Part shown: positions 1 through 64,000 of the stretch, piece after piece
How positions within the stretch are numbered: position 1 is the first letter of the stretch
Layout: each line of letters opens with the position of its first letter
Assembly (NCBI GenBank): GCA_030609325.1
Contig: JAUWCL010000013.1
Span: 1 to 64,000 of the forward strand
Source of the DNA: Candidatus Krumholzibacteriota bacterium
GTDB lineage: Bacteria > Krumholzibacteriota > Krumholzibacteriia > Krumholzibacteriales > Krumholzibacteriaceae
Direction of reading: 5' to 3'
Length of the DNA: 64,000 nt
The notes under the pieces: model-generated
The model's database searches: none
What the model was told of the DNA's origin: nothing
Seen by the model: only the letters and a program-made list of their open reading frames with translations
Position numbers and translations under genes: made by a program

Positions 1-1
1 C

Positions 2-1072
2 CCGAGGGATTACGCTTACAACATACTCGCGGGGCTCGAGCCCGACGCGATCATATTCACCAACGGGGACAACGACACATATCCTCTGTGGTACATACAG
101 ATGGTCGAGGGATTCAGGCCCGACGTCAACGTAGCCAACCTCTCCCTGCTCAACACGAGCTGGTACATAAAGCAGCTGCGCGACCGCAAGCCTGCCATGC
201 CGATATCGCTGACCGACGCCGAGATCGAAAGGCTCCGCCCGATGGTGCTCAAGGACGGCGGCGTCGTGTGGAGGCGCGATCTCGTGATGCAGCACATCAT
301 ACAGGAGACAAACTGGAAACGGCCGATATACGCCGCCGTGACCGTTCCCCCGGACATCTGGAATCCTTACGCCGAGTATCTCGAGATGCAGGGGATGGTC
401 CGCAAACTCGTCACCACGAAGAAGCAGCATCAGATAAACGAGTTCCAGATGAAACGCAATTTCGAGCACATCTTCGAGTTCCGGGGAGTGCTGAGCAGCG
501 ACTGGGATATCGACACGTCGGTCTACAGGACGCCCGACACGAAGGGCATGTTCATCAATTTCGCGGTCGCCGCCTTCCAGCTCGCCCAGAAGGCCTCGGC
601 GAGAAAGGATTACCCCGAGGCGATGAAGTGGGCCGAGCTCTCGTACAGGCTCAATCCCGACTTCGAGTTCCCGAGGAAATACCTCGGCATGTACTACAGC
701 CGCGCCGGCCGTTTCGACAGGGCCGTCGAACATTACACGAGGGAGATTGAGCGCGATCCCTCGAGAGGCGAATACTGGATGGGACTGGCGAGCATCTGCG
801 AGGACAGCGGCGACATGGAGGGAGCGCTCGAGGTCCTCGGCAGGGCGATCGTCGCCGCGCCCGGCCACAGGGATCTTTTCGGGCACGGCTTCAGGCTGTC
901 GGCCATCCTCGGCAGGAGGGGGCAGGCGAAGGGATTCGTCCGAAGCTGGCTCGACGGGCATCCGGGCGACCGGGAATTCAGGCAGCTATACGACAACATC
1001 GAACATGTTCTCGATACGGAGTTCGGGCCCGGCGGATCGCCGGCGCCGGACTCGTCAGGGGAGGCAAATTGA
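2..1072 (+). CDS. DUF2723-family membrane protein with C-terminal TPRs (5' truncated)
   Basis: Only the C-terminal 356 residues are in the window; the frame is open from base 2. The visible part starts with a NGDNDTYPLWYIQ block and a following NLSLLNTSWYI block. These are characteristic of the soluble part that follows the GT-C-like membrane domain of DUF2723 proteins, which resemble protein O-mannosyltransferases. About 150 residues at the C-terminus form TPR-like helical pairs (for example YPEAMKWAELSYRLNPD and FDRAVEHYTREIERDP). The membrane part lies upstream of the window. The stop overlaps the TTG start of the next gene by 4 nt, so it is probably the first visible member of the glycan operon. 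Transfer of a sugar from a polyprenyl-phosphate donor is inferred from the family only. Confidence 0.8.
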   Translation, partial: PRDYAYNILAGLEPDAIIFTNGDNDTYPLWYIQMVEGFRPDVNVANLSLLNTSWYIKQLRDRKPAMPISLTDAEIERLRPMVLKDGGVVWRRDLVMQHIIQETNWKRPIYAAVTVPPDIWNPYAEYLEMQGMVRKLVTTKKQHQINEFQMKRNFEHIFEFRGVLSSDWDIDTSVYRTPDTKGMFINFAVAAFQLAQKASARKDYPEAMKWAELSYRLNPDFEFPRKYLGMYYSRAGRFDRAVEHYTREIERDPSRGEYWMGLASICEDSGDMEGALEVLGRAIVAAPGHRDLFGHGFRLSAILGRRGQAKGFVRSWLDGHPGDREFRQLYDNIEHVLDTEFGPGGSPAPDSSGEAN

Positions 1073-2010
1073 GCGGTAAGGCTCTTGTAACCGGAGCGGC
1101 GGGATTCATCGGATCACATCTGTGCGAAAGACTCGTCTCCGACGGGTGGTCGGTAACGGGGATCGACAGCTTCACCGATTATTACGATCCGCAGAGGAAG
1201 CGGATGCACATCTCCGGTCTGGCCGGGTCGAAGAGCTTCAGCCTTGTCGAAGAAGACCTGAACAGCTGCGACCTGGCCGCCCATCTCGAGGGCGTCTCTT
1301 GCGTATTTCACCTGGCCGCGCAGGCCGGTGTAAGGAGGAGCTGGGGAGCCGAGTTCTCGCATTACATCGATTCGAATATCCTCGCAACGCAGAAGCTCCT
1401 CGAGGCGATGAAGGATACGGGGATCCCGCTCGTCTACTCGAGTTCGAGCTCGGTATACGGCGACACGAGGGATCTCCCGATGCGCGAAGACCACGTCACC
1501 AGTCCCGTCTCACCATACGGCGCGACCAAGCTCTCGGCGGAACATCTCTGTGAGCTCTACCGGGTCAACTTCGGCCAGCGCTACGTCGCGTTGAGATATT
1601 TCACCGTCTACGGCCCGAGACAGAGGCCCGACATGGCGTTCAGCAGGTTCATAAAAGCGGCGCTGGGTGGCGGCGAGATAGAGGTCTACGGCGACGGAAA
1701 GCAGACGAGAGATTTCACATTCGTCTTTGACGCGCTCGAGGCGAACGTACTCGCCTCCCGGTACGAGGGAGACTGGAATATATTCAATGTCGGTGGGGGG
1801 AGCAGGAGCTCGGTCCTCGATGTCATCGAGATCATCCGCAGGGAGACGGGCGGCGATCCGCCGGTCCGTTTCATGGAGAAGGCGAGGGGGGACGTCCTCG
1901 ATACGTGGGCCGATACCACGAAGGCGGCGGGAGAGCTCGGCTTCTCTCCGACCACCGGCCTTGAAGAGGGGCTGAGGCGCGAGATCGAATGGTACCGGGA
2001 CCATTCCTGA
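1069..2010 (+). CDS. NAD-dependent nucleotide-sugar epimerase/dehydratase (extended SDR, UDP-glucuronate 4-epimerase-like)
   Basis: This 313-residue extended short-chain dehydrogenase has the NAD-binding GxxGxxG motif near residue 8 (GAAGFIG), an HLAAQAGVR block and the catalytic Tyr and Lys in YGATK near residue 150. The segment FTDYYDPQRKR just after the first Rossmann strand resembles UDP-glucuronate/UDP-galacturonate epimerases and UDP-glucose 4-epimerases. It would make an activated sugar for the downstream glycosyltransferases in the cytoplasm. It starts with TTG in a TTGA overlap with the previous stop, suggesting translational coupling. Family assignment is secure; the exact substrate is not. 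Confidence 0.88.
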   Translation: MSGKALVTGAAGFIGSHLCERLVSDGWSVTGIDSFTDYYDPQRKRMHISGLAGSKSFSLVEEDLNSCDLAAHLEGVSCVFHLAAQAGVRRSWGAEFSHYIDSNILATQKLLEAMKDTGIPLVYSSSSSVYGDTRDLPMREDHVTSPVSPYGATKLSAEHLCELYRVNFGQRYVALRYFTVYGPRQRPDMAFSRFIKAALGGGEIEVYGDGKQTRDFTFVFDALEANVLASRYEGDWNIFNVGGGSRSSVLDVIEIIRRETGGDPPVRFMEKARGDVLDTWADTTKAAGELGFSPTTGLEEGLRREIEWYRDHS

Positions 2011-2032
2011 TGCGGAAAACCGGAGGTGGATC

Positions 2033-2977
2033 TTGGAAAACGCGAGAAGATACAGTGTGACAGTGATCATCCCGACCTACAACGAGGAAGAGAGTATCGA
2101 AGAGCTGTACAGGCGCCTCACCACGATGCTCGAGGGATCGGCCTCAGCCCACGAGCTCCTCTTCGTCGACGACGGCTCGACCGACTCGTCCCTGCAGATC
2201 ATCAGGAAGCTCAGGGAGAACGACAGGCGGGTCAAGATAATCAGCTTCTCGAGAAACTACGGTAAATCCCCCGCCCTCGACGAGGGATTCAAGGCGGCGA
2301 AGGGGGAGATAGTCGTCACGATAGACGCCGATCTCCAGGACAATCCCGATGAGATCCCGGCGATGATCGCGAAGCTCGACGAGGGGTACGACCTGGTCTC
2401 CGGCTGGAAGCGGGACAGGAAGGACCCGATAACCAAGACCTGGCCTTCGAAACTCTTCAACTTTGTCACATCGGCCGCAAGCGGGATAAAGCTCCACGAT
2501 TTCAACTGCGGCCTGAAGGTCTACCGCAGAGAGGTCGTCAAGAGGATCCGAGTCTACGGCGAGCTCCACAGGTTCATCCCCGTGCTCGCGGGATGGGAAG
2601 GCTTCAGGATAGGGGAGATGAAGGTCTCTCATTTCGAGCGGCAGTATGGCAGGAGCAAGTACGGAGCCAGGAGGCTCCTCAACGGGATGTTCGACCTGAT
2701 TACGGTGATGTTCATCACGCGCAGGTCCACGACGCCGCTCCATTTCTTCGGCAGGATAGCCTTTTCCTTTTTCGCCACCGGCGGACTGATCAACCTCTAT
2801 TTCCTCGTGCAGTGGATAATGGGAAAGGGGCTTCACGTGAGGCCACTGATGGTCCTCGGCCTGATCCTGATCGTGATATCGATACAGATCGGCTCGATCG
2901 GGCTTCTTGCCGAGATGTTTTCCTCCTCGCTCGAGAGAACCTTCTCATTCCGTGAGTACCAGATAGATGACCAGTAG
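2033..2977 (+). CDS. GT2 polyprenyl-phosphate glycosyltransferase (GtrB/DPM1-like)
   Basis: The 314-residue protein has an N-terminal GT-A domain (residues about 8-235) with VIIPTYNEEES, the nucleotide-binding FVDDGSTD and the metal-binding DADLQD. Two hydrophobic helices follow at about 240-300 (FFGRIAFSFFATGGLINLYF and a second before the end). This layout matches GtrB/YfdH-type enzymes, which load a sugar onto polyprenyl phosphate at the inner face of the membrane. Its product could be the donor for the GT-C-type proteins in the same island. The start is TTG behind GGAGG at about 2022-2026. It overlaps the next gene by 11 nt. Confidence 0.87.
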   Translation: MENARRYSVTVIIPTYNEEESIEELYRRLTTMLEGSASAHELLFVDDGSTDSSLQIIRKLRENDRRVKIISFSRNYGKSPALDEGFKAAKGEIVVTIDADLQDNPDEIPAMIAKLDEGYDLVSGWKRDRKDPITKTWPSKLFNFVTSAASGIKLHDFNCGLKVYRREVVKRIRVYGELHRFIPVLAGWEGFRIGEMKVSHFERQYGRSKYGARRLLNGMFDLITVMFITRRSTTPLHFFGRIAFSFFATGGLINLYFLVQWIMGKGLHVRPLMVLGLILIVISIQIGSIGLLAEMFSSSLERTFSFREYQIDDQ

Positions 2978-4136
2978 CGAAGAAACAGTCCGAAGACTCA
3001 GGATCTGCCTCGTAGGGCCGGCCTGGCCGTTCAGGGGCGGGATATCCCACTTCAATACGAGCCTCGCCCGGGAGCTGGCGCTCCGCCGCGAGGTCACCGT
3101 CGTCAATTATTCGAGACTCTACCCCGACTTCCTCTTCCCTGGAAAGACGCAGTACGACGAGAGCGGGTCGACGCACCGCGTCGAGTCGGAGCGGATCATA
3201 GACTCTGTCAATCCTTTCACCTGGATAAGGGCAGGCTTCCGGATAGCGCGGATAAAGCCCGATCTGACCGTGGTTCAATGGTGGCATCCGTACTTCGCGC
3301 CGGCGCTGGTGACAATATGCCTGATACTGAAGATGCTGAGCAGCACGAAGATCGTCTTCATCTGCCACAACGTCGTTCCGCACGAGACGTCACTGATCGA
3401 CAGGATGCTCTCGACGATCGCCTTTCTTGCGCCTCACGCATTTGTCGTCCAGTCGCAGGAGGACAGGAGCAACCTCCTGAAGATCAGGAAGAAGGCGGTC
3501 GTGGCGTCGCACCCTCACCCGACATACGATTTTTTCAGGAGCGGGGAAATGACGAAAGAGGAGGCCCGCAAGGAGATCGGAGAGGGTGAAGGCCCGCTCC
3601 TTCTCTTCTTCGGGCTGATCCGTCCTTACAAGGGGCTGCGTCACCTGATCGAGGCGATGCCCTCGATCGGCGACCGGACGGGAGCGAGGCTTTTCGTCGT
3701 CGGCGAGTTCTACGAGGACAGCGCGCCCTACTTCGAGCTGGCCGAAAAACTCGGCGTATCGGACAGGATCATGTTCGTCGACAGGTACATAGCGAACGAG
3801 GAGGTCGCCGCATACTTCATCGCCGCCGACCTCGTGATGCTTCCGTACACATCGGCCACGCAGAGTGGGATCGCCCAGGTGGCCGTCGCGTTCGACCGCC
3901 CGATGATAGCGACCCGCGTCGGCGGTCTTCCCGAGGTCGTCTACGAGGGGAAGACCGGATTCATCGTTCCTCCGGCCGATCCCGGATCGATGGCGGGTGC
4001 GGTGTCGAGATTCTTCGACGAGGGGTGGGGAGAGAGGATGGCTCCGAATTTCGAGGAGGAGAAGAAGAGATTTTCCTGGGCCTCACTGGCGGATACTCTC
4101 GAAGACCTGCATTCGCGGATATCCTCGGGGAAATAA
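2967..4136 (+). CDS. GT4 glycosyltransferase
   Basis: The 389-residue protein has the two-Rossmann GT-B layout. The N-terminal half begins RICLVGPAWPFRGGISHFN, the typical glycine-rich acceptor-side loop. The C-terminal half has the nucleotide-sugar region FGLIRPYKGLRHLIEAM and RVGGLPEVV. In place of the usual E-x7-E, the donor loop reads TQSGIAQVAVAF, as in a subset of GT4 enzymes. It probably adds a hexose or deoxyhexose to a lipid-linked glycan at the cytoplasmic face. The ATG lies inside the end of the preceding GT2 gene. Donor and acceptor are unknown. Confidence 0.88.
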   Translation: MTSSEETVRRLRICLVGPAWPFRGGISHFNTSLARELALRREVTVVNYSRLYPDFLFPGKTQYDESGSTHRVESERIIDSVNPFTWIRAGFRIARIKPDLTVVQWWHPYFAPALVTICLILKMLSSTKIVFICHNVVPHETSLIDRMLSTIAFLAPHAFVVQSQEDRSNLLKIRKKAVVASHPHPTYDFFRSGEMTKEEARKEIGEGEGPLLLFFGLIRPYKGLRHLIEAMPSIGDRTGARLFVVGEFYEDSAPYFELAEKLGVSDRIMFVDRYIANEEVAAYFIAADLVMLPYTSATQSGIAQVAVAFDRPMIATRVGGLPEVVYEGKTGFIVPPADPGSMAGAVSRFFDEGWGERMAPNFEEEKKRFSWASLADTLEDLHSRISSGK

Positions 4137-4137
4137 T

Positions 4138-5028
4138 ATGGACCGACGCAAGGTACACGTAATAATCCTCAACTGGAACGGGCGGGAAGTGCTCGGCCCG
4201 TGCCTCGATTCCCTCATGCGCGTCAACGATCCGCCGCTCGAGATAATCGTCGTCGACAATGGCTCGACCGATTCTTCCCGGGAGATCGTCCGGCAGGGAT
4301 TCCCGGGAGTGGAACTGATCGAGAACGGCGAGAATCTTCTCTTTGCCGCGGGAAACAACGTCGGCATCGAGGCCGCCCTGGAGAGGGGAGCGGAGTTTGT
4401 CCTCCTGCTGAACAACGATACGGAGGTCGATCCGGGCTTCGCGGCGGAAATGTTTCAGGCGTTCGACGATCCCGCCGTGGGTGTAGCCGGACCGAAGATA
4501 TACTACCACGACGATCCGGAGAGGATATGGTATGGGGGAGGGGGATTCAACAGGCTCACCGGAGTGCCCTTCCACCGCGGCCTCCGCAGGATGGAGGGCT
4601 CGTTCGAAGATGCGCCCGGCGAGACCGGATGGGTGACCGGATGCGCCCTGATGGCGAGGCGGGAGGTCTTCGGGCAGATCGGTCTCCTCGATCCATCGTA
4701 TACGATCTACTGCGAGGACGTCGATTTCTGCCTGCGGGCGGCGGCGGCCGGCTGGTCGCTGCGGTACGTCCCGTCGGCGAGGCTCTGGCACAAGGTAAGC
4801 TCGGGCAGCGGAGGCGGAATGACGCCCTTCAAGCTCGAAAACAGGATTGCCGGCACGTGGAAGCTCTTCGCCGGGCACAGGTCGTTCTGGTGGCGGGTGC
4901 TCCACTTCCCGGTCCACGCGGCGGGATTCATCGGGTTGTCCCTCGGTCTTCTCCTGACGGGGAGATGGAAGCTGCTCTCGTCGGCGATAAGGGGGGCGGC
5001 GAGGGCGTCGAGGATCAGGTCCGCATGA
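4138..5028 (+). CDS. GT2 glycosyltransferase (rhamnosyltransferase-like)
   Basis: I chose the ATG at 4138, 1 nt after the previous stop codon. It gives a 296-residue protein starting with the expected first strand HVIILNWNG. Earlier in-frame starts would lie inside the previous gene. Motifs are IVVDNGSTDSS, LLNNDTEVD (metal-binding NDT/DxD equivalent) and YCEDVDFCLRAAAAGW, the acceptor-binding ED motif of WbbL-like rhamnosyltransferases. A hydrophobic stretch near the C-terminus (FPVHAAGFIGLSLGLLL) may hold it on the membrane. It probably extends a lipid-linked oligosaccharide. It ends the first sub-operon, since a 92-nt gap follows. Confidence 0.88.
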   Translation: MDRRKVHVIILNWNGREVLGPCLDSLMRVNDPPLEIIVVDNGSTDSSREIVRQGFPGVELIENGENLLFAAGNNVGIEAALERGAEFVLLLNNDTEVDPGFAAEMFQAFDDPAVGVAGPKIYYHDDPERIWYGGGGFNRLTGVPFHRGLRRMEGSFEDAPGETGWVTGCALMARREVFGQIGLLDPSYTIYCEDVDFCLRAAAAGWSLRYVPSARLWHKVSSGSGGGMTPFKLENRIAGTWKLFAGHRSFWWRVLHFPVHAAGFIGLSLGLLLTGRWKLLSSAIRGAARASRIRSA

Positions 5029-5050
5029 CAGGGGAACGGGATTTTGGCCA

Positions 5051-5079
5051 TTTACCGGCCGATGTGAAAGTGATAGAAT
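5051..5079 (+). promoter_or_regulatory. candidate sigma70-type promoter upstream of the YfhO-like gene
   Basis: TTTACC at 5051-5056 and TAGAAT at 5074-5079 are separated by 17 bp (4/6 and 5/6 matches to consensus). They sit in the only sizeable gap of this part of the island, about 40 nt before the TTG start at 5121. Seen by eye; not tested. Confidence 0.4.
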
Positions 5080-5120
5080 TAATCGGGTAGCATGCCCCTG
5101 TTTTGATAGAGGAGAGTTTA

Positions 5121-7589
5121 TTGGCTGGAAAGAGCAAGCCGGCCGGACCGGATCGCAAAGCGTTCGATCCTGTCGGCAGCTTCGATTCCATGAAGGGGTG
5201 GAAAAGGGGTATCGCGGCGGCCGTGATCCTGATGGCCGTGCTCGCTATCCTCGTTCCCGAGCTCGTCTTCCTCGACAATGTCTTTATCGCGCCCGACACG
5301 AAGGCGCCGATGAGCTTCAGAACGGTGGGCAGGACGAGCATCGAGGAAGGGACCTACCCCCTCTGGAACCCTTACCTGTTCTGCGGGATGCCCAGCTACT
5401 CGAGCCTCGCCTACACTCCGTACGTCTACCCGGTATCGTATATAACGCACATCCTGTACACATACGCCGGATTCCCCGCGATGGCGTGGCTTCTGCTCCA
5501 TTACCTGCTCGCCGGCGCCGGGATGTATCTGCTGGCCAGGTCGTTCGGGATACGTCCCTCGGTTTCCCTGCTGGCCGGGGCACTCTTCATGATAATGCCG
5601 AACTACGTGGCTGCCGGGGCGAACGGCCACGGATCCCAGGCGGGGGCCGTTGCGTGGATGCCGCTGGCGCTCCTTTTCGCCAGGGGAGTACTGGGCGGCA
5701 GGAGGAGGATCGTCCCGGCGGCTCTTCTGGCGATCGTTCTCGGCATGCAGATGCTGCGCGGCCACATCCAGATCTCGTACTATACGTTTTTGCTGATAGG
5801 TCTTCTCTTCATATTCGAGACGGTCGGATATATCAGGGAGGGGAAGGGAAAGGAAGCGCTCGCCGGATCCGTGCTGCTCGCCGTCTCCTTCGTCCTTGCC
5901 CTGGGGATCGCCGCCGTGCTCGTCTTTCCCGTGCGAGATTACGCCAACTGGTCGATCCGCGGCGGAAGCGGCGGGGGGCTGGACTATGACTACGCGACGG
6001 GGTGGAGCCTCCACCCGAAAGAGACGTTGAGCTTCTTCTTCCCCTGGTCGTCCGGTTTCGGCAAGGCGACATACTGGGGCAGCATGCCGTTCACCGATTA
6101 TCCCAACTACATCGGGCAGGTGACGGCGCTCTTCTCGATCCTTGGGGTCTTTATCGTCAGGGGCAGAGCGAAGTGGTTCCTGCTGGCGGCCGCTGTCCTG
6201 GCCACGCTGATCAGCTTCGGCAGGTTCTTTCCCGTCCTCTACGACCCGCTGTTCAGGTTCCTGCCGTGGTTCGACAAGTTTCGCGTCCCGGTAATGATCC
6301 TCATCGTGCAGCAGCTCGTCCTCGTTGTACTGGCGGGGCTCGCCATCGAGGAGCTTTTCCGCAGGGCCGGGCAGGGTACCCTTCCGGGATGGCTCGGGGC
6401 GGGAAGGCTGAAGTGGGTGCTGATAGCGTGCGCGGCCGTGCTGGTGATCTCGCTTATCGCCGGCGGCTCGATACGCTCCGGAATAGGGTCGGACACCGCT
6501 GTCAGGGCGAGGGTCAAGGGAGAGTGGGTGGCCTTCGCGGCCGGCAGATACTCGACCGATCTCGTGCGGTCGCTGTTTTTTCTCCTGCTCACGGCGGGAG
6601 CCGTCTTTGTCGTCGTGCGCGGCAGGATCAGGTACGGGCTGATCATCGGCGCCATCGCCCTGATCGCGATTGTCGACCTGATGACGGTCGACCATTCGAT
6701 CGTGAGGCCGGAGAAACTCTGGCGGTCCTCGAACTACAGGCTGATCAATCCGCTCTCAGAGAAGGAGGGCCTGACGACGCCGACGGAGACGGCCGTGTAC
6801 CTTTCGGGGCGTGAAGGGATGTTCAGGGTGTTTCCCGTTCCCGCCGCCAGGCCGGGCGGCTGGAGCCACAACGTATTCCCGTTCAGCGACAACAGCTACA
6901 TGATGGCCGGAATATTCTCGATGGGCGGGTATCACGCGGCCAAGCTGAAAAACTATCAGGACGTGATGGACGCCATGTTCGGCGTCTTCAACAGCGGAGG
7001 CATGCCCCTGCCTGTCCTAAACATGCTCAACGCCAGATATTTTCACTCGATGTTCCCGCTCTTCAGGGAGGATTCGCCTTTCCCGCTCGTATTCGAGGGG
7101 GAGAACAGCTATGTCTACGAGAATCCGTACGCGCTGCCGAGGGTCTTCATGACGAGCGGCTGCAGCGTGATGACACGCGGAGAGGTCCTGGCCGCGATCA
7201 GCCGGCAGGATTTCGATCCCGCTTCCGTAGCCCTGCTCGAGAAAGAGCCGGCGGTCGTTCCGGAATCGGCCGAGGGAAGCGCGGCGGAGATCGTGTCGCA
7301 CGGATTGAACTCGATTATGATAAAGGCGCACGTGGAGAAACCGTGCATAATGGTGCTCAGCGAGATAGACTACCCCGACTGGATCGCCAGGGTCGGCGGA
7401 GAGGAGAGGGAGATCCTTACCGCGAATTACTGTCTCCGGGCCCTGCCGCTCGAGGCGGGGGATCACGAGATAGTGTTCGAGTACAGATCCCCCGTCATCA
7501 GGAAGGCTCTCATTCTGTCGGTTGCCTCGCTGATATTCGCCGCAGCGATGGCGGTGATCCCGGGAGTGACTGCGGGAAGAAAGGGATAG
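5121..7589 (+). CDS. YfhO-family multi-spanning membrane protein (GT-C-like)
   Basis: This is a large membrane protein of about 822 residues. After a short cytoplasmic N-terminus, some 10-12 hydrophobic helices run to about residue 540, followed by a soluble extracytoplasmic domain and a last membrane helix (ILSVASLIFAAAMAVIP). The first loop carries DNVFIAPDTKAPMSF and YPLWNPYLFCGMP, as in YfhO/DUF-type proteins thought to act as GT-C glycosyltransferases using polyprenyl-phosphate sugars. I prefer TTG 5121 to the earlier TTG 5103, because AGGAGAG at 5110-5116 sits at the right distance from 5121. The next gene, a polyprenyl-phosphate mannose synthase-like GT2, is a plausible supplier of its donor. 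Confidence 0.8.
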   Translation: MAGKSKPAGPDRKAFDPVGSFDSMKGWKRGIAAAVILMAVLAILVPELVFLDNVFIAPDTKAPMSFRTVGRTSIEEGTYPLWNPYLFCGMPSYSSLAYTPYVYPVSYITHILYTYAGFPAMAWLLLHYLLAGAGMYLLARSFGIRPSVSLLAGALFMIMPNYVAAGANGHGSQAGAVAWMPLALLFARGVLGGRRRIVPAALLAIVLGMQMLRGHIQISYYTFLLIGLLFIFETVGYIREGKGKEALAGSVLLAVSFVLALGIAAVLVFPVRDYANWSIRGGSGGGLDYDYATGWSLHPKETLSFFFPWSSGFGKATYWGSMPFTDYPNYIGQVTALFSILGVFIVRGRAKWFLLAAAVLATLISFGRFFPVLYDPLFRFLPWFDKFRVPVMILIVQQLVLVVLAGLAIEELFRRAGQGTLPGWLGAGRLKWVLIACAAVLVISLIAGGSIRSGIGSDTAVRARVKGEWVAFAAGRYSTDLVRSLFFLLLTAGAVFVVVRGRIRYGLIIGAIALIAIVDLMTVDHSIVRPEKLWRSSNYRLINPLSEKEGLTTPTETAVYLSGREGMFRVFPVPAARPGGWSHNVFPFSDNSYMMAGIFSMGGYHAAKLKNYQDVMDAMFGVFNSGGMPLPVLNMLNARYFHSMFPLFREDSPFPLVFEGENSYVYENPYALPRVFMTSGCSVMTRGEVLAAISRQDFDPASVALLEKEPAVVPESAEGSAAEIVSHGLNSIMIKAHVEKPCIMVLSEIDYPDWIARVGGEEREILTANYCLRALPLEAGDHEIVFEYRSPVIRKALILSVASLIFAAAMAVIPGVTAGRKG

Positions 7590-7593
7590 ACAA

Positions 7594-8310
7594 TTGAAAG
7601 CCCTCATCATCGTGCCGACGTACAACGAGAAGGAGAACATCGAGGGGATCATCGGTGCCGTCCTCGCGCAGGGCGACGATATCGAGATCCTGGTCGTCGA
7701 TGACAATTCTCCCGACGGGACAGGAGAGATCGTTGATCGCCTCGCCGGCGCCGAGCCGCGGATACACGTAATCCACCGGGAAGAAAAGCTTGGGCTCGGG
7801 TCGGCATACATAGCGGGATTTCAATGGGCGCTGGCCAACACCGATACGCAGTTTGTCTTTGAGATGGATGCCGATTTCTCTCACGATCCGAACGCAATCC
7901 CGGAATTACTCGAAGCGGTGAAGGATCATGACCTCGTGATCGGCTCGAGATATGTCCACGGCATAACCGTCATCAACTGGCCTTTGAGCAGGCTGATCCT
8001 CAGCTACGGGGCGAACAGGTATACGCACATCATCACGGGCCTTCCCCTGAGGGATTCGACCGGCGGCTTCAAGTGCTTCAGGCGAGAGACCCTCGAGCAG
8101 CTGCCTCTCGATACGATAAAAAGCGACGGATATTCATTCCAGATCGAGATGAACTTCTTCTGCTGGAAGAAGGGATTGCGGATAGTGGAAATACCGATCA
8201 TCTTCACCGACAGGCGGGTCGGTATCTCGAAGATGTCGCGCAAGATCATCTGGGAAGCCGCCTTCATGGTCTGGAGGCTGAGGTTCATGAATCCCAGGCG
8301 ATGGAAATAA
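7594..8310 (+). CDS. polyprenol monophosphomannose synthase-like GT2 (DPM1 family)
   Basis: A 238-residue GT2 enzyme without membrane helices, the length of soluble DPM1/Ppm1 catalytic domains. It shows IIVPTYNEKENIEG, VVDDNSPDGTG, the metal-binding MDADFSHDP and the late motifs DSTGGFKCFRRE and DGYSFQIEM, which are highly characteristic of dolichol/polyprenol-phosphate mannose synthases. It would transfer mannose (or glucose) from a nucleotide sugar to polyprenyl phosphate at the inner membrane face, feeding the GT-C-type proteins nearby. The start is TTG (7594), 4 nt after the previous stop. Confidence 0.9.
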   Translation: MKALIIVPTYNEKENIEGIIGAVLAQGDDIEILVVDDNSPDGTGEIVDRLAGAEPRIHVIHREEKLGLGSAYIAGFQWALANTDTQFVFEMDADFSHDPNAIPELLEAVKDHDLVIGSRYVHGITVINWPLSRLILSYGANRYTHIITGLPLRDSTGGFKCFRRETLEQLPLDTIKSDGYSFQIEMNFFCWKKGLRIVEIPIIFTDRRVGISKMSRKIIWEAAFMVWRLRFMNPRRWK

Positions 8311-8328
8311 CCCCTCGATCAAAGCAGT

Positions 8329-10389
8329 ATGAATCTTTCTATAGTCATCGTCACCCATAACAGCCTGTCCCCGGTGGAGAAATGTCTCCGTTCCCTCGAG
8401 AAGCATCCTCCCGGGGGGGAGTACGAGATAATAGTTGTCGACAACGCCAGCGGCGACGGGACGCCGGAGATGATCGGCGAATCGTTTCCCCTCGTGCGGT
8501 TGGTCGCCAACGATGACAACAGGGGATATTCGAAGGGTGTAAACCAGGCGTTTCTTGCCTCGTCGGGCCGCTACTTCCTTATCCTTAATCCCGACATTGT
8601 CGTCGGGGAGGATTCGATCGACACGCTCGTCCGGTTCATGGACGACACGCCGGAGGCCGGCATCGCCGGTTCGAAGCTCGTTTTTCCCGATGGTTCCGTC
8701 CAGCCTTCCTGCAGGTCGTTCTATACGATCAGGGCCCTCTTTCTCAGGCGCACCTTTCTCGGAAAGCTCTTTCCCCGCGCGCGGGCGCTCAGGGAACATC
8801 TTATGAGCGATTGCGACCACGCCGAGGCGAGGGAGATCGACTGGATCATAGGCGCCTGCATGATCGTGCGCAGCGAGGCCATTGAGGAGGTGGGACTGAT
8901 GGACGAGAGATTCTTCCTCTATTTCGAGGATACCGACTGGTGCTACCGGATGAAGCAGCACGGCCGGCAGGTCTGGTACGTCCCCGACTCGGTCATGGTC
9001 CACCTGTACGAGCGCTCCAGCGCCAAGTCCGTAATGAGCAGGCCGTTTTTCCTGCACATGCTCAGCCTGATGCGGTATTACGAGAAGTGGAACGCGATGT
9101 TCCATTTTCTCAGGCGGCACCGGGGGACGATCAAGTCGCTTGTATTCGTCGCGAGCGACCTGATCGCGATAAACGTGAGTTTTCTCGCGGCGTACTACCT
9201 GAGGGACGCGATCCAGCCGTTCTTCGTGAACCGTCTGTATCCGCTCGACTGGTACTCGATATTCATCGTATTTTTTAATTTCCTGTTTTTACTTACATTT
9301 GTCTCGATCGGTCTGTACAGGATCCGGAGGGGAACGGGATTTACCGAGGAATTCTCCGCAGTGATCAGAGCGGTACTGATTGTGTTCGCTGTTCTTCTGA
9401 CCGCGTCGTACCTGACGAAGGTGAGGATATTCTCCAGGGCGGTCCTGCTCGGGCACGCCGTCTTCTCTGCGATCCTCATTTCGCTGTCGAGAAGGCTGAT
9501 ACGCCAGGCGCACGGGTTTCTCGTATCGGCGAGCTTCGACCTCAGGAGGGTGCTTCTGGCGGGGGACGCCGGGGAGGTGGCCGATTTCGCGGCGATGGCC
9601 TCGGACCATCCGGAGGCGGGGATCGATATAATCGGATGGGTGGGGCCCGGGGAAGGCGCGCTCGGCGGGATCGGAGACCTCCCGTCGATCGTCGAGAGGT
9701 TCAGGGTGCAGGAACTGATTGTCTTTCCCTCCGCGGGAAAGGACGACGGGATCGTGAGGATCATGACGGGTCCGGTCTCGAGGTCGATCAGGATTAATAT
9801 CATCTCGCCCGCCGCGAAGGTCACCGGCCGCGACACCCGCTCGGAACATGTAGGCGACGTCTATATGTTCACCGTCGAAAGGGGGGCGTCGTTTCTCCTG
9901 ACTACGGGCCTGCAGAGGCTCATCGATCTCGCCGCCGGGCTGGTCCTGTTCCCCCTGTCGATCCTCTGCTGGCTGCCCTTCGCGACGCTCGGCCGGATCG
10001 ACGGAGGCGTCAGGATGTTCACGGAGACTAGGAAGGGATCCGGAGGAGATTTCCGCTGGCCGAGGGTGGTGTTGAAGTCGGGAAGGGAGGCCTCGGATAT
10101 CGTAAAACCTCTCCTCGCGATGCAGCTTATCGCCGCGCGACTGTCACTTATCGGGCCGCCGGCGTCCCCGGCAGGTTCCCCTGGCGAAAGGCCTGTCATC
10201 AGGCCGGGCATATCGGGCGCGTGGCGCATTGATCCGGTGGCCGATCCCGGGAAGGCCGCGGGAGACGAGATATTGATGTTGAACAATCAGACGTTTGCGG
10301 GAAGAATCCTGCTTATGGTCCGGTCGGTCATCCCCTGTCTGGCCGGAAGATATCCGGAATGGTTTCACAGCAAGGGGGTCGACAATTGA
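8329..10389 (+). CDS. GT2 glycosyltransferase fused to a degenerate polyprenyl-phosphate glycosyl-1-phosphate transferase
   Basis: The 686-residue fusion has three parts. Residues 1-265 form a rhamnosyltransferase-like GT2 domain (VVDNASGDGT, LNPDIVV, YFEDTDWCYRM). Residues about 270-390 hold four or five membrane helices, followed by a Rossmann-like CoA_binding_3 segment (VLLAGDAGEVADF), as in the N-terminus of WbaP/PssY-type initiators. From about 528 a bacterial sugar-transferase remnant is recognisable (LQRLIDLAAGLVLFPLS, then RLSLIGPPASP in place of MSLVGPRP). The family's KFRSM block and the DE dyad of DELPQ are missing, so phosphosugar transfer is probably lost. The GT2 domain looks intact. 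Spacing to the previous gene is 18 nt. The overlap with the next gene is 4 nt (TTGA). Confidence 0.8.
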   Translation: MNLSIVIVTHNSLSPVEKCLRSLEKHPPGGEYEIIVVDNASGDGTPEMIGESFPLVRLVANDDNRGYSKGVNQAFLASSGRYFLILNPDIVVGEDSIDTLVRFMDDTPEAGIAGSKLVFPDGSVQPSCRSFYTIRALFLRRTFLGKLFPRARALREHLMSDCDHAEAREIDWIIGACMIVRSEAIEEVGLMDERFFLYFEDTDWCYRMKQHGRQVWYVPDSVMVHLYERSSAKSVMSRPFFLHMLSLMRYYEKWNAMFHFLRRHRGTIKSLVFVASDLIAINVSFLAAYYLRDAIQPFFVNRLYPLDWYSIFIVFFNFLFLLTFVSIGLYRIRRGTGFTEEFSAVIRAVLIVFAVLLTASYLTKVRIFSRAVLLGHAVFSAILISLSRRLIRQAHGFLVSASFDLRRVLLAGDAGEVADFAAMASDHPEAGIDIIGWVGPGEGALGGIGDLPSIVERFRVQELIVFPSAGKDDGIVRIMTGPVSRSIRINIISPAAKVTGRDTRSEHVGDVYMFTVERGASFLLTTGLQRLIDLAAGLVLFPLSILCWLPFATLGRIDGGVRMFTETRKGSGGDFRWPRVVLKSGREASDIVKPLLAMQLIAARLSLIGPPASPAGSPGERPVIRPGISGAWRIDPVADPGKAAGDEILMLNNQTFAGRILLMVRSVIPCLAGRYPEWFHSKGVDN

Positions 10390-12707
10390 GAGTAATGAGA
10401 TGCCTGGTCCTTGCCGCGCTGCTTGCGGGCGGAGCCGCGCATGCGGCGCCGGGGGACTGGAACGTATACATGAACGCCAGCGCGATAAGCCGGGTGACGG
10501 CGCTCGGAGACAGCCTGTGGTGCGGGACCAGGGGCGGGATCCTCCTCTTCGACCTGGGAGACTCGACTTTCACGAGCTACATCGACGGACTCGAGCTGAG
10601 ATCGAACGATATCACAGCAGTGACAGTCGACGGAAGAGGGAGCCTCTGGGCGGCGATGAGGGTCGCCGGGGTGGCGAGGATAGACAACCCCGACGGGATC
10701 TTCTCTGTGAAGGAATATACCGAGACGATCGACGGGATACTGAGCGACAGCGTTATGTGTCTTCTGAGGGTGGAGGAAGATATCTACTATGGAGGCACCG
10801 GGGGAGCGGCGAAGTTCTTCAACAACGCCCCGGCCAGCGAGCCGGTCCTCACCGACAGCCTCGCGGGGAAGACCGTGTACGACATGGCGTGGGACCCCTC
10901 CAACGATTTCCTGTGGGTGGCCTGCGGGGACGGGATAGTGAGCTACGACCGCGGCACGTTCGACTATACATTCTACGGGATCGGCGAGGTCCTGTCGGTT
11001 TGCATACACGAGGGTGAGGTCTACTGCGTCTCGGGGCCGGACGTCCGGTATCTCGGCGACGGATCGTGGCCGGTGCTCGGATCGGGTCTGCACATGGATC
11101 CCGTCGTGGTCTCCTCCGGCGGCGGCGCGCTTTACTGCATATCGCATGAAGTGACGTACCTGTGGAACGGAACTTACTGGGCCCTCCAGGCTGCGTCCGA
11201 GCTGAAGAACATGATCCTGGGGGAGTACAGGATCAGCTGGAGCCAGAATATTCTCGGAGCACTCGCTGTGGACGGCGACGGCACGCCCTGGGCAGGCGGA
11301 TTCTACGAGGAGGGATCCAGGGGGATGTTTCTCGCGGGATTTGCCGGAACGGACTGGACGGCATTCCAGCCGGAAGGGCTCACACAGAACCAGATAGTGG
11401 CCCTGGATTCCGATCCGGCCGGGAACGTCTGGATCAGCACGAGCCGATACGGGATCTCGTTCCGTTCGACCGCCGACAGGTGGATATCCTATACGAAGAT
11501 TCGAAGCGACGTCGGCCATGACGACGCGCTCTCTTACTTCATCAACAACCTTGCCCTGCTTTACGATTCCCGGGGATACCTCTGGTGTAACGCCCTTTCC
11601 TATGACCTCGACCTGATCGACGTGGAAGACCCGCTCGACAAGGACGACGATATCTGGGCCCATTTCTCCGCCGGTACAGGGACGATCACCTCCGACAGGT
11701 TCGTGAGGGCCGGGGAGGACCCGGGCGGCAACAGGTGGTTCATGTCCGACGACGTCGAGTTCAAGAGCGGGATGTGGGGGATCAACATAGCGAGCCGGGC
11801 CGGAGACGACTGGCTGACTGTAGACCCGGGCAGCCACACGCCGATGGAGGGGGGCAACGTCTTTGACTGCGCCTTCGACGACCAGGGGGCCTATATCGCC
11901 CTGAGGGGCTACGGCGTGATGTACTGGCGAACGGGCGGCTTCGACTGGCCGACGCTCACTTCCACCGCCGGCGATTACTGGATCACGATCCTAGGTGAGG
12001 ATCAGCTGCCCAGCACTGAGCTCTGGTCGGTAGAGCGGGGGCCGGACGGCAGCATCTGGGTCGGTACGTCAGCGGGCCTCGTCAGGTATTCGCAGGGGAA
12101 GATCGATTCGTTCATGGTCAAGACCGACACCCACGAGGAGGGGTTGATCGGAGGCACGGTATACGATATCGAATTCGACGGCCGCGGCGGGCTCTGGGTC
12201 GCCACGAACAAGGGCCTGAACCGGATCGATCCTGACGGCACGATAACGGCGGCGTACACGACTGCACTGAAGTGGCAGGAAGAATTCCAGCTGATCTATC
12301 CGCCCGATGTCATTTCGCCCCTTCCCGATCACTCGTGCAGGGCCCTCGCGTACGACCCGTCGGGGGGGTTCATCTGGATCGGGACGGATAACGGGCTCGC
12401 CCGCTTCGATGCGAACAAACCGGTGGAAGTGACGCAGCCGATGTCCGACATGATCCTCTATCCCAATCCCGTCCATGCCGCCAGGGGAGACAACGCGCTG
12501 AGGATCGCGAGGATAAGCGGGCTGGTGGATATCCGCGTGTACAATCTCGAGGGCGGGCTAGTTCACGAGGTCGCCGGAGTGGCGGAGGGCGAAATCGCCT
12601 GGGACCTCCTCACGCTCAACGGTTATCAGGCCTCGTCGGGTATATATGTGGTACAGGTGAAGGGAACAGGCGGTACGTCCATGAGAAAGGTTGCGGTGAT
12701 CAGGTGA
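10386..12707 (+). CDS. secreted beta-propeller protein (two-component-regulator propeller repeats) with C-terminal sorting-like domain
   Basis: TTG 10386 lies in a TTGA overlap behind a GGGGG stretch and gives a 773-residue protein with a signal peptide (CLVLAALLAGGAAHA, cleavage after AHA). The body repeats a propeller blade ending in GxLWVAT/GSIWVGT-type strands (for example GSLWAAMRVAGVARI, GTPWAGG, GSIWVGTSAGLVRY, GGLWVATNKGLNRI, GFIWIGTDNGLARF). The last 85 residues start with ILYPNPV and end in GIYVVQVKG...RKVAVIR, the layout of FlgD-like or type IX secretion sorting domains. No kinase or regulator part is present, so this is a surface or secreted sensor/adhesin-like protein. It overlaps the CapD-like gene, so it is co-expressed with the glycan genes. 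Confidence 0.82.
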   Translation: MRVMRCLVLAALLAGGAAHAAPGDWNVYMNASAISRVTALGDSLWCGTRGGILLFDLGDSTFTSYIDGLELRSNDITAVTVDGRGSLWAAMRVAGVARIDNPDGIFSVKEYTETIDGILSDSVMCLLRVEEDIYYGGTGGAAKFFNNAPASEPVLTDSLAGKTVYDMAWDPSNDFLWVACGDGIVSYDRGTFDYTFYGIGEVLSVCIHEGEVYCVSGPDVRYLGDGSWPVLGSGLHMDPVVVSSGGGALYCISHEVTYLWNGTYWALQAASELKNMILGEYRISWSQNILGALAVDGDGTPWAGGFYEEGSRGMFLAGFAGTDWTAFQPEGLTQNQIVALDSDPAGNVWISTSRYGISFRSTADRWISYTKIRSDVGHDDALSYFINNLALLYDSRGYLWCNALSYDLDLIDVEDPLDKDDDIWAHFSAGTGTITSDRFVRAGEDPGGNRWFMSDDVEFKSGMWGINIASRAGDDWLTVDPGSHTPMEGGNVFDCAFDDQGAYIALRGYGVMYWRTGGFDWPTLTSTAGDYWITILGEDQLPSTELWSVERGPDGSIWVGTSAGLVRYSQGKIDSFMVKTDTHEEGLIGGTVYDIEFDGRGGLWVATNKGLNRIDPDGTITAAYTTALKWQEEFQLIYPPDVISPLPDHSCRALAYDPSGGFIWIGTDNGLARFDANKPVEVTQPMSDMILYPNPVHAARGDNALRIARISGLVDIRVYNLEGGLVHEVAGVAEGEIAWDLLTLNGYQASSGIYVVQVKGTGGTSMRKVAVIR

Positions 12708-14146
12708 TCGGCGAAAGGCACAGGAAGGTTCTTATAGTCGGCGCGGGTGAGGCTGCCCGGATGGTCGCCTCGGAGATCGGCCGCTCTACAGAGATCAATG
12801 CCTCCATCGTGGGGTTCCTCGACGACGACGATGGTCTGGCCGGGGCGGAAGTCGAAGGAACCCCCGTGCTGGGTAAGATGACCGGGCTCGAATCGGTCGT
12901 TTCGGAGCGGAAGATCGACGAGGTCATAATAGCGATTCCAACAGCCCCGGGCAGGTTCGTGCGCGACATAATCAGGCGGTGCCGCCGCGCGGGAGTCGCC
13001 TACAAAATCGTTCCCGGGGTGATGGAGATCATAAGCGGTGCCGTCCACATAGATCAGATCCGGGAGGTCAGGGTGGAGGACCTTCTCGGGAGGGAGACGG
13101 TGAGCTTTGATCTCGAATCGGCCGCGGCCAGGCTGACCGGCAGGAAGATAATGGTGACCGGTGCCGGAGGCACTATCGGCAGCGAGCTGTGCAGACAGCT
13201 TGCCAGGGTGAAACCCGCGACGCTGATAATGCTCGGTCGCGGTGAGAACAGGATCTTCGCGATAGAGCAGGAGATCAGGGCCGATCATCCCGGGCTCGAC
13301 ATCGTCACGGTCATCAACAACCTGCGCGAGGCGGAGAGGCTCGACAAGGTGATGCACAGGCTGGCGCCCGACGTGGTGTATCATACCGCCGCGCACAAGC
13401 ACGTGCATTACATGGAACGTGATCCCGAAGAGGCGGTGATGAACAATGTTGCGGCGACGATCAACCTCGCGAGGGCCGTCGAGGAATGCGGGACGGAATG
13501 GTTCGTGTTCATCTCGACCGATAAGGCGGCCGATCCGAGAGGCGTGATGGGCGCCACCAAGAGGCTCATGGAGATGTACCTTCGGAAGATCGATCCCGAC
13601 AGCGCGTGCAGGTTCATGACCGTGCGGTTCGGAAACGTCATAGGCAGCACGGGGAGCGTAGTCCCCCTCTTCGTGGACCAGATCGGCAGGGGCGGCCCGG
13701 TGACCGTCAGCGATCCCGAGGCCACGAGATATTTCATGACCGTCAAGGAAGCGTCACTACTTGTGATCCAGGCATCGGTGTCGGGAAAGGGCGGAGAGAC
13801 CTACATCCTCGACATGGGTGAGGCGCTCAACATCCTCGAGATGGCCAGGGACATCATCATGCTTACCGGGCACGAGCCGGACGAAGAGATACCGATAGAA
13901 TATACCGGGTTGAGGGAAGGAGAGAAGCTCCACGAGGTGCTCGTCGGAGAGGACGAGACCCTCGAGCCGCCCACTCCCGGAGAAAAGATCATGCTTGCCA
14001 GATCGCCGGCGGCGACAGGCGATACCTTCAAGGCCGATGTGGACAGACTTGTCGAAGCGGCGAGAACGGGCGACAGGGTTGGTGTGCTGCGGTTGATGTC
14101 GGAGCTCATGCCCGGCTTCGGAGACGACCCGGGACGCAGCCAGTGA
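12704..14146 (+). CDS. CapD/FlaA1-type UDP-GlcNAc dehydratase-epimerase (soluble form)
   Basis: This 480-residue protein has two Rossmann parts. The N-terminal CoA_binding_3-like domain (residues 1-115, VLIVGAGEAARM and VGFLDDDD) is followed by an SDR domain from about residue 145 (TGAGGTIGSELCRQ). The catalytic stretch ISTDKAADP...MGATK has Met where classic SDRs have Tyr, as is normal for this family. HTAAHKHVHYMERDP is the other diagnostic block. The N-terminal membrane helices of WbpM/PglF are absent, so it is a cytoplasmic variant. It would convert UDP-GlcNAc to a 4-keto-6-deoxy sugar. The GTG start overlaps the previous stop (GTGA). Confidence 0.9.
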   Translation: MIGERHRKVLIVGAGEAARMVASEIGRSTEINASIVGFLDDDDGLAGAEVEGTPVLGKMTGLESVVSERKIDEVIIAIPTAPGRFVRDIIRRCRRAGVAYKIVPGVMEIISGAVHIDQIREVRVEDLLGRETVSFDLESAAARLTGRKIMVTGAGGTIGSELCRQLARVKPATLIMLGRGENRIFAIEQEIRADHPGLDIVTVINNLREAERLDKVMHRLAPDVVYHTAAHKHVHYMERDPEEAVMNNVAATINLARAVEECGTEWFVFISTDKAADPRGVMGATKRLMEMYLRKIDPDSACRFMTVRFGNVIGSTGSVVPLFVDQIGRGGPVTVSDPEATRYFMTVKEASLLVIQASVSGKGGETYILDMGEALNILEMARDIIMLTGHEPDEEIPIEYTGLREGEKLHEVLVGEDETLEPPTPGEKIMLARSPAATGDTFKADVDRLVEAARTGDRVGVLRLMSELMPGFGDDPGRSQ

Positions 14147-15111
14147 TCAACGGAGGACCGGTGGAAACCCGCTTCGAAACTGACCTTTCGCATGAAGAAG
14201 TCCTCGAGTTCGTCTCGGCCTTCGAGGGTGCCACTTTCTTCCATTCCCCCGCGTGGCTGGAGATCCTTGCCGAATCGTTTCCTCGGTTCGAGTGCGGCTG
14301 GCTCGCAGCCCGCGACGGCGGGAGGCTGGCGGGCCTGATGCCCGTCGTCAGGGTGGTGAAGGGCCCCGCGTTCATGCTGCATTCCCTGCCTTTCGGCACC
14401 TACGGCGATCCACTCGCCTCCGACCCGGCGGTGAAGAAGGCGGTCCTCGATAATTTCTTCTCGATGGCCTCTTCTCCGAGATGCGTCGGAGCGGCTGCCA
14501 ACCTGATCGGTTTGCGCGGAGAGGTGGGGACACCCCGTGGATGGAAATGCAGGATGGAGGAATGCAGGATTATCACTCTGCCCGATTCGTTGGAGGAATA
14601 CAGGAGCAGAGGCATGAGCCGGAAACGGCGGCAGCTGTGCAACAGGTGCGAGCGCGAAGGAGTGGTCGCCAGAAAGCTAGAGGGAGAGCGTGACCTCGAA
14701 ATGTTCTACGACATCTATCTCCACAGCGCCTTGGGATGGGGAGGGGTCCATCCGTATCCAAAGGAATTCTTCGAAAGCCTTTTCCTCCGCGGCAGCGAGG
14801 GTGTCTGCTTCTGGGGCGCATTCATCGGGGACTCGCTGCTGGCGGCGCACGTCGATTTCTATTTCGGCCGGACGGCACAGGCCTGGCAGGCAGGCGTTAC
14901 GCCGCGGGCGCACGAGTACGACGCCGCCGCCTATCTCGTGATGGTCGCCGTCCGCGAGGCGATAGGCAGGGGCACCTCGGTCTTCAATCTCGGGAGCAGC
15001 AGCGGGGGCGCGGGCATGATCTTCTTCAAGGAATCGATGGGCGGTGCCGAATATCTCTATCCTGTCGTGGAGAAATCGAGGAGATGGCTCGAGTGGCTGA
15101 AGAGACGGTAG
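14143..15111 (+). CDS. FemAB/GNAT-like acyltransferase
   Basis: The 322-residue protein resembles FemAB/BioF2-like GNAT-fold proteins found in exopolysaccharide loci. It has an N-terminal THHE-like region (FFHSPAWLEILAESFP), WLAARDGGRLAGLMP, and a late block FNLGSSSGGAGMIFFKESMG followed by the terminal WLEWLKRR. Such proteins transfer amino acids or acyl groups onto cell-wall or glycan precursors; the substrate here is unknown. The GTG at 14143 overlaps the previous stop. A second GTG at 14161 has GGAGGA only 3 nt upstream, so the real start could be six codons later. Confidence 0.72.
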   Translation: MINGGPVETRFETDLSHEEVLEFVSAFEGATFFHSPAWLEILAESFPRFECGWLAARDGGRLAGLMPVVRVVKGPAFMLHSLPFGTYGDPLASDPAVKKAVLDNFFSMASSPRCVGAAANLIGLRGEVGTPRGWKCRMEECRIITLPDSLEEYRSRGMSRKRRQLCNRCEREGVVARKLEGERDLEMFYDIYLHSALGWGGVHPYPKEFFESLFLRGSEGVCFWGAFIGDSLLAAHVDFYFGRTAQAWQAGVTPRAHEYDAAAYLVMVAVREAIGRGTSVFNLGSSSGGAGMIFFKESMGGAEYLYPVVEKSRRWLEWLKRR

Positions 15112-16637
15112 AAAGGGGCAGATCGAGGATAGCGGAGAACACGGTCGCTCTCGCGGTCGCCGGCGCCCTGCAGATGATCTTTACCCTCGTCCAGCTCGGA
15201 GTACTGAGCAGGCACCTCGGTGGAGAACGTTTTGGCCTGTACGTCGTACTGAGAGGGTTTTCGCTCCTGCTGACCACTGTCATCCTCGTCGGCTTCCCCC
15301 AGGTCCTCGTCCGTTATCTGCCCTCCTTCCAGAGAAGGGGGCGCCGCGGCAGCGCGGCCGGGTGGTTTTTCCTCTTCTCGTCGGTGGTTATTGTTCTGGG
15401 GACCGTTCTGCTGGCCGCCGCACCGCGATGGACAGGCATCATGCCGGATAACCTGCTCGCGCTGGATCTTTCCGGAGATACTGCAATATGGGTGATCCTC
15501 GCATCCGTCGCGCTCGGGCTGAAGCTCGTCCTGTACGGGGGATTCAGCGGGCTGCGGGAGATGCGGATGCAGATGATCTTCGAGCTCGCCTTCCAGGTCC
15601 TTTTTACCGCCCTGATACTGCTCTGGCGCAGCCACCTCGATGTGGAGTTTCTCTTCAAAGCCCTGTTTGCGCTGAACGCTCTGGTCTGGGCTGCGGGGGT
15701 ACCGGTATACATGGCGATTGTGAGAAAGAGCTTCTCCCGGGGTGAGGGGGGCGCCGCAAGGGGGATAGCGCTTCCGTCGCCGGCCGGCTACTGGGGCAGC
15801 GCACTTGCGCTCAGTTACGCCGCCCTGGCGTTCTCCGACGTGGACAGGTTCCTGATGTCCTCCCTTCTGCCGGTCGCGGCGATATCGGTCTATCACGTGG
15901 CCTCGAGGATCAATCAGCTTATCAAGAGATTTCTGGGTTTTCCGGTGGTAGCGCTCCAGCCGGAGTTGACCAGGATATATGAAGAGGGAAGGGGGGACGA
16001 TCTGTCAGGGCGGATCGGGCTGTTCACCAAGGCCAGTGTGATAGCGGCTCTGGTCCTCGCCTCCGTCGCTGCGGCGACGGGCGGGGAGATGATAACGCTC
16101 ATCAGCGGCTCCGAATACCCGGGTGCCTACCGGCTGCTCCTCGTGCTTCTGCTGACGGTCCCTGCGGCCGCGTTCATCGCGCCCCTGACCGCTGCGATGA
16201 GGGCGCTTCATTACATGAAATGGGCCGTCGTCTGCGATCTGTCCTGGATGGTGGTCTACTTCGCGGGCCTCTTCATACTCGTTCCGCGTATCGGGCTGAT
16301 CGGCACGGTCGCGGCCCAGCTGGCCGCATCGGCCGCGCAGACCGCCGCCGCCGTCATCCTCGCCCGGAAGAAGGGGCTCTATCCGGGAACCGGCGGCACG
16401 GCGATGCTCAGGGCGCTGGCCGTTTCGTCCCTTTTCGCCGGCGCCGGGGCAGCGGCATGCGCGGCGTGGGGTCTTTCCGCCGCTGCGGCATGCATCCTGC
16501 TCGCTCCATTCCTGCTGCGGCTCGCGGCGAGAAAACTGTCCCTGTTCGAGAGCGGGGAGGCCCGGACGCTGGTCGAGATGCTGCGCGGCATACCCGGCTC
16601 GGGACTCGTTCGCTGGGCGCTTTCACTGGAGGGATGA
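15084..16637 (+). CDS. Wzx-type polysaccharide/lipid-linked oligosaccharide flippase (MOP superfamily)
   Basis: This protein of about 517 residues has roughly 12-14 hydrophobic helices from residue 18 onward. It begins IAENTVALAVAGALQMIFTLVQ and includes the typical second-helix block GGERFGLYVVLRGFSLLL and DRFLMSSLLPVAAISVYHVA. This is the pattern of O-antigen/teichoic-acid flippases, which move undecaprenyl-PP-glycan across the inner membrane. The start is ATG 15084 (ATGGCTCGAGTG), 28 nt inside the previous gene; GTG 15093 is an alternative. I rejected earlier in-frame starts because their translation shows no membrane protein. It is the only flippase in the window. Confidence 0.88.
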   Translation: MARVAEETVERGRSRIAENTVALAVAGALQMIFTLVQLGVLSRHLGGERFGLYVVLRGFSLLLTTVILVGFPQVLVRYLPSFQRRGRRGSAAGWFFLFSSVVIVLGTVLLAAAPRWTGIMPDNLLALDLSGDTAIWVILASVALGLKLVLYGGFSGLREMRMQMIFELAFQVLFTALILLWRSHLDVEFLFKALFALNALVWAAGVPVYMAIVRKSFSRGEGGAARGIALPSPAGYWGSALALSYAALAFSDVDRFLMSSLLPVAAISVYHVASRINQLIKRFLGFPVVALQPELTRIYEEGRGDDLSGRIGLFTKASVIAALVLASVAAATGGEMITLISGSEYPGAYRLLLVLLLTVPAAAFIAPLTAAMRALHYMKWAVVCDLSWMVVYFAGLFILVPRIGLIGTVAAQLAASAAQTAAAVILARKKGLYPGTGGTAMLRALAVSSLFAGAGAAACAAWGLSAAAACILLAPFLLRLAARKLSLFESGEARTLVEMLRGIPGSGLVRWALSLEG

Positions 16638-17938
16638 TGTCTTCTCGAAAGCTGCTGATGCTCATCAACTTCTTTCCCCCCGCGGGCGGGGGAGGTGTGT
16701 ACCGTCCGCTGTCGTTTGTCAAATATCTCTCGAGGATGGGCTGGGATATCACGGTGGTAACTCCGAAGCCGGGGGAGTTCTGGATCAGCGATCCCTCTCT
16801 CGAGAAGCAGGTACCCGGAGGTGTCCGGGTAGTCAGGACGGGTTCGTTCTCGGCGGGCAGGATGCTCGGCATGGTCCGCGGCCGCCGGACGGACGGACGG
16901 GCCGGCGCGAGGCCGTCCGTCCCTTTCGAGGCGATGAGAAAATTCGGGGAACTCTTTCTCCTGCCCGACACCTACACGGGATGGCAGCCCTTCGCTGTAA
17001 GGGCCGCCTCGCGGCTTTGCCGCGAGGAGAGGTTCGACGCGCTCTATTCGACCAGCCCCCCCGACAGCACTCAGCTGACAGCCCTGAAGGTCGCGTCGAG
17101 ATTCGGAATCCCGTGGCTTGCCGATTTCAGGGACCCGTGGATTTCACTATATCTACGCGACCCGGTCTCGGCCGCTCACAGGAGGATCCTCGAAGGGATG
17201 GAAAAGCGTGTGGCACAGGGGGCCGACACGGTCGCAGTTACGACGAGATGGCAGCAGGAGACCATGGTGCGGAACGTGCCGTCGTGCAATGCGGTGAGGA
17301 TACCGAACGGGTACGATGAAGAGGATTTCGCCGGGGAAGCTGAGGGGCCGCCGGACGGCCCCCTCCAGATCACGCACTGCGGGATGCTCACACTCGGTCG
17401 GAGATCCCACATCTTTCTGGAGGGCCTGTCCAGATTCCTCGCGTCGGTTCCCGGGGCGAGAGGGAATGTCAGGGTGACCTTCATAGGGGCGAGGGAGTCG
17501 GCGAACGAGGAGTGGGACGGTATGGACGGCCTTGAGGGGACCGTGACGTTCGAGGACAATATGCCCCATACCGATTGCGTCGCGCGGGAGAGGAAGAGCC
17601 ACGCGCTTCTCTTGATAAAGCACGACGATGAGAGATACAACGGACTCGTGCCGGGAAAGCTGTACGAATACATCGGTGCGCAAAGGCCGATCCTCGCCCT
17701 CGCTCCGCCGGGGGAGGTGGCCGATATCGTCACCGGTCTGCGGAGGGGTGAGGTCGCCGGGCCGGGCGACGCCGGAGAGGTCGCGGCCGCGCTCGAAAGG
17801 ATTTATTCGGCATATGCCGGGGGGACGCTCGATTTTGCCTACGACCTGTCGCCCCGGCCCGGATTCTCAAGGAGGGCGGCGGCGGAGAGCCTTGACCGGG
17901 AGCTCGAACTGATCGCGGCGGGCAGGGGGGATGCCTGA
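16634..17938 (+). CDS. GT4-like glycosyltransferase
   Basis: About 434 residues with a GT-B layout. The N-terminus INFFPPAGGGGVYRPLSFVKYL and ITVVTPKPGEFWISDP are typical of a GT4 subgroup found in exopolysaccharide loci. The C-terminal half has HCGMLTLGRRSHIFLEGL and the donor-side loop LVPGKLYEYIGAQRPILALAPPG. It probably extends the lipid-linked glycan in the cytoplasm. ATG codons occur at 16634 and 16637; GGAGGG at 16628-16633 fits the second better. It overlaps the flippase stop and the next start. Confidence 0.84.
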   Translation: MMSSRKLLMLINFFPPAGGGGVYRPLSFVKYLSRMGWDITVVTPKPGEFWISDPSLEKQVPGGVRVVRTGSFSAGRMLGMVRGRRTDGRAGARPSVPFEAMRKFGELFLLPDTYTGWQPFAVRAASRLCREERFDALYSTSPPDSTQLTALKVASRFGIPWLADFRDPWISLYLRDPVSAAHRRILEGMEKRVAQGADTVAVTTRWQQETMVRNVPSCNAVRIPNGYDEEDFAGEAEGPPDGPLQITHCGMLTLGRRSHIFLEGLSRFLASVPGARGNVRVTFIGARESANEEWDGMDGLEGTVTFEDNMPHTDCVARERKSHALLLIKHDDERYNGLVPGKLYEYIGAQRPILALAPPGEVADIVTGLRRGEVAGPGDAGEVAAALERIYSAYAGGTLDFAYDLSPRPGFSRRAAAESLDRELELIAAGRGDA

Positions 17939-19461
17939 TGGCGGGGTCCGTCACGAGAAGGGATATCGCGATAGTCGCCGCGTGTGTCGCCGTTTTCACC
18001 GTCGCGGGGATCCCGGTCGCTGGATCGATGATCGACGATACCTATATCCACATTCAGTACGCACGGAATCTCGCCGAGGCGGGAGAGCTCTCGTTCAACA
18101 GAGGGGATCCGTCGTACGGCGCCACGAGTCCTCTCTGGGTCGGGATACTTGCCCTCGTCCATCTTGCCGGCGGGGACCTCGCGACCTGGTGCCGCGTACT
18201 CTCCCGGGTGGCCGGAGCCCTCTCGATAGTGATGATCTACTTCTTTGTCATGAGACTCGACGGCAGGCGGCTGGTAGCCGGAGCCGCCGCCGCCGTGCTG
18301 GCGTGCGAGGCCTGGCTGCTGAGGTGGAGCGCGACGGGGATGGAATCCTCGTTCGCACTGCTGACAGTCCTCACCTGTCTCTTCGCCGGCATCACGGCGT
18401 CACGCTCGACAGGGAGAAACGTCCTGTTCGGGCTGCTCCTCTTTCTCGCCTGCCTGGTCAGGCCTGAAGCGGGGCTGATGGTTCCGGCGGCCTTTGTATC
18501 CTTTGCTTTGGCAGAACGGTCGACCCCGCTGCGGAGGCGCTTCCTCTGGCTTCTCGTATTTACCGTGCTGATGGCGGGATGGCTGCTCCTTGTCCGCTCG
18601 CATACCGGAACTTTCCTGCCGCTCACCGCCGGCGCCAAGCAGGGGAAGCCCGCCTTCGGGACGGGCATGCTGGCATCCGCACTTGTCCCGCTGAAGATAA
18701 TCGGGGCGACGCTCCTGTTTCCGGCCGCCGCCGCGGTCTTCGCCGCTGCCGGAATATTGCGCGACAGAAAATTTCCAGACATGGGAAGCGGACTGTCAAG
18801 GGGAGGTCTTCTTTTCCTGCTTCTCTGGGTCTTTCTCCTTCCCGCCATCTACGTGATATTCGATTTTCATGTCCTGTCGAGATATCTCCTGCCCGTCATT
18901 CCGGCAATAGTGGCCGTAGGGATCGCCGGAGCGGCGAGGCTGCTTCGCTACGCCCGCCCCAGGACCATGCGGACGGTGATCATTCTCATCGCCGGCGCGA
19001 CGATGCTGCAGAGCCTGGTCTTCTATTTCACGGTCGTGGTGAGTCCGACGCGGGAGTTCTCCAGGGGGCTCGAGGAGGTGCTCGTCCCGATGGGCCGTTG
19101 GCTGGCTGAGAACTCGCTGCCCGGCTCGGTCGTCGCTTCCCCCGACATCGGCGCAATAGGGTATTTCTCCGGGAGGGAGGTGCTGGACCTCGGAGGCCTG
19201 GTGACTCCCGAGATAAACGATATGCGCAGGAAGATAGATGTCGAGAGGATAATCGACGAGGGTCTCTACCTCGATCTCGGGGCAGATTATCTCGTCGACC
19301 GGCACCGGGTGCCGAGACGTTTCGACGGGACTGTGATCCGGGGCGTCCGGTTTACCGCGCTGATCGGCGGCGTCGTATCGAACCTCGGGATACGTAAGCC
19401 CGATCCCGTGACATACGTTCTCTACCGGCTCGAGCCGGCGCGGCAGGGGGAGGGAAGATGA
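17938..19461 (+). CDS. GT-C (ArnT/PMT-like) multi-membrane glycosyltransferase
   Basis: The 507-residue protein has about 10-12 hydrophobic segments and a soluble C-terminal tail. The first loop contains the acidic pair in MIDDTYIHIQYARNLAE followed by YGATSPLW. This is the catalytic-loop signature of a GT-C group that uses polyprenyl-phosphate sugars outside the cytoplasmic membrane. The C-terminal soluble part includes SPDIGAIGYFSGREVLDLGG, also typical of that group. ATG 17938 shares one base with the previous stop (TGATG). Donor and acceptor are unknown; the polyprenyl-phosphate sugar synthases at 2033 and 7594 are natural partners. Confidence 0.8.
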   Translation: MAGSVTRRDIAIVAACVAVFTVAGIPVAGSMIDDTYIHIQYARNLAEAGELSFNRGDPSYGATSPLWVGILALVHLAGGDLATWCRVLSRVAGALSIVMIYFFVMRLDGRRLVAGAAAAVLACEAWLLRWSATGMESSFALLTVLTCLFAGITASRSTGRNVLFGLLLFLACLVRPEAGLMVPAAFVSFALAERSTPLRRRFLWLLVFTVLMAGWLLLVRSHTGTFLPLTAGAKQGKPAFGTGMLASALVPLKIIGATLLFPAAAAVFAAAGILRDRKFPDMGSGLSRGGLLFLLLWVFLLPAIYVIFDFHVLSRYLLPVIPAIVAVGIAGAARLLRYARPRTMRTVIILIAGATMLQSLVFYFTVVVSPTREFSRGLEEVLVPMGRWLAENSLPGSVVASPDIGAIGYFSGREVLDLGGLVTPEINDMRRKIDVERIIDEGLYLDLGADYLVDRHRVPRRFDGTVIRGVRFTALIGGVVSNLGIRKPDPVTYVLYRLEPARQGEGR

Positions 19462-20291
19462 CGGCTTCAGGCCCCGGTCTCAGGATGGAAGACCTCCCCG
19501 AGCCTGTGATCCCCGCCGGCATACCGGAGGACCGGATGCCGAACCTGCTCGAGAACTGGTTTCTCGGTTCGAAGGCGAAGAGATGGCTCAGCCGCAGGCG
19601 TTTCGTGACGGTGACCGGCATGCTCCCCGCCGGAGACGGGCGGAGGGCTCTCGACGTCGGTTGCGGATGGGGCTACAACCTCTTTCTCCTCAGCCTGCGC
19701 GGATATGAGCCGTACGGGATCGACATCGTGCAGAACGACTTTACCGCGGCTTCCATGATCGCAAGGGCAAACGGCGCGGAGGCCGGGTTGTGCGGCGCCG
19801 ACATGAGCGCTCTTCCCTTCGGCGACGGGACGTTCGCCGCGGTTACCGCCGTGGAGACGTTCGAACATATCTTTCATCCCGATCGCCCCGCGGCCGTCCG
19901 CGAGGCGATGCGCGTATTGATGCCCGGAGGCGTGCTCGTTCTCTCGACGCCCAACTACTACTCGATCGTCGAGACCGGCAAGCGTATCGTTACCCGCATG
20001 CCGTTCCTCAAGAGGGCGCTCCCGGGGATGTGCTATCCCGTCGGCGACATCGAACGCGGTGACTACCATCCGTACGGCTATCACAGGCCGTCGCCCGCCG
20101 GAGAGATCCGGTCCTTTCTCGAAAGGGAAGGATTCGAGGTCACGGGTATGAAGAGGATCATCTTTGTGCTGAAGAACGTGCCCGATGGCCTCTTTCCCGT
20201 CGCAAGGGCGATCGAGAGGGTCATGGAAGGCCTTCCCCCGGTCAGCCTGCTCGCCTCGACCTTCGTCGTGCGCGCCGCCAGACCCCTGTAG
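19458..20291 (+). CDS. class I SAM-dependent methyltransferase
   Basis: 277 residues with a Methyltransf_11-type fold. The SAM-binding loop is DVGCGWGYN near residue 62, with GIDIVQND at strand 2 and AVTAVETFEHIFHPDR at strand 4, followed by LMPGGVLVLSTPNYYS. The position, last in the glycan island with a 4-nt overlap to the GT-C gene, suggests methylation of a sugar or of the glycan end, a known chain-termination step. Ubiquinone-type or lipid substrates cannot be excluded. Confidence 0.83.
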   Translation: MTASGPGLRMEDLPEPVIPAGIPEDRMPNLLENWFLGSKAKRWLSRRRFVTVTGMLPAGDGRRALDVGCGWGYNLFLLSLRGYEPYGIDIVQNDFTAASMIARANGAEAGLCGADMSALPFGDGTFAAVTAVETFEHIFHPDRPAAVREAMRVLMPGGVLVLSTPNYYSIVETGKRIVTRMPFLKRALPGMCYPVGDIERGDYHPYGYHRPSPAGEIRSFLEREGFEVTGMKRIIFVLKNVPDGLFPVARAIERVMEGLPPVSLLASTFVVRAARPL

Positions 20292-20309
20292 AGCTCCCCG
20301 TCTCCGTGA

Positions 20310-20338
20310 CTCCGCGGGCCTTTCGATCGCCCGCAGAG
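20310..20338 (+). terminator. hairpin terminator at the end of the glycan island
   Basis: CTCCGCGGGC (20310-20319) pairs with GCCCGCAGAG (20329-20338) with one C-A mismatch around a 9-nt loop. A loose pyrimidine stretch CTTCTATTT follows a few bases later rather than a clean U-run. It is likely intrinsic but leaky termination after the methyltransferase gene. Confidence 0.5.
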
Positions 20339-20356
20339 TGCGTCTTCTATTTGCCC

Positions 20357-20371
20357 GTGGGAAGAGGTGGG
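20357..20371 (+). promoter_or_regulatory. auxiliary pair of MraZ-type GTGGG repeats
   Basis: GTGGG at 20357-20361 and again at 20367-20371 keep the same 10-bp period and strand as the main MraZ array 133 bp downstream. MraZ is known to bind GTGGG-type direct repeats spaced one helical turn apart. Two units may be enough for weak binding or looping. A chance occurrence in G-rich sequence is possible. Confidence 0.4.
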
Positions 20372-20481
20372 GGAGAGGGTAAAAACGCAAGAATTCGATA
20401 TTTTTTCACACAGATTTCACAACTCCTTATATAGCAAGGGATTAAAAGGCGGCAAAATCGGCGGCTCCGTGACATTTCCTC

Positions 20482-20509
20482 TTGACACTGTGGGGTGAAG
20501 TGGGATAAA
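20482..20509 (+). promoter_or_regulatory. promoter of the dcw (mraZ) operon
   Basis: A perfect -35 TTGACA (20482-20487) is followed after 16 bp by GATAAA (20504-20509); with a 17-bp spacer the hexamer is ATAAAG. The next ~30 kb of cell-wall and division genes have no comparable promoter, so this probably drives the cluster. The MraZ array starts inside the spacer and covers the -10. Confidence 0.65.
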
Positions 20510-20525
20510 GTGGGGCGAAATGGAG
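20490..20525 (+). promoter_or_regulatory. MraZ box: GTGGG direct repeats at exact 10-bp spacing
   Basis: GTGGG occurs at 20490-20494, 20500-20504 and 20510-20514, with a degraded fourth copy (ATGGAG) at 20520-20525. In E. coli and mycoplasmas MraZ binds three or more such repeats in front of its own operon. Here the repeats overlap the promoter hexamers, so MraZ binding should repress by blocking RNA polymerase. Confidence 0.85.
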
Positions 20526-20624
20526 AGGTTAGTCCCCTAAATATTGAAATTGTCACAGCCGGCGCCAACTGATTTTTCCGGCCGTGAGGTGGGACGGAAG
20601 AAGGGTCTCTGAAAGGCCGGAGAG

Positions 20625-21059
20625 ATGCAGAACTTCCTTGGAAATTTCGAATGTACGATCGATGTGAAGGGCCGCCTCATGGTCCCGGCGAAGTTCAGGC
20701 ATCTCGTGCCGGAAGTATCGGCAGGCATGTACGTGATATCGATGGGCAAGGAACGGTGCCTCAATCTCTATCCGGTCAACGAATGGAACGAGGTCGTCGT
20801 CAGCAAACTGCACGAGCTTCCTCCGGGTCTGGAGAAGAGGAACTATATAAGGTTCTACAGCAAGAAATCAAGGACGCTCAACCTCGACAAGTCAGGCCGG
20901 ATCGCGATTCCGTCTGCGATGCTCGAGGTGCTGGGCGGCCCGAAGAGGGTAATGGTCGTCGGAGTCCTTAATTACATCGAGGTATGGTCGATCGAGGACT
21001 ACGAGAAGATCAGCCGTGAAGCGGAAGATACCTTCCGCGACGGAAACTGGGAATACTAG
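20625..21059 (+). CDS. mraZ: MraZ, AbrB-fold transcriptional regulator of the dcw cluster
   Basis: 144 residues with the two tandem SpoVT-AbrB-like MraZ repeats. Repeat one carries NFECTIDVKGRLMVPAKFR and repeat two TLNLDKSGRIAIPSAML, including the DKxGR..IP core of each half. MraZ is a ring-shaped DNA-binding protein that binds GTGGG repeats before its own gene. That array is present at 20490-20525. The ATG follows GGAGAG directly upstream. Length is normal (E. coli 152). Confidence 0.96.
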   Translation: MQNFLGNFECTIDVKGRLMVPAKFRHLVPEVSAGMYVISMGKERCLNLYPVNEWNEVVVSKLHELPPGLEKRNYIRFYSKKSRTLNLDKSGRIAIPSAMLEVLGGPKRVMVVGVLNYIEVWSIEDYEKISREAEDTFRDGNWEY

Positions 21060-21076
21060 GAAGGCGGGGAGCAGGG

Positions 21077-21478
21077 ATGAGAGTCTACCGTACCGAACGC
21101 GACGGCATAGAGGTCCTGAGGATCTCAGGCATCATCGACAGCAGCGATGCCGATATGCTCGTCAGCCACATCGGTTCGGACTCGATCGCATCGGGCGGAT
21201 GCTGCATCCTCGATTTCGAAGGTGTCCGTCATGCCGACTACAGGGTATTCCAGTCACTCGAAAGGCTGATCGGCAGGAGCCCCGGGGTTATCTTCAGCGG
21301 ATTCAACGACTATCTCCTCAGTATCTTCGCTTTCGCAAGCAGTACGAAGACAGCCCCCGTTTTTTCCGACTGGAGGAAGGCCTTCAGGTATCTGAAGGTC
21401 GAAAGGGTAAAGCTGGGCGTGTACGCAGCCGGACAGCCGGCGGCGGGAGACAGCCCGCCGGAGGTGGACGGCAGGTGA
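21077..21478 (+). CDS. STAS-like domain protein inside the dcw operon
   Basis: 133 residues; residues about 1-110 follow the STAS (anti-sigma antagonist) pattern. Strands are IEVLRISGIID and GGCCILDFEGV, a helix follows RVFQSLERLIG, a strand is GVIFSGF, and the last helix is WRKAFRYLKVE. The usual D-S-S/T-G turn carrying the phospho-serine reads D-Y-R-V, so kinase control by phosphorylation at that site looks impossible. The last 20 residues are a Pro/Gly-rich tail. It sits between mraZ and rsmH, where these genes are normally adjacent, 17 nt after mraZ and overlapping rsmH by 4 nt. Function unknown; a role as a protein-interaction module in division control is inference. Confidence 0.7.
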   Translation: MRVYRTERDGIEVLRISGIIDSSDADMLVSHIGSDSIASGGCCILDFEGVRHADYRVFQSLERLIGRSPGVIFSGFNDYLLSIFAFASSTKTAPVFSDWRKAFRYLKVERVKLGVYAAGQPAAGDSPPEVDGR

Positions 21479-22386
21479 TACATACGCCTGTCCTGGTCGA
21501 TGAGGTCGTGAGGTTTCTGATGACAGGAAGGGAAGGGACATACATCGACGGAACGGTCGGGACGGGCGGGCACGCCGAGGCGATCCTCGAGGCGGGCGGC
21601 GAGGGTGTCGGGCTCGTCGGAATCGACCGGGACCCTAAGGCCCTGGCGGTCGCCGCCGAAAGGCTCAAGAAGTTCGGTGACCGCGTCAGGCTCGTTCGAG
21701 GCAATTTCTCTGACATATCGAAGCATCTGGACGGCGAGAGGTGTGAGGGAGCCCTTCTCGATCTCGGCATCTCGTCCCTCCAGATAGCCGACGGGGACCG
21801 CGGATTCAGCTATCTCGAGGACGGCCCGCTGGATATGGCGATGGGGCCGGATGACGGAGACGTCCAGGACCTGCTCGATACGGTCTCCGAACGGGAACTG
21901 GCGGGAATAATACGCGAATACGGAGAAGAGCGCAGAAGCCGGGCGATCGCCCGAGAGATCGTCGGGGAACGGTCCGGTGGACGCATAGAGCGTACGGCAA
22001 GGCTGAGGGCGGCGATCGAAAGGGTCGCACCCGCGAGGGACGCTGTCTCGACTCTCGCCCGAGTCTTTCAGGCGCTGAGAATCTGGGCGAACGGGGAGCT
22101 CGAAGCGCTCACGGCCTTTCTTCCCACGGCCCTCGAGCTCTGCACGCCGGGCGGAAGACTCGTCCTGATCAGTTACCACTCGCTCGAGGACAGGATAGTG
22201 AAGAGATTCTTTCGGGCCGAGGAAAAGGGCTGCACCTGCCCTTCCGATTTTCCGGAATGTGTCTGCGGAAAGGAACCCCGGTTGAGGGTCATCACCAGGC
22301 GGCCCGTCGTCCCCGGTGAGGAAGAGATATCGGAGAATCCAAGGGCGCGAAGCGCCAGGCTGCGTGCTGCTGAACGGCTGGCGTAA
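21475..22386 (+). CDS. rsmH: 16S rRNA (cytosine1402-N4)-methyltransferase RsmH (MraW)
   Basis: 303 residues. The protein starts at GTG 21475 (GTGA overlap with the STAS gene, GGAGG at 21460-21464). It begins IHTPVLVDEVV, the standard RsmH N-terminus. The SAM-binding loop is GTVGTGGHAEAIL, and ALLDLGISSLQ, LDMAMGP, VFQALRIWANGELEAL and LISYHSLEDRIVKRFF are all diagnostic. It methylates C1402 of 16S rRNA. It is the usual neighbour of mraZ in dcw clusters. Confidence 0.97.
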   Translation: MIHTPVLVDEVVRFLMTGREGTYIDGTVGTGGHAEAILEAGGEGVGLVGIDRDPKALAVAAERLKKFGDRVRLVRGNFSDISKHLDGERCEGALLDLGISSLQIADGDRGFSYLEDGPLDMAMGPDDGDVQDLLDTVSERELAGIIREYGEERRSRAIAREIVGERSGGRIERTARLRAAIERVAPARDAVSTLARVFQALRIWANGELEALTAFLPTALELCTPGGRLVLISYHSLEDRIVKRFFRAEEKGCTCPSDFPECVCGKEPRLRVITRRPVVPGEEEISENPRARSARLRAAERLA

Positions 22387-22439
22387 CCCGCGCCCGCCGG
22401 GCTGTCCGCGGCGACCGCGGGCGGCGGAGAGGATCTGAG

Positions 22440-22868
22440 ATGAAAGCAGGACACGAATATATCGATTATCTGTCGATGATGGTGAAAAGGGCCCTCGAAG
22501 GAAAGATGGGACCGTTCAACTTTCTGATCATACTGGGATTCTTTTCGAGCCTCGTACTTCTCCATATCTCGCTGCACGTGCATCTCGACGGGATCTCGAC
22601 GCAGATCGAGGAGGGAACGAGACTGAAGCAGTCGCTCGAGGACGAGAAGAACCGCCTGATGTCGCGCAGGAACGAACTCGTATCGGCCGACAGGATAATC
22701 CCCCTGGCGAAAGCCGCCGGAATGCACGCGGGAACGCCGGACCAGATACACAGGGTCGCCTATTGCGAGCCCGGTAAGATGACAGATAGAGACAGAGCCC
22801 GTTGGGTCCTCAGGGGTGTGGAGGGCGGGATCCCCTCCACACCGCCAGGAGTACCGGAGAGCAGATGA
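22440..22868 (+). CDS. ftsL: FtsL-like division protein
   Basis: 142 residues. One membrane helix (FNLIILGFFSSLVLLHIS region, residues about 26-45) is followed by a leucine-zipper-like coiled coil (STQIEEGTRLKQSLEDEKNR) and the region ADRIIPLAKAAGMHAGTPDQ, which matches the FtsL/DivIC pattern. Sequence conservation in FtsL is low, so position between rsmH and ftsI carries weight. It would form the FtsQLB periplasmic complex. The 53-nt gap before it contains a GC-rich inverted repeat (CGCCCGC 22391-22397 with GCGGGCG 22417-22423). The gene ends in an ATGA overlap with ftsI. Confidence 0.85.
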   Translation: MKAGHEYIDYLSMMVKRALEGKMGPFNFLIILGFFSSLVLLHISLHVHLDGISTQIEEGTRLKQSLEDEKNRLMSRRNELVSADRIIPLAKAAGMHAGTPDQIHRVAYCEPGKMTDRDRARWVLRGVEGGIPSTPPGVPESR

Positions 22869-24991
22869 AGTCGCGATTTTCAGACTGGCGGATAAACACG
22901 GTCACGGTACTGTCAGTTGTCGTCGTCTGCGTGATCTTTCTCCGGATAGTCCATATCCAGATCGCAAACCATGAGGATATCAACGAAGATGCACGGAACC
23001 GGTTGCATCCGAGGGTCGCATGGACGGCCCGCCGGGGCAGCATCTTCGATCGCAACGGCCTGCCGCTGGCCGTTACAAACAGGACTTATGTTCTTGGCGT
23101 CACCCCCCGGGACCTTCCTGATGATGACGATAAGCTCGAGGTTCTCTCTGACGCCGCCTCGACTACAAGGTCGTTTATCCGCTGTCTCCTGAAACGGAAA
23201 GACACCTACATACGGCTCGCCAGGAAGGTCTCGCTCTCCTGTCAGCAGGAGAAAATTCTTTCATCGATGCCGGGAGTCAGGCTCGATCCCGATCCCGAGC
23301 GGATGAATCCGTTCCACTGCATGACTCCCCTGCTCCTCGGCTCGGTCGGCTCCGACGGCTCGGGAACGGGAGGGATCGAACTTTCATTCAGCGACCTCCT
23401 CAGGGGCACCGACGGATGGAAGGTTTACAGCAGGGACGCGGAAGGCAGACTTTACCGACGTGCGGATGCGCCCGGGCGAAAACCGGAAAACGGCCACGAT
23501 CTCTATCTCACGATCGACTCAAGGGTCCAGGCGATAGTCGATTTCGAGCTCGAACAGGCCGTTTCGAGATGCGGTGCGGCCTCGGGCGCAGCCGTTGTTG
23601 TCGACCCGTGGACAGGTGAGATATACGCTCTGGCCGAGAAGGAAGGCGCGAAGGCGGGGAAGATAAAGAATGAGGCGGCCCTCTATTCTACAAGCTGCAT
23701 CTACGAGCCGGGCTCGACCTTCAAGCTGATAACGAGCGCCTACCTCCTCGAGAGGGGTGAGGTGGATGCGTACGACGTTTTCTACGGTGAGGAAGGCGAG
23801 GCCGATTTCTGGTTCGGGACATTCAGGGATGCCCACAAGTTCGGCTGGTTGACCTTCAAGGAGACTTTCAAGAAATCGAGCAACATCTGCACGATTAAGG
23901 CTGTCATGAACACCGACAGGGAGGATTTTTATTCGTTCCTCCTTCGGTTCGGCTTCGGGAGCAGGACCGGGATCAGCCTGCCCGCCGAATCGGCCGGGAC
24001 CCTCCGTAAGCCGGAAGACTGGTCGGGAAGGTCGCTTCCCAGCATGGCGATCGGGCAGGAAATCGGGGTGACCGTGCTCCAGATGGCGATGGCCTACTGC
24101 GCGGTCGCGAACGGTGGAAACCTCATGGTCCCGCGGATCGCGCACGAGGTGAGGGATTCCGAGGGAGAACTGGTGAGGGAATTCAGTCCCGTCAGTGTCA
24201 GGAGGGTAATCTCTCCGGGTACGGCGAGGAAGCTCAGAGAGTTCTGCCGCGACGTCGTGGTCGACGGAACGGGCGTCAGGGCTGCCGTTGATGGGATCGA
24301 CGTCGCCGGCAAGACGGGAACGGCCCAGGTGGCCGACGGCTCCGGATATCTGCAGAATACGTGGGTAGCGAGCTTCGCCGGATTCGTTCCCGCAGACAAA
24401 CCGAGGTTCGTCTGCATGGTCGTACTCAACGAGCCCGCATCCGACTGGCAATACGGCGGATTGTCTTCTGCCGTAGTCTTCAGCGAGATAGTCGAGGGCA
24501 TCAACCTCGCTTCCGATCTTCTCGTCCCCGAGGCGGACTGGATCGTCGATTCGACACGCCTTCAGGGCGACATGATCGCCGTGCCGAGTTTCTTCAGGCT
24601 CAGATGCGCCGAGGCCGCGCAGCTCGCTAACGACTGCGATCTGAATATCATCTTCTCCAGCGACGAGGGGGAGGTCTATTCGCAGATACCCGGTCCCGGC
24701 ACACTCATCAAGAAGGGTGGGAGGGTAGACCTTTCGTTCATTTCCGGCGGCGACAGGAAAAAGTCTGGCGTAGCTGTGCCGGACCTCATGGGCCTCTCGA
24801 TCAGGCAGGCAAGGCGCATGCTCATCGAATCGGGTCTGAGGAGCAGGGTCGCCGGATCCGGGGCGGTCCTGAGGCAGGATCCGGCTCCGGGCCGCAAGGT
24901 GTTAAGAGGAAGCACCGTATCGATCCGGTGCGGCACGTCGAAAAAGAGGGAATGTGGTGGATTAACTCTCGCTGGAGGGGCTGCAAGGTGA
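22865..24991 (+). CDS. ftsI: FtsI-type transpeptidase (class B PBP) with two C-terminal PASTA domains
   Basis: 708 residues: one membrane helix at about 11-30, a dimerisation domain (ARRGSIFDRNGLPLAV), then a transpeptidase domain from about 205. The active-site motifs are S-T-F-K in EPGSTFKL, SSN in KSSNICT and KTG in AGKTGTAQ. Two PASTA repeats follow from about 575 (VPSFFRLRCAEAAQLANDC and VPDLMGLSIRQARRMLIESG). It cross-links septal peptidoglycan. PASTA tails are common in Gram-positive and Bacteroidota division PBPs but absent from E. coli FtsI. The true start is ATG 22865. Confidence 0.95.
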   Translation: MKSRFSDWRINTVTVLSVVVVCVIFLRIVHIQIANHEDINEDARNRLHPRVAWTARRGSIFDRNGLPLAVTNRTYVLGVTPRDLPDDDDKLEVLSDAASTTRSFIRCLLKRKDTYIRLARKVSLSCQQEKILSSMPGVRLDPDPERMNPFHCMTPLLLGSVGSDGSGTGGIELSFSDLLRGTDGWKVYSRDAEGRLYRRADAPGRKPENGHDLYLTIDSRVQAIVDFELEQAVSRCGAASGAAVVVDPWTGEIYALAEKEGAKAGKIKNEAALYSTSCIYEPGSTFKLITSAYLLERGEVDAYDVFYGEEGEADFWFGTFRDAHKFGWLTFKETFKKSSNICTIKAVMNTDREDFYSFLLRFGFGSRTGISLPAESAGTLRKPEDWSGRSLPSMAIGQEIGVTVLQMAMAYCAVANGGNLMVPRIAHEVRDSEGELVREFSPVSVRRVISPGTARKLREFCRDVVVDGTGVRAAVDGIDVAGKTGTAQVADGSGYLQNTWVASFAGFVPADKPRFVCMVVLNEPASDWQYGGLSSAVVFSEIVEGINLASDLLVPEADWIVDSTRLQGDMIAVPSFFRLRCAEAAQLANDCDLNIIFSSDEGEVYSQIPGPGTLIKKGGRVDLSFISGGDRKKSGVAVPDLMGLSIRQARRMLIESGLRSRVAGSGAVLRQDPAPGRKVLRGSTVSIRCGTSKKRECGGLTLAGGAAR

Positions 24992-26466
24992 GGCTCGAGC
25001 ATCTGCTGGAAAATATGGACGTCACGTCGCGCGCAGAATGGCGCGACGTCGAGATAAAGGGCATATCGACCGACTCTAGGTCGATAACCGAGGGAGACCT
25101 GTTCGTGGCGGTCAGGGGGCACGAGGCCGATGGCCACGATTATACCGGTCAGGTGGTAAATGCGGGTGCGGCGGCGCTTGTCGTCGAGAATCCGGTCGAA
25201 GCAGACATTCCCGTTGTAGTCGTTGATAACAGTTCGGCGGCTGAGGCGTCGCTCGCCCGCGTTTTTTTCGGAGACCCATCGTCGAAGGTGATGCTTGTCG
25301 GTGTCACGGGCACGAACGGAAAGACCTCCACGGCTTTCATCCTTCAGTCGATACTGCAGAGGTCGCACGGGCCTGCGGGGATCATCGGCACGGTCGGGTT
25401 CGGAGCCGGTGGAGACCTGCAGGCGGCGACTCACACGACGCCTTCGTCGTCGGAGCTGAACAGGATAATGGCCGGCTTCGTCGACAGGGGATGCAGGGCG
25501 GTCGTCATGGAGGTCAGCTCGCACGCGGCGGCACAGGGCAGGATAGACGGGCTCGAATTCGACATCGGCGTCTTCACGAACATATCGAGAGACCACATGG
25601 ATTATCACGAGAATCTGGAAAACTATATAGAAGCAAAAGAGACGTTTGTCCGCACCCTGGATGAGTCGGGGAGAGTAAAGGGACCCGGGACGCTCGTCTA
25701 CAACATCGATGACAGGAACGTTACGAGGGTGGGGGAGAGATTCACCGGATCGAAGATAACCTTCGGGACCTCGGAAAAGGCCGTTTTCAGGTACGAGGAC
25801 CTTGCCGCGGATCTCTCGGGGACGAGGTTCAGGATAACCGCTTCCGGTTTCGATCTCCCCGTGGACCTGCGGCTGCTCGGCCGGTTCTCAGCGCTGAACG
25901 CGCTCGGTGCGGCGGCGGCGGCTCACGTGGCGGGGGCTGACAGGGAAGCGATAGCCGGCGGCCTGTCCGATATAGACGAGATACCCGGAAGGTTCCATCT
26001 CGTTTGCTCCGACGGTGGGCCGACGGTGATAGTGGACTACGCGCACACACCAGACGCTCTGGAGAAGCTCCTTCTTTTCTGCCGCGAGCTGTCGCCGGTG
26101 AGGCTCGTGACGGTCTTCGGCTGCGGCGGCGACCGCGACCGCGGGAAACGGTCGATGATGGGCAGGGCGGCGGCGGGACTGAGCGACATGGTCTATGTGA
26201 CGAGCGACAATCCGAGGACGGAGGATCCCGACGCGATCATCCGTGACATACTCGAGGGGATGTCCGGTACAGGCACTCCTCTAGAGGTGATTTTGGACAG
26301 GGGCGAGGCGATAAGAAGGGCGATCGGGTCGGCGGCGGAAGGAGACATGGTCGTGCTGGCCGGCAAGGGACACGAGGACTGCCAGGTGCTGGCCCACGGC
26401 AGCATACATTTCAGCGATATAGAGGAAGCGGAAAAGGCGCTCGCCGGAGAGGCGAGAGGCAGGTAA
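24988..26466 (+). CDS. murE: UDP-N-acetylmuramoyl-tripeptide synthetase MurE
   Basis: 492 residues from GTG 24988, which overlaps the ftsI stop and follows GGAGGGG at 24974-24979. Motifs are GISTDSRSI (uridine binding), the ATP loop GVTGTNGKTSTAF, VMEVSSHA and SDNPRTEDP. The DNPR tetrad is the meso-diaminopimelate-recognising motif of Gram-negative-type MurE, so the cell wall is predicted to contain mDAP. It adds the third residue to UDP-MurNAc-L-Ala-D-Glu in the cytoplasm. Confidence 0.96.
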   Translation: MRLEHLLENMDVTSRAEWRDVEIKGISTDSRSITEGDLFVAVRGHEADGHDYTGQVVNAGAAALVVENPVEADIPVVVVDNSSAAEASLARVFFGDPSSKVMLVGVTGTNGKTSTAFILQSILQRSHGPAGIIGTVGFGAGGDLQAATHTTPSSSELNRIMAGFVDRGCRAVVMEVSSHAAAQGRIDGLEFDIGVFTNISRDHMDYHENLENYIEAKETFVRTLDESGRVKGPGTLVYNIDDRNVTRVGERFTGSKITFGTSEKAVFRYEDLAADLSGTRFRITASGFDLPVDLRLLGRFSALNALGAAAAAHVAGADREAIAGGLSDIDEIPGRFHLVCSDGGPTVIVDYAHTPDALEKLLLFCRELSPVRLVTVFGCGGDRDRGKRSMMGRAAAGLSDMVYVTSDNPRTEDPDAIIRDILEGMSGTGTPLEVILDRGEAIRRAIGSAAEGDMVVLAGKGHEDCQVLAHGSIHFSDIEEAEKALAGEARGR

Positions 26467-26486
26467 GACGGAATACTCATCTGTCT

Positions 26487-26492
26487 GGAGGG
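26487..26492 (+). promoter_or_regulatory. ribosome binding site that may decide a non-canonical murF start
   Basis: GGAGGG lies 5 nt before an in-frame ATC at 26498-26500 and does not serve any ATG, GTG or TTG in the murF frame. It is the only good Shine-Dalgarno sequence between murE and the first canonical murF start codon at 26585. Confidence 0.5.
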
Positions 26493-26497
26493 CGGAC

Positions 26498-27907
26498 ATC
26501 AGGGTCGATAGCGACTGGATAGCGGGGGCGCTCGAAGCTGCAGGCTTCAGGGCGGATAAACAGGAGAAAACGGTCGTCGATGGAGTGACGACCGATTCGC
26601 GTACCGGCACGGACGGGATGCTGTTCGTGGCCCTGAAGGGTGAAGGAGGCGACGGTCACGATTTCATCGCCGAAGCGGCGGTGGGCGGCGCCGCTGCCCT
26701 TCTCGTCGAGCGGGGCCGTGGGGCCGGGGCGAAAGAGGCTGCTCCCGGGCTGCCCGTGTTCGAGGTCAGGAATACCCTCGAGGGGCTGCAGGCACTAGCC
26801 GCGGCATGGCGGAACAGGATCGCTCCGAAGGTCGTGGCGATAACGGGCAGCAGCGGCAAGACGACGGCGAAAGAGATGACGGCCGCTGTTCTCTCCGGGA
26901 GGTATTCGGTGCATGCGACGTCGGGGAATCTCAACAACCATATCGGGGTCCCCCTGACGATCCTGTCGATGCCGGAAGGGACCGAAGTGCTCGTGACGGA
27001 GATGGGAGCGAATCACAAGGGCGAGATAGAGAGGCTCTGCGCCATCGCCCGCCCCGACGTGGGGGTGGTGACGAACATCGGCCCGAGCCACCTCGAGTTC
27101 TTCGGCACGCTGAAGGGAGTGGCGAAAGCGAAATCGGAGCTCGTAGCGTCGCTCGGTGAGGACGGAAAGGCCGTTCTGCCGGCCGATGACGACTTCTTCG
27201 AATTTCTCGCGAAAAGGACGAAAGCGCCGGTCGTATCGTTCGGATTTTCCGAGAAGGCCGATGTAAGGATAGAGGATATCGAGAGCAGGGAGGGCGGAGG
27301 CTATACCTTCGCTATAGGCGGGACGGGCATGGAGATTCGGCGATTTGGAAGGCATCACCTTCTGAACGCGGGAGCCGCCGCCGCCGTTGCCGGGTTGCTG
27401 GCAGTACCGGCCCCGGAGGCGGCGGCGGCCATCGCCGAAACAGGCGCGTTCGACGGCCGCGGCGTCGTATTTGACGTGGCAGGCATAACCTTCGTCGACG
27501 AGACGTACAACTCCAATCCCGCATCGCTCCGGGCCGCGGTCGACGCTTTCATGGAGATGTCCTTCGATGGAAGGCGCTGGCTCGTCCTCGGCGACATGCT
27601 CGAGCTGGGAAAGACGGCCGGCGAGCTCCACGAGGAAGCCGGGGCATACTGCGGCAAGGCCGGCGTCGAAGGGATAATAACGCTGGGAGACGAGACGGTC
27701 GAGCTGAACAGGGCGGCGGCCGTTCAGCGCAGGGCGCCGGAGATCATCAGCCATTTCCTCGACGCTGCCAATCTTGCCGCCTACCTCGACGGCCTCCTGG
27801 CCGAGGGTGATGGCGTGCTGGTGAAGGGATCCCGAGAGATGAGGATGGAGACGGTGATAGAGGAGATCGAGAAGAGGCGCGAATCGGCGAGAAGGAGGAA
27901 CGGCTGA
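26498..27907 (+). CDS. murF: UDP-N-acetylmuramoyl-tripeptide--D-alanyl-D-alanine ligase MurF (start uncertain)
   Basis: Core motifs are clear: TTDSRTGTDGMLFVALKGE, the ATP loop ITGSSGKTTAKEM, EMGANHKGEI, and DETYNSNPASLRAA with LGDMLELG. It adds D-Ala-D-Ala to complete the pentapeptide precursor. The first canonical start, GTG 26585, would begin just before the TTDSR motif and delete the N-terminal strand-helix unit. The upstream frame codes for the plausible MurF start VDSDWIAGALEAAGF. That frame contains no ATG, GTG or TTG back to its stop, so ATC 26498 behind GGAGGG is the best candidate. A miscalled base is the simplest alternative. The gene ends one base into the mraY ATG. Confidence 0.88.
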   Translation: MRVDSDWIAGALEAAGFRADKQEKTVVDGVTTDSRTGTDGMLFVALKGEGGDGHDFIAEAAVGGAAALLVERGRGAGAKEAAPGLPVFEVRNTLEGLQALAAAWRNRIAPKVVAITGSSGKTTAKEMTAAVLSGRYSVHATSGNLNNHIGVPLTILSMPEGTEVLVTEMGANHKGEIERLCAIARPDVGVVTNIGPSHLEFFGTLKGVAKAKSELVASLGEDGKAVLPADDDFFEFLAKRTKAPVVSFGFSEKADVRIEDIESREGGGYTFAIGGTGMEIRRFGRHHLLNAGAAAAVAGLLAVPAPEAAAAIAETGAFDGRGVVFDVAGITFVDETYNSNPASLRAAVDAFMEMSFDGRRWLVLGDMLELGKTAGELHEEAGAYCGKAGVEGIITLGDETVELNRAAAVQRRAPEIISHFLDAANLAAYLDGLLAEGDGVLVKGSREMRMETVIEEIEKRRESARRRNG

Positions 27908-28989
27908 TGCTGTACCATCTCCTCTATCCGCTCAGGGAATACTTCTTTGGATTCAACGTATTCAGGTACATCACGTTCCGTTCCGCATACGCCACCGTGA
28001 CGGCCCTGCTCATATGCTTCATCTTCGGGCCGAGGATGATCAGGTGGCTCTCATCGCTGCAGATAGGACAGAGGGTGAGAGAGGGGGTGCCCGACAGCCA
28101 CAACGGCAAGAAGGGCACGCCGACGATGGGTGGAATCCTGATGATATCGGCGATCGTCATCCCCACGCTCCTCTGGGCAAACCTTGACAATCCATACGTC
28201 CAGCTCACGCTCGTCGTGACGGTATGGACCGGCGCCATCGGATTCATAGACGATTATCTCGGTGTGATCAAGAAGAGGGACAAGGGGCTGGTCGGCAGGT
28301 ACAAGCTGATCGGACAGCTCGTCTTCGGTCTCGCGCTCGGGATCTACCTCTACCTCAACCCGATGTCGCCCGACGGAACGAAGACAATAGTCCCGTTCTT
28401 CAAGGACCTCTACATCGACTGGGGGATCTTCTACATCCCCCTGGTGATGGTGATAATCACGGGCACTTCCAACGCGGTGAATCTCACAGACGGGCTCGAC
28501 GGCCTGGCAACGGGGATATCGGCATTCTGCTTTCTCGCCTTCGCGTTGCTCGCATACCTCAGCGGAAACGCCGTCTTCGCCGACTACCTCCAGATATTCT
28601 ACCTGCCCGGGGCCGGAGAGCTCTCGATCTACTGTATGTCGGTGGTCGGGGCCGCGCTCGGGTTCCTTTGGTTCAACACGCACCCGGCCCGGATATTCAT
28701 GGGCGATACCGGCTCGCTCGCGCTCGGCGGCGCTCTCGGCACCGTGGCGGTTCTGCTCAAGGCCGAGCTGCTCCTTCTGATAATAGGCGGGGTCTTCGTA
28801 GCGGAGACCCTTTCGGTGATACTGCAGGTCGTTTCGTTCCGCCTGCGGGGCAAGAGGATCTTCAGGATGGCTCCCCTTCACCACCACTTTGAGCTGAAGG
28901 GCTGGTCGGAGAGCCAGATCGTCGTGAGATTCTGGATCGTGGCCGCGCTGCTTCTCCTGCTGGGCATGAGCACATTGAAGCTGCGCTAG
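27907..28989 (+). CDS. mraY: phospho-N-acetylmuramoyl-pentapeptide transferase MraY
   Basis: 360 residues and about 10 membrane helices, the standard size. Diagnostic stretches are GTPTMGGILM, GFIDDYLGVIKK with the catalytic acidic pair, NLTDGLDGLATG, FMGDTGSLALGG and APLHHHFELKGW. It transfers phospho-MurNAc-pentapeptide to undecaprenyl phosphate, forming lipid I at the inner membrane face. TGATG overlap with murF. Confidence 0.97.
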   Translation: MLYHLLYPLREYFFGFNVFRYITFRSAYATVTALLICFIFGPRMIRWLSSLQIGQRVREGVPDSHNGKKGTPTMGGILMISAIVIPTLLWANLDNPYVQLTLVVTVWTGAIGFIDDYLGVIKKRDKGLVGRYKLIGQLVFGLALGIYLYLNPMSPDGTKTIVPFFKDLYIDWGIFYIPLVMVIITGTSNAVNLTDGLDGLATGISAFCFLAFALLAYLSGNAVFADYLQIFYLPGAGELSIYCMSVVGAALGFLWFNTHPARIFMGDTGSLALGGALGTVAVLLKAELLLLIIGGVFVAETLSVILQVVSFRLRGKRIFRMAPLHHHFELKGWSESQIVVRFWIVAALLLLLGMSTLKLR

Positions 28990-29030
28990 AAGGGAAGGCC
29001 GGAAGGCATGGCTCCGGCCTCTCCTGGAAA

Positions 29031-30392
29031 ATGATGGAAGAATACAGGGGCAGACACATACTGGTTTTCGGGCTTGCCAGGAGCGGCTTCGCCGCGGCTC
29101 GACTCCTTCTGGGGGCCGGCGCCGTGGTGTGCGGCTCTGACGAGGACGAAAACGTGGAGATACCTCCCGACCTGACCGCGCTGGAAACTCACCTGGGACA
29201 TTTCCGAGGCGAGCTTGTCGACGATATCGAGGAGATCGTCGTCAGCCCCGGAATTCCGGACGATCACCCTGTCTTCGCCGCCGCGTCGGCACGCAGCATC
29301 GCCGTCATCGGGGAGCTCGAGCTCGCATACAGGTTCGCTCGCGCTCCGGTCATCGCCGTGACCGGGACGAACGGCAAGTCGACGACGGTCGAGATGATAG
29401 GCGAGATGCTCAGGGAGGGTGGCAGGGACGTGGTCGTCGCGGGCAACATCGGCACGCCGTTCAGCTCGGTCGTCGGAGAAACGGACGAAAACGGATTATT
29501 CGTCATAGAGGTCAGCTCGTTCCAGCTCGAGACGATCGACCGGCTCCATCCTGCCTGCGCCGGCATCCTCAACCTGACACCGGATCATCTCGATCGGTAC
29601 AGGTCACTCGAGGATTACTACGGTGCGAAGGAGAGGATGCTCGACAATCTCGCCCCCGACGATCATTTCTTCTACAACGCCGACGACCCGCTCTGCGTCG
29701 GGGCGGCGGAAAGGGCCGAGGCCGTCATGGTGCCATTCTCTTCATCGGGCAGGGTCCCCGGCGGCGTCTATCTCGACGGGGAGCACCTGATCAGGGAGAG
29801 CGCCGGTGGGACCGAGGAGATAGTCTGCGACAGGGGCGAGATGAGGGTGGTCGGGATACACAACGTCGAGAACGCCCTCGCAGCAATTGCAGCCGTGACG
29901 CCTTTCGGAGTCACCGCCGACTCGTGCAGGAGGGCTCTGGCCGCCTTCGGCGGGCTGCCGCACCGGATGGAGCTCGTGGCTGAATCGGGCGGCGTATCGT
30001 TCTACAACGATTCGAAGGCGACCAACGTGGAGGCGGCGGTCAAGTCTCTGAAGGGACTCGAGTCGCCTGTTATTCTGATAGCGGGAGGGCACGACAAGGG
30101 CGGGGATTTCTCGAAGCTTCTCGAAGTATCGGGCGTTGTCCGCTCGATCGTGACGATCGGAGAGGCGGCCGGACTGATAGAGAAGGCGGCAGGGGAGAGG
30201 ATCCCCTGCACGCGGGCCGGTTCGATGAAGGAAGCGGTCATGACGGCGGCCGCGGCCGCGGAGGAAGGATGGCTCGTCGTGCTGTCCCCGGCATGCGCGA
30301 GCTTCGACATGTATGACAATTTCGAGCACAGAGGCAGGGTCTTCCGGGACAGCGTTTCGGAGATCGTGAAAAAATCCGGTGACGGTGAATAG
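29031..30392 (+). CDS. murD: UDP-N-acetylmuramoylalanine--D-glutamate ligase MurD
   Basis: 453 residues. Motifs are HILVFGLARSGFAAARLL at the N-terminus, the ATP loop VTGTNGKSTTVEM, EVSSFQLE, NLTPDHLDRY, the HRMELV stretch and YNDSKATN. It adds D-glutamate to UDP-MurNAc-L-Ala. Two adjacent ATGs (29031, 29034) follow a weak CTGGAAA ribosome site. ATG 30393 of ftsW starts directly after its stop. Confidence 0.96.
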   Translation: MMEEYRGRHILVFGLARSGFAAARLLLGAGAVVCGSDEDENVEIPPDLTALETHLGHFRGELVDDIEEIVVSPGIPDDHPVFAAASARSIAVIGELELAYRFARAPVIAVTGTNGKSTTVEMIGEMLREGGRDVVVAGNIGTPFSSVVGETDENGLFVIEVSSFQLETIDRLHPACAGILNLTPDHLDRYRSLEDYYGAKERMLDNLAPDDHFFYNADDPLCVGAAERAEAVMVPFSSSGRVPGGVYLDGEHLIRESAGGTEEIVCDRGEMRVVGIHNVENALAAIAAVTPFGVTADSCRRALAAFGGLPHRMELVAESGGVSFYNDSKATNVEAAVKSLKGLESPVILIAGGHDKGGDFSKLLEVSGVVRSIVTIGEAAGLIEKAAGERIPCTRAGSMKEAVMTAAAAAEEGWLVVLSPACASFDMYDNFEHRGRVFRDSVSEIVKKSGDGE

Positions 30393-31583
30393 ATGAAGAA
30401 AAAACCGGCATACGATCTGAAGCTGTTCTACGCGGTGATATCGCTCGTCGCCTTGGGTCTTGTCATGGTCTTCTCGGCGAGCTGGGTGATCGCGCGAGAG
30501 CAGTTTTCCTCGCCGTTCTTTTTTTTCCAGAGGCACGCGATAAGGGTCGCCCTCGGGCTCCTCTGTCTCTACGTATTCATGAAGATCCCGTACGGGATCT
30601 TCAGGAGATTCAACTTCTGGATCCTCTGCGGGGCGCTCCTGATGCTCGCCTCGATATTCATATGGGGAAAGAGCGTACGCGGCGCCGACAGGTGGTTGAA
30701 GGTGTTCGTATTCACGATACAGCCTGTAGAAGTGGCCAAGTACTCTCTGATGATCTTTTTCGCGGTGCGTTTGGCCGAGGGCAGAAAGAAGCTCTCCGAC
30801 CTGGAAAAGGGATTCCTGCCGCCGGTCGGAGCGGCCGTGGCGATGGCGGTCATGGTCGGGCTCCAGCCCAACATAAGCAACGTAGTCCTGATCATCGGCC
30901 TCACCATGACGCTGCTCTTCGTCGGCGGATGCAGGTTCAGACATCTCGGTGCCTTCGCCGGGACGGCAGCGCTCGCCGCGGCGCTCCTCCTCTACCGCAT
31001 GGAGTACGTGGTCCAGCGGGTGCTCGTTTTGCTCAAGCGCTCCGATGATGTCAGCGGGATCGGCTGGCAGGTGAATCAGTCTCTCATAGCGTTCGGCTCC
31101 GGTTTCATATTTGGATGCGGTCCCGGAAAAGGTCACCAGAAGTACATGTTTCTCCCGGACGCGCATACTGATTTCATCTATTCGATAATCGGTGAGGAGC
31201 TCGGCTTCGTGGGAACGGCGATCGTGCTCCTTCTCTTCGCCCTGATATTCAGACGCTCGCTGCGGATAGCGAAGAGGGCACCGAACGAATTCGGGAGATT
31301 CCTGGCCCTCGGCATAGGCCTGACGATATTCGCGACGGCTATCATAAACATGGCCATGACGACGGGGATCCTTCCCACGGCCGGGTTGCCGCTGCCGTTC
31401 GTGAGCTACGGGGGGTCGTCGCTCGTAGCGTCCCTGGCCGCCGCGGGGATACTGCTCAACATCTCCACGCAGGCAAGGGATCCTGAGCCGCCTGCCGGAA
31501 GGGGCAGGACAAGAAGTATGAAGAACATAAGCTACGCGAGACGGTCAGCGGCGCCCTGCGCCGACGGCGGAAGGAAGCGGTGA
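30393..31583 (+). CDS. ftsW: SEDS glycosyltransferase FtsW
   Basis: 396 residues with about 10 membrane helices. SEDS-family hallmarks are VMVFSASW, RGADRWLKV, the AHTDFIYSIIGEE extracytoplasmic loop and LPFVSYGGSSLVAS near the end. It polymerises septal peptidoglycan together with FtsI. The C-terminal 35 residues are a basic cytoplasmic tail. It overlaps murG by 4 nt. Confidence 0.95.
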   Translation: MKKKPAYDLKLFYAVISLVALGLVMVFSASWVIAREQFSSPFFFFQRHAIRVALGLLCLYVFMKIPYGIFRRFNFWILCGALLMLASIFIWGKSVRGADRWLKVFVFTIQPVEVAKYSLMIFFAVRLAEGRKKLSDLEKGFLPPVGAAVAMAVMVGLQPNISNVVLIIGLTMTLLFVGGCRFRHLGAFAGTAALAAALLLYRMEYVVQRVLVLLKRSDDVSGIGWQVNQSLIAFGSGFIFGCGPGKGHQKYMFLPDAHTDFIYSIIGEELGFVGTAIVLLLFALIFRRSLRIAKRAPNEFGRFLALGIGLTIFATAIINMAMTTGILPTAGLPLPFVSYGGSSLVASLAAAGILLNISTQARDPEPPAGRGRTRSMKNISYARRSAAPCADGGRKR

Positions 31584-32677
31584 TGAGGGTGGTATTCGCA
31601 GGCGGAGGCACGGGAGGCCATCTCTATCCTGCCCTGGCCGTAGCGGAGGAGCTGTCGTCGAGGCATGACGCATTTGAGGCGCTGTTCGTTGGCACGAGCC
31701 GCGGCATCGAGTCGAGAGTCGTGCCCGGGTCGGGATACAGGCTCGAGCTGATATTATCGCGCGGAGCGCGCGGGAAGGGAGCCTTCGACAAGGTCGTCAC
31801 AGGTGCGATGCTGACGGTGGGGATCATGCAGTCGATGAGGATCATAAGAAACTTCAGGCCCGATCTGGTCTTCGGGTCGGGCGGTTACGCGAGCGTCGCC
31901 GCTGTTTCGGCGGCATGGCTCACGAGGAAGACCGTAGTGCTTCAGGAACAGAATTCCATTCCGGGGCTGGCCAACAGGACTATGGCGCCTATGGCGAGGA
32001 GGCTCTACCTCGGATTCGAGAAGGCCGGTGAATATTTCAGGAAAGACGCGCCGGTCCTCGTCACGGGAAACCCGCTTCGCGACGCGATAAAGCCGGGCCC
32101 GGACAGGAGCGCCCGCGGCGACTTCGGCCTCACGGCCGATGGACACGTCCTCCTCGTATTCGGCGGGAGCCAGGGGGCGATGACCCTGAGCAGGGCGGCC
32201 GCGGGATACCTGCTCGGAAGGACCGACGTCCAGGCGATCGTACAGACCGGCGAGAACGGATACAAGGAGATACGGGACCGGCTGGCCGGAGCGGCCGGCA
32301 GGGTATTCGTCTCTCCATACATAGAGGAGATTGGCAGGGCGTATGCGGCGGCCGACGTAGCGCTGGCCAGGGCGGGAGCGCTGAGCGTTTCCGAACTGGC
32401 TGAGGCTGGACTTCCGTCGGTGCTCGTACCCTATCCCCATTGCGCTGACGACCACCAGACGCACAACGCTTCGGTGCTCGTCGACGCGGGAGGGGCCGTG
32501 ATGATAGAGGACTCGAGACTGGACGCCGCATCGCTGGCCGCGGGGCTCGATCCGCTGATCGACGGTCCCGGCGTACTGGGACGGATGCGCGAGGCGCTTG
32601 TCCCGTTCCAGGGAAAGCGCGCCGCGGCGGTCATCGCCGACGACATGGAAAGGCTTGCGGGGGGGGTGGCGCGATGA
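31580..32677 (+). CDS. murG: UDP-GlcNAc:lipid I GlcNAc transferase MurG
   Basis: 365 residues, GT28 family. The first G loop FAGGGTGGHLYPALAVAEEL, the middle GSGGYAS and the C-terminal GGSQGA and PYPHCADDHQTHNA motifs are all present. It converts lipid I to lipid II at the inner membrane face. GTG 31580 overlaps the ftsW stop, and ATG 31583 is immediately in frame, so either may start translation. Confidence 0.96.
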   Translation: MMRVVFAGGGTGGHLYPALAVAEELSSRHDAFEALFVGTSRGIESRVVPGSGYRLELILSRGARGKGAFDKVVTGAMLTVGIMQSMRIIRNFRPDLVFGSGGYASVAAVSAAWLTRKTVVLQEQNSIPGLANRTMAPMARRLYLGFEKAGEYFRKDAPVLVTGNPLRDAIKPGPDRSARGDFGLTADGHVLLVFGGSQGAMTLSRAAAGYLLGRTDVQAIVQTGENGYKEIRDRLAGAAGRVFVSPYIEEIGRAYAAADVALARAGALSVSELAEAGLPSVLVPYPHCADDHQTHNASVLVDAGGAVMIEDSRLDAASLAAGLDPLIDGPGVLGRMREALVPFQGKRAAAVIADDMERLAGGVAR

Positions 32678-34062
32678 GCGGAAGCGAGGTGCTTGGAAAG
32701 GCCAGGCACGTCCATTTCGTCGGGATAGGCGGTATAGGCATGAGCGGGATAGCAGAGGTGCTGATCAATCTGGGGTTCGAGGTGAGCGGGTCCGACGTGG
32801 AGAGGTCCGCGATCACAGATCGTCTTGTCTCCCTGGGCGCGAAGATATCCGAGGGCCACAGCGCGGATAACGTCGGCGGTGCCGATGTCGTCGTGGTCTC
32901 TTCGGCGATAGGCCCGGAGAATCTCGAGGTGAGGGCGGCGGCCGATGCGGGGATCCCGCTGATCCCGCGCTCCGACATGCTCGGCGAGCTGATGAGGATA
33001 AGGACCGGGATCGCGATAGCGGGCGCCCACGGCAAGACTACGACTACGTCCCTCGCCGCGGTCGTTCTGCAGGAGGCCGGTCTCGATCCGACCGTCGTCG
33101 TCGGGGGGAAGGTCAAGAGCCTCGACGCGAACGTGATGCTCGGACGCGGACAGTACCTCGTGGCCGAGGTAGACGAGAGCGACGGCAATTTCGTGAGGCT
33201 GACACCGTCCATCGCGGTCATCACGAATATTGATGCGGAGCACCTCGATTTCTACGGGGGGCTTGAGAAGATCCGGGAAGCGTTCGTGACATTCGCCGGC
33301 AGGGTCCCTTTCCACGGAGTGGTGATCTGCTGCGTCGACGACGCGAACGTAAGGGCGATCATGCCGTTGATAGACAGGAAGATCATAACATACGGATTCA
33401 GCTCGGACGCCGCGGTGAGGGGAGTCGTGGAAAAGGAGGACGGGAAAGGCTCGGTCTTCAGGCTCCACGCGGGTGGGGAGGATCACGGGATGATAAGGCT
33501 GGCGCTTCCCGGCCGGCACAATGTCTTGAACGCCGTCGGAGTCTGCGCGCTGGCGTTCGAGCTTGGTATCGACATCGATGTGGTCCGCCGCGCCCTCGAG
33601 CGTTTCGAGGGAGTGGGGCGCAGGTTCGAGCGCAGAGGCGAAGAGGCCGGCATACTGGTCATAGACGATTACGGGCACCACCCGACGGAGATAAAGGCGG
33701 CGGTCGAGACGGCGAGAAGGAGCTTTGACCGGCGGGTCGTGGCGGTCTTCCAGCCGCACAGGTTCACGAGGACCAGGGACCTGCACGAGAGCTTCGACAG
33801 GTGCTTTCTCGACGCCGACCTCGTCTTCATCACGGATATATACGGCGCCGGTGAAACGCCGATACCGGGAATAACGGCAGATCTTATATACAGGGCCGTT
33901 CTGAAGGGAGGCGCGAGGAAGGTGGTATATCTACCCGACTGCGGTGATCTGCTCGATGCCCTCGAATCAGCGGTCGCGAAGGGAGACATAGTATTGACGC
34001 TCGGCGCGGGCGATATCTGGAAGACAGGTGACGAACTGCTCGAGAGGATCAGAAAGGGCTGA
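32674..34062 (+). CDS. murC: UDP-N-acetylmuramate--L-alanine ligase MurC
   Basis: 462 residues. HFVGIGGIGMSGIAEVL is the UDP-binding start, AGAHGKTTTTSLAA the ATP loop, VAEVDESDGNF the catalytic region, and DDYGHHPTEI and FQPHRFTRT are late signatures. It adds the first residue, L-alanine, to UDP-MurNAc. No murB or ddl follows it, unlike in many clusters, so those genes must be elsewhere. Confidence 0.97.
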   Translation: MSGSEVLGKARHVHFVGIGGIGMSGIAEVLINLGFEVSGSDVERSAITDRLVSLGAKISEGHSADNVGGADVVVVSSAIGPENLEVRAAADAGIPLIPRSDMLGELMRIRTGIAIAGAHGKTTTTSLAAVVLQEAGLDPTVVVGGKVKSLDANVMLGRGQYLVAEVDESDGNFVRLTPSIAVITNIDAEHLDFYGGLEKIREAFVTFAGRVPFHGVVICCVDDANVRAIMPLIDRKIITYGFSSDAAVRGVVEKEDGKGSVFRLHAGGEDHGMIRLALPGRHNVLNAVGVCALAFELGIDIDVVRRALERFEGVGRRFERRGEEAGILVIDDYGHHPTEIKAAVETARRSFDRRVVAVFQPHRFTRTRDLHESFDRCFLDADLVFITDIYGAGETPIPGITADLIYRAVLKGGARKVVYLPDCGDLLDALESAVAKGDIVLTLGAGDIWKTGDELLERIRKG

Positions 34063-34829
34063 TGAAGACGAGAAGAAGCAGAAGGGTTCCCCCGTCAATG
34101 GCGAGACGCCGCAGGGAAAAGCGGCAGGTCAGCCGCCGCGTCTGGCTGCCGCCCGCTGGAGCGGCTGTCGCGCTCGCGGGAATAGTGTGCGCCGTATTCC
34201 TGACCGGATTCTTCGAGGTCCACGAGATACGCGTGTACGGCAGCAGGAACCTGCCGCTCGAGTCGCTGCAGGAGAAGGCAGGGGTATGGGTCGGCGCCAA
34301 CGTCTTCACCGTTCCCCTCTCCGAAATCAGGGAGATGCTCAAGAGCGATCCGTCGGTCGGTACGGTTACCTTCCGGCGGCGGCTTCCCCACAAGCTCGAC
34401 TGCTACCTGCGCGAGAGGGAGCCGGTGGCACTGCTCAATCTCGACAAGATAGCCGAGGTAGACGCCGACGGCGTCGTCATCCCCGCGGACGGCCGCTCGA
34501 TGGATATCGATCTCCCCGTCATCACGGGACTCGACGAAAAGGACGTGGAGAAAGATTCCGGCAGGGAACGCATCGGAAAGGCGCTCGAGGTCCTCGGCCT
34601 TCTCAAGGAGTTCGGATTCTCACCGGCCAAGCAGCTCTCGGAGATTCATATCGACGGCGACGAGATCGTACTCGTCTGGATGGATCCCGGGACTCTTATC
34701 AGGGTTGGAAGGGACGGGTTCGAGGAGAGGATAAGGAAGTTCAGGGCGGTCTACCCCTCGCTCCGCGAGCAGGGCGGGCTGCCGCATCAGATAGATCTGA
34801 GGTTCGACAGACAGATTGTTGTGCGGTGA
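34062..34829 (+). CDS. ftsQ: FtsQ/DivIB-type division protein
   Basis: 255 residues: a strongly basic cytoplasmic N-terminus (first 35 residues rich in Arg), one membrane helix at about 37-55, then a POTRA domain beginning FEVHEIRVYGSRNLP and the FtsQ beta domain (PHKLDCYLREREPVALL). This is the standard FtsQ layout. It would scaffold FtsL/FtsB at the septum. No separate ftsB is seen here. The TGATG junction with murC suggests coupling. Confidence 0.92.
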   Translation: MKTRRSRRVPPSMARRRREKRQVSRRVWLPPAGAAVALAGIVCAVFLTGFFEVHEIRVYGSRNLPLESLQEKAGVWVGANVFTVPLSEIREMLKSDPSVGTVTFRRRLPHKLDCYLREREPVALLNLDKIAEVDADGVVIPADGRSMDIDLPVITGLDEKDVEKDSGRERIGKALEVLGLLKEFGFSPAKQLSEIHIDGDEIVLVWMDPGTLIRVGRDGFEERIRKFRAVYPSLREQGGLPHQIDLRFDRQIVVR

Positions 34830-34860
34830 TCTCCACCGCGCGGGAGGTGAATCGTCCGGC

Positions 34861-36084
34861 ATGTTACCGGAATTCATAGTAAGCATCGATCTTGGATCGG
34901 AAAGAATGGCCGTTCTCGTCGGTGAGACCGGGCCCGACGGCACGTTCAGGATCATCGGCGCATCGTCGAGGCCCTCTTCCGGGATCAGGAAGGGTACGGT
35001 TGTCGACATGGAGGCGGCGGCAGAATGCGTCCGTGAGGCGGCCGATCATGCGGCCCGCATGGCAGGCGTAGAGATCGACTGTATGTGCGTGGGCGTGAGC
35101 GGCCCCCACATCCGGAGCTTCAACAGCAGGGGGATGATTCCCGTTCCGAAAGAGCGCAGGGAAATAACCGCCGGCGATGTGGAGCAGGTAAACAGGATCG
35201 CGTGTAACATCATCCTGCCCGCCGAGATGGAAATCCTGCATTCGATTCCGCAGGATTACATCGTCGACGCTCACAGGGGGATCAGCGATCCGGTCGGAAT
35301 GGCAGCCTCGAGGATCGGGACCGAGGTCCACATCGTGACGGTGCAGGCCGTTCAGGTCGAGAACGCCGTAAGGGTCATCGAGAAGGCGGGATTCGAGGTC
35401 GTCAACGTAGTCTTCAATCCTCTGGCCGCTGCCCATGCAGTGCTGCTCGAGGACGAGATCGAGGCGGGCTGCCTGCTGATAGACATGGGGGCCTGCGTGA
35501 GCTCCTTCGCCCTTTACGGAGGAGGGAGCATCCGCTCGAGCGGTGTGCTGGGAGCGGGAGGCGACAACGTCACGAACGATCTTGCCGTCGGGCTGAGGAT
35601 TCCGAAAGGCACGGCCGAAGAAGTCAAGCTGCGCTGGGGGCTCGCCCTGGTATCGCTTGCGGAGGAGGACGAGATCGTTATGGTGCCGGGGACGGGAAGT
35701 GGGGAGGGGGAGATAAGAAGGCAGATCATCGCCGCGATCATGGAGCCGAGATGCGAGGAGATCTTCAGCATGATCAAGTCGGCGGTATCGAACGATTCGC
35801 ACTTTCAGACGGCCGGCAGCACGGTCGTCCTGACCGGGGGCGGATCGAAGATAAAAGGGCTCGAGGGCGTCGCGAAGCAGGTTTTCGACAGGCCGGTGAG
35901 AACGGGTCATCCCTACGGGGTGGGAGGTCTCTCCGAGATCGTCTCCAACGAGAGCTGGAGCGCTGCGGTCGGCCTGCTTCTTTTCGAGAAGGACCGGCTG
36001 GAGCGCGAGGAACGGCAGGCCCGGGGCCGCGGGCGCTTCGGGATGATGATAGGGAATATCAAAAGACTCGCAGGTATGTTCTAA
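34861..36084 (+). CDS. ftsA: FtsA, actin-like membrane tether of FtsZ (atypical nucleotide loop)
   Basis: 407 residues from ATG 34861, with GGGAGGTG about 11 nt upstream. The phosphate-1 loop [15 protein letters not shown], the SHS2-like region [14 protein letters not shown] and [17 protein letters not shown] are typical. The C-terminus ends in a basic amphipathic helix ([13 protein letters not shown]) that would bind the membrane. The phosphate-2 loop, normally DIGGGTT/S, reads DMGACVSS, losing two glycines. ATP binding or turnover may therefore differ. It sits between ftsQ and ftsZ as usual. Confidence 0.94.
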
Positions 36085-36103
36085 CATGAAAAGGGGGCAG
36101 GAC

Positions 36104-37303
36104 ATGAGATTTGAATTCGATGACTTCGGCGAGCTGGCCGCTCTGAAGGTCATCGGCGTCGGCGGGGCCGGAGGCAATGCCGTAAACCGTATGATCGCAG
36201 CCGGTCTGCAGGGAGTCGAGTTCGTCGCTGTGAACACCGACGCGCAGGTGCTCGAGTTGTCACAGGCGCACAAGAAGATCCAGATCGGTGGCAGGCTTAC
36301 CAATGGACTCGGCTCGGGAGGCAATCCCGACATCGGAAGAAAGGCGATAGAGGAGGATATCGACCTTATCCGCGAGACGATCGACGGCGCCGACATGGTA
36401 TTCGTCACCGCCGGTATGGGCGGCGGCACGGGCACGGGCGCGAGTCCGACAGTTGCCCGCATGGCCCGGGAGCTCGGCGCGCTGACGGTCGGCATCGTCA
36501 CGAGGCCCTTCTCGTTCGAGGGAAAGCGCCGCGAGAACCAGGCGCTCACCGGGATCGAGGAATTCAAGAGGGAGGTCGACACCCTGATCGTCATCCAGAA
36601 CGACAGGCTCCTCTCGATCGTCGGTGCCGACACGCCGCTGTCCGAGGCCTTTTCGAGGGCCGACTGCATTCTTCACCACGCGACCAAGGGGATATCGGAC
36701 CTGATAATGATCCCCGGGCTCATAAACCTTGACTTCGCAGACGTCCGTTCTATCATGAGTGGAATGGGCGACGCCCTGATGGGCACCGGAGTGGCCGAGG
36801 GCGAGAACAGGGCGGTGGAGGCGGCGCGAATGGCGCTGAGCAGCCCGCTCCTCGACGATATCTCGATCCGCGGAGCCAGGGGCGTGCTGGTCAATATATC
36901 GGGCGACGATAAGATGACGCTGCACGAGGTCTCCCAGGCCACCGAGATAATCAGCGAAGAGGCCGGCGAGGACGCAAACGTGATCTTCGGAGCGGTCGTG
37001 AGCGCCGAGGGCACCGACGCGATGCACGTGACAGTCATCGCTACCGGGTTCGAGCATTCCGAGCGGGAGATCTACCCTGACTTCGATGTGAGAAGATGCT
37101 CCCCGGAGCCGGTGGCGCAGCCTGTTGCGGCGGCACCCGTGATGGAGACCGTGACGGTCGAACCGGTGGTATTTTCGGCCAGGGGGACAGTGCCAGAGAC
37201 GGTCGAGAAGTCCGGCGTCAATTTCGTGGCGGCCGGCGTCACTAAGGTGGCACACGAGATAAACCTCGACATACCGACGTTCCTTCGCAAGCAGCTCGAC
37301 TGA
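36104..37303 (+). CDS. ftsZ: FtsZ, tubulin-like division GTPase
   Basis: 399 residues. I prefer ATG 36104 to ATG 36086, because AAGGGGG at 36090-36096 is well spaced only for the later codon and it gives the usual MRFEFD start. Motifs are [13 protein letters not shown], the tubulin signature GGGTGTG, the synergy loop [11 protein letters not shown] and the conserved C-terminal tail [11 protein letters not shown] that binds FtsA. A variable linker of about 50 residues separates core and tail. Confidence 0.97.
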
Positions 37304-37326
37304 GAGGCGTAAGGAGGGAGGGCGAT

Positions 37327-38961
37327 TTGTCGTTCTGGGGAAGAATATTCGGAGTGGAGAAGAACCCCGAGTACGAGCGCGGTATCAGGTACTTTAACGA
37401 GGGCAGGTACGATGAGGCTGTCGAGACGCTCGAAAAGGCGATCGAATCTCTCGGTCCCGGCGACCCGACCTATGCCCTCGGGATGTTCTATGCCGCTGAG
37501 GCTCACGTACACCTCGGGACGGTCCGCTTTCACGCGGGTGACCTCGACGCTGCGTTCGAGCATTTCTCGATAGCTGTCAGGGAGAATCCCACATACCCCG
37601 ATCTCTACTATCGCATGGGTGTGATCCACCATCAACGCGGAGAGCTCGATGAGTCGCTGGAGATGCTCGGAAGGGCGATCGACCTCAACGAGAGTTATTT
37701 CGAAGCGGTGTGCTTTCTCGGTATCGTGCTGTACGAGCTGGGAAAAAAGGAAGACGCCGACGCCTCGTTCAAACGCGCTCTCGAGCTGGGAGCCGACAAT
37801 CCCGGTCCGATAAGCAAGTTCCTCAGCGATCACATCACCGGAAAGGCGACCGAGATCCCCCCGCTGGCCAGACTCAGGGAGATCATGTACACCGATACCG
37901 ATTTCGATTCCCTGATTCGGGAGGGAGTGGAGTCGTACAACACCGGCCATTACGACAGGGCCGTGGAGCTCTTAAACGAGGCGGCAGGACTACATCCCGA
38001 CTACGCCGACGTGCGCTTCAAGCTCGGCCTCTCGATGCTCCGGCACGGAGACCACGAGCAGGCGAGAGCACAGCTCCTCGAGGCGCTGAGGATCAACGAA
38101 CAATATACGGAGGCCCGCTTCTACCTGGGAGTCTCGTATCTCGACGAGAAGCTCTACAGGGAAGCGCTGCCCCACTTCGAACGGGCCGTCCTCGAGAAAC
38201 CGGTATACGCCGACCTCCAGTGCTATCTCGGCTTGACGTATTTCTATATCGGTGAGCTGAAGAAGGCGCGCGCAGTCCTCGACAGGACCCTCGAGATTTC
38301 CCCCGGCTACGCGAAGGCCAGGTACTATTACGGACTGCTGCTCTATGCGATGGGAGAGAAGAAGGACGCCGTGGAGTACCTCTCCGGAGGGATCCCCGAT
38401 CTCGACAGGCCCGGTGCGGCGAATGTCAACCTGGCGCTCGTTCATCTCAAGGAGGGACACCTCGAGGAGGCGATGAACGCGCTCAGAGAAGTCCTTGAGG
38501 CGGGAGGTGAGAGCGCCGACGTCCTCTATTTCCTCGGCGAGGTCTACATGAGGATGGACCGCCCGGGTGAGGCTGAGGAGTTCTTCAGGCGGTCTCTCGA
38601 GATCAACCCTTCCTTCCTTCGGGCGCGAGAGAAACTCGCCGTGCTCATGGTCCGCAGGGAGGATTACGGAGGGGCGGAGGAGATATTGGGAAAGAACGGC
38701 GAGGACTTCGCCGACATATACAAGATCATGGGTGACATCAAGTATTTCCGCGGCGAGATCGACGCCGCCGAGGATCTGTACCGCAGAAGCCTGGACGTTA
38801 ACTCCGAATACAGCGAGGCGGGGATCTCGCTCGCCCTGACCCTGCGCCAGAAGGGCAGGGAGGAGGAGGCGGTGAAACTGCTCGACAAGATACTCGAGAT
38901 CGAGCCCGAGAACGTCTTCGCGCGAAATCTCGTCGGACGCGGGCTGCTCGACATCGAGTAA
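37327..38961 (+). CDS. TPR-repeat protein downstream of ftsZ
   Basis: 544 residues built almost wholly of TPR units (about 12), for example NEGRYDEAVETLEKAIE, GELDESLEMLGRAIDLNE, NTGHYDRAVELLNEAAGLHPD, REALPHFERAVLEKP and RPGEAEEFFRRSLEINPS. There is no signal peptide, so it is probably cytoplasmic. The N-terminal SFWGRIFG may be a short membrane-touching amphipathic segment. TTG 37327 follows AAGGAGGGAG. It lies 24 nt after ftsZ in the same operon, suggesting a scaffold role in division or envelope growth, which is inference. Confidence 0.85.
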   Translation: MSFWGRIFGVEKNPEYERGIRYFNEGRYDEAVETLEKAIESLGPGDPTYALGMFYAAEAHVHLGTVRFHAGDLDAAFEHFSIAVRENPTYPDLYYRMGVIHHQRGELDESLEMLGRAIDLNESYFEAVCFLGIVLYELGKKEDADASFKRALELGADNPGPISKFLSDHITGKATEIPPLARLREIMYTDTDFDSLIREGVESYNTGHYDRAVELLNEAAGLHPDYADVRFKLGLSMLRHGDHEQARAQLLEALRINEQYTEARFYLGVSYLDEKLYREALPHFERAVLEKPVYADLQCYLGLTYFYIGELKKARAVLDRTLEISPGYAKARYYYGLLLYAMGEKKDAVEYLSGGIPDLDRPGAANVNLALVHLKEGHLEEAMNALREVLEAGGESADVLYFLGEVYMRMDRPGEAEEFFRRSLEINPSFLRAREKLAVLMVRREDYGGAEEILGKNGEDFADIYKIMGDIKYFRGEIDAAEDLYRRSLDVNSEYSEAGISLALTLRQKGREEEAVKLLDKILEIEPENVFARNLVGRGLLDIE

Positions 38962-38982
38962 TTATCAGACCGGAGCGTTCCT

Positions 38983-40503
38983 GTGGCCGATTCCCGGAAA
39001 TACGCCGGTGAAAGACCCCTCGAGAAATATCCCGAGCCCCGATCGGGCGCTCCCCTTGCGATAGCGGCATACCCCAACAGATACAGCACCGGGATGTCGA
39101 ATCTCGGATTTCACTTCGTATATTCGTACCTCGCGGGCAGCGGAAGATTCAGGGTCGAGAGGCGGTTCCTCGACGACCGGACGGTCCCCGCCACCGCCGG
39201 CGCGGTATTCTTCACGGTCTCGTACGAGGAGGACCTGCTCAACCTCGTAAGGATGCTCGTCTCGCTCGGCATCGAGCCGCTGCGGGAGAGACGGGGAGGC
39301 GGGCCGCTCGTGATTGCGGGAGGACCTGTCGTATCGTCCAATCCCCTGCCTTTCTTTCCACTGGCAGACGTGCTCGCCGCCGGGGAGGGAGAAGGGACTC
39401 TGCCCCTGATCGTGGAAGCCGCTGCGGACGAGGGATCCGACAGGAGCGCGCTCGCGGCGAGACTCTCGATGGTCGACGGCCTTATCCTGCCGGGATACAG
39501 CGAGCAGACGCGGACCGCGACTCCGGTGGATCCGGAGCTTTTCCAGAATTCCGTCATAATTGCTTCCGATACGGTATTTCCCGATATGCTGCTCGTCGAA
39601 ATCTCAAGAGGATGCCCGGGCGCATGCTCGTTCTGCATGGCCACGTCTGTTTACAGGCCGTTCAGGACGATGCCCTTTGAGAGGTTCGAATCGATACTCG
39701 ATTCCGTCCTCGGGGCTGAGGGGGTGGACACGCGCAGGGTCGGCCTCGTCAGCACGGCGGTGGCAGCGCATCCCGATTTCACTGAGATGATGCGGGCCGT
39801 GGACGTGAGGGGCGGGAATGTCGGGTTGAGTTCGCTGAGGGCCGTCGATGTCGACGGGGATAGGGCCGAAGCGATCGGAAGGGCAGGTATAAGGAGCGTC
39901 AGTCTCGCCCCGGAGTCGGGGAGCGAGAAGATGCGGCAGAGGCTCGGAAAGAAGGACCCCGATACCGCTTATTTCGATGCGGTCCGGCTGCTTCGACGAG
40001 AGGGCGTTTCGCGTATTACCCTTTATATGCTCGCCGGGCTTCCAGGAGAAGACGGGGGTACCTTCGATGAAACGGAGAAGTTTCTCTCCGAGCTAGCCGG
40101 AGCGGCGAAAGGCGCGCGCGTGACCGTCAATCTCAACGTCCTCGTCCCGAAACCCCGGACCCCGCTCCAGTTCATGGCGATGCCGGGGCAGAAGGAGATC
40201 AGGGCATCGGTCGATTCGATGAGGGCGGCCTGCTCGGACGCGGGTGTCGGCATCTCTGTCAAGGGACAGCGGTCCTCGATGAATCAGGCGAGGATCGCGC
40301 TCGGAGGGGAAGGCGTGGGGAGGGCGGCGGTGAGATTTACCGCAGGGAGGACCTCATGGAAAAGGGCGCTGAAGGACGAGGGCGTCGATCCCGATCTGAT
40401 TCATCTCGAAAGGGGCATCGGAGAAATCCTTCCCTGGGAACAAGTCTTCGGAGACGGAGGCAGGGATTCGCTGCTGGCACGCTACAGGGCGGTTCTCGGC
40501 TGA
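38983..40503 (+). CDS. radical SAM protein with N-terminal B12-binding-like region
   Basis: 506 residues. Residues 1-190 resemble the cobalamin-binding-like N-terminus of B12-type radical SAM proteins (AIAAYPNRYSTGMSNLGFHF, VIAGGPVVSSNPLPF). The iron-sulfur motif is RGCPGACSFCMA (C-x3-C-x2-C) near residue 212, and later LAPESGSEKMRQRLGKK and MLAGLPGEDGGTFDET fit the radical SAM barrel. It belongs to the family of uncharacterised radical SAM proteins, not to MiaB or HemN as far as I can see. The start is GTG, 21 nt after the TPR gene, so it seems to close the dcw transcription unit. The reaction is unknown. Confidence 0.85.
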   Translation: MADSRKYAGERPLEKYPEPRSGAPLAIAAYPNRYSTGMSNLGFHFVYSYLAGSGRFRVERRFLDDRTVPATAGAVFFTVSYEEDLLNLVRMLVSLGIEPLRERRGGGPLVIAGGPVVSSNPLPFFPLADVLAAGEGEGTLPLIVEAAADEGSDRSALAARLSMVDGLILPGYSEQTRTATPVDPELFQNSVIIASDTVFPDMLLVEISRGCPGACSFCMATSVYRPFRTMPFERFESILDSVLGAEGVDTRRVGLVSTAVAAHPDFTEMMRAVDVRGGNVGLSSLRAVDVDGDRAEAIGRAGIRSVSLAPESGSEKMRQRLGKKDPDTAYFDAVRLLRREGVSRITLYMLAGLPGEDGGTFDETEKFLSELAGAAKGARVTVNLNVLVPKPRTPLQFMAMPGQKEIRASVDSMRAACSDAGVGISVKGQRSSMNQARIALGGEGVGRAAVRFTAGRTSWKRALKDEGVDPDLIHLERGIGEILPWEQVFGDGGRDSLLARYRAVLG

Positions 40504-40546
40504 AGCACCCGGCTTTACGGCATGATTCCTCTATCCATCAAATCTG

Positions 40547-40575
40547 TTGAGTGAATCCCGATCGATGTATATAAT
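40547..40575 (+). promoter_or_regulatory. candidate promoter reading antisense through rpmB toward recG
   Basis: TTGAGT (40547-40552), a 17-bp spacer and a perfect TATAAT (40570-40575) lie in the gap between the radical SAM gene and the convergent rpmB. Transcription would start near 40582, cross rpmB in antisense and reach recG at 40870. It is one of the best sigma70-like matches in the window. Confidence 0.5.
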
Positions 40576-40609
40576 ACCGACATGATTCAAGAGACCTTCC
40601 GCCGCTGCT

Positions 40610-40801
40610 CTAGAATATCTTCTTGGCCGCGCCGCTCTTGATGCACTGGGTGCAGACGTAGGTCTTTTTCGGTTTGCCGTCTATCTTGACACGGATCTTC
40701 TGAAGATTCGGCAGCCAGCGGCGTTTGGTCAGATTATGGGCGTGGCTGACGTTGTGTCCCGTTATCGGCCTTTTGCCGCATATCGCGCAGACTCTGCTCA
40801 T
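40610..40801 (-). CDS. rpmB: 50S ribosomal protein L28
   Basis: 63 residues from ATG 40801, which follows GGAGGAG at the right distance; an upstream in-frame ATG (40819) would add six residues but lacks such a site. [21 protein letters not shown] is the standard L28 start, and the protein has zinc-type cysteine pairs (CAIC and CTQC). It ends GAAKKIF. It is a component of the large ribosomal subunit. It stands alone on the minus strand between two plus-strand genes. Confidence 0.96.
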
Positions 40802-40869
40802 GATACTCCTCCGCTTCATGTAAGCGAGTGTATAATTTAGAGGATAACTCCCTCGAACGCAAGTGATTT

Positions 40870-42969
40870 ATGGATAGTGGAAAGAAAGAAGAAAACATCC
40901 TCGGGATGAGCAGCCAGTATATAATAGGCGTCGGCCCTGCGCGCCAGAAACTGCTGTCACGGCTGGGGATAGAGACGGTCGACGACTTGATCCGGCATTA
41001 CCCGCGGGGATACTATGATCGCAGCGGCCTCGTATCGATTGAGTCGGCCTCTCCCGGGGAGATGGTTACCGTCAGCGGCGAGATCCTCGCCTCGCACTCG
41101 AGAAGGCTCGGTCACAGAAGGAGCATTCTTACCGTGGCTGTCGACGACGGCACCGGGGCGCTGCAGCTCGTCTTCTTCAATCAGCCATATCTGGAAAAGT
41201 ATTTCCGCAAGGGTTCGAGGGTCATAGCGAGCGGGCATGTCAAGCTCTACAGGGACACGAGGCAGATGACCGCTCCGGAATGGGAGATCACCGGAGGCGG
41301 AGACGATGAGCAGCTCCTGCACACCGGAAGGATCGTGCCGGTCTATCCCCTTACAGCGGGGATCTCGCAGAGGATGATGCGGAGGATAGTAAAGGCGGGC
41401 CTCGACCGCGCCGGGGGGATGATACCGGAGAACCTCCCCGGACGGATCGTTTCCGAGATGGGCCTCGTCGGTAGGGAGGAGGCTGTCAGCCAGATCCACT
41501 ATCCCGACGATGAGGCGCGTCGCGAAGGGGCCCTGCGTCGGTTGAAGTTCGAGGAGGTGTTTTTTCTCCATCTCTTCATCAGGGAGAGAAGGATCCTCGT
41601 CCGGGAGGGGAGGAGGCGGCCCGGGATCGAGCCTCCCCACAGGCTCGCGCGCCGCTTTCTCGAGAACCTCCCGTTTGGTCTGACGGGTGCGCAGAAGAGG
41701 GTCCTGAAGGAGATAAGGGCGGACGTCGAGAACGAAAAGGGGCTCTCGAGGCTCCTTCAGGGCGACGTCGGCTCGGGGAAGACCGTCGTCGGGCTTGCCT
41801 CGATGCTCCTCGCAGTCGGCGCCGGGCACCAGGCGGCGATGATGGCTCCCACCGAGATCCTCGCCCAGCAGCACACGATGAAGATCAAGAAATATCTCGA
41901 AGGGCTCGATGTCACGACCGCCCTGCTGATCGGTTCGATGAGACAGGCCGAGAAGAAGGCCGTCCAGAAACGGCTCGCCTCGGGAGAGATCGATCTCGTC
42001 GTGGGGACCCACGCCCTGATACAGGAATCGATATCGTTCAGGCAGCTCGGCCTTGCCGTTATAGACGAGCAGCACCGCTTCGGAGTCAGGCAGCGGGCGA
42101 GCTTAGGCTCGGGAGACATGCTCCCCCATTTCCTTGTCATGACGGCCACTCCCATACCGAGGAGCCTCGCGCAGACGGTCTACGGCGATCTAGACCTGTC
42201 AGTGATAGACGAGATGCCGTTCGGAAGACGGAGCGTGAGGACCGAGCTGGTGCTCCCCGGGGGAGCGGAGGCGGTCTACGAATCGGTCCGGGCCGAGATG
42301 AGGGAGGGGAGGCAGGCGTTCATCCTTTGTCCTCTCGTCGAGGAAAGCAAGAGCATGGAGCTCAAGGCGGCGACGGAGGAGTTCGAGCGTCTCTCGGTTG
42401 AGGAGTTCTCCGGCTTCCCGATAGGTCTCCTGCACGGCAGGATGAGCTTCGAGGAGAAGATGCGCGCCATCTCTATGTTCCGCGGCGGAGAGATTCTCGG
42501 ACTAGTCACGACCACGGTGATCGAGGTCGGCATCGACATGCCCAACGCGTCTGTACTGCTGATCAACCATCCCGAGCGGTTCGGCCTGGCCCAGCTCCAC
42601 CAGCTGCGCGGGAGGATAGGAAGGAGTGGGTCCGGCGGGGTCTGCTACCTTCTTGTGGACGAGGGCGCCGCCGGAAGGGCGCGGGAGCGCCTCGAGATGT
42701 TCGCCTCGACCGATGACGGTTTCCGTGTGGCCGAGATAGACCTCGAGATGCGCGGACCGGGCGAGGTCTGGGGAACGAGGCAGTCGGGGTATCCTTCGTT
42801 CAGGCTGATAAATCCCCTGAGCGACAACGACCTCGTCCAGCGCTCGTGGGAGGAGAGCGAGAACCTGCTCTCGGCCGATCCGGGGCTGGAAGCACCGGAA
42901 AACAGGGTTGTTGCCGATTATTTTCGGCGGTATTATAAGGGGAGGATGGAATTGGCCGATATAGGTTAA
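40870..42969 (+). CDS. recG: ATP-dependent DNA helicase RecG
   Basis: 699 residues. The N-terminal wedge/OB domain includes VSGEILASHSRRLGHRRSIL. The helicase core has Walker A QGDVGSGKTVVG, motif II as DEQHRFGVRQR and motif III MTATPIPRSLAQT. The second RecA-like domain carries GLVTTTVIEVGIDMPNAS and QLRGRIGRSG. It remodels stalled replication forks and branched DNA. The size is typical. The region just upstream holds a TATAAT at 40831-40836 without a matching -35. Confidence 0.96.
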   Translation: MDSGKKEENILGMSSQYIIGVGPARQKLLSRLGIETVDDLIRHYPRGYYDRSGLVSIESASPGEMVTVSGEILASHSRRLGHRRSILTVAVDDGTGALQLVFFNQPYLEKYFRKGSRVIASGHVKLYRDTRQMTAPEWEITGGGDDEQLLHTGRIVPVYPLTAGISQRMMRRIVKAGLDRAGGMIPENLPGRIVSEMGLVGREEAVSQIHYPDDEARREGALRRLKFEEVFFLHLFIRERRILVREGRRRPGIEPPHRLARRFLENLPFGLTGAQKRVLKEIRADVENEKGLSRLLQGDVGSGKTVVGLASMLLAVGAGHQAAMMAPTEILAQQHTMKIKKYLEGLDVTTALLIGSMRQAEKKAVQKRLASGEIDLVVGTHALIQESISFRQLGLAVIDEQHRFGVRQRASLGSGDMLPHFLVMTATPIPRSLAQTVYGDLDLSVIDEMPFGRRSVRTELVLPGGAEAVYESVRAEMREGRQAFILCPLVEESKSMELKAATEEFERLSVEEFSGFPIGLLHGRMSFEEKMRAISMFRGGEILGLVTTTVIEVGIDMPNASVLLINHPERFGLAQLHQLRGRIGRSGSGGVCYLLVDEGAAGRARERLEMFASTDDGFRVAEIDLEMRGPGEVWGTRQSGYPSFRLINPLSDNDLVQRSWEESENLLSADPGLEAPENRVVADYFRRYYKGRMELADIG

Positions 42970-42999
42970 CGGCGGGGCCGCAGCGCGAAAGGAGACGAT

Positions 43000-43548
43000 T
43001 TGATCACTCGCGAAGAAGCCCTGGAGATGGTGAACACGCACCTCAAAAAGAAAAACCTCGTCAAGCACGTACTAGCCGTGGAGGTCATAATGCGCGCTCT
43101 TGCAGAGCGTTACGGCGGCGACCCCGAGGTCTGGGGAATGGCCGGGTTGCTTCACGACCTCGACTACGAGCGGACTTTCGAGGATCCCGACAATCACGGG
43201 TGCGTGACGATGGACCTGATCGAGGGCGTCGACGTTCCGGAAGAGGTGCGACACGCCATTCTGGCCCACTGCGACAAGGCCGGACGCGACTCGGACATGG
43301 ACAGGGCGATATACGCCGCGGACCCCGTTACTGGCTTGATTGTTGCTTCAGCCCTGATGCATCCCTCGAAGAGCCTGGCCGAAACGGACGCCGAATTCGT
43401 GGGGAAGCGTTTCAAGGAAAAGAGGTTTGCCGCAGGCGCAAACCGTGAGGCGATTGCAAGTTGTAGCGAGCTGGGTCTTGATCTGCACGAATTTCTCGAG
43501 ATAGCCCTCGTCGCGATGAGGTCGATATCGAAGGAACTCGGACTCTGA
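43000..43548 (+). CDS. HD-domain phosphohydrolase-like protein
   Basis: 182 residues. Metal ligands of the HD fold are visible: His in NLVKHVLAVEVIMRAL, HD in GLLHDLDYE, His in HAILAHCD and a later Asp in YAADPVTG. This is the compact one-domain form often annotated as HDIG/HD-domain hydrolase. The substrate is unknown. The TTG start at 43000 follows AAAGGAGA. It is probably in one unit with recG (30-nt gap). Confidence 0.85.
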   Translation: MITREEALEMVNTHLKKKNLVKHVLAVEVIMRALAERYGGDPEVWGMAGLLHDLDYERTFEDPDNHGCVTMDLIEGVDVPEEVRHAILAHCDKAGRDSDMDRAIYAADPVTGLIVASALMHPSKSLAETDAEFVGKRFKEKRFAAGANREAIASCSELGLDLHEFLEIALVAMRSISKELGL

Positions 43549-43598
43549 AAGACCGATTGGGCGGCCGGCTCGGTGCAAGGGATGGAGGATCGGTCGAG

Positions 43599-44186
43599 AT
43601 GATCGTCACCTGTGACGGATGCGAGACAAAGTACATGCTCGGGGACGAGAAGGTGCCCACAGCGGGAATCAGGGTCAGGTGCCCCAAGTGCCGGTTCGTA
43701 TGGAGACTGACCCCGCCTCCGGTGACTATTGACCCCACGCTCGAGATAACGACCAACGAATACGCGACGGGTGTTCCGCTCGCCGAAACACCGGCGGGAG
43801 GATGGAGTGCTACCGAACAGCACAGGGCGGCGGCTGTCATAACGCAGCCTGAACCCGCCGTCATGAACGAAGAGGTCGAAATAACGGACGACGAGACGGC
43901 TGCGGCAGAGTCTCAGCCCGCCGTAGAGGAGACGCCGGAGATGAAGAAGAAGCGCGAGAGGGCAAAAAGGCTCGCACGCGTCTTCGTCAGCGACGTCCTC
44001 ATCTATAACCAGGAAAAGAGGGACCGCGGCCTCGCCGAAGGCGACCTGATGACCGTGCTCGGTTCCGAGATCAAGAAGGCCTGGGAGGCCTACAAGGATA
44101 AGATCGGTTCCGAAATGACCGAGTCAAGCGAGTACTTCCGTACGGCCCTCAACGAGATACTCGCCGATGGGCAGCAGGTATTCTGA
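43599..44186 (+). CDS. MJ0042-type zinc-ribbon protein
   Basis: 195 residues from ATG 43599 (GGAGG upstream at about 43584). The first 40 residues form the zinc ribbon CDGCETKY...RCPKCRFVW with two CxxC pairs. A low-complexity Pro/Thr/Glu linker follows (about 45-120), then a basic helical region KKKRERAKRLARVFVSDVLIYNQEK with a conserved-looking C-terminal helical domain to FRTALNEILADGQQVF. Similar proteins occur in myxobacteria and related groups. Function unknown. It overlaps the next gene by 20 nt, so the two products are probably functionally linked. Confidence 0.75.
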   Translation: MIVTCDGCETKYMLGDEKVPTAGIRVRCPKCRFVWRLTPPPVTIDPTLEITTNEYATGVPLAETPAGGWSATEQHRAAAVITQPEPAVMNEEVEITDDETAAAESQPAVEETPEMKKKRERAKRLARVFVSDVLIYNQEKRDRGLAEGDLMTVLGSEIKKAWEAYKDKIGSEMTESSEYFRTALNEILADGQQVF

Positions 44187-45018
44187 CGATACCCGGGCGG
44201 ATGTGAATAACCTTTCTTTGTATATCCTCAATCTGCAGCCCGCGCTGCATGACCAGTTCTTTGCCGAGGCACGCCTTCCCGAGGATGTCGAGATAAAGGT
44301 CTACAAGACCTATTCCCGATACCTCAAGAGGCTGCAGTCGGTGAAAGAGGGCAATCCGAACCTCCTCCTCTTTCTCCCATCGGGCAAGCTCGACCCGGGC
44401 AAGACGAGACAGCTCCGCCTTACGATGATCGAATCGCCGCTGTACATCGTGACGGGCGAATGCGACGAGAGGGCATACCTTACATATATCTCGATGGGAA
44501 TCGACGGAATCATCACCCCGCCTTTCAGAAGGGCCGACGTGCAGGGTGTGCTGCGCGGCGGGGCCGACCGCGGGATCCCCTTCCCGCGCAACAACGAACT
44601 GATCAGAGAGGGCCAGGTAAGGCTCGATTTCCTCGTTCCGAGCAAGCTCTCGCGCATACTCGGTGTGAACCGCCTTATCTCGTTTCTCTCGGCGGAGTTC
44701 GGGTTCCCGCCCGAGGAGAGCCGTGTCAATCTCCCCATGGTCGTCGACGAGGCGCTCAGCAACGCGATAGTCCACGGAAACCGGTCGGACGAGAATCTCA
44801 AGGTGCACGTCCGCATCTATATCAGCAGCAGACGCATACGCATCCGGATCGAGGACCAGGGAGAGGGGTTCATCCACGAGGACGTGGAGGACCCGACCGA
44901 GAAGGAAAACATCTACAAGGGGTCTGGACGGGGGATCTATCTGCTCAAGGAACTGATGGATTCGGTCGAGTTCAAAAAGGGCGGCAGGCTGATCGAGCTC
45001 GAGAAACTCAACGAATGA
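44167..45018 (+). CDS. pseudo-receiver fused to an RsbW/SpoIIAB-like HATPase domain
   Basis: 283 residues. Residues about 15-135 follow the response-regulator fold, including SPLYIVTGECDERAYLTYISMG and GIDGIITPPFRRADV. The Asp pair and phospho-acceptor Asp are missing (NLLLFLPSG at strand 3), and the conserved Lys is Pro in TPPF. Residues about 155-283 are a serine-kinase-type ATPase domain: N box VVDEALSNAIVHGN, G1 DQGEGF, G2 GSGRGIYLLKELMD. RsbW-like proteins phosphorylate STAS partners or bind sigma factors. No sigma factor or STAS gene is adjacent; a STAS-like gene is at 21077. Overlaps the zinc-ribbon gene by 20 nt. Confidence 0.8.
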   Translation: MGSRYSDDTRADVNNLSLYILNLQPALHDQFFAEARLPEDVEIKVYKTYSRYLKRLQSVKEGNPNLLLFLPSGKLDPGKTRQLRLTMIESPLYIVTGECDERAYLTYISMGIDGIITPPFRRADVQGVLRGGADRGIPFPRNNELIREGQVRLDFLVPSKLSRILGVNRLISFLSAEFGFPPEESRVNLPMVVDEALSNAIVHGNRSDENLKVHVRIYISSRRIRIRIEDQGEGFIHEDVEDPTEKENIYKGSGRGIYLLKELMDSVEFKKGGRLIELEKLNE

Positions 45019-45021
45019 CCT

Positions 45022-45462
45022 TTATTTCTCTCCCCACTTCTCGCTCGCGATCTTGTCGAGGAGATTGTTTATCTGCCCTCGGATACGCTCGTTCTGATCG
45101 GGCTCGAAGAGGACCTTCTTGACACGGCCCTTGTCGTCCTTCTTGACGTAACGGAGGGCCTTGATGTTTTCCATCGGGATAAGGATGTCCTTGCTGACGC
45201 GGACTTCTATCGGTCTTTTGTCGAGGTTCCTGTCGGAATTGTTGAAGGGGTGCATTCCGATGCCCCAGCCGTGCACGAACATCGAGCATATTATCGCCCG
45301 GAAAGTGTTCTGCCGCTGTACCGTATCGAGATCGAAGGTATCCCGGAACTTGTCCATCATCCCGTTTATCACGTCGTTCAGCCTGGAGAAAACTTCATCC
45401 TCGGGCTCCATGTTTACCAGGCGATGAAAGACTTCCCTGAGGATTTTCTCGGTGATCTCCAT
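45022..45462 (-). CDS. hypothetical protein
   Basis: 146 residues. I do not recognise a family. The first 65 residues look helical (EITEKILREVFHRLVNMEPEDEV), a central part holds FVHGWGIGMHPFNN, and the C-terminal half alternates strands and a final helix (IRGQINNLLDKIASEK). No signal peptide or membrane helix. It is the last gene of a minus-strand operon, 11 nt after the MFS gene, and converges on the HATPase gene with only 3 nt between stops. The ribosome site upstream of its ATG is GGGAG-like. Confidence 0.7.
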   Translation of the reverse strand: MEITEKILREVFHRLVNMEPEDEVFSRLNDVINGMMDKFRDTFDLDTVQRQNTFRAIICSMFVHGWGIGMHPFNNSDRNLDKRPIEVRVSKDILIPMENIKALRYVKKDDKGRVKKVLFEPDQNERIRGQINNLLDKIASEKWGEK

Positions 45463-45473
45463 TACAACTCCCG

Positions 45474-46754
45474 TCAGTTATCGTCATCCGTCCGGTCAGA
45501 TCCGGAAAACCTGACCCAGATCATTCCGCAGATTGCAAGAAAGAAGCCAAGCAGAAGCAATACGGTTCCTTTGCCTGCCGCTCTGCCTAAAAAACTCATC
45601 AGAAAAGAGGATACGAGAAAGAGACTCCTCGTGATGACCTCCCTCAGCGAAAAGACACGCCCGCGCAGATCGGGGGATATCCTCTCCTGGAGCTGCGACT
45701 CCGAGATCACGAAGAGGGGAGTCACGGCCAGGCCGGCCGCGAACATGCCTGAGCATACGGTGACGAGCGAGGAGGAAAGGGCGACCGCGGCGGCGGACGG
45801 GGCGAACAGAAGGAAGAGGAAGCTTTCCGCCCTTTGCCCGGCCTTTCTCCCGAGCCGGTGGGCGACCAGGGAGCCTGCCGCCATCCCCGCACCCGCGGAA
45901 AGGCCCGCGGCGGCAAGGCCCATCGAACTTCCCGGCTCCGAGACTCCCCTGATGAATACCACGGCGAGGACCGAGAATCCGCCCGCGCCGAAAAAGATAA
46001 GCGACTGCACGCCGAGAGGAGCTTTGAGCGAATGATTGCTGCGGATCTCGGTAAGACCTTCAGCCGACGAGTGCCAGAATCCTTTGCGGGCGGTCTCTTT
46101 CTGAGGGCCGACGGTGCCTGCCGGCTCCGGTCTTCGTGGAAGCCGCATCGCGATCACGGCAAGCAGAAGGGCCGATAAGATGTAGGTCGCCCCGTCGAGA
46201 TAGAAGCACGCGGCCCACGAGAAATAGTCGAAGATCAGACCCCCGCCGAGAAAACCCCCGACTACCCCCACAATGCCCGCTATCCAGAGGGTCGAATTGA
46301 CCTTCACGAGCTTTTCGGGAGGCACGATCTCCGGGAGCAGCCCGGACTTCGCCGGGAGAAAGAAGAGGTTTCCCGCGGAGATGAGGAAGACGACCGCCAT
46401 GACCGGGACGAAGCTCCCTGTCGCCGTGAAAGAAGCCGGTATGATGAGGACCAGGAGCCCGCGGGCCAGGTCGGTTGCGGCGAGCACCCATCTCTTGCTG
46501 AGCCTGTCGACGATTACTCCCGCCGCGGGGGCGAGGATGACGATGGGGAGGTACATCGCTGCGTAGATACCGGAAAGCTGCAGCGACGGATCGTCGGAAA
46601 ACCTGTTTACGAGGGCGACAAGAGAGAAGTTATTTAATCTGTCGCCGAAGAGGGAGACCGCCTGGGCGGCCCAGAACATCGTGAACAGCCCGCCTGACAT
46701 CGCAGCGGCGGCGACTCCGCCCGATCCGTCCTTCCCTCCTGCGGGGCCGTTCAT
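45474..46754 (-). CDS. MFS transporter (LplT/EntS-like)
   Basis: 426 residues and about 12 membrane helices. The start MFWAAQAVSLFGDRLNNFSL and the loop DRLSKRWVL between helices 2 and 3 fit MFS_3-type exporters such as EntS and the lysophospholipid transporter LplT. The later SESQLQERISPDLRGRVFSL is also typical. It overlaps the GT4 gene by 4 nt. With the acyltransferase and glycosyltransferase in the same operon, lipid or glycolipid movement is an attractive guess, but drug or siderophore export cannot be excluded. Confidence 0.82.
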   Translation of the reverse strand: MNGPAGGKDGSGGVAAAAMSGGLFTMFWAAQAVSLFGDRLNNFSLVALVNRFSDDPSLQLSGIYAAMYLPIVILAPAAGVIVDRLSKRWVLAATDLARGLLVLIIPASFTATGSFVPVMAVVFLISAGNLFFLPAKSGLLPEIVPPEKLVKVNSTLWIAGIVGVVGGFLGGGLIFDYFSWAACFYLDGATYILSALLLAVIAMRLPRRPEPAGTVGPQKETARKGFWHSSAEGLTEIRSNHSLKAPLGVQSLIFFGAGGFSVLAVVFIRGVSEPGSSMGLAAAGLSAGAGMAAGSLVAHRLGRKAGQRAESFLFLLFAPSAAAVALSSSLVTVCSGMFAAGLAVTPLFVISESQLQERISPDLRGRVFSLREVITRSLFLVSSFLMSFLGRAAGKGTVLLLLGFFLAICGMIWVRFSGSDRTDDDN

Positions 46755-47914
46755 TCAGTCTCCACCGGCTTCGGAGGCCCGGGAACCGGTTCGCTCTCCA
46801 GACCGAGGACCTTCCGGAAGCTCTCTTCCAGCCTGACGGTGACCGATTCCCAGTTGTACGAGAGGGCCTTGTCACGCCCGGCGGCGGTCATCCTCGCGGT
46901 CATCGCGGGATCTGACGCTATCCTCGTTACGGCGTCGGCGATCTCCTCGGGCGAGCCGGGGGATGCCAGGATCCCGTCTCTTCCGCTGGTGACGACACGC
47001 CGGAATCCGGGGATGTCGGAGGCGACGACCGGCACACCCGAGGCCATGGCCTCCAGCAGGACGATGCCGAAGCTCTCTCTCCCCGTTGCCGGAGCGCAAA
47101 AGACATCCGCCGAGGCGTAATACCTCGGCAGGAGCTGTGCATCGACGCGTCCGACGGCCATGATCTCGGCGCCACCGAGACTTATGGGGCGCGGCATCAC
47201 CTTCCGCCTCAGGTTTCCCTCGCCGACGAGAATAAGCCTGACGAGGCGCGGGATAGACCGCTGTATGATCGGCAGTGCCTTGAAGAGGTAGGGCAACCCC
47301 TTGCGCCTGTCCATCCTGCCCACGAACAGGATATTGAGTTTACCGTCCCTGAGCCCCTCGATGGGAGGGATGTCGGGATTGAACCTCCGGCAGTCGATCC
47401 CGTTGGGGATTATCTCGTACTCTCCGGGGAAGTATTGCGCGGCGAACTCCCTCGCCGGATCGGAAACGGCCACGCGATGGTCGAGACGCCTTGCCGCATA
47501 GTCGAGGGGGCGTTGGAAGAGGGAGTAGAGCCCGTTCTTCTCCGCGGCGGCATGGAAAGTGCCGACGCGCCGCGCGCCTGCGCTGTCGGCGAAGAGGGCG
47601 AGAAGGGGAAGGGTCGGAACAAGTGGGCAATGGGTATGGATGATGTCGAAACGTTTCCTGCGGAAGATCTCCTCGAGCCGGCGCCTGAGCGCCCGTCCTG
47701 CAGTGACGTTGGTCCATGCCCCGTTGGCGGGGAAGAGGATGTTACGGCCTATCCTGATTATCCCCGGCTCTTCCATCCGACGGCGGTCGTACCTGGTCGT
47801 GATGATCGTGACGTCGTGTCCGAGTCTTCTCAGCTCGACAGCGGTGTGGTGAACGACCTCGGTGACTCCGCCCGGCTTGGGGTAGTAGGATTGTGTCACG
47901 ATGCCGATCTTCAC
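46751..47914 (-). CDS. GT4 glycosyltransferase, PimA-like
   Basis: 387 residues from GTG 47914, which has GGGAGGG upstream. An earlier start would add 12 residues lying within the acyltransferase gene. KIGIVTQSYYPKPGGVTEVVHH is strikingly like phosphatidylinositol mannosyltransferase PimA and its relatives. Other motifs are HTHCPLVPTLP, FVGRMDRRKGLPYLFKAL and the donor loop ESFGIVLLEAMASGVPVVAS with E-x7-E. It probably glycosylates a lipid at the inner face of the membrane. It overlaps the upstream acyltransferase and downstream MFS genes by 4 nt each. Confidence 0.88.
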   Translation of the reverse strand: MKIGIVTQSYYPKPGGVTEVVHHTAVELRRLGHDVTIITTRYDRRRMEEPGIIRIGRNILFPANGAWTNVTAGRALRRRLEEIFRRKRFDIIHTHCPLVPTLPLLALFADSAGARRVGTFHAAAEKNGLYSLFQRPLDYAARRLDHRVAVSDPAREFAAQYFPGEYEIIPNGIDCRRFNPDIPPIEGLRDGKLNILFVGRMDRRKGLPYLFKALPIIQRSIPRLVRLILVGEGNLRRKVMPRPISLGGAEIMAVGRVDAQLLPRYYASADVFCAPATGRESFGIVLLEAMASGVPVVASDIPGFRRVVTSGRDGILASPGSPEEIADAVTRIASDPAMTARMTAAGRDKALSYNWESVTVRLEESFRKVLGLESEPVPGPPKPVETE

Positions 47915-48771
47915 GCCGCGCCCTCCCAGAACCTCCTGAAAATGCACCACTGGTCGGAATTATCGCGGATGTAGGACTCGATCGCGTCGAATATTCTTCG
48001 CTGGGCCGCGCTCTCGCCGACCCGTGCCGCCTCGCCGGGTGCGAGGACAGTCTCCATGCTTATCCTCGACCGGTCGTCGGTGACCCTCCTGCAGTACGCG
48101 CCGAGGACGGGGGCCCCGGTGCTCATCGCGAGCCGCGCCGCGCCGCGCGGAAGGCTCACCTCACGGCCGAAGAGCTTGACCGGCGTTCCTCCCTCGAAGA
48201 CGTCTCCGTCGAGCAGCAGGGCGACTATCCCTCCCTCCTGGAGGATGCGGTACAGCCTCCTGTAAGGCTGCTTGGGGCCGATAACCTCGAGCCCCTTCTC
48301 TTCCTTGACCCGTTTTACGGAATCGGTGAGGAGGGAGTTCATCTGCTCGCCGGCGACGACGCCGAGACGGTGCCCGAGCGAGCCGAGAAGGAGCGCGGGG
48401 AGTTCCCAGTTACCGATGTGCGCCGTTGCTAAGATCGTTCCCTTTCCAGCCGCGAGAGCGTTGTTGAGGACGTGCCTCTGCGGGAATTCGATGCGTTCGT
48501 TTATCTCGTCGCCGTTCCATCTCGAGGAGGCGAACATCTCGATAATGTTCATCGAATGATTCCGGAAGATCCCGTATACGTCGGCGTTGGAAGGGGGAGA
48601 TCCTACGATGGAAAGGTTGCCGTGCACATTGCTCCTCTTGCCCGGAGAGAGGCAGTAGCATCCGAGCGCCGAGACATCAGCGGCGAGGCTCCTGATACTG
48701 CCGGGGAGGGAGTCCAGGACCGCCGCCAATAGCCAGAATACTGTGTTTTCCTTCACTTTCACGACGCCCAA
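47911..48771 (-). CDS. LpxL/HtrB-family acyltransferase
   Basis: 286 residues with a hydrophobic N-terminal helix (FWLLAAVLDSLPGSI) and the catalytic H-x4-E in ATAHIGNWELPALLLG. Later LLLDGDVFEGGTPVKLFGRE and LPRGAARLAMSTGAPVLGAY are typical of the lipid A late acyltransferase / PatA (PIM acyltransferase) family. It acylates a membrane glycolipid. The annotated TTG at 48771 has no ribosome site and lies right next to a promoter -10 on the minus strand, so translation may start at a following GTG (48762 or 48756). It is first in the operon with GT4, MFS and the orphan protein. Confidence 0.86.
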   Translation of the reverse strand: MGVVKVKENTVFWLLAAVLDSLPGSIRSLAADVSALGCYCLSPGKRSNVHGNLSIVGSPPSNADVYGIFRNHSMNIIEMFASSRWNGDEINERIEFPQRHVLNNALAAGKGTILATAHIGNWELPALLLGSLGHRLGVVAGEQMNSLLTDSVKRVKEEKGLEVIGPKQPYRRLYRILQEGGIVALLLDGDVFEGGTPVKLFGREVSLPRGAARLAMSTGAPVLGAYCRRVTDDRSRISMETVLAPGEAARVGESAAQRRIFDAIESYIRDNSDQWCIFRRFWEGAA

Positions 48772-48772
48772 C

Positions 48773-48802
48773 AGGATATTCCCGTGATCAGCGGCCTGTC
48801 AA
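48773..48802 (-). promoter_or_regulatory. candidate promoter of the acyltransferase-GT4-MFS operon
   Basis: On the minus strand TTGACA (48802-48797) is followed after 18 bp by TATCCT (48778-48773). The transcription start would fall at about 48766, inside the first codons of the acyltransferase frame, implying a leaderless or very short leader mRNA. Confidence 0.4.
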
Positions 48803-48864
48803 GCAATTGAAATGGCACATTTCTGGCAATAGCAGGAGCAGGTCACACTGATGGAGGTGAAACA

Positions 48865-49284
48865 TTGCAGGTCTGCACGGAAACGACTCTGTTCATGCAA
48901 AAAGCGATATATTACGTCAGCCGTTTCATAGCGGCCAGGGGTGTTCTGGAGATGACCGACTGCCGGCTCAATTTCCAGGTATCCAATCTCGATTCGTCGT
49001 TCGGCATGAGAAGCGTATCCATCGACCTCGCAACGGTGGACGACGTTCGCATCGAGGGCGGCGACCTCCATCCCCGTGTGATCATATGCTCGGGAAAGGA
49101 GTACGAGTTCGTGCTGCCGAAGGCGCAGGAACTCTACGATCAGCTCAAAAAGCAATGCTTCAGCTCCGTGTCTTCCGGGCCGGCGGATAACGAGAGCTCT
49201 TCGATCATCTGCGGGTGCGGGCACTCGGTCAGCGAGCGGTACAACTTCTGCCCCTGGTGCGGGTCGAAGTTCTTGAAGACATAA
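48865..49284 (+). CDS. small PH/GRAM-like and zinc-ribbon protein
   Basis: 139 residues from TTG 48865, well spaced from GGAGGTG. Residues about 10-95 alternate strands in a pattern like a bacterial PH/GRAM domain (CRLNFQVSNL, VDDVRIEGG, RVIICSGKEYEFVLP and a closing helix AQELYDQLKKQ). The C-terminus is a zinc ribbon (CGCG...NFCPWCGSKF). No membrane segment. I do not recognise a specific family; the domain assignments come from pattern only. Confidence 0.7.
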   Translation: MQVCTETTLFMQKAIYYVSRFIAARGVLEMTDCRLNFQVSNLDSSFGMRSVSIDLATVDDVRIEGGDLHPRVIICSGKEYEFVLPKAQELYDQLKKQCFSSVSSGPADNESSSIICGCGHSVSERYNFCPWCGSKFLKT

Positions 49285-49303
49285 CAACCTGCCTGTTTTT
49301 CAC

Positions 49304-49332
49304 TTGTCGCAGCGACTGTTATTTGTTAAATT
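49304..49332 (+). promoter_or_regulatory. candidate promoter of the lipoprotein gene
   Basis: TTGTCG (49304-49309) and TAAATT (49327-49332) have a 17-bp spacer, 65 nt before the ATG. TATATT at 49375-49380 is an alternative -10 without a good -35. Confidence 0.3.
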
Positions 49333-49396
49333 CCCAACAGGTCATGGGTCTCTGAGTGTCCGGTGATCCGCTTCTATATTGTAAAGGGAGGTTCAG

Positions 49397-49741
49397 ATGA
49401 GGCAGCTCGGTATTGTTATATTCATACTGGCTCTGATGCCGGTGCTGCTCGCGGGGTGTTCGGACGATACCCAGAAGGTCACGCCCACGGGGATCGAGCT
49501 CAAGTTCACGGAATGTCTCACTTTCGGAGTCTGGGTGTTCGTGGATGATGAATTCCAGGGGATGGCCTCTTCGGAGGAGCCCGCCTTCTTTGCGCTGGCC
49601 CCCGGAACTTACGAGCTTTACCTGCGTGGCAACGCGTATCTCGACGATACGTATTTCTGCTGGACGGACGAGATCAGTGTCTCCGACGGCAATACGACCG
49701 TACTTTACTACAGCTGCGACGGAGCTGAATGTCAGGACTGA
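49397..49741 (+). CDS. small lipoprotein of unknown function
   Basis: 114 residues with a type II signal peptide: hydrophobic IVIFILALMPVLLAGC, lipobox LAGC, cysteine at residue 21. The mature part (about 94 residues) looks all-beta and carries four further cysteines (ECLTF, YFCWT, YSCDG, AECQD), perhaps two disulfides. GGGAGG lies just upstream of the ATG. It may be a small Ig-like surface domain. It is followed by an intrinsic terminator. Confidence 0.78.
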   Translation: MRQLGIVIFILALMPVLLAGCSDDTQKVTPTGIELKFTECLTFGVWVFVDDEFQGMASSEEPAFFALAPGTYELYLRGNAYLDDTYFCWTDEISVSDGNTTVLYYSCDGAECQD

Positions 49742-50083
49742 CGAGTACCTGAAGAAGGGACCGAACCTCCCCTCGACAGTAAAATTGTAACGTGCAGTTT
49801 ACGTCGCCCTCTCTCAATTTCGGGAGACGGCGTTTTTCAAGACCCCCGAGATCCTTCCCAACTTGCCAGATCACAACGGTTTATAAATAGCTACAGCAGT
49901 AATTCCATGGCACGCTCCTTGCGCTCCCGTTTTCTTGCCGGGGTTGGCGCTTTTCTGGCTGAATCAAGAAGTGAACACCCTAGCTCTAGTGACGTTTAGC
50001 CTGTTCCGGATTCTGCTTCCTTGTCTGTGCACCAGGTGAGCGGGACGGGAGCCCGCCCCGGCTTTTTCAAGGAGTGGCTCAAA
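49742..50083 (+). other. intergenic region and leader of the MglA-like gene
   Basis: There is no gene in these 342 bases. The left end holds the terminator at 49805-49837. TTTATAAATAG near 49880 is a possible -10 region. Just before the ribosome site AAGGAG, a GCGGG/CCCGC stem (50040-50056) may form in the mRNA leader. Nothing else recognised. Confidence 0.6.
49805..49837 (+). terminator. intrinsic terminator after the lipoprotein gene
   Basis: CGCCCTCTC (49805-49813) pairs with GAGACGGCG (49824-49832), with one C-C mismatch and a 10-nt loop, followed directly by five T (49833-49837). This is a standard rho-independent layout. Confidence 0.72.
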
Positions 50084-51241
50084 ATGGCTGTCTACAATTA
50101 CGCCGGCGGAGAAGTAAACATAAAGATAGTATATTACGGCCCCGGACTCAGCGGGAAGACGACGAACCTCGAATATATGTATTCGAAGCTCCCGCGGGAG
50201 AACAAGGGCAAGATGATCTCGATGAAGACCCGGACCGACAGGACGCTCTTCTTCGATTTCCTTCCGATCGAGGTCGGGGAACTGGGCAGCCTCAAGGTAA
50301 GGTTCCTGCTCTACACCGTTCCGGGACAGGTCTACTACAACGCGACGAGGAAGCTCGTGCTCAAGGGCGTGGACGCCCTCGTGTTTGTGGCGGATTCGTC
50401 TCCAGACAGGCTCGGCGATGACAGGGAGAGCCTCGACAACCTCGAGGAGAACCTCAACGAGATCGGAATGTCGCTCTCCGGTACTCCATGGGTGATGCAG
50501 TACAACAAGAGGGACGTCCCGGGATGCATGAAGAAAAAGATGCTCGAGAAGGAGCTCAATACACGGAATGTCCCGTCGTTCGAGGCGGTTGCGACAGATG
50601 GCAGGGGCGTATACGAGACATTCGAGGGGATTGCGAAACTGGTCTTCAAGAGGCTCAGGCACGAGCTCAACGACAAGAAGGCCGGAAATGACGACAGTAG
50701 GGACAGCGAACCCGGCGGCGGACCGGTCGACGTGGAGGTCGTCGCGCAGGGTACTTCAACGATAATTAACTCAGAGGCAGGCGAGAGCGAGACTTCAGGT
50801 TACGCAGAGGAGAGAGAAGAGGAGCACGAGTCTGTCTCTGAGTTTGTAGATCACATGCTGAAGGAAGACGCGGACTTGGCCGAATCGGTCAAGGACCTCG
50901 GAATGGAGAGGGAAGGGTACGAGGAATACGGGCACATGGTCGAGCTCGGAGACAACAACAACGGATCGGCCGGGGAAGAGGCCGAGGGTGAAGCGAGTGT
51001 GGCGGTGGCGGAGAAGGAAGAGGACGAGGAGAAAAAGAAAAAAGAGTTCATAAACGATCCGCTCGTGAAGTTTGCCGGGGAAAAGCCCGAGACGGCCGGG
51101 GACGCGGCGCCCGGTCCCGCCGAGGAGACCGAGGAACGCCCCGCCAAGATGGTAACAGTCCCGGTCGAGCTCACCGAGGAGGAGATACGCAACGAGGTCC
51201 CGGTCAAGATCATACTTGACATAAAGGTCCATTCAGGCTGA
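50084..51241 (+). CDS. MglA-like Ras-family GTPase with a long acidic C-terminal tail
   Basis: 385 residues from ATG 50084 (AAGGAG at 50069-50074). Residues 1-195 match bacterial MglA: IVYYGPGLSGKTTN (P-loop), RTLFFDFLPIEVG, the switch YTVPGQVYYNATR, NKRD (base recognition) and VATDGRGVYETF. MglA sets cell polarity in Myxococcus and Thermus, normally with the GAP MglB. Known MglA ends near residue 195. Here about 190 more residues follow, highly acidic with low-complexity stretches (EDEEKKKKEF) and a predicted short structured end (VTVPVELTEEEIRNEVPVKI). No mglB-like gene is visible in the window. Confidence 0.88.
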   Translation: MAVYNYAGGEVNIKIVYYGPGLSGKTTNLEYMYSKLPRENKGKMISMKTRTDRTLFFDFLPIEVGELGSLKVRFLLYTVPGQVYYNATRKLVLKGVDALVFVADSSPDRLGDDRESLDNLEENLNEIGMSLSGTPWVMQYNKRDVPGCMKKKMLEKELNTRNVPSFEAVATDGRGVYETFEGIAKLVFKRLRHELNDKKAGNDDSRDSEPGGGPVDVEVVAQGTSTIINSEAGESETSGYAEEREEEHESVSEFVDHMLKEDADLAESVKDLGMEREGYEEYGHMVELGDNNNGSAGEEAEGEASVAVAEKEEDEEKKKKEFINDPLVKFAGEKPETAGDAAPGPAEETEERPAKMVTVPVELTEEEIRNEVPVKIILDIKVHSG

Positions 51242-51271
51242 CCGGCTCCGTGATCGATGGAACAAAATAAC

Positions 51272-51300
51272 TTGACCGCTGTACAAATTATAACGATGAT
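51272..51300 (+). promoter_or_regulatory. candidate promoter upstream of the response-regulator gene
   Basis: TTGACC (51272-51277), a 17-bp spacer and GATGAT (51295-51300). The -10 is weak. TATAAC occurs twice nearby (51289, 51300) but at wrong spacing. Transcription would start just at the terminator-like hairpin that follows. Confidence 0.3.
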
Positions 51301-51302
51301 AT

Positions 51303-51332
51303 AACCGGGATTCGGCTGAATCGCGGTTTTTT
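51303..51332 (+). terminator. intrinsic terminator or attenuator between the GTPase and response-regulator genes
   Basis: AACCGGGATTC (51303-51313) and GAATCGCGGTT (51318-51328) form an 11-bp stem with one G-G mismatch and loop GGCT. A run of six T ends at 51332. The response-regulator ATG is only 15 nt further, so read-through could be regulated. Confidence 0.72.
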
Positions 51333-51346
51333 ATACGGGGGAGCCG

Positions 51347-51709
51347 ATGGCAAAGATCCTCATAGTAGACGACGAAATCAACGTCAGGAAGCTCTACAGT
51401 GAAGAGCTCGAGGGAGAGGGTTATGAGACCGTTTCGGCCGGGACGGTCGCCGAGGCGATCGAATCGGTCGAAACGGAATCGCCGGACCTGATGATCCTCG
51501 ACATGAAGCTCGGTGACGAAAGCGGGATCGACGCGCTCATAGAGATCGCCGAGAGGCGCAAGGACCTTCCCGTAATAATCAATTCGGCATATTCGGTCTA
51601 CAAGGACAACTTCCAGACGTGGGCGGCCGACGCCTACATCGTCAAGTCCGTCGATCTCACTCCGCTCAAGGAGAAGGTCAGGGAGCTCCTCGGCAGCTCG
51701 TGTCAGTGA
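51347..51709 (+). CDS. single-domain response regulator (CheY/DivK-like receiver)
   Basis: 120 residues, a lone receiver domain. It begins ILIVDDEINVRKLY with the acidic pair, has the phospho-acceptor Asp in LMILDMKLGDESG near residue 50, Ser at the end of strand 4 (IINSAYS) and the conserved Lys in YIVKSVD. It lacks an output domain, so it acts by protein contact. GGGGGAG precedes the ATG. The MglA-like GTPase gene is immediately upstream, which suggests polarity or motility-type signalling. No histidine kinase is present in the window. Confidence 0.93.
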   Translation: MAKILIVDDEINVRKLYSEELEGEGYETVSAGTVAEAIESVETESPDLMILDMKLGDESGIDALIEIAERRKDLPVIINSAYSVYKDNFQTWAADAYIVKSVDLTPLKEKVRELLGSSCQ

Positions 51710-51717
51710 GTCGCGCG

Positions 51718-52176
51718 ATGAAGAGATCCGGTATCATATCGACCATGATCGCACTGGCGCTCGCTTCCTTTCCGGCCGGCGCGCAGCAGACGACGACTAC
51801 CACTCCCGAAGAGCGCAGCGTCTTCAGCGACTACCTCAACCCGGTGACATCGGAGACGGGCTTCCTGAGGATCCCCGGTCTTGGATTCCACAGCTCGGCA
51901 GGATTCTCCTACGCGTCGTCGAAAGGTTTCGGCGACATCGGCATGGGTTACTACATGGGACACTTTAATTACCGACTGGGCAGCACAGTCACGCTGAACT
52001 GGGATGTCGGCGTGGGTTCGTACATGATCGGCGGCGACGGGATGAACGACTACCAGGTATTCATACCGGACTTCAATTTGACGTGGCGGCCCAGCGATAA
52101 TTTGATGGTCAGGCTGCAGTACATGCAGGGCAGCTGCCTCAATTCGTATTACTACCGGCGCAGATTCGGATTCTGA
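51718..52176 (+). CDS. small outer-membrane beta-barrel-like protein
   Basis: 152 residues from ATG 51718; GTG 51706, which overlaps the previous stop, is an alternative. A signal peptide (IISTMIALALASFPAGAQQ) leads to a Thr-rich linker and alternating amphipathic strands (FHSSAGFSYASSKGFG, GYYMGHFNYRLG, TLNWDVGVGSYM, PDFNLTWRPS, LMVRLQYMQG). The C-terminus ends in Phe (RRRFGF), the signal used by the BAM machinery. At about 120 mature residues this is small for a barrel, roughly 6-8 strands, or an oligomerising one. Function unknown. Confidence 0.72.
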   Translation: MKRSGIISTMIALALASFPAGAQQTTTTTPEERSVFSDYLNPVTSETGFLRIPGLGFHSSAGFSYASSKGFGDIGMGYYMGHFNYRLGSTVTLNWDVGVGSYMIGGDGMNDYQVFIPDFNLTWRPSDNLMVRLQYMQGSCLNSYYYRRRFGF

Positions 52177-52246
52177 TCCGCCGCCCTCCGGACCTGCCTC
52201 TCCAGAAAAAGACTCTCTCCGACCGCGCTCTCGTCCGAGATGATTC

Positions 52247-52276
52247 TTGACAGGTGGCGTCGCGCTGTTCTAGCCT
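52247..52276 (+). promoter_or_regulatory. candidate promoter of the TPR/Wzi-like operon
   Basis: A perfect TTGACA (52247-52252) is followed after 18 bp by TAGCCT (52271-52276, 3/6). It lies 47 nt before the ATG of the TPR gene. Confidence 0.35.
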
Positions 52277-52322
52277 GTTACCGGGAGCATGCATCGATCG
52301 GATTTCCTTCAGGGGGTAGTGT

Positions 52323-53480
52323 ATGGGCATGCGCTGGGAGAAGCTTCTCGAGTTCACAAGGGGTGAGGTGCGGGAAGAGAGCAGGGAGATCGCGCGTCTG
52401 AAAAGGAAATCGTCACTGGGCGAGGCGGATGTCGAGGAGGTCCTCGAACTCGCCGAGCTCTATCTCCACAAGAGAAACAGCCCGAAAGCAGAGATCTGCC
52501 TCCGCGACGTGATCGCGCACGACGAGGCCGACGAAGAGGAGATACTCGAGGCGTGCAGCATGTTCGAGAGGATGGGCAAGTACGATCTCGCCCTCGAGGG
52601 GTACAGGCGGATCGACGGGATGGGGGACGGTGAGGCCATCCCGCTCTACAGGATGGGAAGGATCCTCGAGCGGCAGGGCCGTTTCGACGAGGCAGTCCGA
52701 TTCCACAGGAAGGCGATCGAGAGGGAGCCCGATAATCCGGAATGCTACTATCGTCTCGGCGTGGCCTACATGAAGAGCCGCAGGTACGATGAGGCCGAGA
52801 AGATGTACCGGCAGGCGATCACCACCGATCCGACCCATTCGAAATCATACACGAACCTCGGATACATCCTCGATCGCGAGGGACGCCGCAGCGCTGCACT
52901 GCAGCAGTTTCGCAAGGCCGTGCAGCACAATCCCCGCAACGCCGAGGCGCATTTCAATCTCGGTGCTCTCTACGGCGAGGAAGGGGACAAGAAGCAGGCG
53001 ATCAAGGAGTTCAGGGTAGGGCTCGAGATCGATCCGTCGTCCATCGAGGGACACTATAACCTCGGGCTGGCGCTGAAGGACGAACGCAGGTTCGACGATG
53101 CGGGCAATGAGTTCAGGAAGATCCTCAAGCTTGAGAGCGACAATGTGGGCGCGCTCTTCTATCTCGGATTCATCTACTACAGCAAGGGCGTCTACGGGAA
53201 GTCGCTGAAGTATCTCCAGCAGGCCGTGAGGCTCAATCCGGGTAACGCTACGATCCTCTACTACGTCGGCGAGTGTTTCAACAGGCTCGAGCAGCCGGAG
53301 AAGGCCCTCGAGTATTACAAGAAGGTGACCGAGATCAATCCGGGCGACCCCAAGGTCTATTTCAGCCTCGGCATCTCGTACGAGAAGCAGGACGACAAGA
53401 GAAAGGCGCGAGAGTGCTACCGTATGGCAGCCGGCGTATCTCACGAACGAAGCCCGGAACAGGGACAGACCGCCGAATGA
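52323..53480 (+). CDS. TPR-repeat protein
   Basis: 385 residues without a signal peptide. From about residue 35 it is a chain of about ten TPR units, e.g. GRFDEAVRFHRKAIEREPDN, RRYDEAEKMYRQAITTDPTH, GDKKQAIKEFRVGLEIDPSS, QPEKALEYYKKVTEINPGD. The basic N-terminus (RWEKLLEFTRGEVREESRE) may be a coiled coil. It is probably a cytoplasmic scaffold. It overlaps the next gene, a Wzi-like outer-membrane protein, by 4 nt, so a link to capsule or surface assembly is possible. Confidence 0.86.
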   Translation: MGMRWEKLLEFTRGEVREESREIARLKRKSSLGEADVEEVLELAELYLHKRNSPKAEICLRDVIAHDEADEEEILEACSMFERMGKYDLALEGYRRIDGMGDGEAIPLYRMGRILERQGRFDEAVRFHRKAIEREPDNPECYYRLGVAYMKSRRYDEAEKMYRQAITTDPTHSKSYTNLGYILDREGRRSAALQQFRKAVQHNPRNAEAHFNLGALYGEEGDKKQAIKEFRVGLEIDPSSIEGHYNLGLALKDERRFDDAGNEFRKILKLESDNVGALFYLGFIYYSKGVYGKSLKYLQQAVRLNPGNATILYYVGECFNRLEQPEKALEYYKKVTEINPGDPKVYFSLGISYEKQDDKRKARECYRMAAGVSHERSPEQGQTAE

Positions 53481-55021
53481 CGCCCCGCACATCGATCCCC
53501 GCAGCCATGTTCGTCATTGTCGCGGCCCTTTTCCTGCTGCAGGGCCCCGCACATTCGTCCGATGAGACGATCCCGCCCCGGAGCTGGATATATCCGGCAC
53601 TGAGAAGCTTCGAGATGCTCGGCATGGTCGATCTCGACCCGGTCTCTCCGTATTCGAGGTCCGAGGCGGAGTTTTACGTCGACCGGATACTCCAGTCGAT
53701 AAAGGACGGGGACGTCGATCTCACCCCGCGCCAGGAGTTCCTCCTCGGCAGGCTGCGCGCCGAGTTCCAGGGGATGGAGAACTCGCCGGAGGACAGGGAG
53801 AATCGTCCGATCTGGACCCTCCGGGAAGGGAAGCAATTCTTCACGATAGACCTCGCGGCGGGAGGAGCCCTCGTCAAGCGCGTCGCATATGACGACGGGG
53901 AGGCGAACGGACTCCTCATCCCGACATTCCTCCTCGGGATGGGTGGTGCAGTGACATTCGAGGCGGACTATCTCGTCAGGATGGGGCCGGAGAGGGAAGA
54001 GGGCGAAGAGGAAGGTCTCTACACGAGGGTGAGGAGTTGGAGGGGGCTCACCTCCGAGTACGAGCGGGGTTATATCGCCTTCGCCGGAAAGAGATGGAGG
54101 CTGCAGTTCGGCCGGGATTACATCCAGTGGGGGCCGGACGGTCCGGGCGGGCTGCTCATGTCCTCGAAGGCGCGTTCTCACGACCACCTCGCGTTCGACA
54201 TATCGATGGGGAGGTTCACCCTGAGAAGCTTTCAGGCCCTCCTCGACCCGTCCGTTCCGAGGAGACTCGCCGGTCACAGGCTCGAGATCAGGTTCCCGGC
54301 GAGGATATCCGCCGGTATCAGTGAGACGGTGCTCTACACGAACAAGGAATTTGACTGGGCCTACCTGATCCCGTTCGGTGCCTTCTACGCCAACCAGTAC
54401 AACGAGAGGGGAGACGACAACATCCTCTGGTCGGTCGACCTCAAGGTACCCGTCACGAAGGGGCTGATCCTGTCGGGCGAGCTGCTCATCGACGATTTCC
54501 AGTACGAGAGCGATCCTCCGGCCCCGGACAAGCTCGGCTGGACGCTGCGTGCCGACGCGCTGGTCATGCCCTGGGAACATGATGTCGAGATGCAGGCTTC
54601 GTACACCAGGGCCGACATCTACACCTACTCCCACAAAGACAGCCTGCTGACGGCTTACGTCACGGGAAACGGCGACAAGACGGTCAATACGATGATCGGA
54701 GACCAGCTCGGGCCCGACGCCGACAGGTGGTTTCTGAGGATATCGACGCCCCTGCATCCGAGAGCGCTGCTTTCCCTCGAAGGAGCCTGGATCAGGAGGG
54801 GAGAGGGGAACGACCTGAGGCAGTGGGAATGGGGCGGGGATCCCGATCCTCCGTTTCCCAGCGGCGAGGTGACGGACGAGCGGATATATGCCGCCATGCT
54901 GACGATCGATCTCGGGGGGGGGTCGTTCATCGAGGCGATGGGGGGAGTCGCCGCCGTATCGAGAAGAGGCGATGACAGGGACGAGGGATTCGGTCACCTC
55001 TCACTCGTCTGGGATTTCTGA
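53477..55021 (+). CDS. outer-membrane beta-barrel protein, capsule-assembly Wzi-like
   Basis: 514 residues from ATG 53477. A signal peptide (AAMFVIVAALFLLQGPAHS) is followed by a helical region (SRSEAEFYVDRILQSI, RQEFLLGRLRAEF) and then many amphipathic strands. The block FGRDYIQWGPDGPGGLLMSS is typical of Wzi-family barrels, which help capsule attach to the outer membrane. The last residues LSLVWDF end in Phe as a BAM signal. It fits export or anchoring of the surface glycan made in the island at 1-20 kb. Earlier in-frame starts lie within the TPR gene. Confidence 0.78.
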   Translation: MTPRTSIPAAMFVIVAALFLLQGPAHSSDETIPPRSWIYPALRSFEMLGMVDLDPVSPYSRSEAEFYVDRILQSIKDGDVDLTPRQEFLLGRLRAEFQGMENSPEDRENRPIWTLREGKQFFTIDLAAGGALVKRVAYDDGEANGLLIPTFLLGMGGAVTFEADYLVRMGPEREEGEEEGLYTRVRSWRGLTSEYERGYIAFAGKRWRLQFGRDYIQWGPDGPGGLLMSSKARSHDHLAFDISMGRFTLRSFQALLDPSVPRRLAGHRLEIRFPARISAGISETVLYTNKEFDWAYLIPFGAFYANQYNERGDDNILWSVDLKVPVTKGLILSGELLIDDFQYESDPPAPDKLGWTLRADALVMPWEHDVEMQASYTRADIYTYSHKDSLLTAYVTGNGDKTVNTMIGDQLGPDADRWFLRISTPLHPRALLSLEGAWIRRGEGNDLRQWEWGGDPDPPFPSGEVTDERIYAAMLTIDLGGGSFIEAMGGVAAVSRRGDDRDEGFGHLSLVWDF

Positions 55022-55842
55022 TGCTGACCCTCCTCAAGACATTTCTGATCATCCGGCCGCACAATATCGCCGCGGCCACCCTGTCCGTCGCCGCCGGCTA
55101 TGCCATAGCCGGGAGAGGGAGCACGTGGCCGGTCTGCCTGCTGCTGTCGACGGCGGTCGCGACGGCGGCGGGCAACGTGATCAACGACTTTTTCGATCTC
55201 GACATAGACTCGATCAACAAGCCGCGCAGGCCGATTCCTTCGGGAGGGGTCACGCCGCGCGCCGCTGTGGCGCTCTACGCCGCTCTTCTGGTCACTCTCG
55301 CCGCCTGCATGACGCGGCTGCCGGCCGCGCAGTCGTGGTGGATCGCCGCCTGGGCCGTTCTCCTGCACCTCTATTCGTGGAAGACGAAGAGGATGTATCT
55401 CGCCGGGAATATCCTCGTCGCGGCCGTGGTATCGAGCGCTTTCCTGCTGGGAGCGTTCGCCGCGGGGAACACCGCAGCGGGGACGGTCCCCGCCGTGTTT
55501 ACGTTCTTCTTCGTGCTTGGAAGGGAGCTGGTCAAGGATACGGAGGACCTGACGGGCGACCGTGAATGCGGAGCGAGGACGGTTCCCGCAGTATCGGGAA
55601 CCGGCCCTGCGCTCACAACGGCGGCGATCATCTTCGCGCTGCTGACGATCGCCGTTTCCGTGCCGTACATCAACGGCACCTACGGAAAGGGCTATCTCGT
55701 CACGATGCTGCTATCGGTCGTGCCGATACTTGTTGTATCATGCGTTCTGTGCGCGAAACGCAGGGCTCCGGCTGCCGTGAGCCTGCTGCTCAAGATAGGT
55801 ATGTTCTTCGGAGTGGCGGCGTTTTACCTCGGCTGCAGGTAG
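55021..55842 (+). CDS. UbiA-family prenyltransferase (geranylgeranylglyceryl-phosphate geranylgeranyltransferase-like)
   Basis: 273 residues with 8-9 membrane helices. The first Asp-rich motif is NDFFDLDIDSINKPRRPIPSG and the second DTEDLTGDRECGARTVP, both metal/diphosphate-binding motifs of the family. The short length and these sequences resemble archaeal-type DGGGP synthases and their bacterial relatives more than UbiA or CtaB. Homogentisate or quinone prenylation remains possible. ATG 55021 shares a base with the previous stop. uppP, which handles another polyprenyl phosphate, follows 31 nt later. Confidence 0.82.
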   Translation: MLTLLKTFLIIRPHNIAAATLSVAAGYAIAGRGSTWPVCLLLSTAVATAAGNVINDFFDLDIDSINKPRRPIPSGGVTPRAAVALYAALLVTLAACMTRLPAAQSWWIAAWAVLLHLYSWKTKRMYLAGNILVAAVVSSAFLLGAFAAGNTAAGTVPAVFTFFFVLGRELVKDTEDLTGDRECGARTVPAVSGTGPALTTAAIIFALLTIAVSVPYINGTYGKGYLVTMLLSVVPILVVSCVLCAKRRAPAAVSLLLKIGMFFGVAAFYLGCR

Positions 55843-55873
55843 GGGCCCGTCCGCTGGAAAAAAGGACAGGGTC

Positions 55874-56695
55874 TTGCACAGTGAATTCATATCGATGATC
55901 GTGCTGGCGATTGTGCAGGGTATTACGGAATTCCTGCCGGTGAGCTCCTCGGGCCATCTGGTGATCGGCGGCGCGCTGCTCGGAATGAGCAGGTCCGGCG
56001 AGGACGTTCTCTTTGAGACTGCCGTGCACGCAGGCACCCTCGGCGCCGTGGTAGTCTACTATCGGAAGCGTCTCTCAGGGCTGGTCCGATCGCTTGCCGC
56101 CTGGATCGGTTCCGGATTCAGCGCGGAGGGGAAGATCGGAGAAGATCTCGGCTATATCGGCCTGATAGCGGTCGGATCGATACCCGCCGCGGTGGTCGGC
56201 CTCACCCTGCGCGGACCGATAACGGCGGCATTCGGATCGCCCGTGCTCGCTTCCGCATGCCTTGTAGCCACGGGTCTGTACCTGCTGTTCTCCAGGGGGA
56301 GGAGGGGCGGCTCTCGGATCGGGTGGAAGATCGCGATCCTCATCGGTCTGGCGCAGGCGGTGGCGATCCTGCCCGGCTGCTCGCGGAGCGGATTGACGAT
56401 CACGACAGCGATGATCTGCGGGCTCGGTTTCTCCGCAGCAGCGGAGTTCTCCTTCCTGCTCTCGATCCCCGTGATCATCGGCGCCCTGCTGCTCGAGTCG
56501 ATATCGGCGGGGCCGGGGCTGACGGGAAGCGAGGCGACCGTTCTGTTCTCCTCAGCGGCGGTCGCGTTCGCGAGCGGGTACCTTGCCCTGAGGCTGCTTG
56601 TCTGGATACTGGGAAGGGGCAGGTTCTACAGGTTCTCATGGTACCTTATCCCTGCGGGGACGGCGGCAGTCATCTGGTTCGCCCTCCGGGGCTGA
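55874..56695 (+). CDS. uppP: undecaprenyl-diphosphatase UppP (BacA)
   Basis: 273 residues and about 8 membrane helices. The two active-site signatures are GITEFLPVSSSGHLV near residue 17 and PGCSRSGLTITTAM near residue 170. It recycles undecaprenyl pyrophosphate to the monophosphate carrier used for both peptidoglycan and surface glycans. The start is TTG 55874 with AGGACAGG upstream. Confidence 0.95.
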   Translation: MHSEFISMIVLAIVQGITEFLPVSSSGHLVIGGALLGMSRSGEDVLFETAVHAGTLGAVVVYYRKRLSGLVRSLAAWIGSGFSAEGKIGEDLGYIGLIAVGSIPAAVVGLTLRGPITAAFGSPVLASACLVATGLYLLFSRGRRGGSRIGWKIAILIGLAQAVAILPGCSRSGLTITTAMICGLGFSAAAEFSFLLSIPVIIGALLLESISAGPGLTGSEATVLFSSAAVAFASGYLALRLLVWILGRGRFYRFSWYLIPAGTAAVIWFALRG

Positions 56696-56697
56696 TA

Positions 56698-56726
56698 TTG
56701 ACCGGCGCTGCAAGCTGTGTTAGATT
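56698..56726 (+). promoter_or_regulatory. candidate promoter of valS and downstream genes
   Basis: TTGACC (56698-56703), 17 bp, TAGATT (56721-56726), 44 nt before the valS ATG. I see no T-box or other structured leader in the remaining space. Confidence 0.5.
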
Positions 56727-56769
56727 GACGTATTCCCGAAGACATCAGGCCGCGGGGCAAGGAGAGAGA

Positions 56770-59466
56770 ATGCTCGAGAAGGTCTACAAGCCAGGTGATA
56801 TAGAGAAGAAGTGGAGTGATGCGTGGGCAGGCGCGGAAGTGTTCATCGCCGACGCCGCCTCCGGGGATCCGGGATACTGCATAATACTGCCCCCTCCGAA
56901 CGTCACCGGCATGCTCACAGTAGGGCACGCGCTCGGTACAACCGTCCAGGATATCCTATGCAGGTGGAAGAGGCTGACCGGCCGAGAGGTCCTCTGGCTC
57001 AGCGGTACCGACCATGCCGGCATAGCGACGCAGAATGTCGTAGAGCGCTCCCTCGTTCAGAGAGGGACGTCGCGGACCGGGCTCGGAAGGGAGAAATTCC
57101 TCGAGGAGTGCTGGAACTGGAAGGAGAAATGCCACGGCAGGATAATAGAGCAGCTCGGTCGTCTCGGAGCCTCGCTCGACTGGTCACGCGAAGCGTTCAC
57201 TCTCGATCCGGGAGTCTCGAAGGCGGTTCGGGAGGTCTTCGTGCGCCTGCACGAGAAGGGACTGATATACCGGGGAAAATATATAGTCAACTGGTGCCCT
57301 CACTGCGGCACGGCGATAAGCGACGAGGAAGTCGAGTTTTGCGAGGAGGATTCTAAGCTCTGGTATATCGCCTACCCTTTCGCCGACGGGTCGGGCGAGG
57401 TCGTGGTCGGTACGACGAGGCCCGAGACGATGCTCGGAGACGTGGCGGTCGCGATGAGTCCGGAGCACGAGAAGGCGCCCGAGCTCGAGGGCAGGACGGT
57501 CCGGGTGCCGCTTACCGACCGGGAGATCCCGATCATTCTCGACGAGGTGGTCGATCCCGGGTTCGGGACGGGGTTCCTCAAGGTCACGCCCGCTCACGAC
57601 GCGACCGATTTCGAGATCGGCTTGAGACACGGGCTCGACCCGCTCGTCGTCATCGATTCCAGGGGCAGAATGAACGAGCGCGCCGGCGAATACGGCGGCA
57701 TGGACATATTCGAGGCCAGGAAGGCGGTCCTCGAGGAACTCGGGCGGCAGGAGCTGTTGAGGGAGACGGAGGATTACCGCCACTCGGTCGGGCATCACGA
57801 CCGGTGCGGCAATGTGATAGAGCCATACGTCTCGAAGCAGTGGTTCCTGAAGATGGAGAGCCTCGCCGCTCCCGCAATCGATGTCGTGAAAAAGGGTGAG
57901 ATGGTCTTCTTCCCCGAGAGATGGAAGAACATCTACCTCAGCTGGATGGAGAACATCAGGGACTGGTGCATATCGCGGCAGCTCTGGTGGGGGCACAGGA
58001 TCCCCGTGTGGTACTGCGACGAGTGCGGAGCCGAGACAGTCGCGCGCGAGGACCCGTCGGAATGCACCGGCTGCGGTTCGAAGGAGATCAGGCAGGACGA
58101 CGACGTCCTCGATACCTGGTTCTCTTCGTGGCTCTGGACCTTCTCCCCGATGGGCTGGCCGGAGGAGACAGCCGACATGGAAAAGTTCCACCCGACCGAT
58201 GCGCTCGTCACCGGCGGGGACATCATATTCTTCTGGGTCGCACGGATGATAATGGCCTCGATCGAGTTCCGCGATGAGATACCGTTCTCCGACGTATACA
58301 TCACGGGGATTGTCAGGGACATCCAGGGCTGCAAGATGAGCAAGTCGCTCGGCAACTCGCCCGATATGATCGACATCATCGACCGGCACGGGGCGGACGC
58401 CTTCAGGTTCTCCCTGATGATGCTTTCTCCTCCGGGGCAGGACCTGCTCTTCGACGAGAAGAAGGTCGAGGTCGGGAAGCATTTCGCGAACAAGATATGG
58501 AACGCGGCGAGGTTTGTCCTCTCTCAGGAGCAGGGAGAGGGTCTCTTTGGCGGAAACGGCCTTCGGGGCGAGCCGCACTGCATGACGAACCTCTTCGAGA
58601 TACTGTACGGCGTGCAGCCGTCGGGGAGCTTCGAGACGGGGTGGGAGGATGAGTGGATAGCGAGCCGGCTGGCGGTGAGGATGGAGGAGCACTCCGAGGC
58701 GCTCGATTCGTACAGGTTCGACGAGGCCTCGAAGACGATCTACGAGTTTTTCTGGCACGAGTTCTGTGACTGGTACCTAGAGTTCTCGAAGCCTGCTCTC
58801 CGCGGGGGCGGGGACCGGGGCAGGGGCGCGGCCCTGACAGCGCGGACGGTCCTCGGAGCGTCGATGGTGATGCTCCACCCGATCATGCCGTTCATCAGCG
58901 AGGAGATATGGAGTATGCTCTCGCCCGAGTCTCCTCTCCTCGCGGGATTCTCATTCAGCGGGATGCCCGCCGGGATGCGCGACGCCGCGCTCGACAGGGA
59001 CGTGTCGCTGATGAGAGAGATAATCACCGCGATCAGAAATCTCAGACAGAGTTTCAACATTCCGTACCAGCAGGAAGTGAGAGTGGTGATCAGCACCGAG
59101 GAGGGGAGAGGACTCTCCGAGAGTATCGGAAGGTTCGAGAGCCAGATCACCGGCATCGCGGGAATCAGCGAGCTGACTGTAGCCGACGGGGCCGAAAAGC
59201 CCGCAGGCAGCGCCGCCGCCGGCCTCTCCCATCTCGAGATCTATCTGCCGCTGGGCGGGATCGTCGATCTCGGGGCGGAGAGGGAGCGTCTCGGGAAGGA
59301 GATCGAGAAACTCTCCCGCGAGTGCGCGAAGATCGGTAAACGGCTCGAGGACGGTAAGTTCATCCAGCGGGCGCCGGCGGACGTCGTGGCCAGGGAGAGG
59401 GAGAGGTTCGGAGAGATGGAAGACCGCAGGAAGAGGCTGGAAAGGATTCTGGAGGATCTCGGTTGA
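56770..59466 (+). CDS. valS: valyl-tRNA synthetase
   Basis: 898 residues from ATG 56770 (GGAGAGAG upstream). ILPPPNVTGML and SGTDHAGIATQ are ValRS-specific, KMSKSLGNSP is the KMSKS loop, and NWCPHCGTAISDEEVEF precedes the editing domain. The HIGH motif reads TVGH, with Thr for the first His. The C-terminal tRNA-binding coiled coil is present (ERERLGKEIEKLSRECAKIG). It charges tRNA-Val in the cytoplasm. It is followed by rodZ-like, uvrB, nadC and birA in the same direction. Confidence 0.95.
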   Translation: MLEKVYKPGDIEKKWSDAWAGAEVFIADAASGDPGYCIILPPPNVTGMLTVGHALGTTVQDILCRWKRLTGREVLWLSGTDHAGIATQNVVERSLVQRGTSRTGLGREKFLEECWNWKEKCHGRIIEQLGRLGASLDWSREAFTLDPGVSKAVREVFVRLHEKGLIYRGKYIVNWCPHCGTAISDEEVEFCEEDSKLWYIAYPFADGSGEVVVGTTRPETMLGDVAVAMSPEHEKAPELEGRTVRVPLTDREIPIILDEVVDPGFGTGFLKVTPAHDATDFEIGLRHGLDPLVVIDSRGRMNERAGEYGGMDIFEARKAVLEELGRQELLRETEDYRHSVGHHDRCGNVIEPYVSKQWFLKMESLAAPAIDVVKKGEMVFFPERWKNIYLSWMENIRDWCISRQLWWGHRIPVWYCDECGAETVAREDPSECTGCGSKEIRQDDDVLDTWFSSWLWTFSPMGWPEETADMEKFHPTDALVTGGDIIFFWVARMIMASIEFRDEIPFSDVYITGIVRDIQGCKMSKSLGNSPDMIDIIDRHGADAFRFSLMMLSPPGQDLLFDEKKVEVGKHFANKIWNAARFVLSQEQGEGLFGGNGLRGEPHCMTNLFEILYGVQPSGSFETGWEDEWIASRLAVRMEEHSEALDSYRFDEASKTIYEFFWHEFCDWYLEFSKPALRGGGDRGRGAALTARTVLGASMVMLHPIMPFISEEIWSMLSPESPLLAGFSFSGMPAGMRDAALDRDVSLMREIITAIRNLRQSFNIPYQQEVRVVISTEEGRGLSESIGRFESQITGIAGISELTVADGAEKPAGSAAAGLSHLEIYLPLGGIVDLGAERERLGKEIEKLSRECAKIGKRLEDGKFIQRAPADVVARERERFGEMEDRRKRLERILEDLG

Positions 59467-60371
59467 TGGATAAGAACGAGAGGCCCGGCGGCCGGCTGGA
59501 AAGGCCCGGCGGCCTGTCGGAGCCGGAACAGATGGAGCTCGGGGGCGAGGAGACGGTAGGCGAGATACTGCTGGCTGCCCGCGAGAAGCAGGGGCTTGAC
59601 CTCGAGGTAGTAAGCCAGGAAACGAAGATCCCCGTGGTCACTCTGCAGTACCTGGAGACGGACAATTTCGAGGCGATCCCGGCGAAGGTCTACGCGATCG
59701 GATTCCTCAAGACATACGCTCAGGTTCTCGGCCTCGATCCGACCCAGGTCATAAACAAGTACGAAGTCCAGACGGGACAGACCCACAAGAGCAGGGGCGA
59801 CCTCTGGGAGATAGAGGAAGAGGTCGTCGAGGAAAGGCTCGGCTCTACGCATCTGCTCGGGCGGTTCGTGATCCCTGCAATCCTCATCGTCGCTGCGATC
59901 ATCATCCACTGGAGGGTGTTCGGCGGCAGGGAGGAGGGCGCCGAATCGCAGAAGGCGCTGCCCGCGGCCGGACAGCAGGCCGGCGGGCACCATGACCGGG
60001 AAGTTCCGGGCGGTTCGGACGGCACTGTCGAGGAGACGGTCCGGGAGCAGCCGGCAGCCCTCAGCCGGGAGCCGGAGACTGCCTCGGACCCTTCGGCGGC
60101 GGGAGAGATGAGCCTGCGCATCGTTGCGGAGGAGAAGATCTGGTTCGACCTGATCGTTTACACGAGGACCGCCTCGGGCATCGATTCCCTGAAGATCGAT
60201 TTCATCCTCAATCCGGGCGAGTCGAGGACGTTTACCTCGAACGAGTACTTTTACATAAGGAAGATCGGGAAGAACGAGGGCTTCACCATAGAGCTCGACG
60301 GGAGGCCGTACGAGGTGCCGATCGTCGAGGGCAGGCTGCCCCGCGACATAATGATATCGCGGAACAGGTGA
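59463..60371 (+). CDS. RodZ-like HTH membrane protein (DUF4115)
   Basis: 302 residues. Residues about 33-110 form a Cro/XRE-type helix-turn-helix (GEILLAAREKQGLDLEVVSQ, IPVVTLQYLETDNFEAIPAK, AIGFLKTYAQVLGLDP), exactly the RodZ N-terminal pattern. One membrane helix is at about 136-154 (FVIPAILIVAAIIIHW), then a disordered linker, then a beta-rich DUF4115-type domain from about 215. RodZ links MreB to the envelope and controls cell shape; no mreB is in the window. TTG 59463 overlaps the valS stop; ATG 59466 is the next codon. Confidence 0.88.
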   Translation: MMDKNERPGGRLERPGGLSEPEQMELGGEETVGEILLAAREKQGLDLEVVSQETKIPVVTLQYLETDNFEAIPAKVYAIGFLKTYAQVLGLDPTQVINKYEVQTGQTHKSRGDLWEIEEEVVEERLGSTHLLGRFVIPAILIVAAIIIHWRVFGGREEGAESQKALPAAGQQAGGHHDREVPGGSDGTVEETVREQPAALSREPETASDPSAAGEMSLRIVAEEKIWFDLIVYTRTASGIDSLKIDFILNPGESRTFTSNEYFYIRKIGKNEGFTIELDGRPYEVPIVEGRLPRDIMISRNR

Positions 60372-60383
60372 CCGGACAGCACG

Positions 60384-62438
60384 ATGTCTCTTTTCCAGCT
60401 TGAATCGGAATTCGATCTTACCGGCGATCAGCCACAGGCCGTCGAGAAACTCATTGCCGGTATCCGGGACGGGACGAAGCATCAGATCCTCCTCGGCGTG
60501 ACCGGCTCGGGCAAGACCTTCACGATTGCCAACGTTATTGCGGAGTGCGAGATGCCGGCGCTGATAATCTCGCACAACAAGACTCTCGCGGCCCAGCTCT
60601 ACGGTGAGCTGAAGAGCTTCTTCCCGAACAACGCCGTCGAGTACTTTATCAGCTACTACGACTACTACCAGCCCGAGGCGTTCATCCCCTCGACCGACAC
60701 CTACATTGCGAAGGACGTCTCGATCAACGAGGACATCGACAGGTTGAGGATGCGCGCCACCGGGTCGCTCATGACGAGGCGCGACGTGGTCGTCGTGGCG
60801 AGCGTCTCATGCATCTACGGCCTGGGATCGCCGGAGGAATTCCGGCGGATGACGTTCAGCGTCGAGGCGGGCAGTGAATACGGCAGAGACGCGCTTCTGA
60901 GGAAGCTCGTCGAGCTGAGATATTCGAGGAACGACATCGACTTCGCCAGGGGCACCTTCAGGGTCAGGGGAGACACGATAGAGCTTCGCCCCGCCTACAT
61001 GGAGGAGGCGATACGGATCGAGATGTTCGACGAGGAGATCGAGCGGATCACCGTCGTGCATCCGCTCACAGGGGAGATACTGAGGGAGATCCCCACGCTC
61101 ACCGTATTCCCGTCGTCGCATTTCGTCGTCTCGAAGGAGGGGATAGAGAGCGCCATCGGGGAGATCGAGAAGGACCTGACCGCAAGGACAGCCGAGCTGA
61201 AGAGCGCGGGCCTCGACCTCGAGGCGAAGAGACTGCTCACCAGGACGACATACGACGTCGAGATGATGCGCGAGGTCGGTTACTGCACGGGGATAGAGAA
61301 CTACTCGAGATATTTCGCCGGCAGGAAACCGGGTGCGAGGCCGGCCACGCTTATCGATTATTTTCTCGGCGATTTCATCGTGGTGATCGATGAATCCCAC
61401 GTCACCGTTCCGCAGGTCAGGGCGATGTACAACGGCGACCGCAGCCGCAAACAGACGCTCGTTGAACATGGCTTCAGGCTCCCGTCGGCGCTGGACAACC
61501 GGCCGCTTGCCTACGACGAGTTCGAGTCGATCATTGACAGGTTGATATATGTCTCCGCCACCCCGGGTGATTTCGAGCTGGGCGTATGCGGCGGCGAGGT
61601 GGTCGAGCAGATAGTCCGCCCGACAGGCCTGCTCGATCCGAAGATCGACGTGAGGCCCGTTGCCAACCAGGTAGACGACCTGCTCGAGGAGATACGCAGG
61701 ACGGTCGTCCGCGGCGAGAGGGTACTTGTCACGACGCTTACGAAGAGGATGTCGGAGGACCTGACGACCTATCTCTCCGGGCTCGAGGTCAGGGTGCGGT
61801 ACCTTCACAGCGACATAGATACACTCGACAGGGTCGAGATACTGAGAGATCTGCGGTTCGGCGAGTTCGACGTCCTCGTCGGCATCAACCTTCTCAGGGA
61901 GGGCCTCGATCTGCCCGAGGTCACGCTCGTTGCTGTGCTCGACGCCGACAAGGAGGGCTTCCTCAGATCTCGCACCTCTCTCATCCAGACGGCCGGGCGA
62001 GCCGCGAGGAACATAAACGGGAAGGTGATATTCTACGCAGACCGCATCACCGGATCGATGGACAGGGCGATCCGGGAGACGAACAGGCGCAGGGAGAAGC
62101 AGCTGGAGTACAACCGCGAGCACGGGATCACCCCGCGATCGATCGTCAAATCCATCGAGGAGGTCCGGCTGTCGACGTCGTTGGCCGATGCGAAGGGCAA
62201 GGCCGGGCTCGTCAGGGAAGCGGCGGACGAGGTCATCGTTCCGGACGGTATCGACGATCCCAGGCTGATCGCACGCCTCGAGGAGGAGATGCTCCGCGAG
62301 GCCGACGCGCTCAATTTCGAGAAGGCGGCCAGCATCAGGGACAGGATCGAGGAGATAAGGCTGAACACGAGCAGGAGGAGAGGGAGTGGAAAAGCTCAGG
62401 CAGGAGATCGAACGCAGCGTCGCGGCGGCTCTCGCTGA
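60384..62438 (+). CDS. uvrB: excinuclease ABC subunit B
   Basis: 684 residues. Walker A is [10 protein letters not shown], the beta-hairpin is [17 protein letters not shown], and motifs [25 protein letters not shown] and [13 protein letters not shown] are all present. A C-terminal UVR domain ([20 protein letters not shown]) binds UvrC. It is a damage-verification helicase of nucleotide excision repair. The basic last 25 residues overlap the nadC frame by 53 nt. Confidence 0.97.
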
Positions 62439-63222
62439 AGACGAGGCCGCATCGGACGCGACGACGAGGCTTCTCGTCCCGGACTCGCTGGAGGGCAGGG
62501 CGGTGATCGTATCGAGGGCCTCCGGCGTGATTTCAGGCCAGGAGTGTGCGGCCGAGGTCTTCAGGCGGCTCGGCGGAGAGGTGGCGTACGAGTCCTCGGC
62601 GCCGGACGGCACCTCCGTTTCTGCGGGAATGAAAGTGGCCGGACTGGCCGGGTCGCTGGGACGGATACTGTCCGGCGAGCGTACAGCGCTGAACTTCCTC
62701 TGCCATCTCTCGGGGATCTCCACACTGACGGCGGCTTTCGTGGAGAAGGTCTCCGGGACCGGTGTGCGGATATTCGATACGAGAAAGACTATCCCCGGGA
62801 TGCGCGCCGTCGAGAAAAGGGCCGTTGCCGACGGGGGGGGAGTCAACCACCGGCACGATCTCGCGTCGTACATACTCGTCAAGGAGAATCACATCGCCGC
62901 GGCCGGCGGAATCGGGGCCGCGCTGGAAAGGCTCGGGGATTGCCTGGCTGGGTGCGAGATCGAGGTCCGCGACATTATCGAGCTCAAGTCGCTCTCCGCG
63001 CTTCCGCCGGGCAGGGTCATGCTGGACAATTTCACGCCCGCGCAGATCCGTGAGGCGGTGGCGGTAGTCCGTTCGTGGGAGCGAAGATCCGAGATAGAGG
63101 TATCGGGGGGCATAACTCTCGAGAATGTGGCCGATCACGCGATAGCGGGAGTGGACTTCATATCGGTCGGTTCCCTCACGGCGTCCGCTCCATCACTCGA
63201 TCTATCGCTCCTGGTGGAATGA
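62386..63222 (+). CDS. nadC: nicotinate-nucleotide pyrophosphorylase (quinolinate phosphoribosyltransferase)
   Basis: 278 residues. Signatures are [13 protein letters not shown] near the N-terminus, [48 protein letters not shown] and MLDNFTP. It makes nicotinate mononucleotide from quinolinate and PRPP in NAD synthesis. GTG 62386, behind the GGAGGAGAGGGA stretch, lies 53 nt inside uvrB; the N-terminal length matches the family, so this overlap looks real. Confidence 0.95.
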
Positions 63223-63246
63223 CCGGATCCCGGACGGGATCATCAG

Positions 63247-64000
63247 ATGGATATCGAAAGAGAAGAGAACATGAACACATTGACGGACCTCCATCCTGCC
63301 GCGATCGCCCGCCTGTGTGGTGGGGAGAGGATCGGCCACACCGTCGTTTGCTTCGAGTCGGTCGACTCGACGAACACGGCCGCGGTTCGTATGGCTGAAG
63401 CGGGTGCCCGCGAGGGGACCGTCGTCGTCGCAGTGAGGCAGACGGCCGGGCGAGGGAGAAAAGGCCGCAGCTGGTTCACGAGTCCTGACGGCTCGCTCGT
63501 CTTCTCCGTGATCCTGCGGCCGGCCAGGAGCGGCGAGACGCTGACAGCCCTTCTCGCGCTCTCCGCCCTGAAGGTCCTGGACGGATTGTGCGGCGGCGCG
63601 TCGATAAAATGGCCGAATGATATCTGGATCGGCGGCAGGAAGATCGCCGGTATCCTCGCCGAGTCGAAGGGAGACAGCGTCGTGCTCGGGATGGGGATCG
63701 ACGTGAACGACGAAGAGGGATCGTTTCCCCCGGATCTGCGTGATACGGCGGTTTCCCTGCGGATGATCACCGGGAGGATCTTCGACAGGGGTGAGCTGCT
63801 CGCATGCATGCTGCGGAATCTCGAACAGGCCTACGAGATCTGGGAGAGGAGCGGATTCGGGCCGATGAGCTTTGAGATGGAGAGACGGATGCTCTGGACA
63901 GGCATGCCGGTGCAGCTCGACGCGGAAGGAAAGACCGTGGAAGGGGTCTTCGCAGGGATAAGCGCAGACGGGTACCTGCGGCTGGAATCGGACGGCGCAG
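63247..64000 (+). CDS. birA: biotin--[acetyl-CoA carboxylase] ligase BirA (3' truncated)
   Basis: The frame runs off the window after 251 residues. Diagnostic motifs are SVDSTNTAAVRMAE, the biotinoyl-AMP loop AGRGRKGRSW, SIKWPNDIW and KIAGILAES; a C-terminal SH3-like domain begins near the end (GMPVQLDAEGKTVEGVF). There is no N-terminal HTH, so it is the monofunctional ligase rather than the E. coli repressor type. ATG 63247 or ATG 63271 may start it. It lies 24 nt after nadC. Confidence 0.93.
   Translation, partial: MDIEREENMNTLTDLHPAAIARLCGGERIGHTVVCFESVDSTNTAAVRMAEAGAREGTVVVAVRQTAGRGRKGRSWFTSPDGSLVFSVILRPARSGETLTALLALSALKVLDGLCGGASIKWPNDIWIGGRKIAGILAESKGDSVVLGMGIDVNDEEGSFPPDLRDTAVSLRMITGRIFDRGELLACMLRNLEQAYEIWERSGFGPMSFEMERRMLWTGMPVQLDAEGKTVEGVFAGISADGYLRLESDGA

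Follow-up and report, generated by a model that had tools for sequence, protein, structure and literature searches.

Few junctions in bacterial genomes are as stable as that between mraZ and rsmH; in E. coli K-12 only 1 nt separates these two genes at the head of the dcw cluster. STAS proteins are known from other settings, such as the anti-sigma factor antagonists SpoIIAA and RsbV and the stressosome protein RsbS. The loops beta3-alpha2 and beta4-alpha3 border the partner-binding face of these proteins, and the serine that is phosphorylated in SpoIIAA lies in the first of them. MlaB, the STAS subunit of the MlaFEDB transporter, is a stable binder and not an established phospho-switch; contact with its partner is made via the helical face, and the residue at the phosphosite lies close to the middle of the interface (PMC7367683).

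In the window, as the whole 64-kb stretch of DNA analysed here is called, mraZ and rsmH flank a real open reading frame, provisionally named dcw-STAS (Table 1). The nearest named relatives of the genome concerned are Candidatus Krumholzibacteriota MAGs (JAUWMD, DAOVNN). A preliminary description of this DNA had reported a STAS-like gene of 133 codons inserted between mraZ and rsmH and overlapping rsmH by 4 nt, and all of these details were found as described; the end of the gene, with its TGA stop at 21476-21478, overlaps the GTG start of rsmH by 4 nt. This overlap is confined to the closest relatives, while in other members of the window's own family (f1; the other families of the phylum in the genome set are f2-f8) ~8-25 nt lie between the end of the gene and the inferred start of rsmH. 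The mraZ product scored 92.1 bits against TIGR00242, slightly under the cut-off of 98.35, and the ftsL-like gene beside rsmH is kept in relatives. Elsewhere in the window, a TPR-repeat protein is encoded immediately after ftsZ (37327-38961, +), and a small GTPase of Arf/MglA type, extended at its C-terminus by a long acidic stretch, is encoded at 50021-51241 (+; Arf E 7e-7).

Table 1. Features of the dcw-STAS locus, with positions counted from the first nucleotide of the window.
Feature	Position	Strand	Evidence or remark
Sigma-70-like promoter TTGACA-N18-TAAAGT upstream of mraZ	20482..20511	+	Consensus scan, 10/12 matches
Triple repeat resembling a MraZ box, GTGGG-N5-GTGGG-N5-GTGGG, which overlaps the promoter	20490..20514	+	Sole match in 64 kb
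mraZ	20625..21059	+	Pfam PF02381 MraZ, E 3.4e-25; NCBIfam TIGR00242, E 2.9e-26
dcw-STAS (provisional name), STAS-only, 133 aa, phosphosite absent	21077..21478	+	
Codons H52-A53-D54-Y55-R56-V57, loop beta3-alpha2	21230..21247	+	HMMER alignment to SpoIIAA 1th8_B
Codons G75-F76-N77-D78-Y79-L80, loop beta4-alpha3, second conserved motif	21299..21316	+	Y79 in 59/61
rsmH, GTG start (GTG at 21475)	21475..22386	+	TIGR00006, E 9.1e-89; 4-nt overlap with dcw-STAS
ftsL-like gene, next in dcw cluster	22440..22868	+	Weak FtsL profile matches, E 0.005

A search of 58 relatives revealed dcw-STAS in 19/19 other f1 genomes and gave weak matches in f5, and at the f1 and f5 loci examined the gene lay between mraZ and rsmH in each. 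A profile made from 30 sequences was run over 80 genomes of the phylum, in which mraZ and rsmH were also located; 67 pairs from these genomes had both genes on one contig and could be assessed. In 59/59 pairs from five families (f1, f3, f4, f5 and f6) a STAS-like gene in the same orientation occupied the gap, and such a constant site shows that the placement is not due to chance. The profile itself detected the gene in 20/20 pairs of f1, 2/2 of f3, 2/3 of f4, 31/31 of f5 and 1/3 of f6; the three gaps that it missed (L072, L075 and L076; 555-762 bp) each hold an ORF aligning over both conserved motifs. The remaining 8/8 pairs, from f2 (3) and f7 (5), have mraZ and rsmH adjacent with a gap of 63-129 bp. 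An insertion unique to this contig, which the preliminary description had said would speak against its proposal, is thus not what was found, and dcw-STAS is resident across most of the phylum Krumholzibacteriota.

One strong copy was present per genome, save in one probably mixed MAG. In this MAG (G001), contigs C34 and C86 (loci L011 and L041) carry two differing mraZ-dcw-STAS-rsmH copies, probably from two co-binned strains. The RsmH tree places f2 with or within f1, and for this reason the absence of the gene from f2 fits a loss; the deep placement of f7 is ambiguous, and both gain and loss fit there. Relocation of the gene within f2 was considered and rejected, the profile matches in that family being ordinary STAS proteins. 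A scan of contigs with one dcw-STAS protein as query matched only the three closest Krumholzibacteriota loci, no relatives were found in viral contigs and plasmids, and none of the anti-phage defence models gave a match. A literature search found no paper on a STAS gene within a dcw cluster.

Taken alone, the window protein matches Pfam STAS weakly (E 0.0052; 17 bits, below the cut-off of 22.6), and the assignment therefore rests on the family profile, hhalign and the predicted fold. Members from f3 and f4, one from f5 and one from f6 score over this cut-off, whereas another f6 member (L075) has no Pfam STAS match. Searched against the PDB, the family profile retrieved SpoIIAA and other anti-sigma antagonists (E 4e-4 to 5e-3), and hhalign aligned the f1 profile with ordinary STAS proteins encoded elsewhere in the window's genome (E 9e-8); the f1 profile also matched the f5 proteins (E 7e-8). 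AlphaFold predicted a STAS topology for the f1 protein (mean pLDDT 80.5; 64/133 residues at 90 or above) and for the f5 protein (mean pLDDT 79.7; 80/137 residues at 90 or above), with tails of low confidence in both. The core of the STAS superfamily (PF01740 / PF13466), beta1-beta2-alpha1-beta3-alpha2-beta4-alpha3, is present in these two models. Foldseek ranked SpoIIAA, TM1442, RsbS and RsbV first, followed by STAS domains of SLC26/SulP and, for the f5 model, also MlaB. The target TM of the best matches (SpoIIAA, RsbS, RsbV) ranged from 0.74 to 0.85, and RsbS 6jhk had the top query TM in the list (TM 0.73/0.82). Compared with the long STAS form, the f5 protein and MlaB are both missing the last strand and helix (PMC7367683). 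The fold of dcw-STAS is thus predicted to be STAS; the family profile, hhalign, AlphaFold and Foldseek agree with the initial STAS-like call, and SpoIIAA, the structure proposed at that time for comparison, is among the best Foldseek matches. A prediction other than STAS, named there as grounds for refutation, was thus not obtained.

In the HMMER alignment to SpoIIAA (1th8_B), D54-Y55-R56-V57 aligns with D-S-S-G, residue 55 taking the position of the phosphorylated serine. Among 61 dcw-STAS proteins, this position holds Tyr in 44, Phe in 12, Leu in 2, and Arg, Pro and Ile in 1 each, which gives Tyr or Phe in 56/61 and Ser or Thr in none; the f6 versions have no aromatic residue there. As a control, 8/8 STAS domains inspected in the window's own genome keep the serine, as S-S-x-G or N-S-T-G, and so do the next-best STAS paralogs elsewhere in the phylum in the alignments inspected. 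The loss is therefore fixed in, and specific to, the dcw-STAS family. With Ser/Thr absent in 61/61 proteins, this site cannot serve as a standard phospho-switch, which bears out what the D-Y-R-V sequence of the window had first suggested.

H52 and Y79, each found in 59/61 proteins, rank first and second in conservation among 109 columns, and their two loops are jointly more conserved than 4999/5000 random segment pairs. Because of this strong conservation, the loss of the phosphosite is not a matter of decay. The fixed motifs are H-x-[DN]-[YF]-R at the beta3-alpha2 tip and [SN]-D-Y-L where alpha3 begins. The preliminary description had suggested a fixed-state binding module, and the strongly conserved edge that such a module should possess has indeed been kept, while constitutive binding, like the link from division gene expression to a further signalling protein that was also suggested, is conjectural. 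dcw-STAS clearly illustrates how, in an entire phylum, the fold of a phospho-switch has become a fixed module. Two variants were observed. The diverged protein of G006 (L028) has lost H52, Y55 and Y79 although its ORF is open and in place, and it is possibly relaxed or repurposed; in G002 (L010), D-R-R stands for D-Y-R and a shifted stop extends the rsmH overlap to ~37 nt.

Between close relatives, dN/dS of dcw-STAS was 0.18, 0.42 and 0.22, compared with 0.17 and 0.10 for mraZ and 0.22, 0.18 and 0.14 for rsmH; it is under purifying selection that matches that on its neighbours or falls slightly short of it. Its pairwise distances correlate with those of RsmH over 37 genomes (r = 0.91; 0/999 permutations as high) and within f1 alone (r = 0.77). 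Together, these values indicate a functional gene inherited together with its neighbours. A chance ORF or assembly artefact was rejected on the basis of many independent genomes, including the single-contig G008 and G029, and of dN/dS of 0.18-0.42, and a recent horizontal insertion was rejected on the basis of the correlated distances.

Upstream of mraZ, the promoter scan returned 2 sites in the region against 0.5 expected, and the GTGGG triple repeat appeared in 0 of 100 shuffles. A triple repeat is located ~119-143 bp before mraZ in 14/19 f1 genomes and a double one in 2 more; one f2 genome also has the triple form, several genomes of f3 and f4 have the double form, and none was seen in triple form upstream in f5, f6 and f7. 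The repeat is presumably a form of the MraZ operator, which reportedly was described as a GTGGG repeat by Eraso et al. in 2014. No terminator-like site was found on the + strand between mraZ and rsmH. The promoter-overlapping repeat and the missing terminator suggest that in f1 dcw-STAS is probably co-transcribed under MraZ control.

These observations can be accommodated in one scheme. dcw-STAS would have joined the dcw operon early in the ancestry of Krumholzibacteriota. It has lost the phospho-switch of the SpoIIAA/RsbV type, an aromatic residue taking the place of the serine at the beta3-alpha2 tip. Both conserved loops could then form a permanently exposed docking edge, and the protein may act as a constitutive adaptor, as MlaB acts on MlaF. 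Information would be carried by the amount of the protein and not by phosphorylation, this amount being set by MraZ via the operon promoter. The likeliest partner would be a core protein of the same operon, in the first place MraZ or RsmH, which are the simplest candidates because they are its constant neighbours. For the operon itself dcw-STAS is dispensable, since f2, nested with or beside f1, lives without it.

The mechanism beyond the missing switch, including control by MraZ and the identity of the partner, is what we infer from sequences and models. We give about even chances to a non-switchable STAS adaptor in the dcw operon that is dosed by transcription, its partner and its constitutive binding being presumed. 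The further idea that dcw-STAS is a core part of the division operon throughout the phylum that has so far escaped description, binding MraZ (or RsmH) and thereby adjusting dcw transcription, is tentative and rather doubtful. To our knowledge, such STAS-based tuning has no counterpart in any studied dcw cluster, and the signal to which MraZ responds is, as far as we know, still unsettled in the field. In dcw-STAS there is now a concrete candidate through which MraZ or RsmH might receive a post-translational input.

Other functions have to be considered. The predicted fold is nearest to SpoIIAA, RsbS and RsbV, HATPase_c_2 proteins occur in 80/80 genomes, and the conserved loops lie at the edge that bears the phosphosite in SpoIIAA; dcw-STAS could accordingly be a locked anti-anti-sigma factor, always bound to a HATPase_c_2 kinase of the RsbW/SpoIIAB type and freeing the sigma factor upon dcw expression. 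However, both serines have given way to an aromatic residue and an arginine, altering the surface that SpoIIAB reads, and no HATPase (anti-sigma/kinase) gene lies directly beside dcw-STAS at the locus. The HATPase of the window that had been put forward as a partner along with MraZ and FtsZ (44167-45018, +; 283 aa, HATPase_c_2 at residues 176-278, N-terminal ~150 aa without a Pfam match) belongs to a conserved extended dcw neighbourhood; many genomes of f1, f2, f3, f4, f6 and f7 have a homolog at a distance of ~20-25 kb downstream of mraZ/rsmH. Its orthologs were found in f1, f2, f7 and f8, and weaker matches in f3, f4 and f6. This protein is disfavoured as the partner because it is present without dcw-STAS in f2 and f7, whereas f5 has dcw-STAS and no clear ortholog. 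We therefore consider a locked anti-anti-sigma factor unlikely. A protein in which kinase and antagonist domains are fused would be unusual, and one 1423-aa frame in the window's genome (G000:C33:9167-13075; L001, L002, L005) apparently combines HATPase_c_2 with three STAS domains; two STAS-only matches come after it. Frames of 1346-1493 aa that contain HATPase_c_2 were seen repeatedly in f1, f2 and f7.

A structural subunit comparable to MlaB, serving an ABC-type or other envelope NTPase complex and placed in the dcw cluster for co-expression only, would agree with the STAS-only, stably binding nature of MlaB and with the last strand and helix missing in MlaB and the f5 protein alike (PMC7367683). 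MlaB structures are also among the f5 Foldseek matches and among the weak sequence matches of the family profile. MlaB nevertheless keeps a Thr at the phosphosite (PMC7367683), where Ser/Thr occurs in 0/61 dcw-STAS proteins, and at the loci inspected no transporter or mla genes were seen beside dcw-STAS, its neighbours being dcw genes, which makes such a subunit quite unlikely. The cluster of H52, Y79 and D54 could alternatively bind a nucleotide or small molecule, so that the protein would pass this signal on to the operon or to the methylation of ribosomes. SpoIIAA binds GTP/ATP and its conserved loop was suggested as a phosphate site (PMC8256260), and the strict His/Tyr pair of dcw-STAS is situated at that edge; a protein-protein edge would, however, show equal conservation, and we see only a slim chance for a ligand sensor. 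The absence from f2 and f7 would suit a mere passenger of the operon with a role not tied to division, but one junction has been kept in five families over deep divergence and under purifying selection, and a passenger appears very improbable.

The non-switchable adaptor that we favour resembles SpoIIAA and RsbV in its predicted STAS fold, its single domain, its similar length and the lack of a membrane segment. It differs from them in having D-Y-R for D-S-S and so no phospho-serine, the beta3-alpha2 tip bearing Ser or Thr in 0/61 proteins, and in its location in the dcw operon and not beside an anti-sigma/kinase gene. RsbS, the STAS-only scaffold of the stressosome, is phosphorylated by RsbT at a serine absent from dcw-STAS, beside which no stressosome genes were seen. 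With MlaB it shares the STAS-only build and, in f5, the short C-terminus, but MlaB retains Thr52 at the phosphosite and has a different locus and partner; the Thr and the mla operon typical of that family are replaced by 0/61 Thr and by dcw neighbours. Compared with the canonical dcw start mraZ-rsmH-ftsL of E. coli, the locus has the same flanking gene order and likewise carries MraZ-box-like repeats upstream, whereas the narrow junction of E. coli is enlarged here by one gene. As expected of a dcw component, the gene lies beside mraZ and rsmH and in their orientation in 59/59 pairs from the five families. dcw-STAS represents a new STAS-only variant in which the predicted fold is kept, the phospho-switch is gone, and a new conserved edge is combined with a constant position at the start of the dcw cluster in most of the phylum.

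Follow-up and report, generated by a model that had tools for sequence, protein, structure and literature searches.

We found that a pair of adjoining genes in Krumholzibacteriota, one for a zinc-ribbon protein and one for a receiver-like domain fused to an RsbW-type ATPase domain, lies in a conserved gene cluster together with an MglA-type small GTPase, and that the zinc-ribbon protein (ZnR-RomX) ends in a domain homologous to RomX. MglA is the cell-polarity switch of gliding bacteria and RomX is its partner, and the Krumholzibacteriota are a phylum known mostly from metagenomes. We propose, at a probability of about one half, that the pair forms the signalling end of an MglA polarity-type module, in which ZnR-RomX would bridge MglA-GTP to a pseudo-receiver and would thereby gate the RsbW-like domain. 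The pair lies in the window, by which we mean the whole 64,000-nt stretch of DNA that was analysed, from a 2.63-Mb genome in 56 contigs.

The zinc-ribbon and kinase genes

The earlier note had described two genes within 43599-45018 (their frames are 43599-44186 and 44167-45018), the first for a zinc-ribbon protein and the second for a receiver lacking both the phospho-Asp and the Lys (with TPPF in its place) joined to an intact-looking HATPase domain, and all of these points were borne out. Their features on the window are as follows.

43599..44186, + strand: ZnR-RomX protein (gene 1), 195 aa, with zinc ribbon, variable linker and RomX domain (ATG at 43599, stop at 44186)
43599..43706, + strand: MJ0042/GltJ-type zinc ribbon with C5, C8, C28 and C31 (PF13717; PDB 7zok)
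43950..44165, + strand: RomX domain, residues 118-189 (homology to PDB 8zna)
44167..44186, + strand: 20-nt overlap of both open reading frames, if ATG 44167 is the start; alternative start at the in-frame GTG 44203
44167..45018, + strand: pseudo-receiver/RsbW-type HATPase fusion (gene 2, the kinase gene), 283 aa (Pfam, AlphaFold2 model and fold matches)
44206..44574, + strand: pseudo-receiver domain, residues 14-136, with neither phospho-Asp nor Lys (profile, fold and alignment)
44515..44526, + strand: TPPF, residues 117-120, at the beta5 Lys position; second Pro invariant in 29/29
44614..45015, + strand: RsbW/SpoIIAB-type HATPase domain, residues 150-283, with all nucleotide-binding motifs intact

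Residues 1-36 of the gene 1 product form an MJ0042-type zinc ribbon (PF13717, E 3.5e-13), whose Cys 5, 8, 28 and 31 are invariant in 32/32 aligned ZnR-RomX sequences and which NCBIfam NF033761 also matches, over 32 residues. The nearest solved structure is the ribbon of AgmX, also named GltJ (PDB 7zok, 8.4e-6); the zinc-ribbon type is shared, while the rest of the 671-position GltJ model found no match. At the other end of the protein, the C-terminal 72 residues match M. xanthus RomX (PDB 8zna) at 1.1e-9 when searched as a single sequence, at 7.5e-13 with a family profile and at 4.9e-14 with a domain-only profile, and the next matches in the domain-only search were eIF3b chains, which are unrelated, at E 0.0088 or worse. 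Judged by these three sequence queries, the C-terminus is a RomX domain. Its final stretch (consensus NEILADGQxxF) is among the most conserved of the family, and it is this conserved C-terminus that dictates the overlapping frame at 44167. The 20-nt overlap reported earlier is present in the open reading frames but, as an overlap of genes, depends on ATG 44167 being the start of gene 2, with GTG 44203 as a possible start instead; several relatives begin gene 2 with a GTG ~9 nt past the ZnR stop. An RNA element in the overlap found no backing, as the segment had no excess fold stability (z 0.31), and promoter and terminator signals were at chance level only.

The C-terminal half of the gene 2 product matches PF13581 (HATPase_c_2) at E 3.6e-20 and RsbW at E 6.5e-20 in a profile search, and it superposes on SpoIIAB with a Z of 17.9 and an rmsd of 2.2 over 128 aligned residues; its kinship is thus to the RsbW/SpoIIAB type, although its scores do not reach the curated cut-offs for RsbW and SpoIIAB. 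The N-box positions E195, N199, H203 and G204, the D230/G232/G234 motif and the G254/R255/G256 motif are invariant in 29/29 sequences, in an alignment that omits L096 (over-long frame), L113 (missing receiver) and L116 (run of N). The fold and motifs are those of the anti-sigma kinases RsbW and SpoIIAB, from which gene 2 differs by the fused pseudo-receiver. The four closest relatives of gene 2 in named genomes are 65-75% identical and are all labelled Candidatus Krumholzibacteriia or Krumholzibacteriota.

The N-terminal domain called for a different kind of evidence. PF00072 gave no receiver match in the window's gene 2 protein even at E<=1, a genome-wide receiver search at E<=10 returned 36 other receivers with the pseudo-receiver absent from among them, and only 4/29 relatives were matched, weakly (best 0.053). 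Since Pfam alone fails on the window protein, we judged the receiver fold by family profile and by structure. The pseudo-receiver family profile aligned to a profile of 29 receivers from the same genome (29 of 30 receiver loci passed the length filter) with an hhalign probability of 82.5% and an E of 9.8e-6, whereas reversed and unrelated control profiles reached at most 1.2%. In an AlphaFold2 model of the gene 2 product, built from a 29-row alignment (pLDDT 84.4), residues 17-130 follow the (beta-alpha)5 order, and solved receivers align to the model over approximately residues 14-136, with Z ~12 and rmsd ~2.7-3. The likeness to receivers by profile search, on which the earlier note had staked its reading, thus held for the family profile and failed for Pfam. 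The active site is gone: the likeliest phospho-Asp slot, residue 69, holds Asp in 0/29 sequences, and the Lys slot, residue 118, holds Lys in 0/29 and Pro in 25. By profile, alignment and predicted model, the N-terminal domain is a receiver fold without an active site.

Conservation of the pair and the MglA cluster around it

ZnR-RomX is present in 70 of 80 Krumholzibacteriota genomes, and the kinase gene adjoins it in 32 of the 80, spanning 7/8 families (G000 and G020, plus 30 genomes with fetched loci). The zinc-ribbon gene lies directly upstream of the kinase gene in 32/32, mostly at a spacing between a 20-nt overlap and a gap of some tens of nt (the frame in L096 is over-extended), and the kinase never occurs at this locus without ZnR-RomX. 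The pairing suggested by the earlier note is therefore conserved in every genome that has the kinase at the locus. Its picture of a self-contained two-gene unit did not survive: 38 of the 70 ZnR-RomX genomes have no adjacent kinase (35 of family f6, together with G001, G010 and G078), and among the 20 of these 38 loci that we examined (17 of f6 and the other three) no kinase gene was found beside ZnR-RomX. Few RomX residues differ where the kinase is absent and f6 is a single clade, so we claim no interface from them.

The pair also proved to be more than an ordinary two-gene curiosity, given its RomX domain and the MglA gene of the cluster around it. The following genes of the window belong to this cluster as well.

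45022..45462, - strand: X146, a conserved 146-aa protein, family unassigned, convergent with the kinase gene
50084..51241, + strand: MglA-type small GTPase with a long acidic extension and a conserved C-terminal tail (PDB 6h17; TVPGQ and NKRD present)
51347..51709, + strand: stand-alone canonical receiver, downstream of MglA (PF00072, 7.6e-21)
52323..53480, + strand: TPR protein, 385 aa (PF00515, 2.6e-60)

The recurring gene order is recG, (HD), ZnR-RomX, kinase, X146, (MFS-GT4-LpxL), (a small zinc-ribbon protein and a lipoprotein-like protein), MglA and TPR, with the bracketed parts varying; rpmB, a radical-SAM gene and other genes unrelated to the module are kept in the cluster besides recG. 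In families f1 and f2 an HD-domain protein (43000-43548 in the window) separates recG from ZnR-RomX; in the other fetched families none was found at this position.

The GTPase, whose gene lies ~6 kb downstream of the ZnR-RomX/kinase pair in the same conserved cluster, matches M. xanthus MglA (PDB 6h17) at 1.1e-68. Its PGQ and NKxD-type motifs are kept in 27/27 loci that have both the kinase and a visible MglA, the window included. Family f6 differs: an MglA-like gene is present in 13/17 loci (L165-L171 and L179-L184) but is degenerate, with no TVPGQ and with the GTPase region matched only in part, and the P-loop, read by eye in the window and in four f6 proteins, is GKT in the former and GKR in the latter. 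Among the four remaining f6 loci, one is cut off by the end of its contig, and in three X146 has no MglA-like neighbour. The degenerate f6 protein is a possible pseudo-GTPase, judging from these motifs; the conserved C-terminal tail of MglA is present in the degenerate copies as well. In the loci that were examined, then, the kinase is confined to those whose MglA looks functional as a switch, although a canonical MglA without the kinase occurs in G001 and G010. Because f6 is one clade, its lack of the kinase and the decay of its MglA were probably a single evolutionary event and not independent losses.

The TPR gene recurs near MglA in relatives. In Bdellovibrio, a known TPR protein binds both MglA and RomR (PMC3983030, in the part of the article available), and by analogy the TPR gene of the window would fit such a protein. 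X146 is 43-80% identical to 21 aligned relatives and present in 71/80 genomes of the phylum; the genomes that lack it also lack ZnR-RomX, and G046 is the one genome to carry X146 but no ZnR-RomX. Some of the joint absences may reflect assembly gaps. No match was found for it by sequence in Pfam, NCBIfam or the PDB, nor by fold in Foldseek at E<1, with a model of moderate confidence (pLDDT 73). X146 may be a new partner for either MglA or RomX and, by gene conservation, the core of the cluster is ZnR-RomX, X146 and MglA. As a candidate for MglB, the roadblock protein of the M. xanthus-type polarity module, the genome encodes one roadblock protein, on another contig.

The stand-alone receiver opens the main rival to our bridging model. 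RomX might pair with this receiver, as a RomR/RomX-like unit working by ordinary phosphorylation, and the kinase would then be a separate regulator that is merely co-transcribed. The receiver is indeed canonical and is conserved beside MglA in families f1-f4, but the fetched loci of f5, f7 and f8 that keep the ZnR-kinase pair showed none in the vicinity of MglA, and it is the kinase gene to which ZnR-RomX is tightly adjacent. We therefore regard this explanation as unlikely, though it deserves more weight than the other alternatives considered below.

Known relatives and RomX in other phyla

RomX of M. xanthus interacts with MglA-GTP and with the RomR receiver (PMC12719032, PMC9481161 and PMC10329633, in the portions accessible), and whether it acts as a GEF or is a mere MglA-GTP effector is disputed, as far as the accessible text of PMC12719032 goes. 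The window resembles this system in the RomX homology of the ZnR protein and in having an MglA gene in the cluster, and it differs in that its RomX domain is fused to a zinc ribbon and adjoins a pseudo-receiver kinase. No RomR, with its receiver-linker-RomR-C arrangement, was found beside ZnR-RomX at the locus. The gene 2 product itself cannot be taken for RomR, which joins a canonical receiver to a disordered linker and a Glu-rich RomR-C helix, whereas in gene 2 the receiver site is lost and the remainder is a HATPase domain.

The best full-length Foldseek match of the gene 2 model was LvrC of Leptospira (PDB 9qih, 7.5e-16), which likewise has a receiver followed by an RsbW-type Bergerat domain. 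The alignment covers 256 residues at an rmsd of 17.2, which means that the domain arrangement differs between the two proteins. This match allows a second alternative, namely that the gene 2 product is an LvrC-like anti-sigma factor whose pseudo-receiver serves dimerisation only and which the ZnR protein or MglA merely places in the cell; the LvrC receivers do take part in its dimer (PMC13269768, accessible part). The LvrC receiver, however, is canonical and is phosphorylated by LvrB, while the corresponding site is gone in 29/29 gene 2 sequences, and the accessible part of the same article mentions no link of LvrC to MglA or RomX. Among the gene 2 neighbours run through Pfam (part of the window's genes) there was no STAS or sigma protein, and that no sigma gene was identified among them also counts against this second alternative, which we consider improbable.

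RomX-like domains are found well beyond M. xanthus. The RomX-domain profile matched 51/297 genomes sampled from the phylum of G111 (titled Deltaproteobacteria bacterium) and 189/297 sampled from that of G094 (titled Acidobacteriota). In 6 of 8 Pfam-checked proteins from these two phyla (L205, L206, L207, L208, L211 and L227, with the ribbon of L205 below the cut-off), zinc ribbon, receiver and RomX stand in one chain, and L217, whose frame holds no ribbon, joins a receiver to RomX. The modules are the same three as in the window, but in these fusions they share a single chain and no HATPase is attached. By eye, neither the beta1 acidic pair nor the beta5 Lys is left in the six fusion receivers, and the beta3 Asp survives in most. 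These altered active sites indicate that the window is not alone in having RomX next to a receiver that is dead or altered. A special likeness between the pseudo-receiver and the fusion receivers was looked for and rejected, as hhalign gave <=1.1% against 7 receivers of RomX fusion proteins and 82.5% against the 29 receivers of its own genome. L185, which by eye had seemed to join a zinc ribbon to a degenerate receiver, was not counted, since Pfam finds the ribbon and no receiver. In Acidobacteriota (L204, L230-L249), the RomX-like domain often lies near the C-terminus of long proteins that have no zinc ribbon.

A third alternative is that the two genes of the pair are not directly connected and have stayed neighbours through shared ancestry, the cluster being slow to rearrange. 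This reading could draw on the retention of recG, rpmB, the radical-SAM gene and other unrelated genes, but it is very unlikely given that the adjacency has held over 7 families while the HD gene and the MFS-GT4-LpxL block come and go, that the kinase never occurs at this locus without ZnR-RomX, and that ZnR, receiver and RomX are fused in one chain elsewhere.

Each part of the locus thus has a known relative (RomX, the GltJ ribbon, MglA and the LvrC-type receiver-RsbW protein), and the combination appears to be new: nothing in the literature that we searched, which included few subscription papers and no preprints and was judged by titles and abstract openings, joined RomX to a zinc ribbon or MglA to RsbW.

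A proposed route from MglA to the RsbW-like domain

In the bridging model, ZnR-RomX would act as an adaptor, with its RomX domain contacting both MglA in the GTP-loaded state and the pseudo-receiver of gene 2, the latter much as M. xanthus RomX docks on the RomR receiver. The earlier note had suggested that the pseudo-receiver could bind the zinc-ribbon protein to gate the kinase. This suggestion gains a concrete basis from the RomX domain of the ZnR protein, as RomX binds the RomR receiver in M. xanthus (PMC12719032, accessible part), and the binding itself is predicted by analogy. Because the receiver is not phosphorylatable in the usual way, no histidine kinase would control its state, which would depend instead on the binding of RomX, alone or together with MglA-GTP. 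Docking would then expose or shield the RsbW-like domain, which may act on a partner of the STAS or sigma type, encoded elsewhere, either as a serine kinase or by sequestering it. In its strongest form, the proposal is that a small MglA-family GTPase directly gates an RsbW-type serine kinase via ZnR-RomX and the pseudo-receiver, with the dead receiver serving as a docking switch; this we hold more tentatively, as a possibility to which we would give distinctly less than even odds.

Several observations favor the bridging model: the RomX identity of the ZnR protein, the motif-intact MglA in the cluster, the adjacency of the kinase gene in 32/32 genomes, the ZnR-REC-RomX chains in other phyla, the full-length fold match to LvrC, and the condition of f6, which lacks the kinase and has a degenerate MglA. 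Others weigh against it. The canonical stand-alone receiver at 51347-51709 could be the partner of RomX instead, the f6 association is probably one event, G001 and G010 have a canonical MglA and no kinase, the pseudo-receiver is mostly missing in G004 (L113) although the gene pair is kept there, and the pseudo-receiver has no special likeness to the receivers fused to RomX.

If the strongest form of the proposal is true, the locus encodes a G-protein-to-partner-switching pathway that runs through a RomX adaptor and a dead receiver. The locus offers a testable wiring by which MglA-type GTPases might reach beyond motility, to the regulation of genes or the phosphorylation of proteins, with X146 as an added conserved protein that travels with the RomX module, and the many Acidobacteriota proteins and the ZnR-receiver-RomX fusions place RomX in a broader setting than that of M. 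xanthus. The organism has the components needed for partner switching, as seen from 10 STAS matches and 5 SpoIIE-type phosphatases in the genome and from the clustering of STAS, HATPase and SpoIIE domains on contigs C33 and C36. Near 9167-13075 of G000:C33, a 1423-aa open frame carries HATPase, SpoIIE phosphatase and several STAS domains and is followed by more STAS genes.
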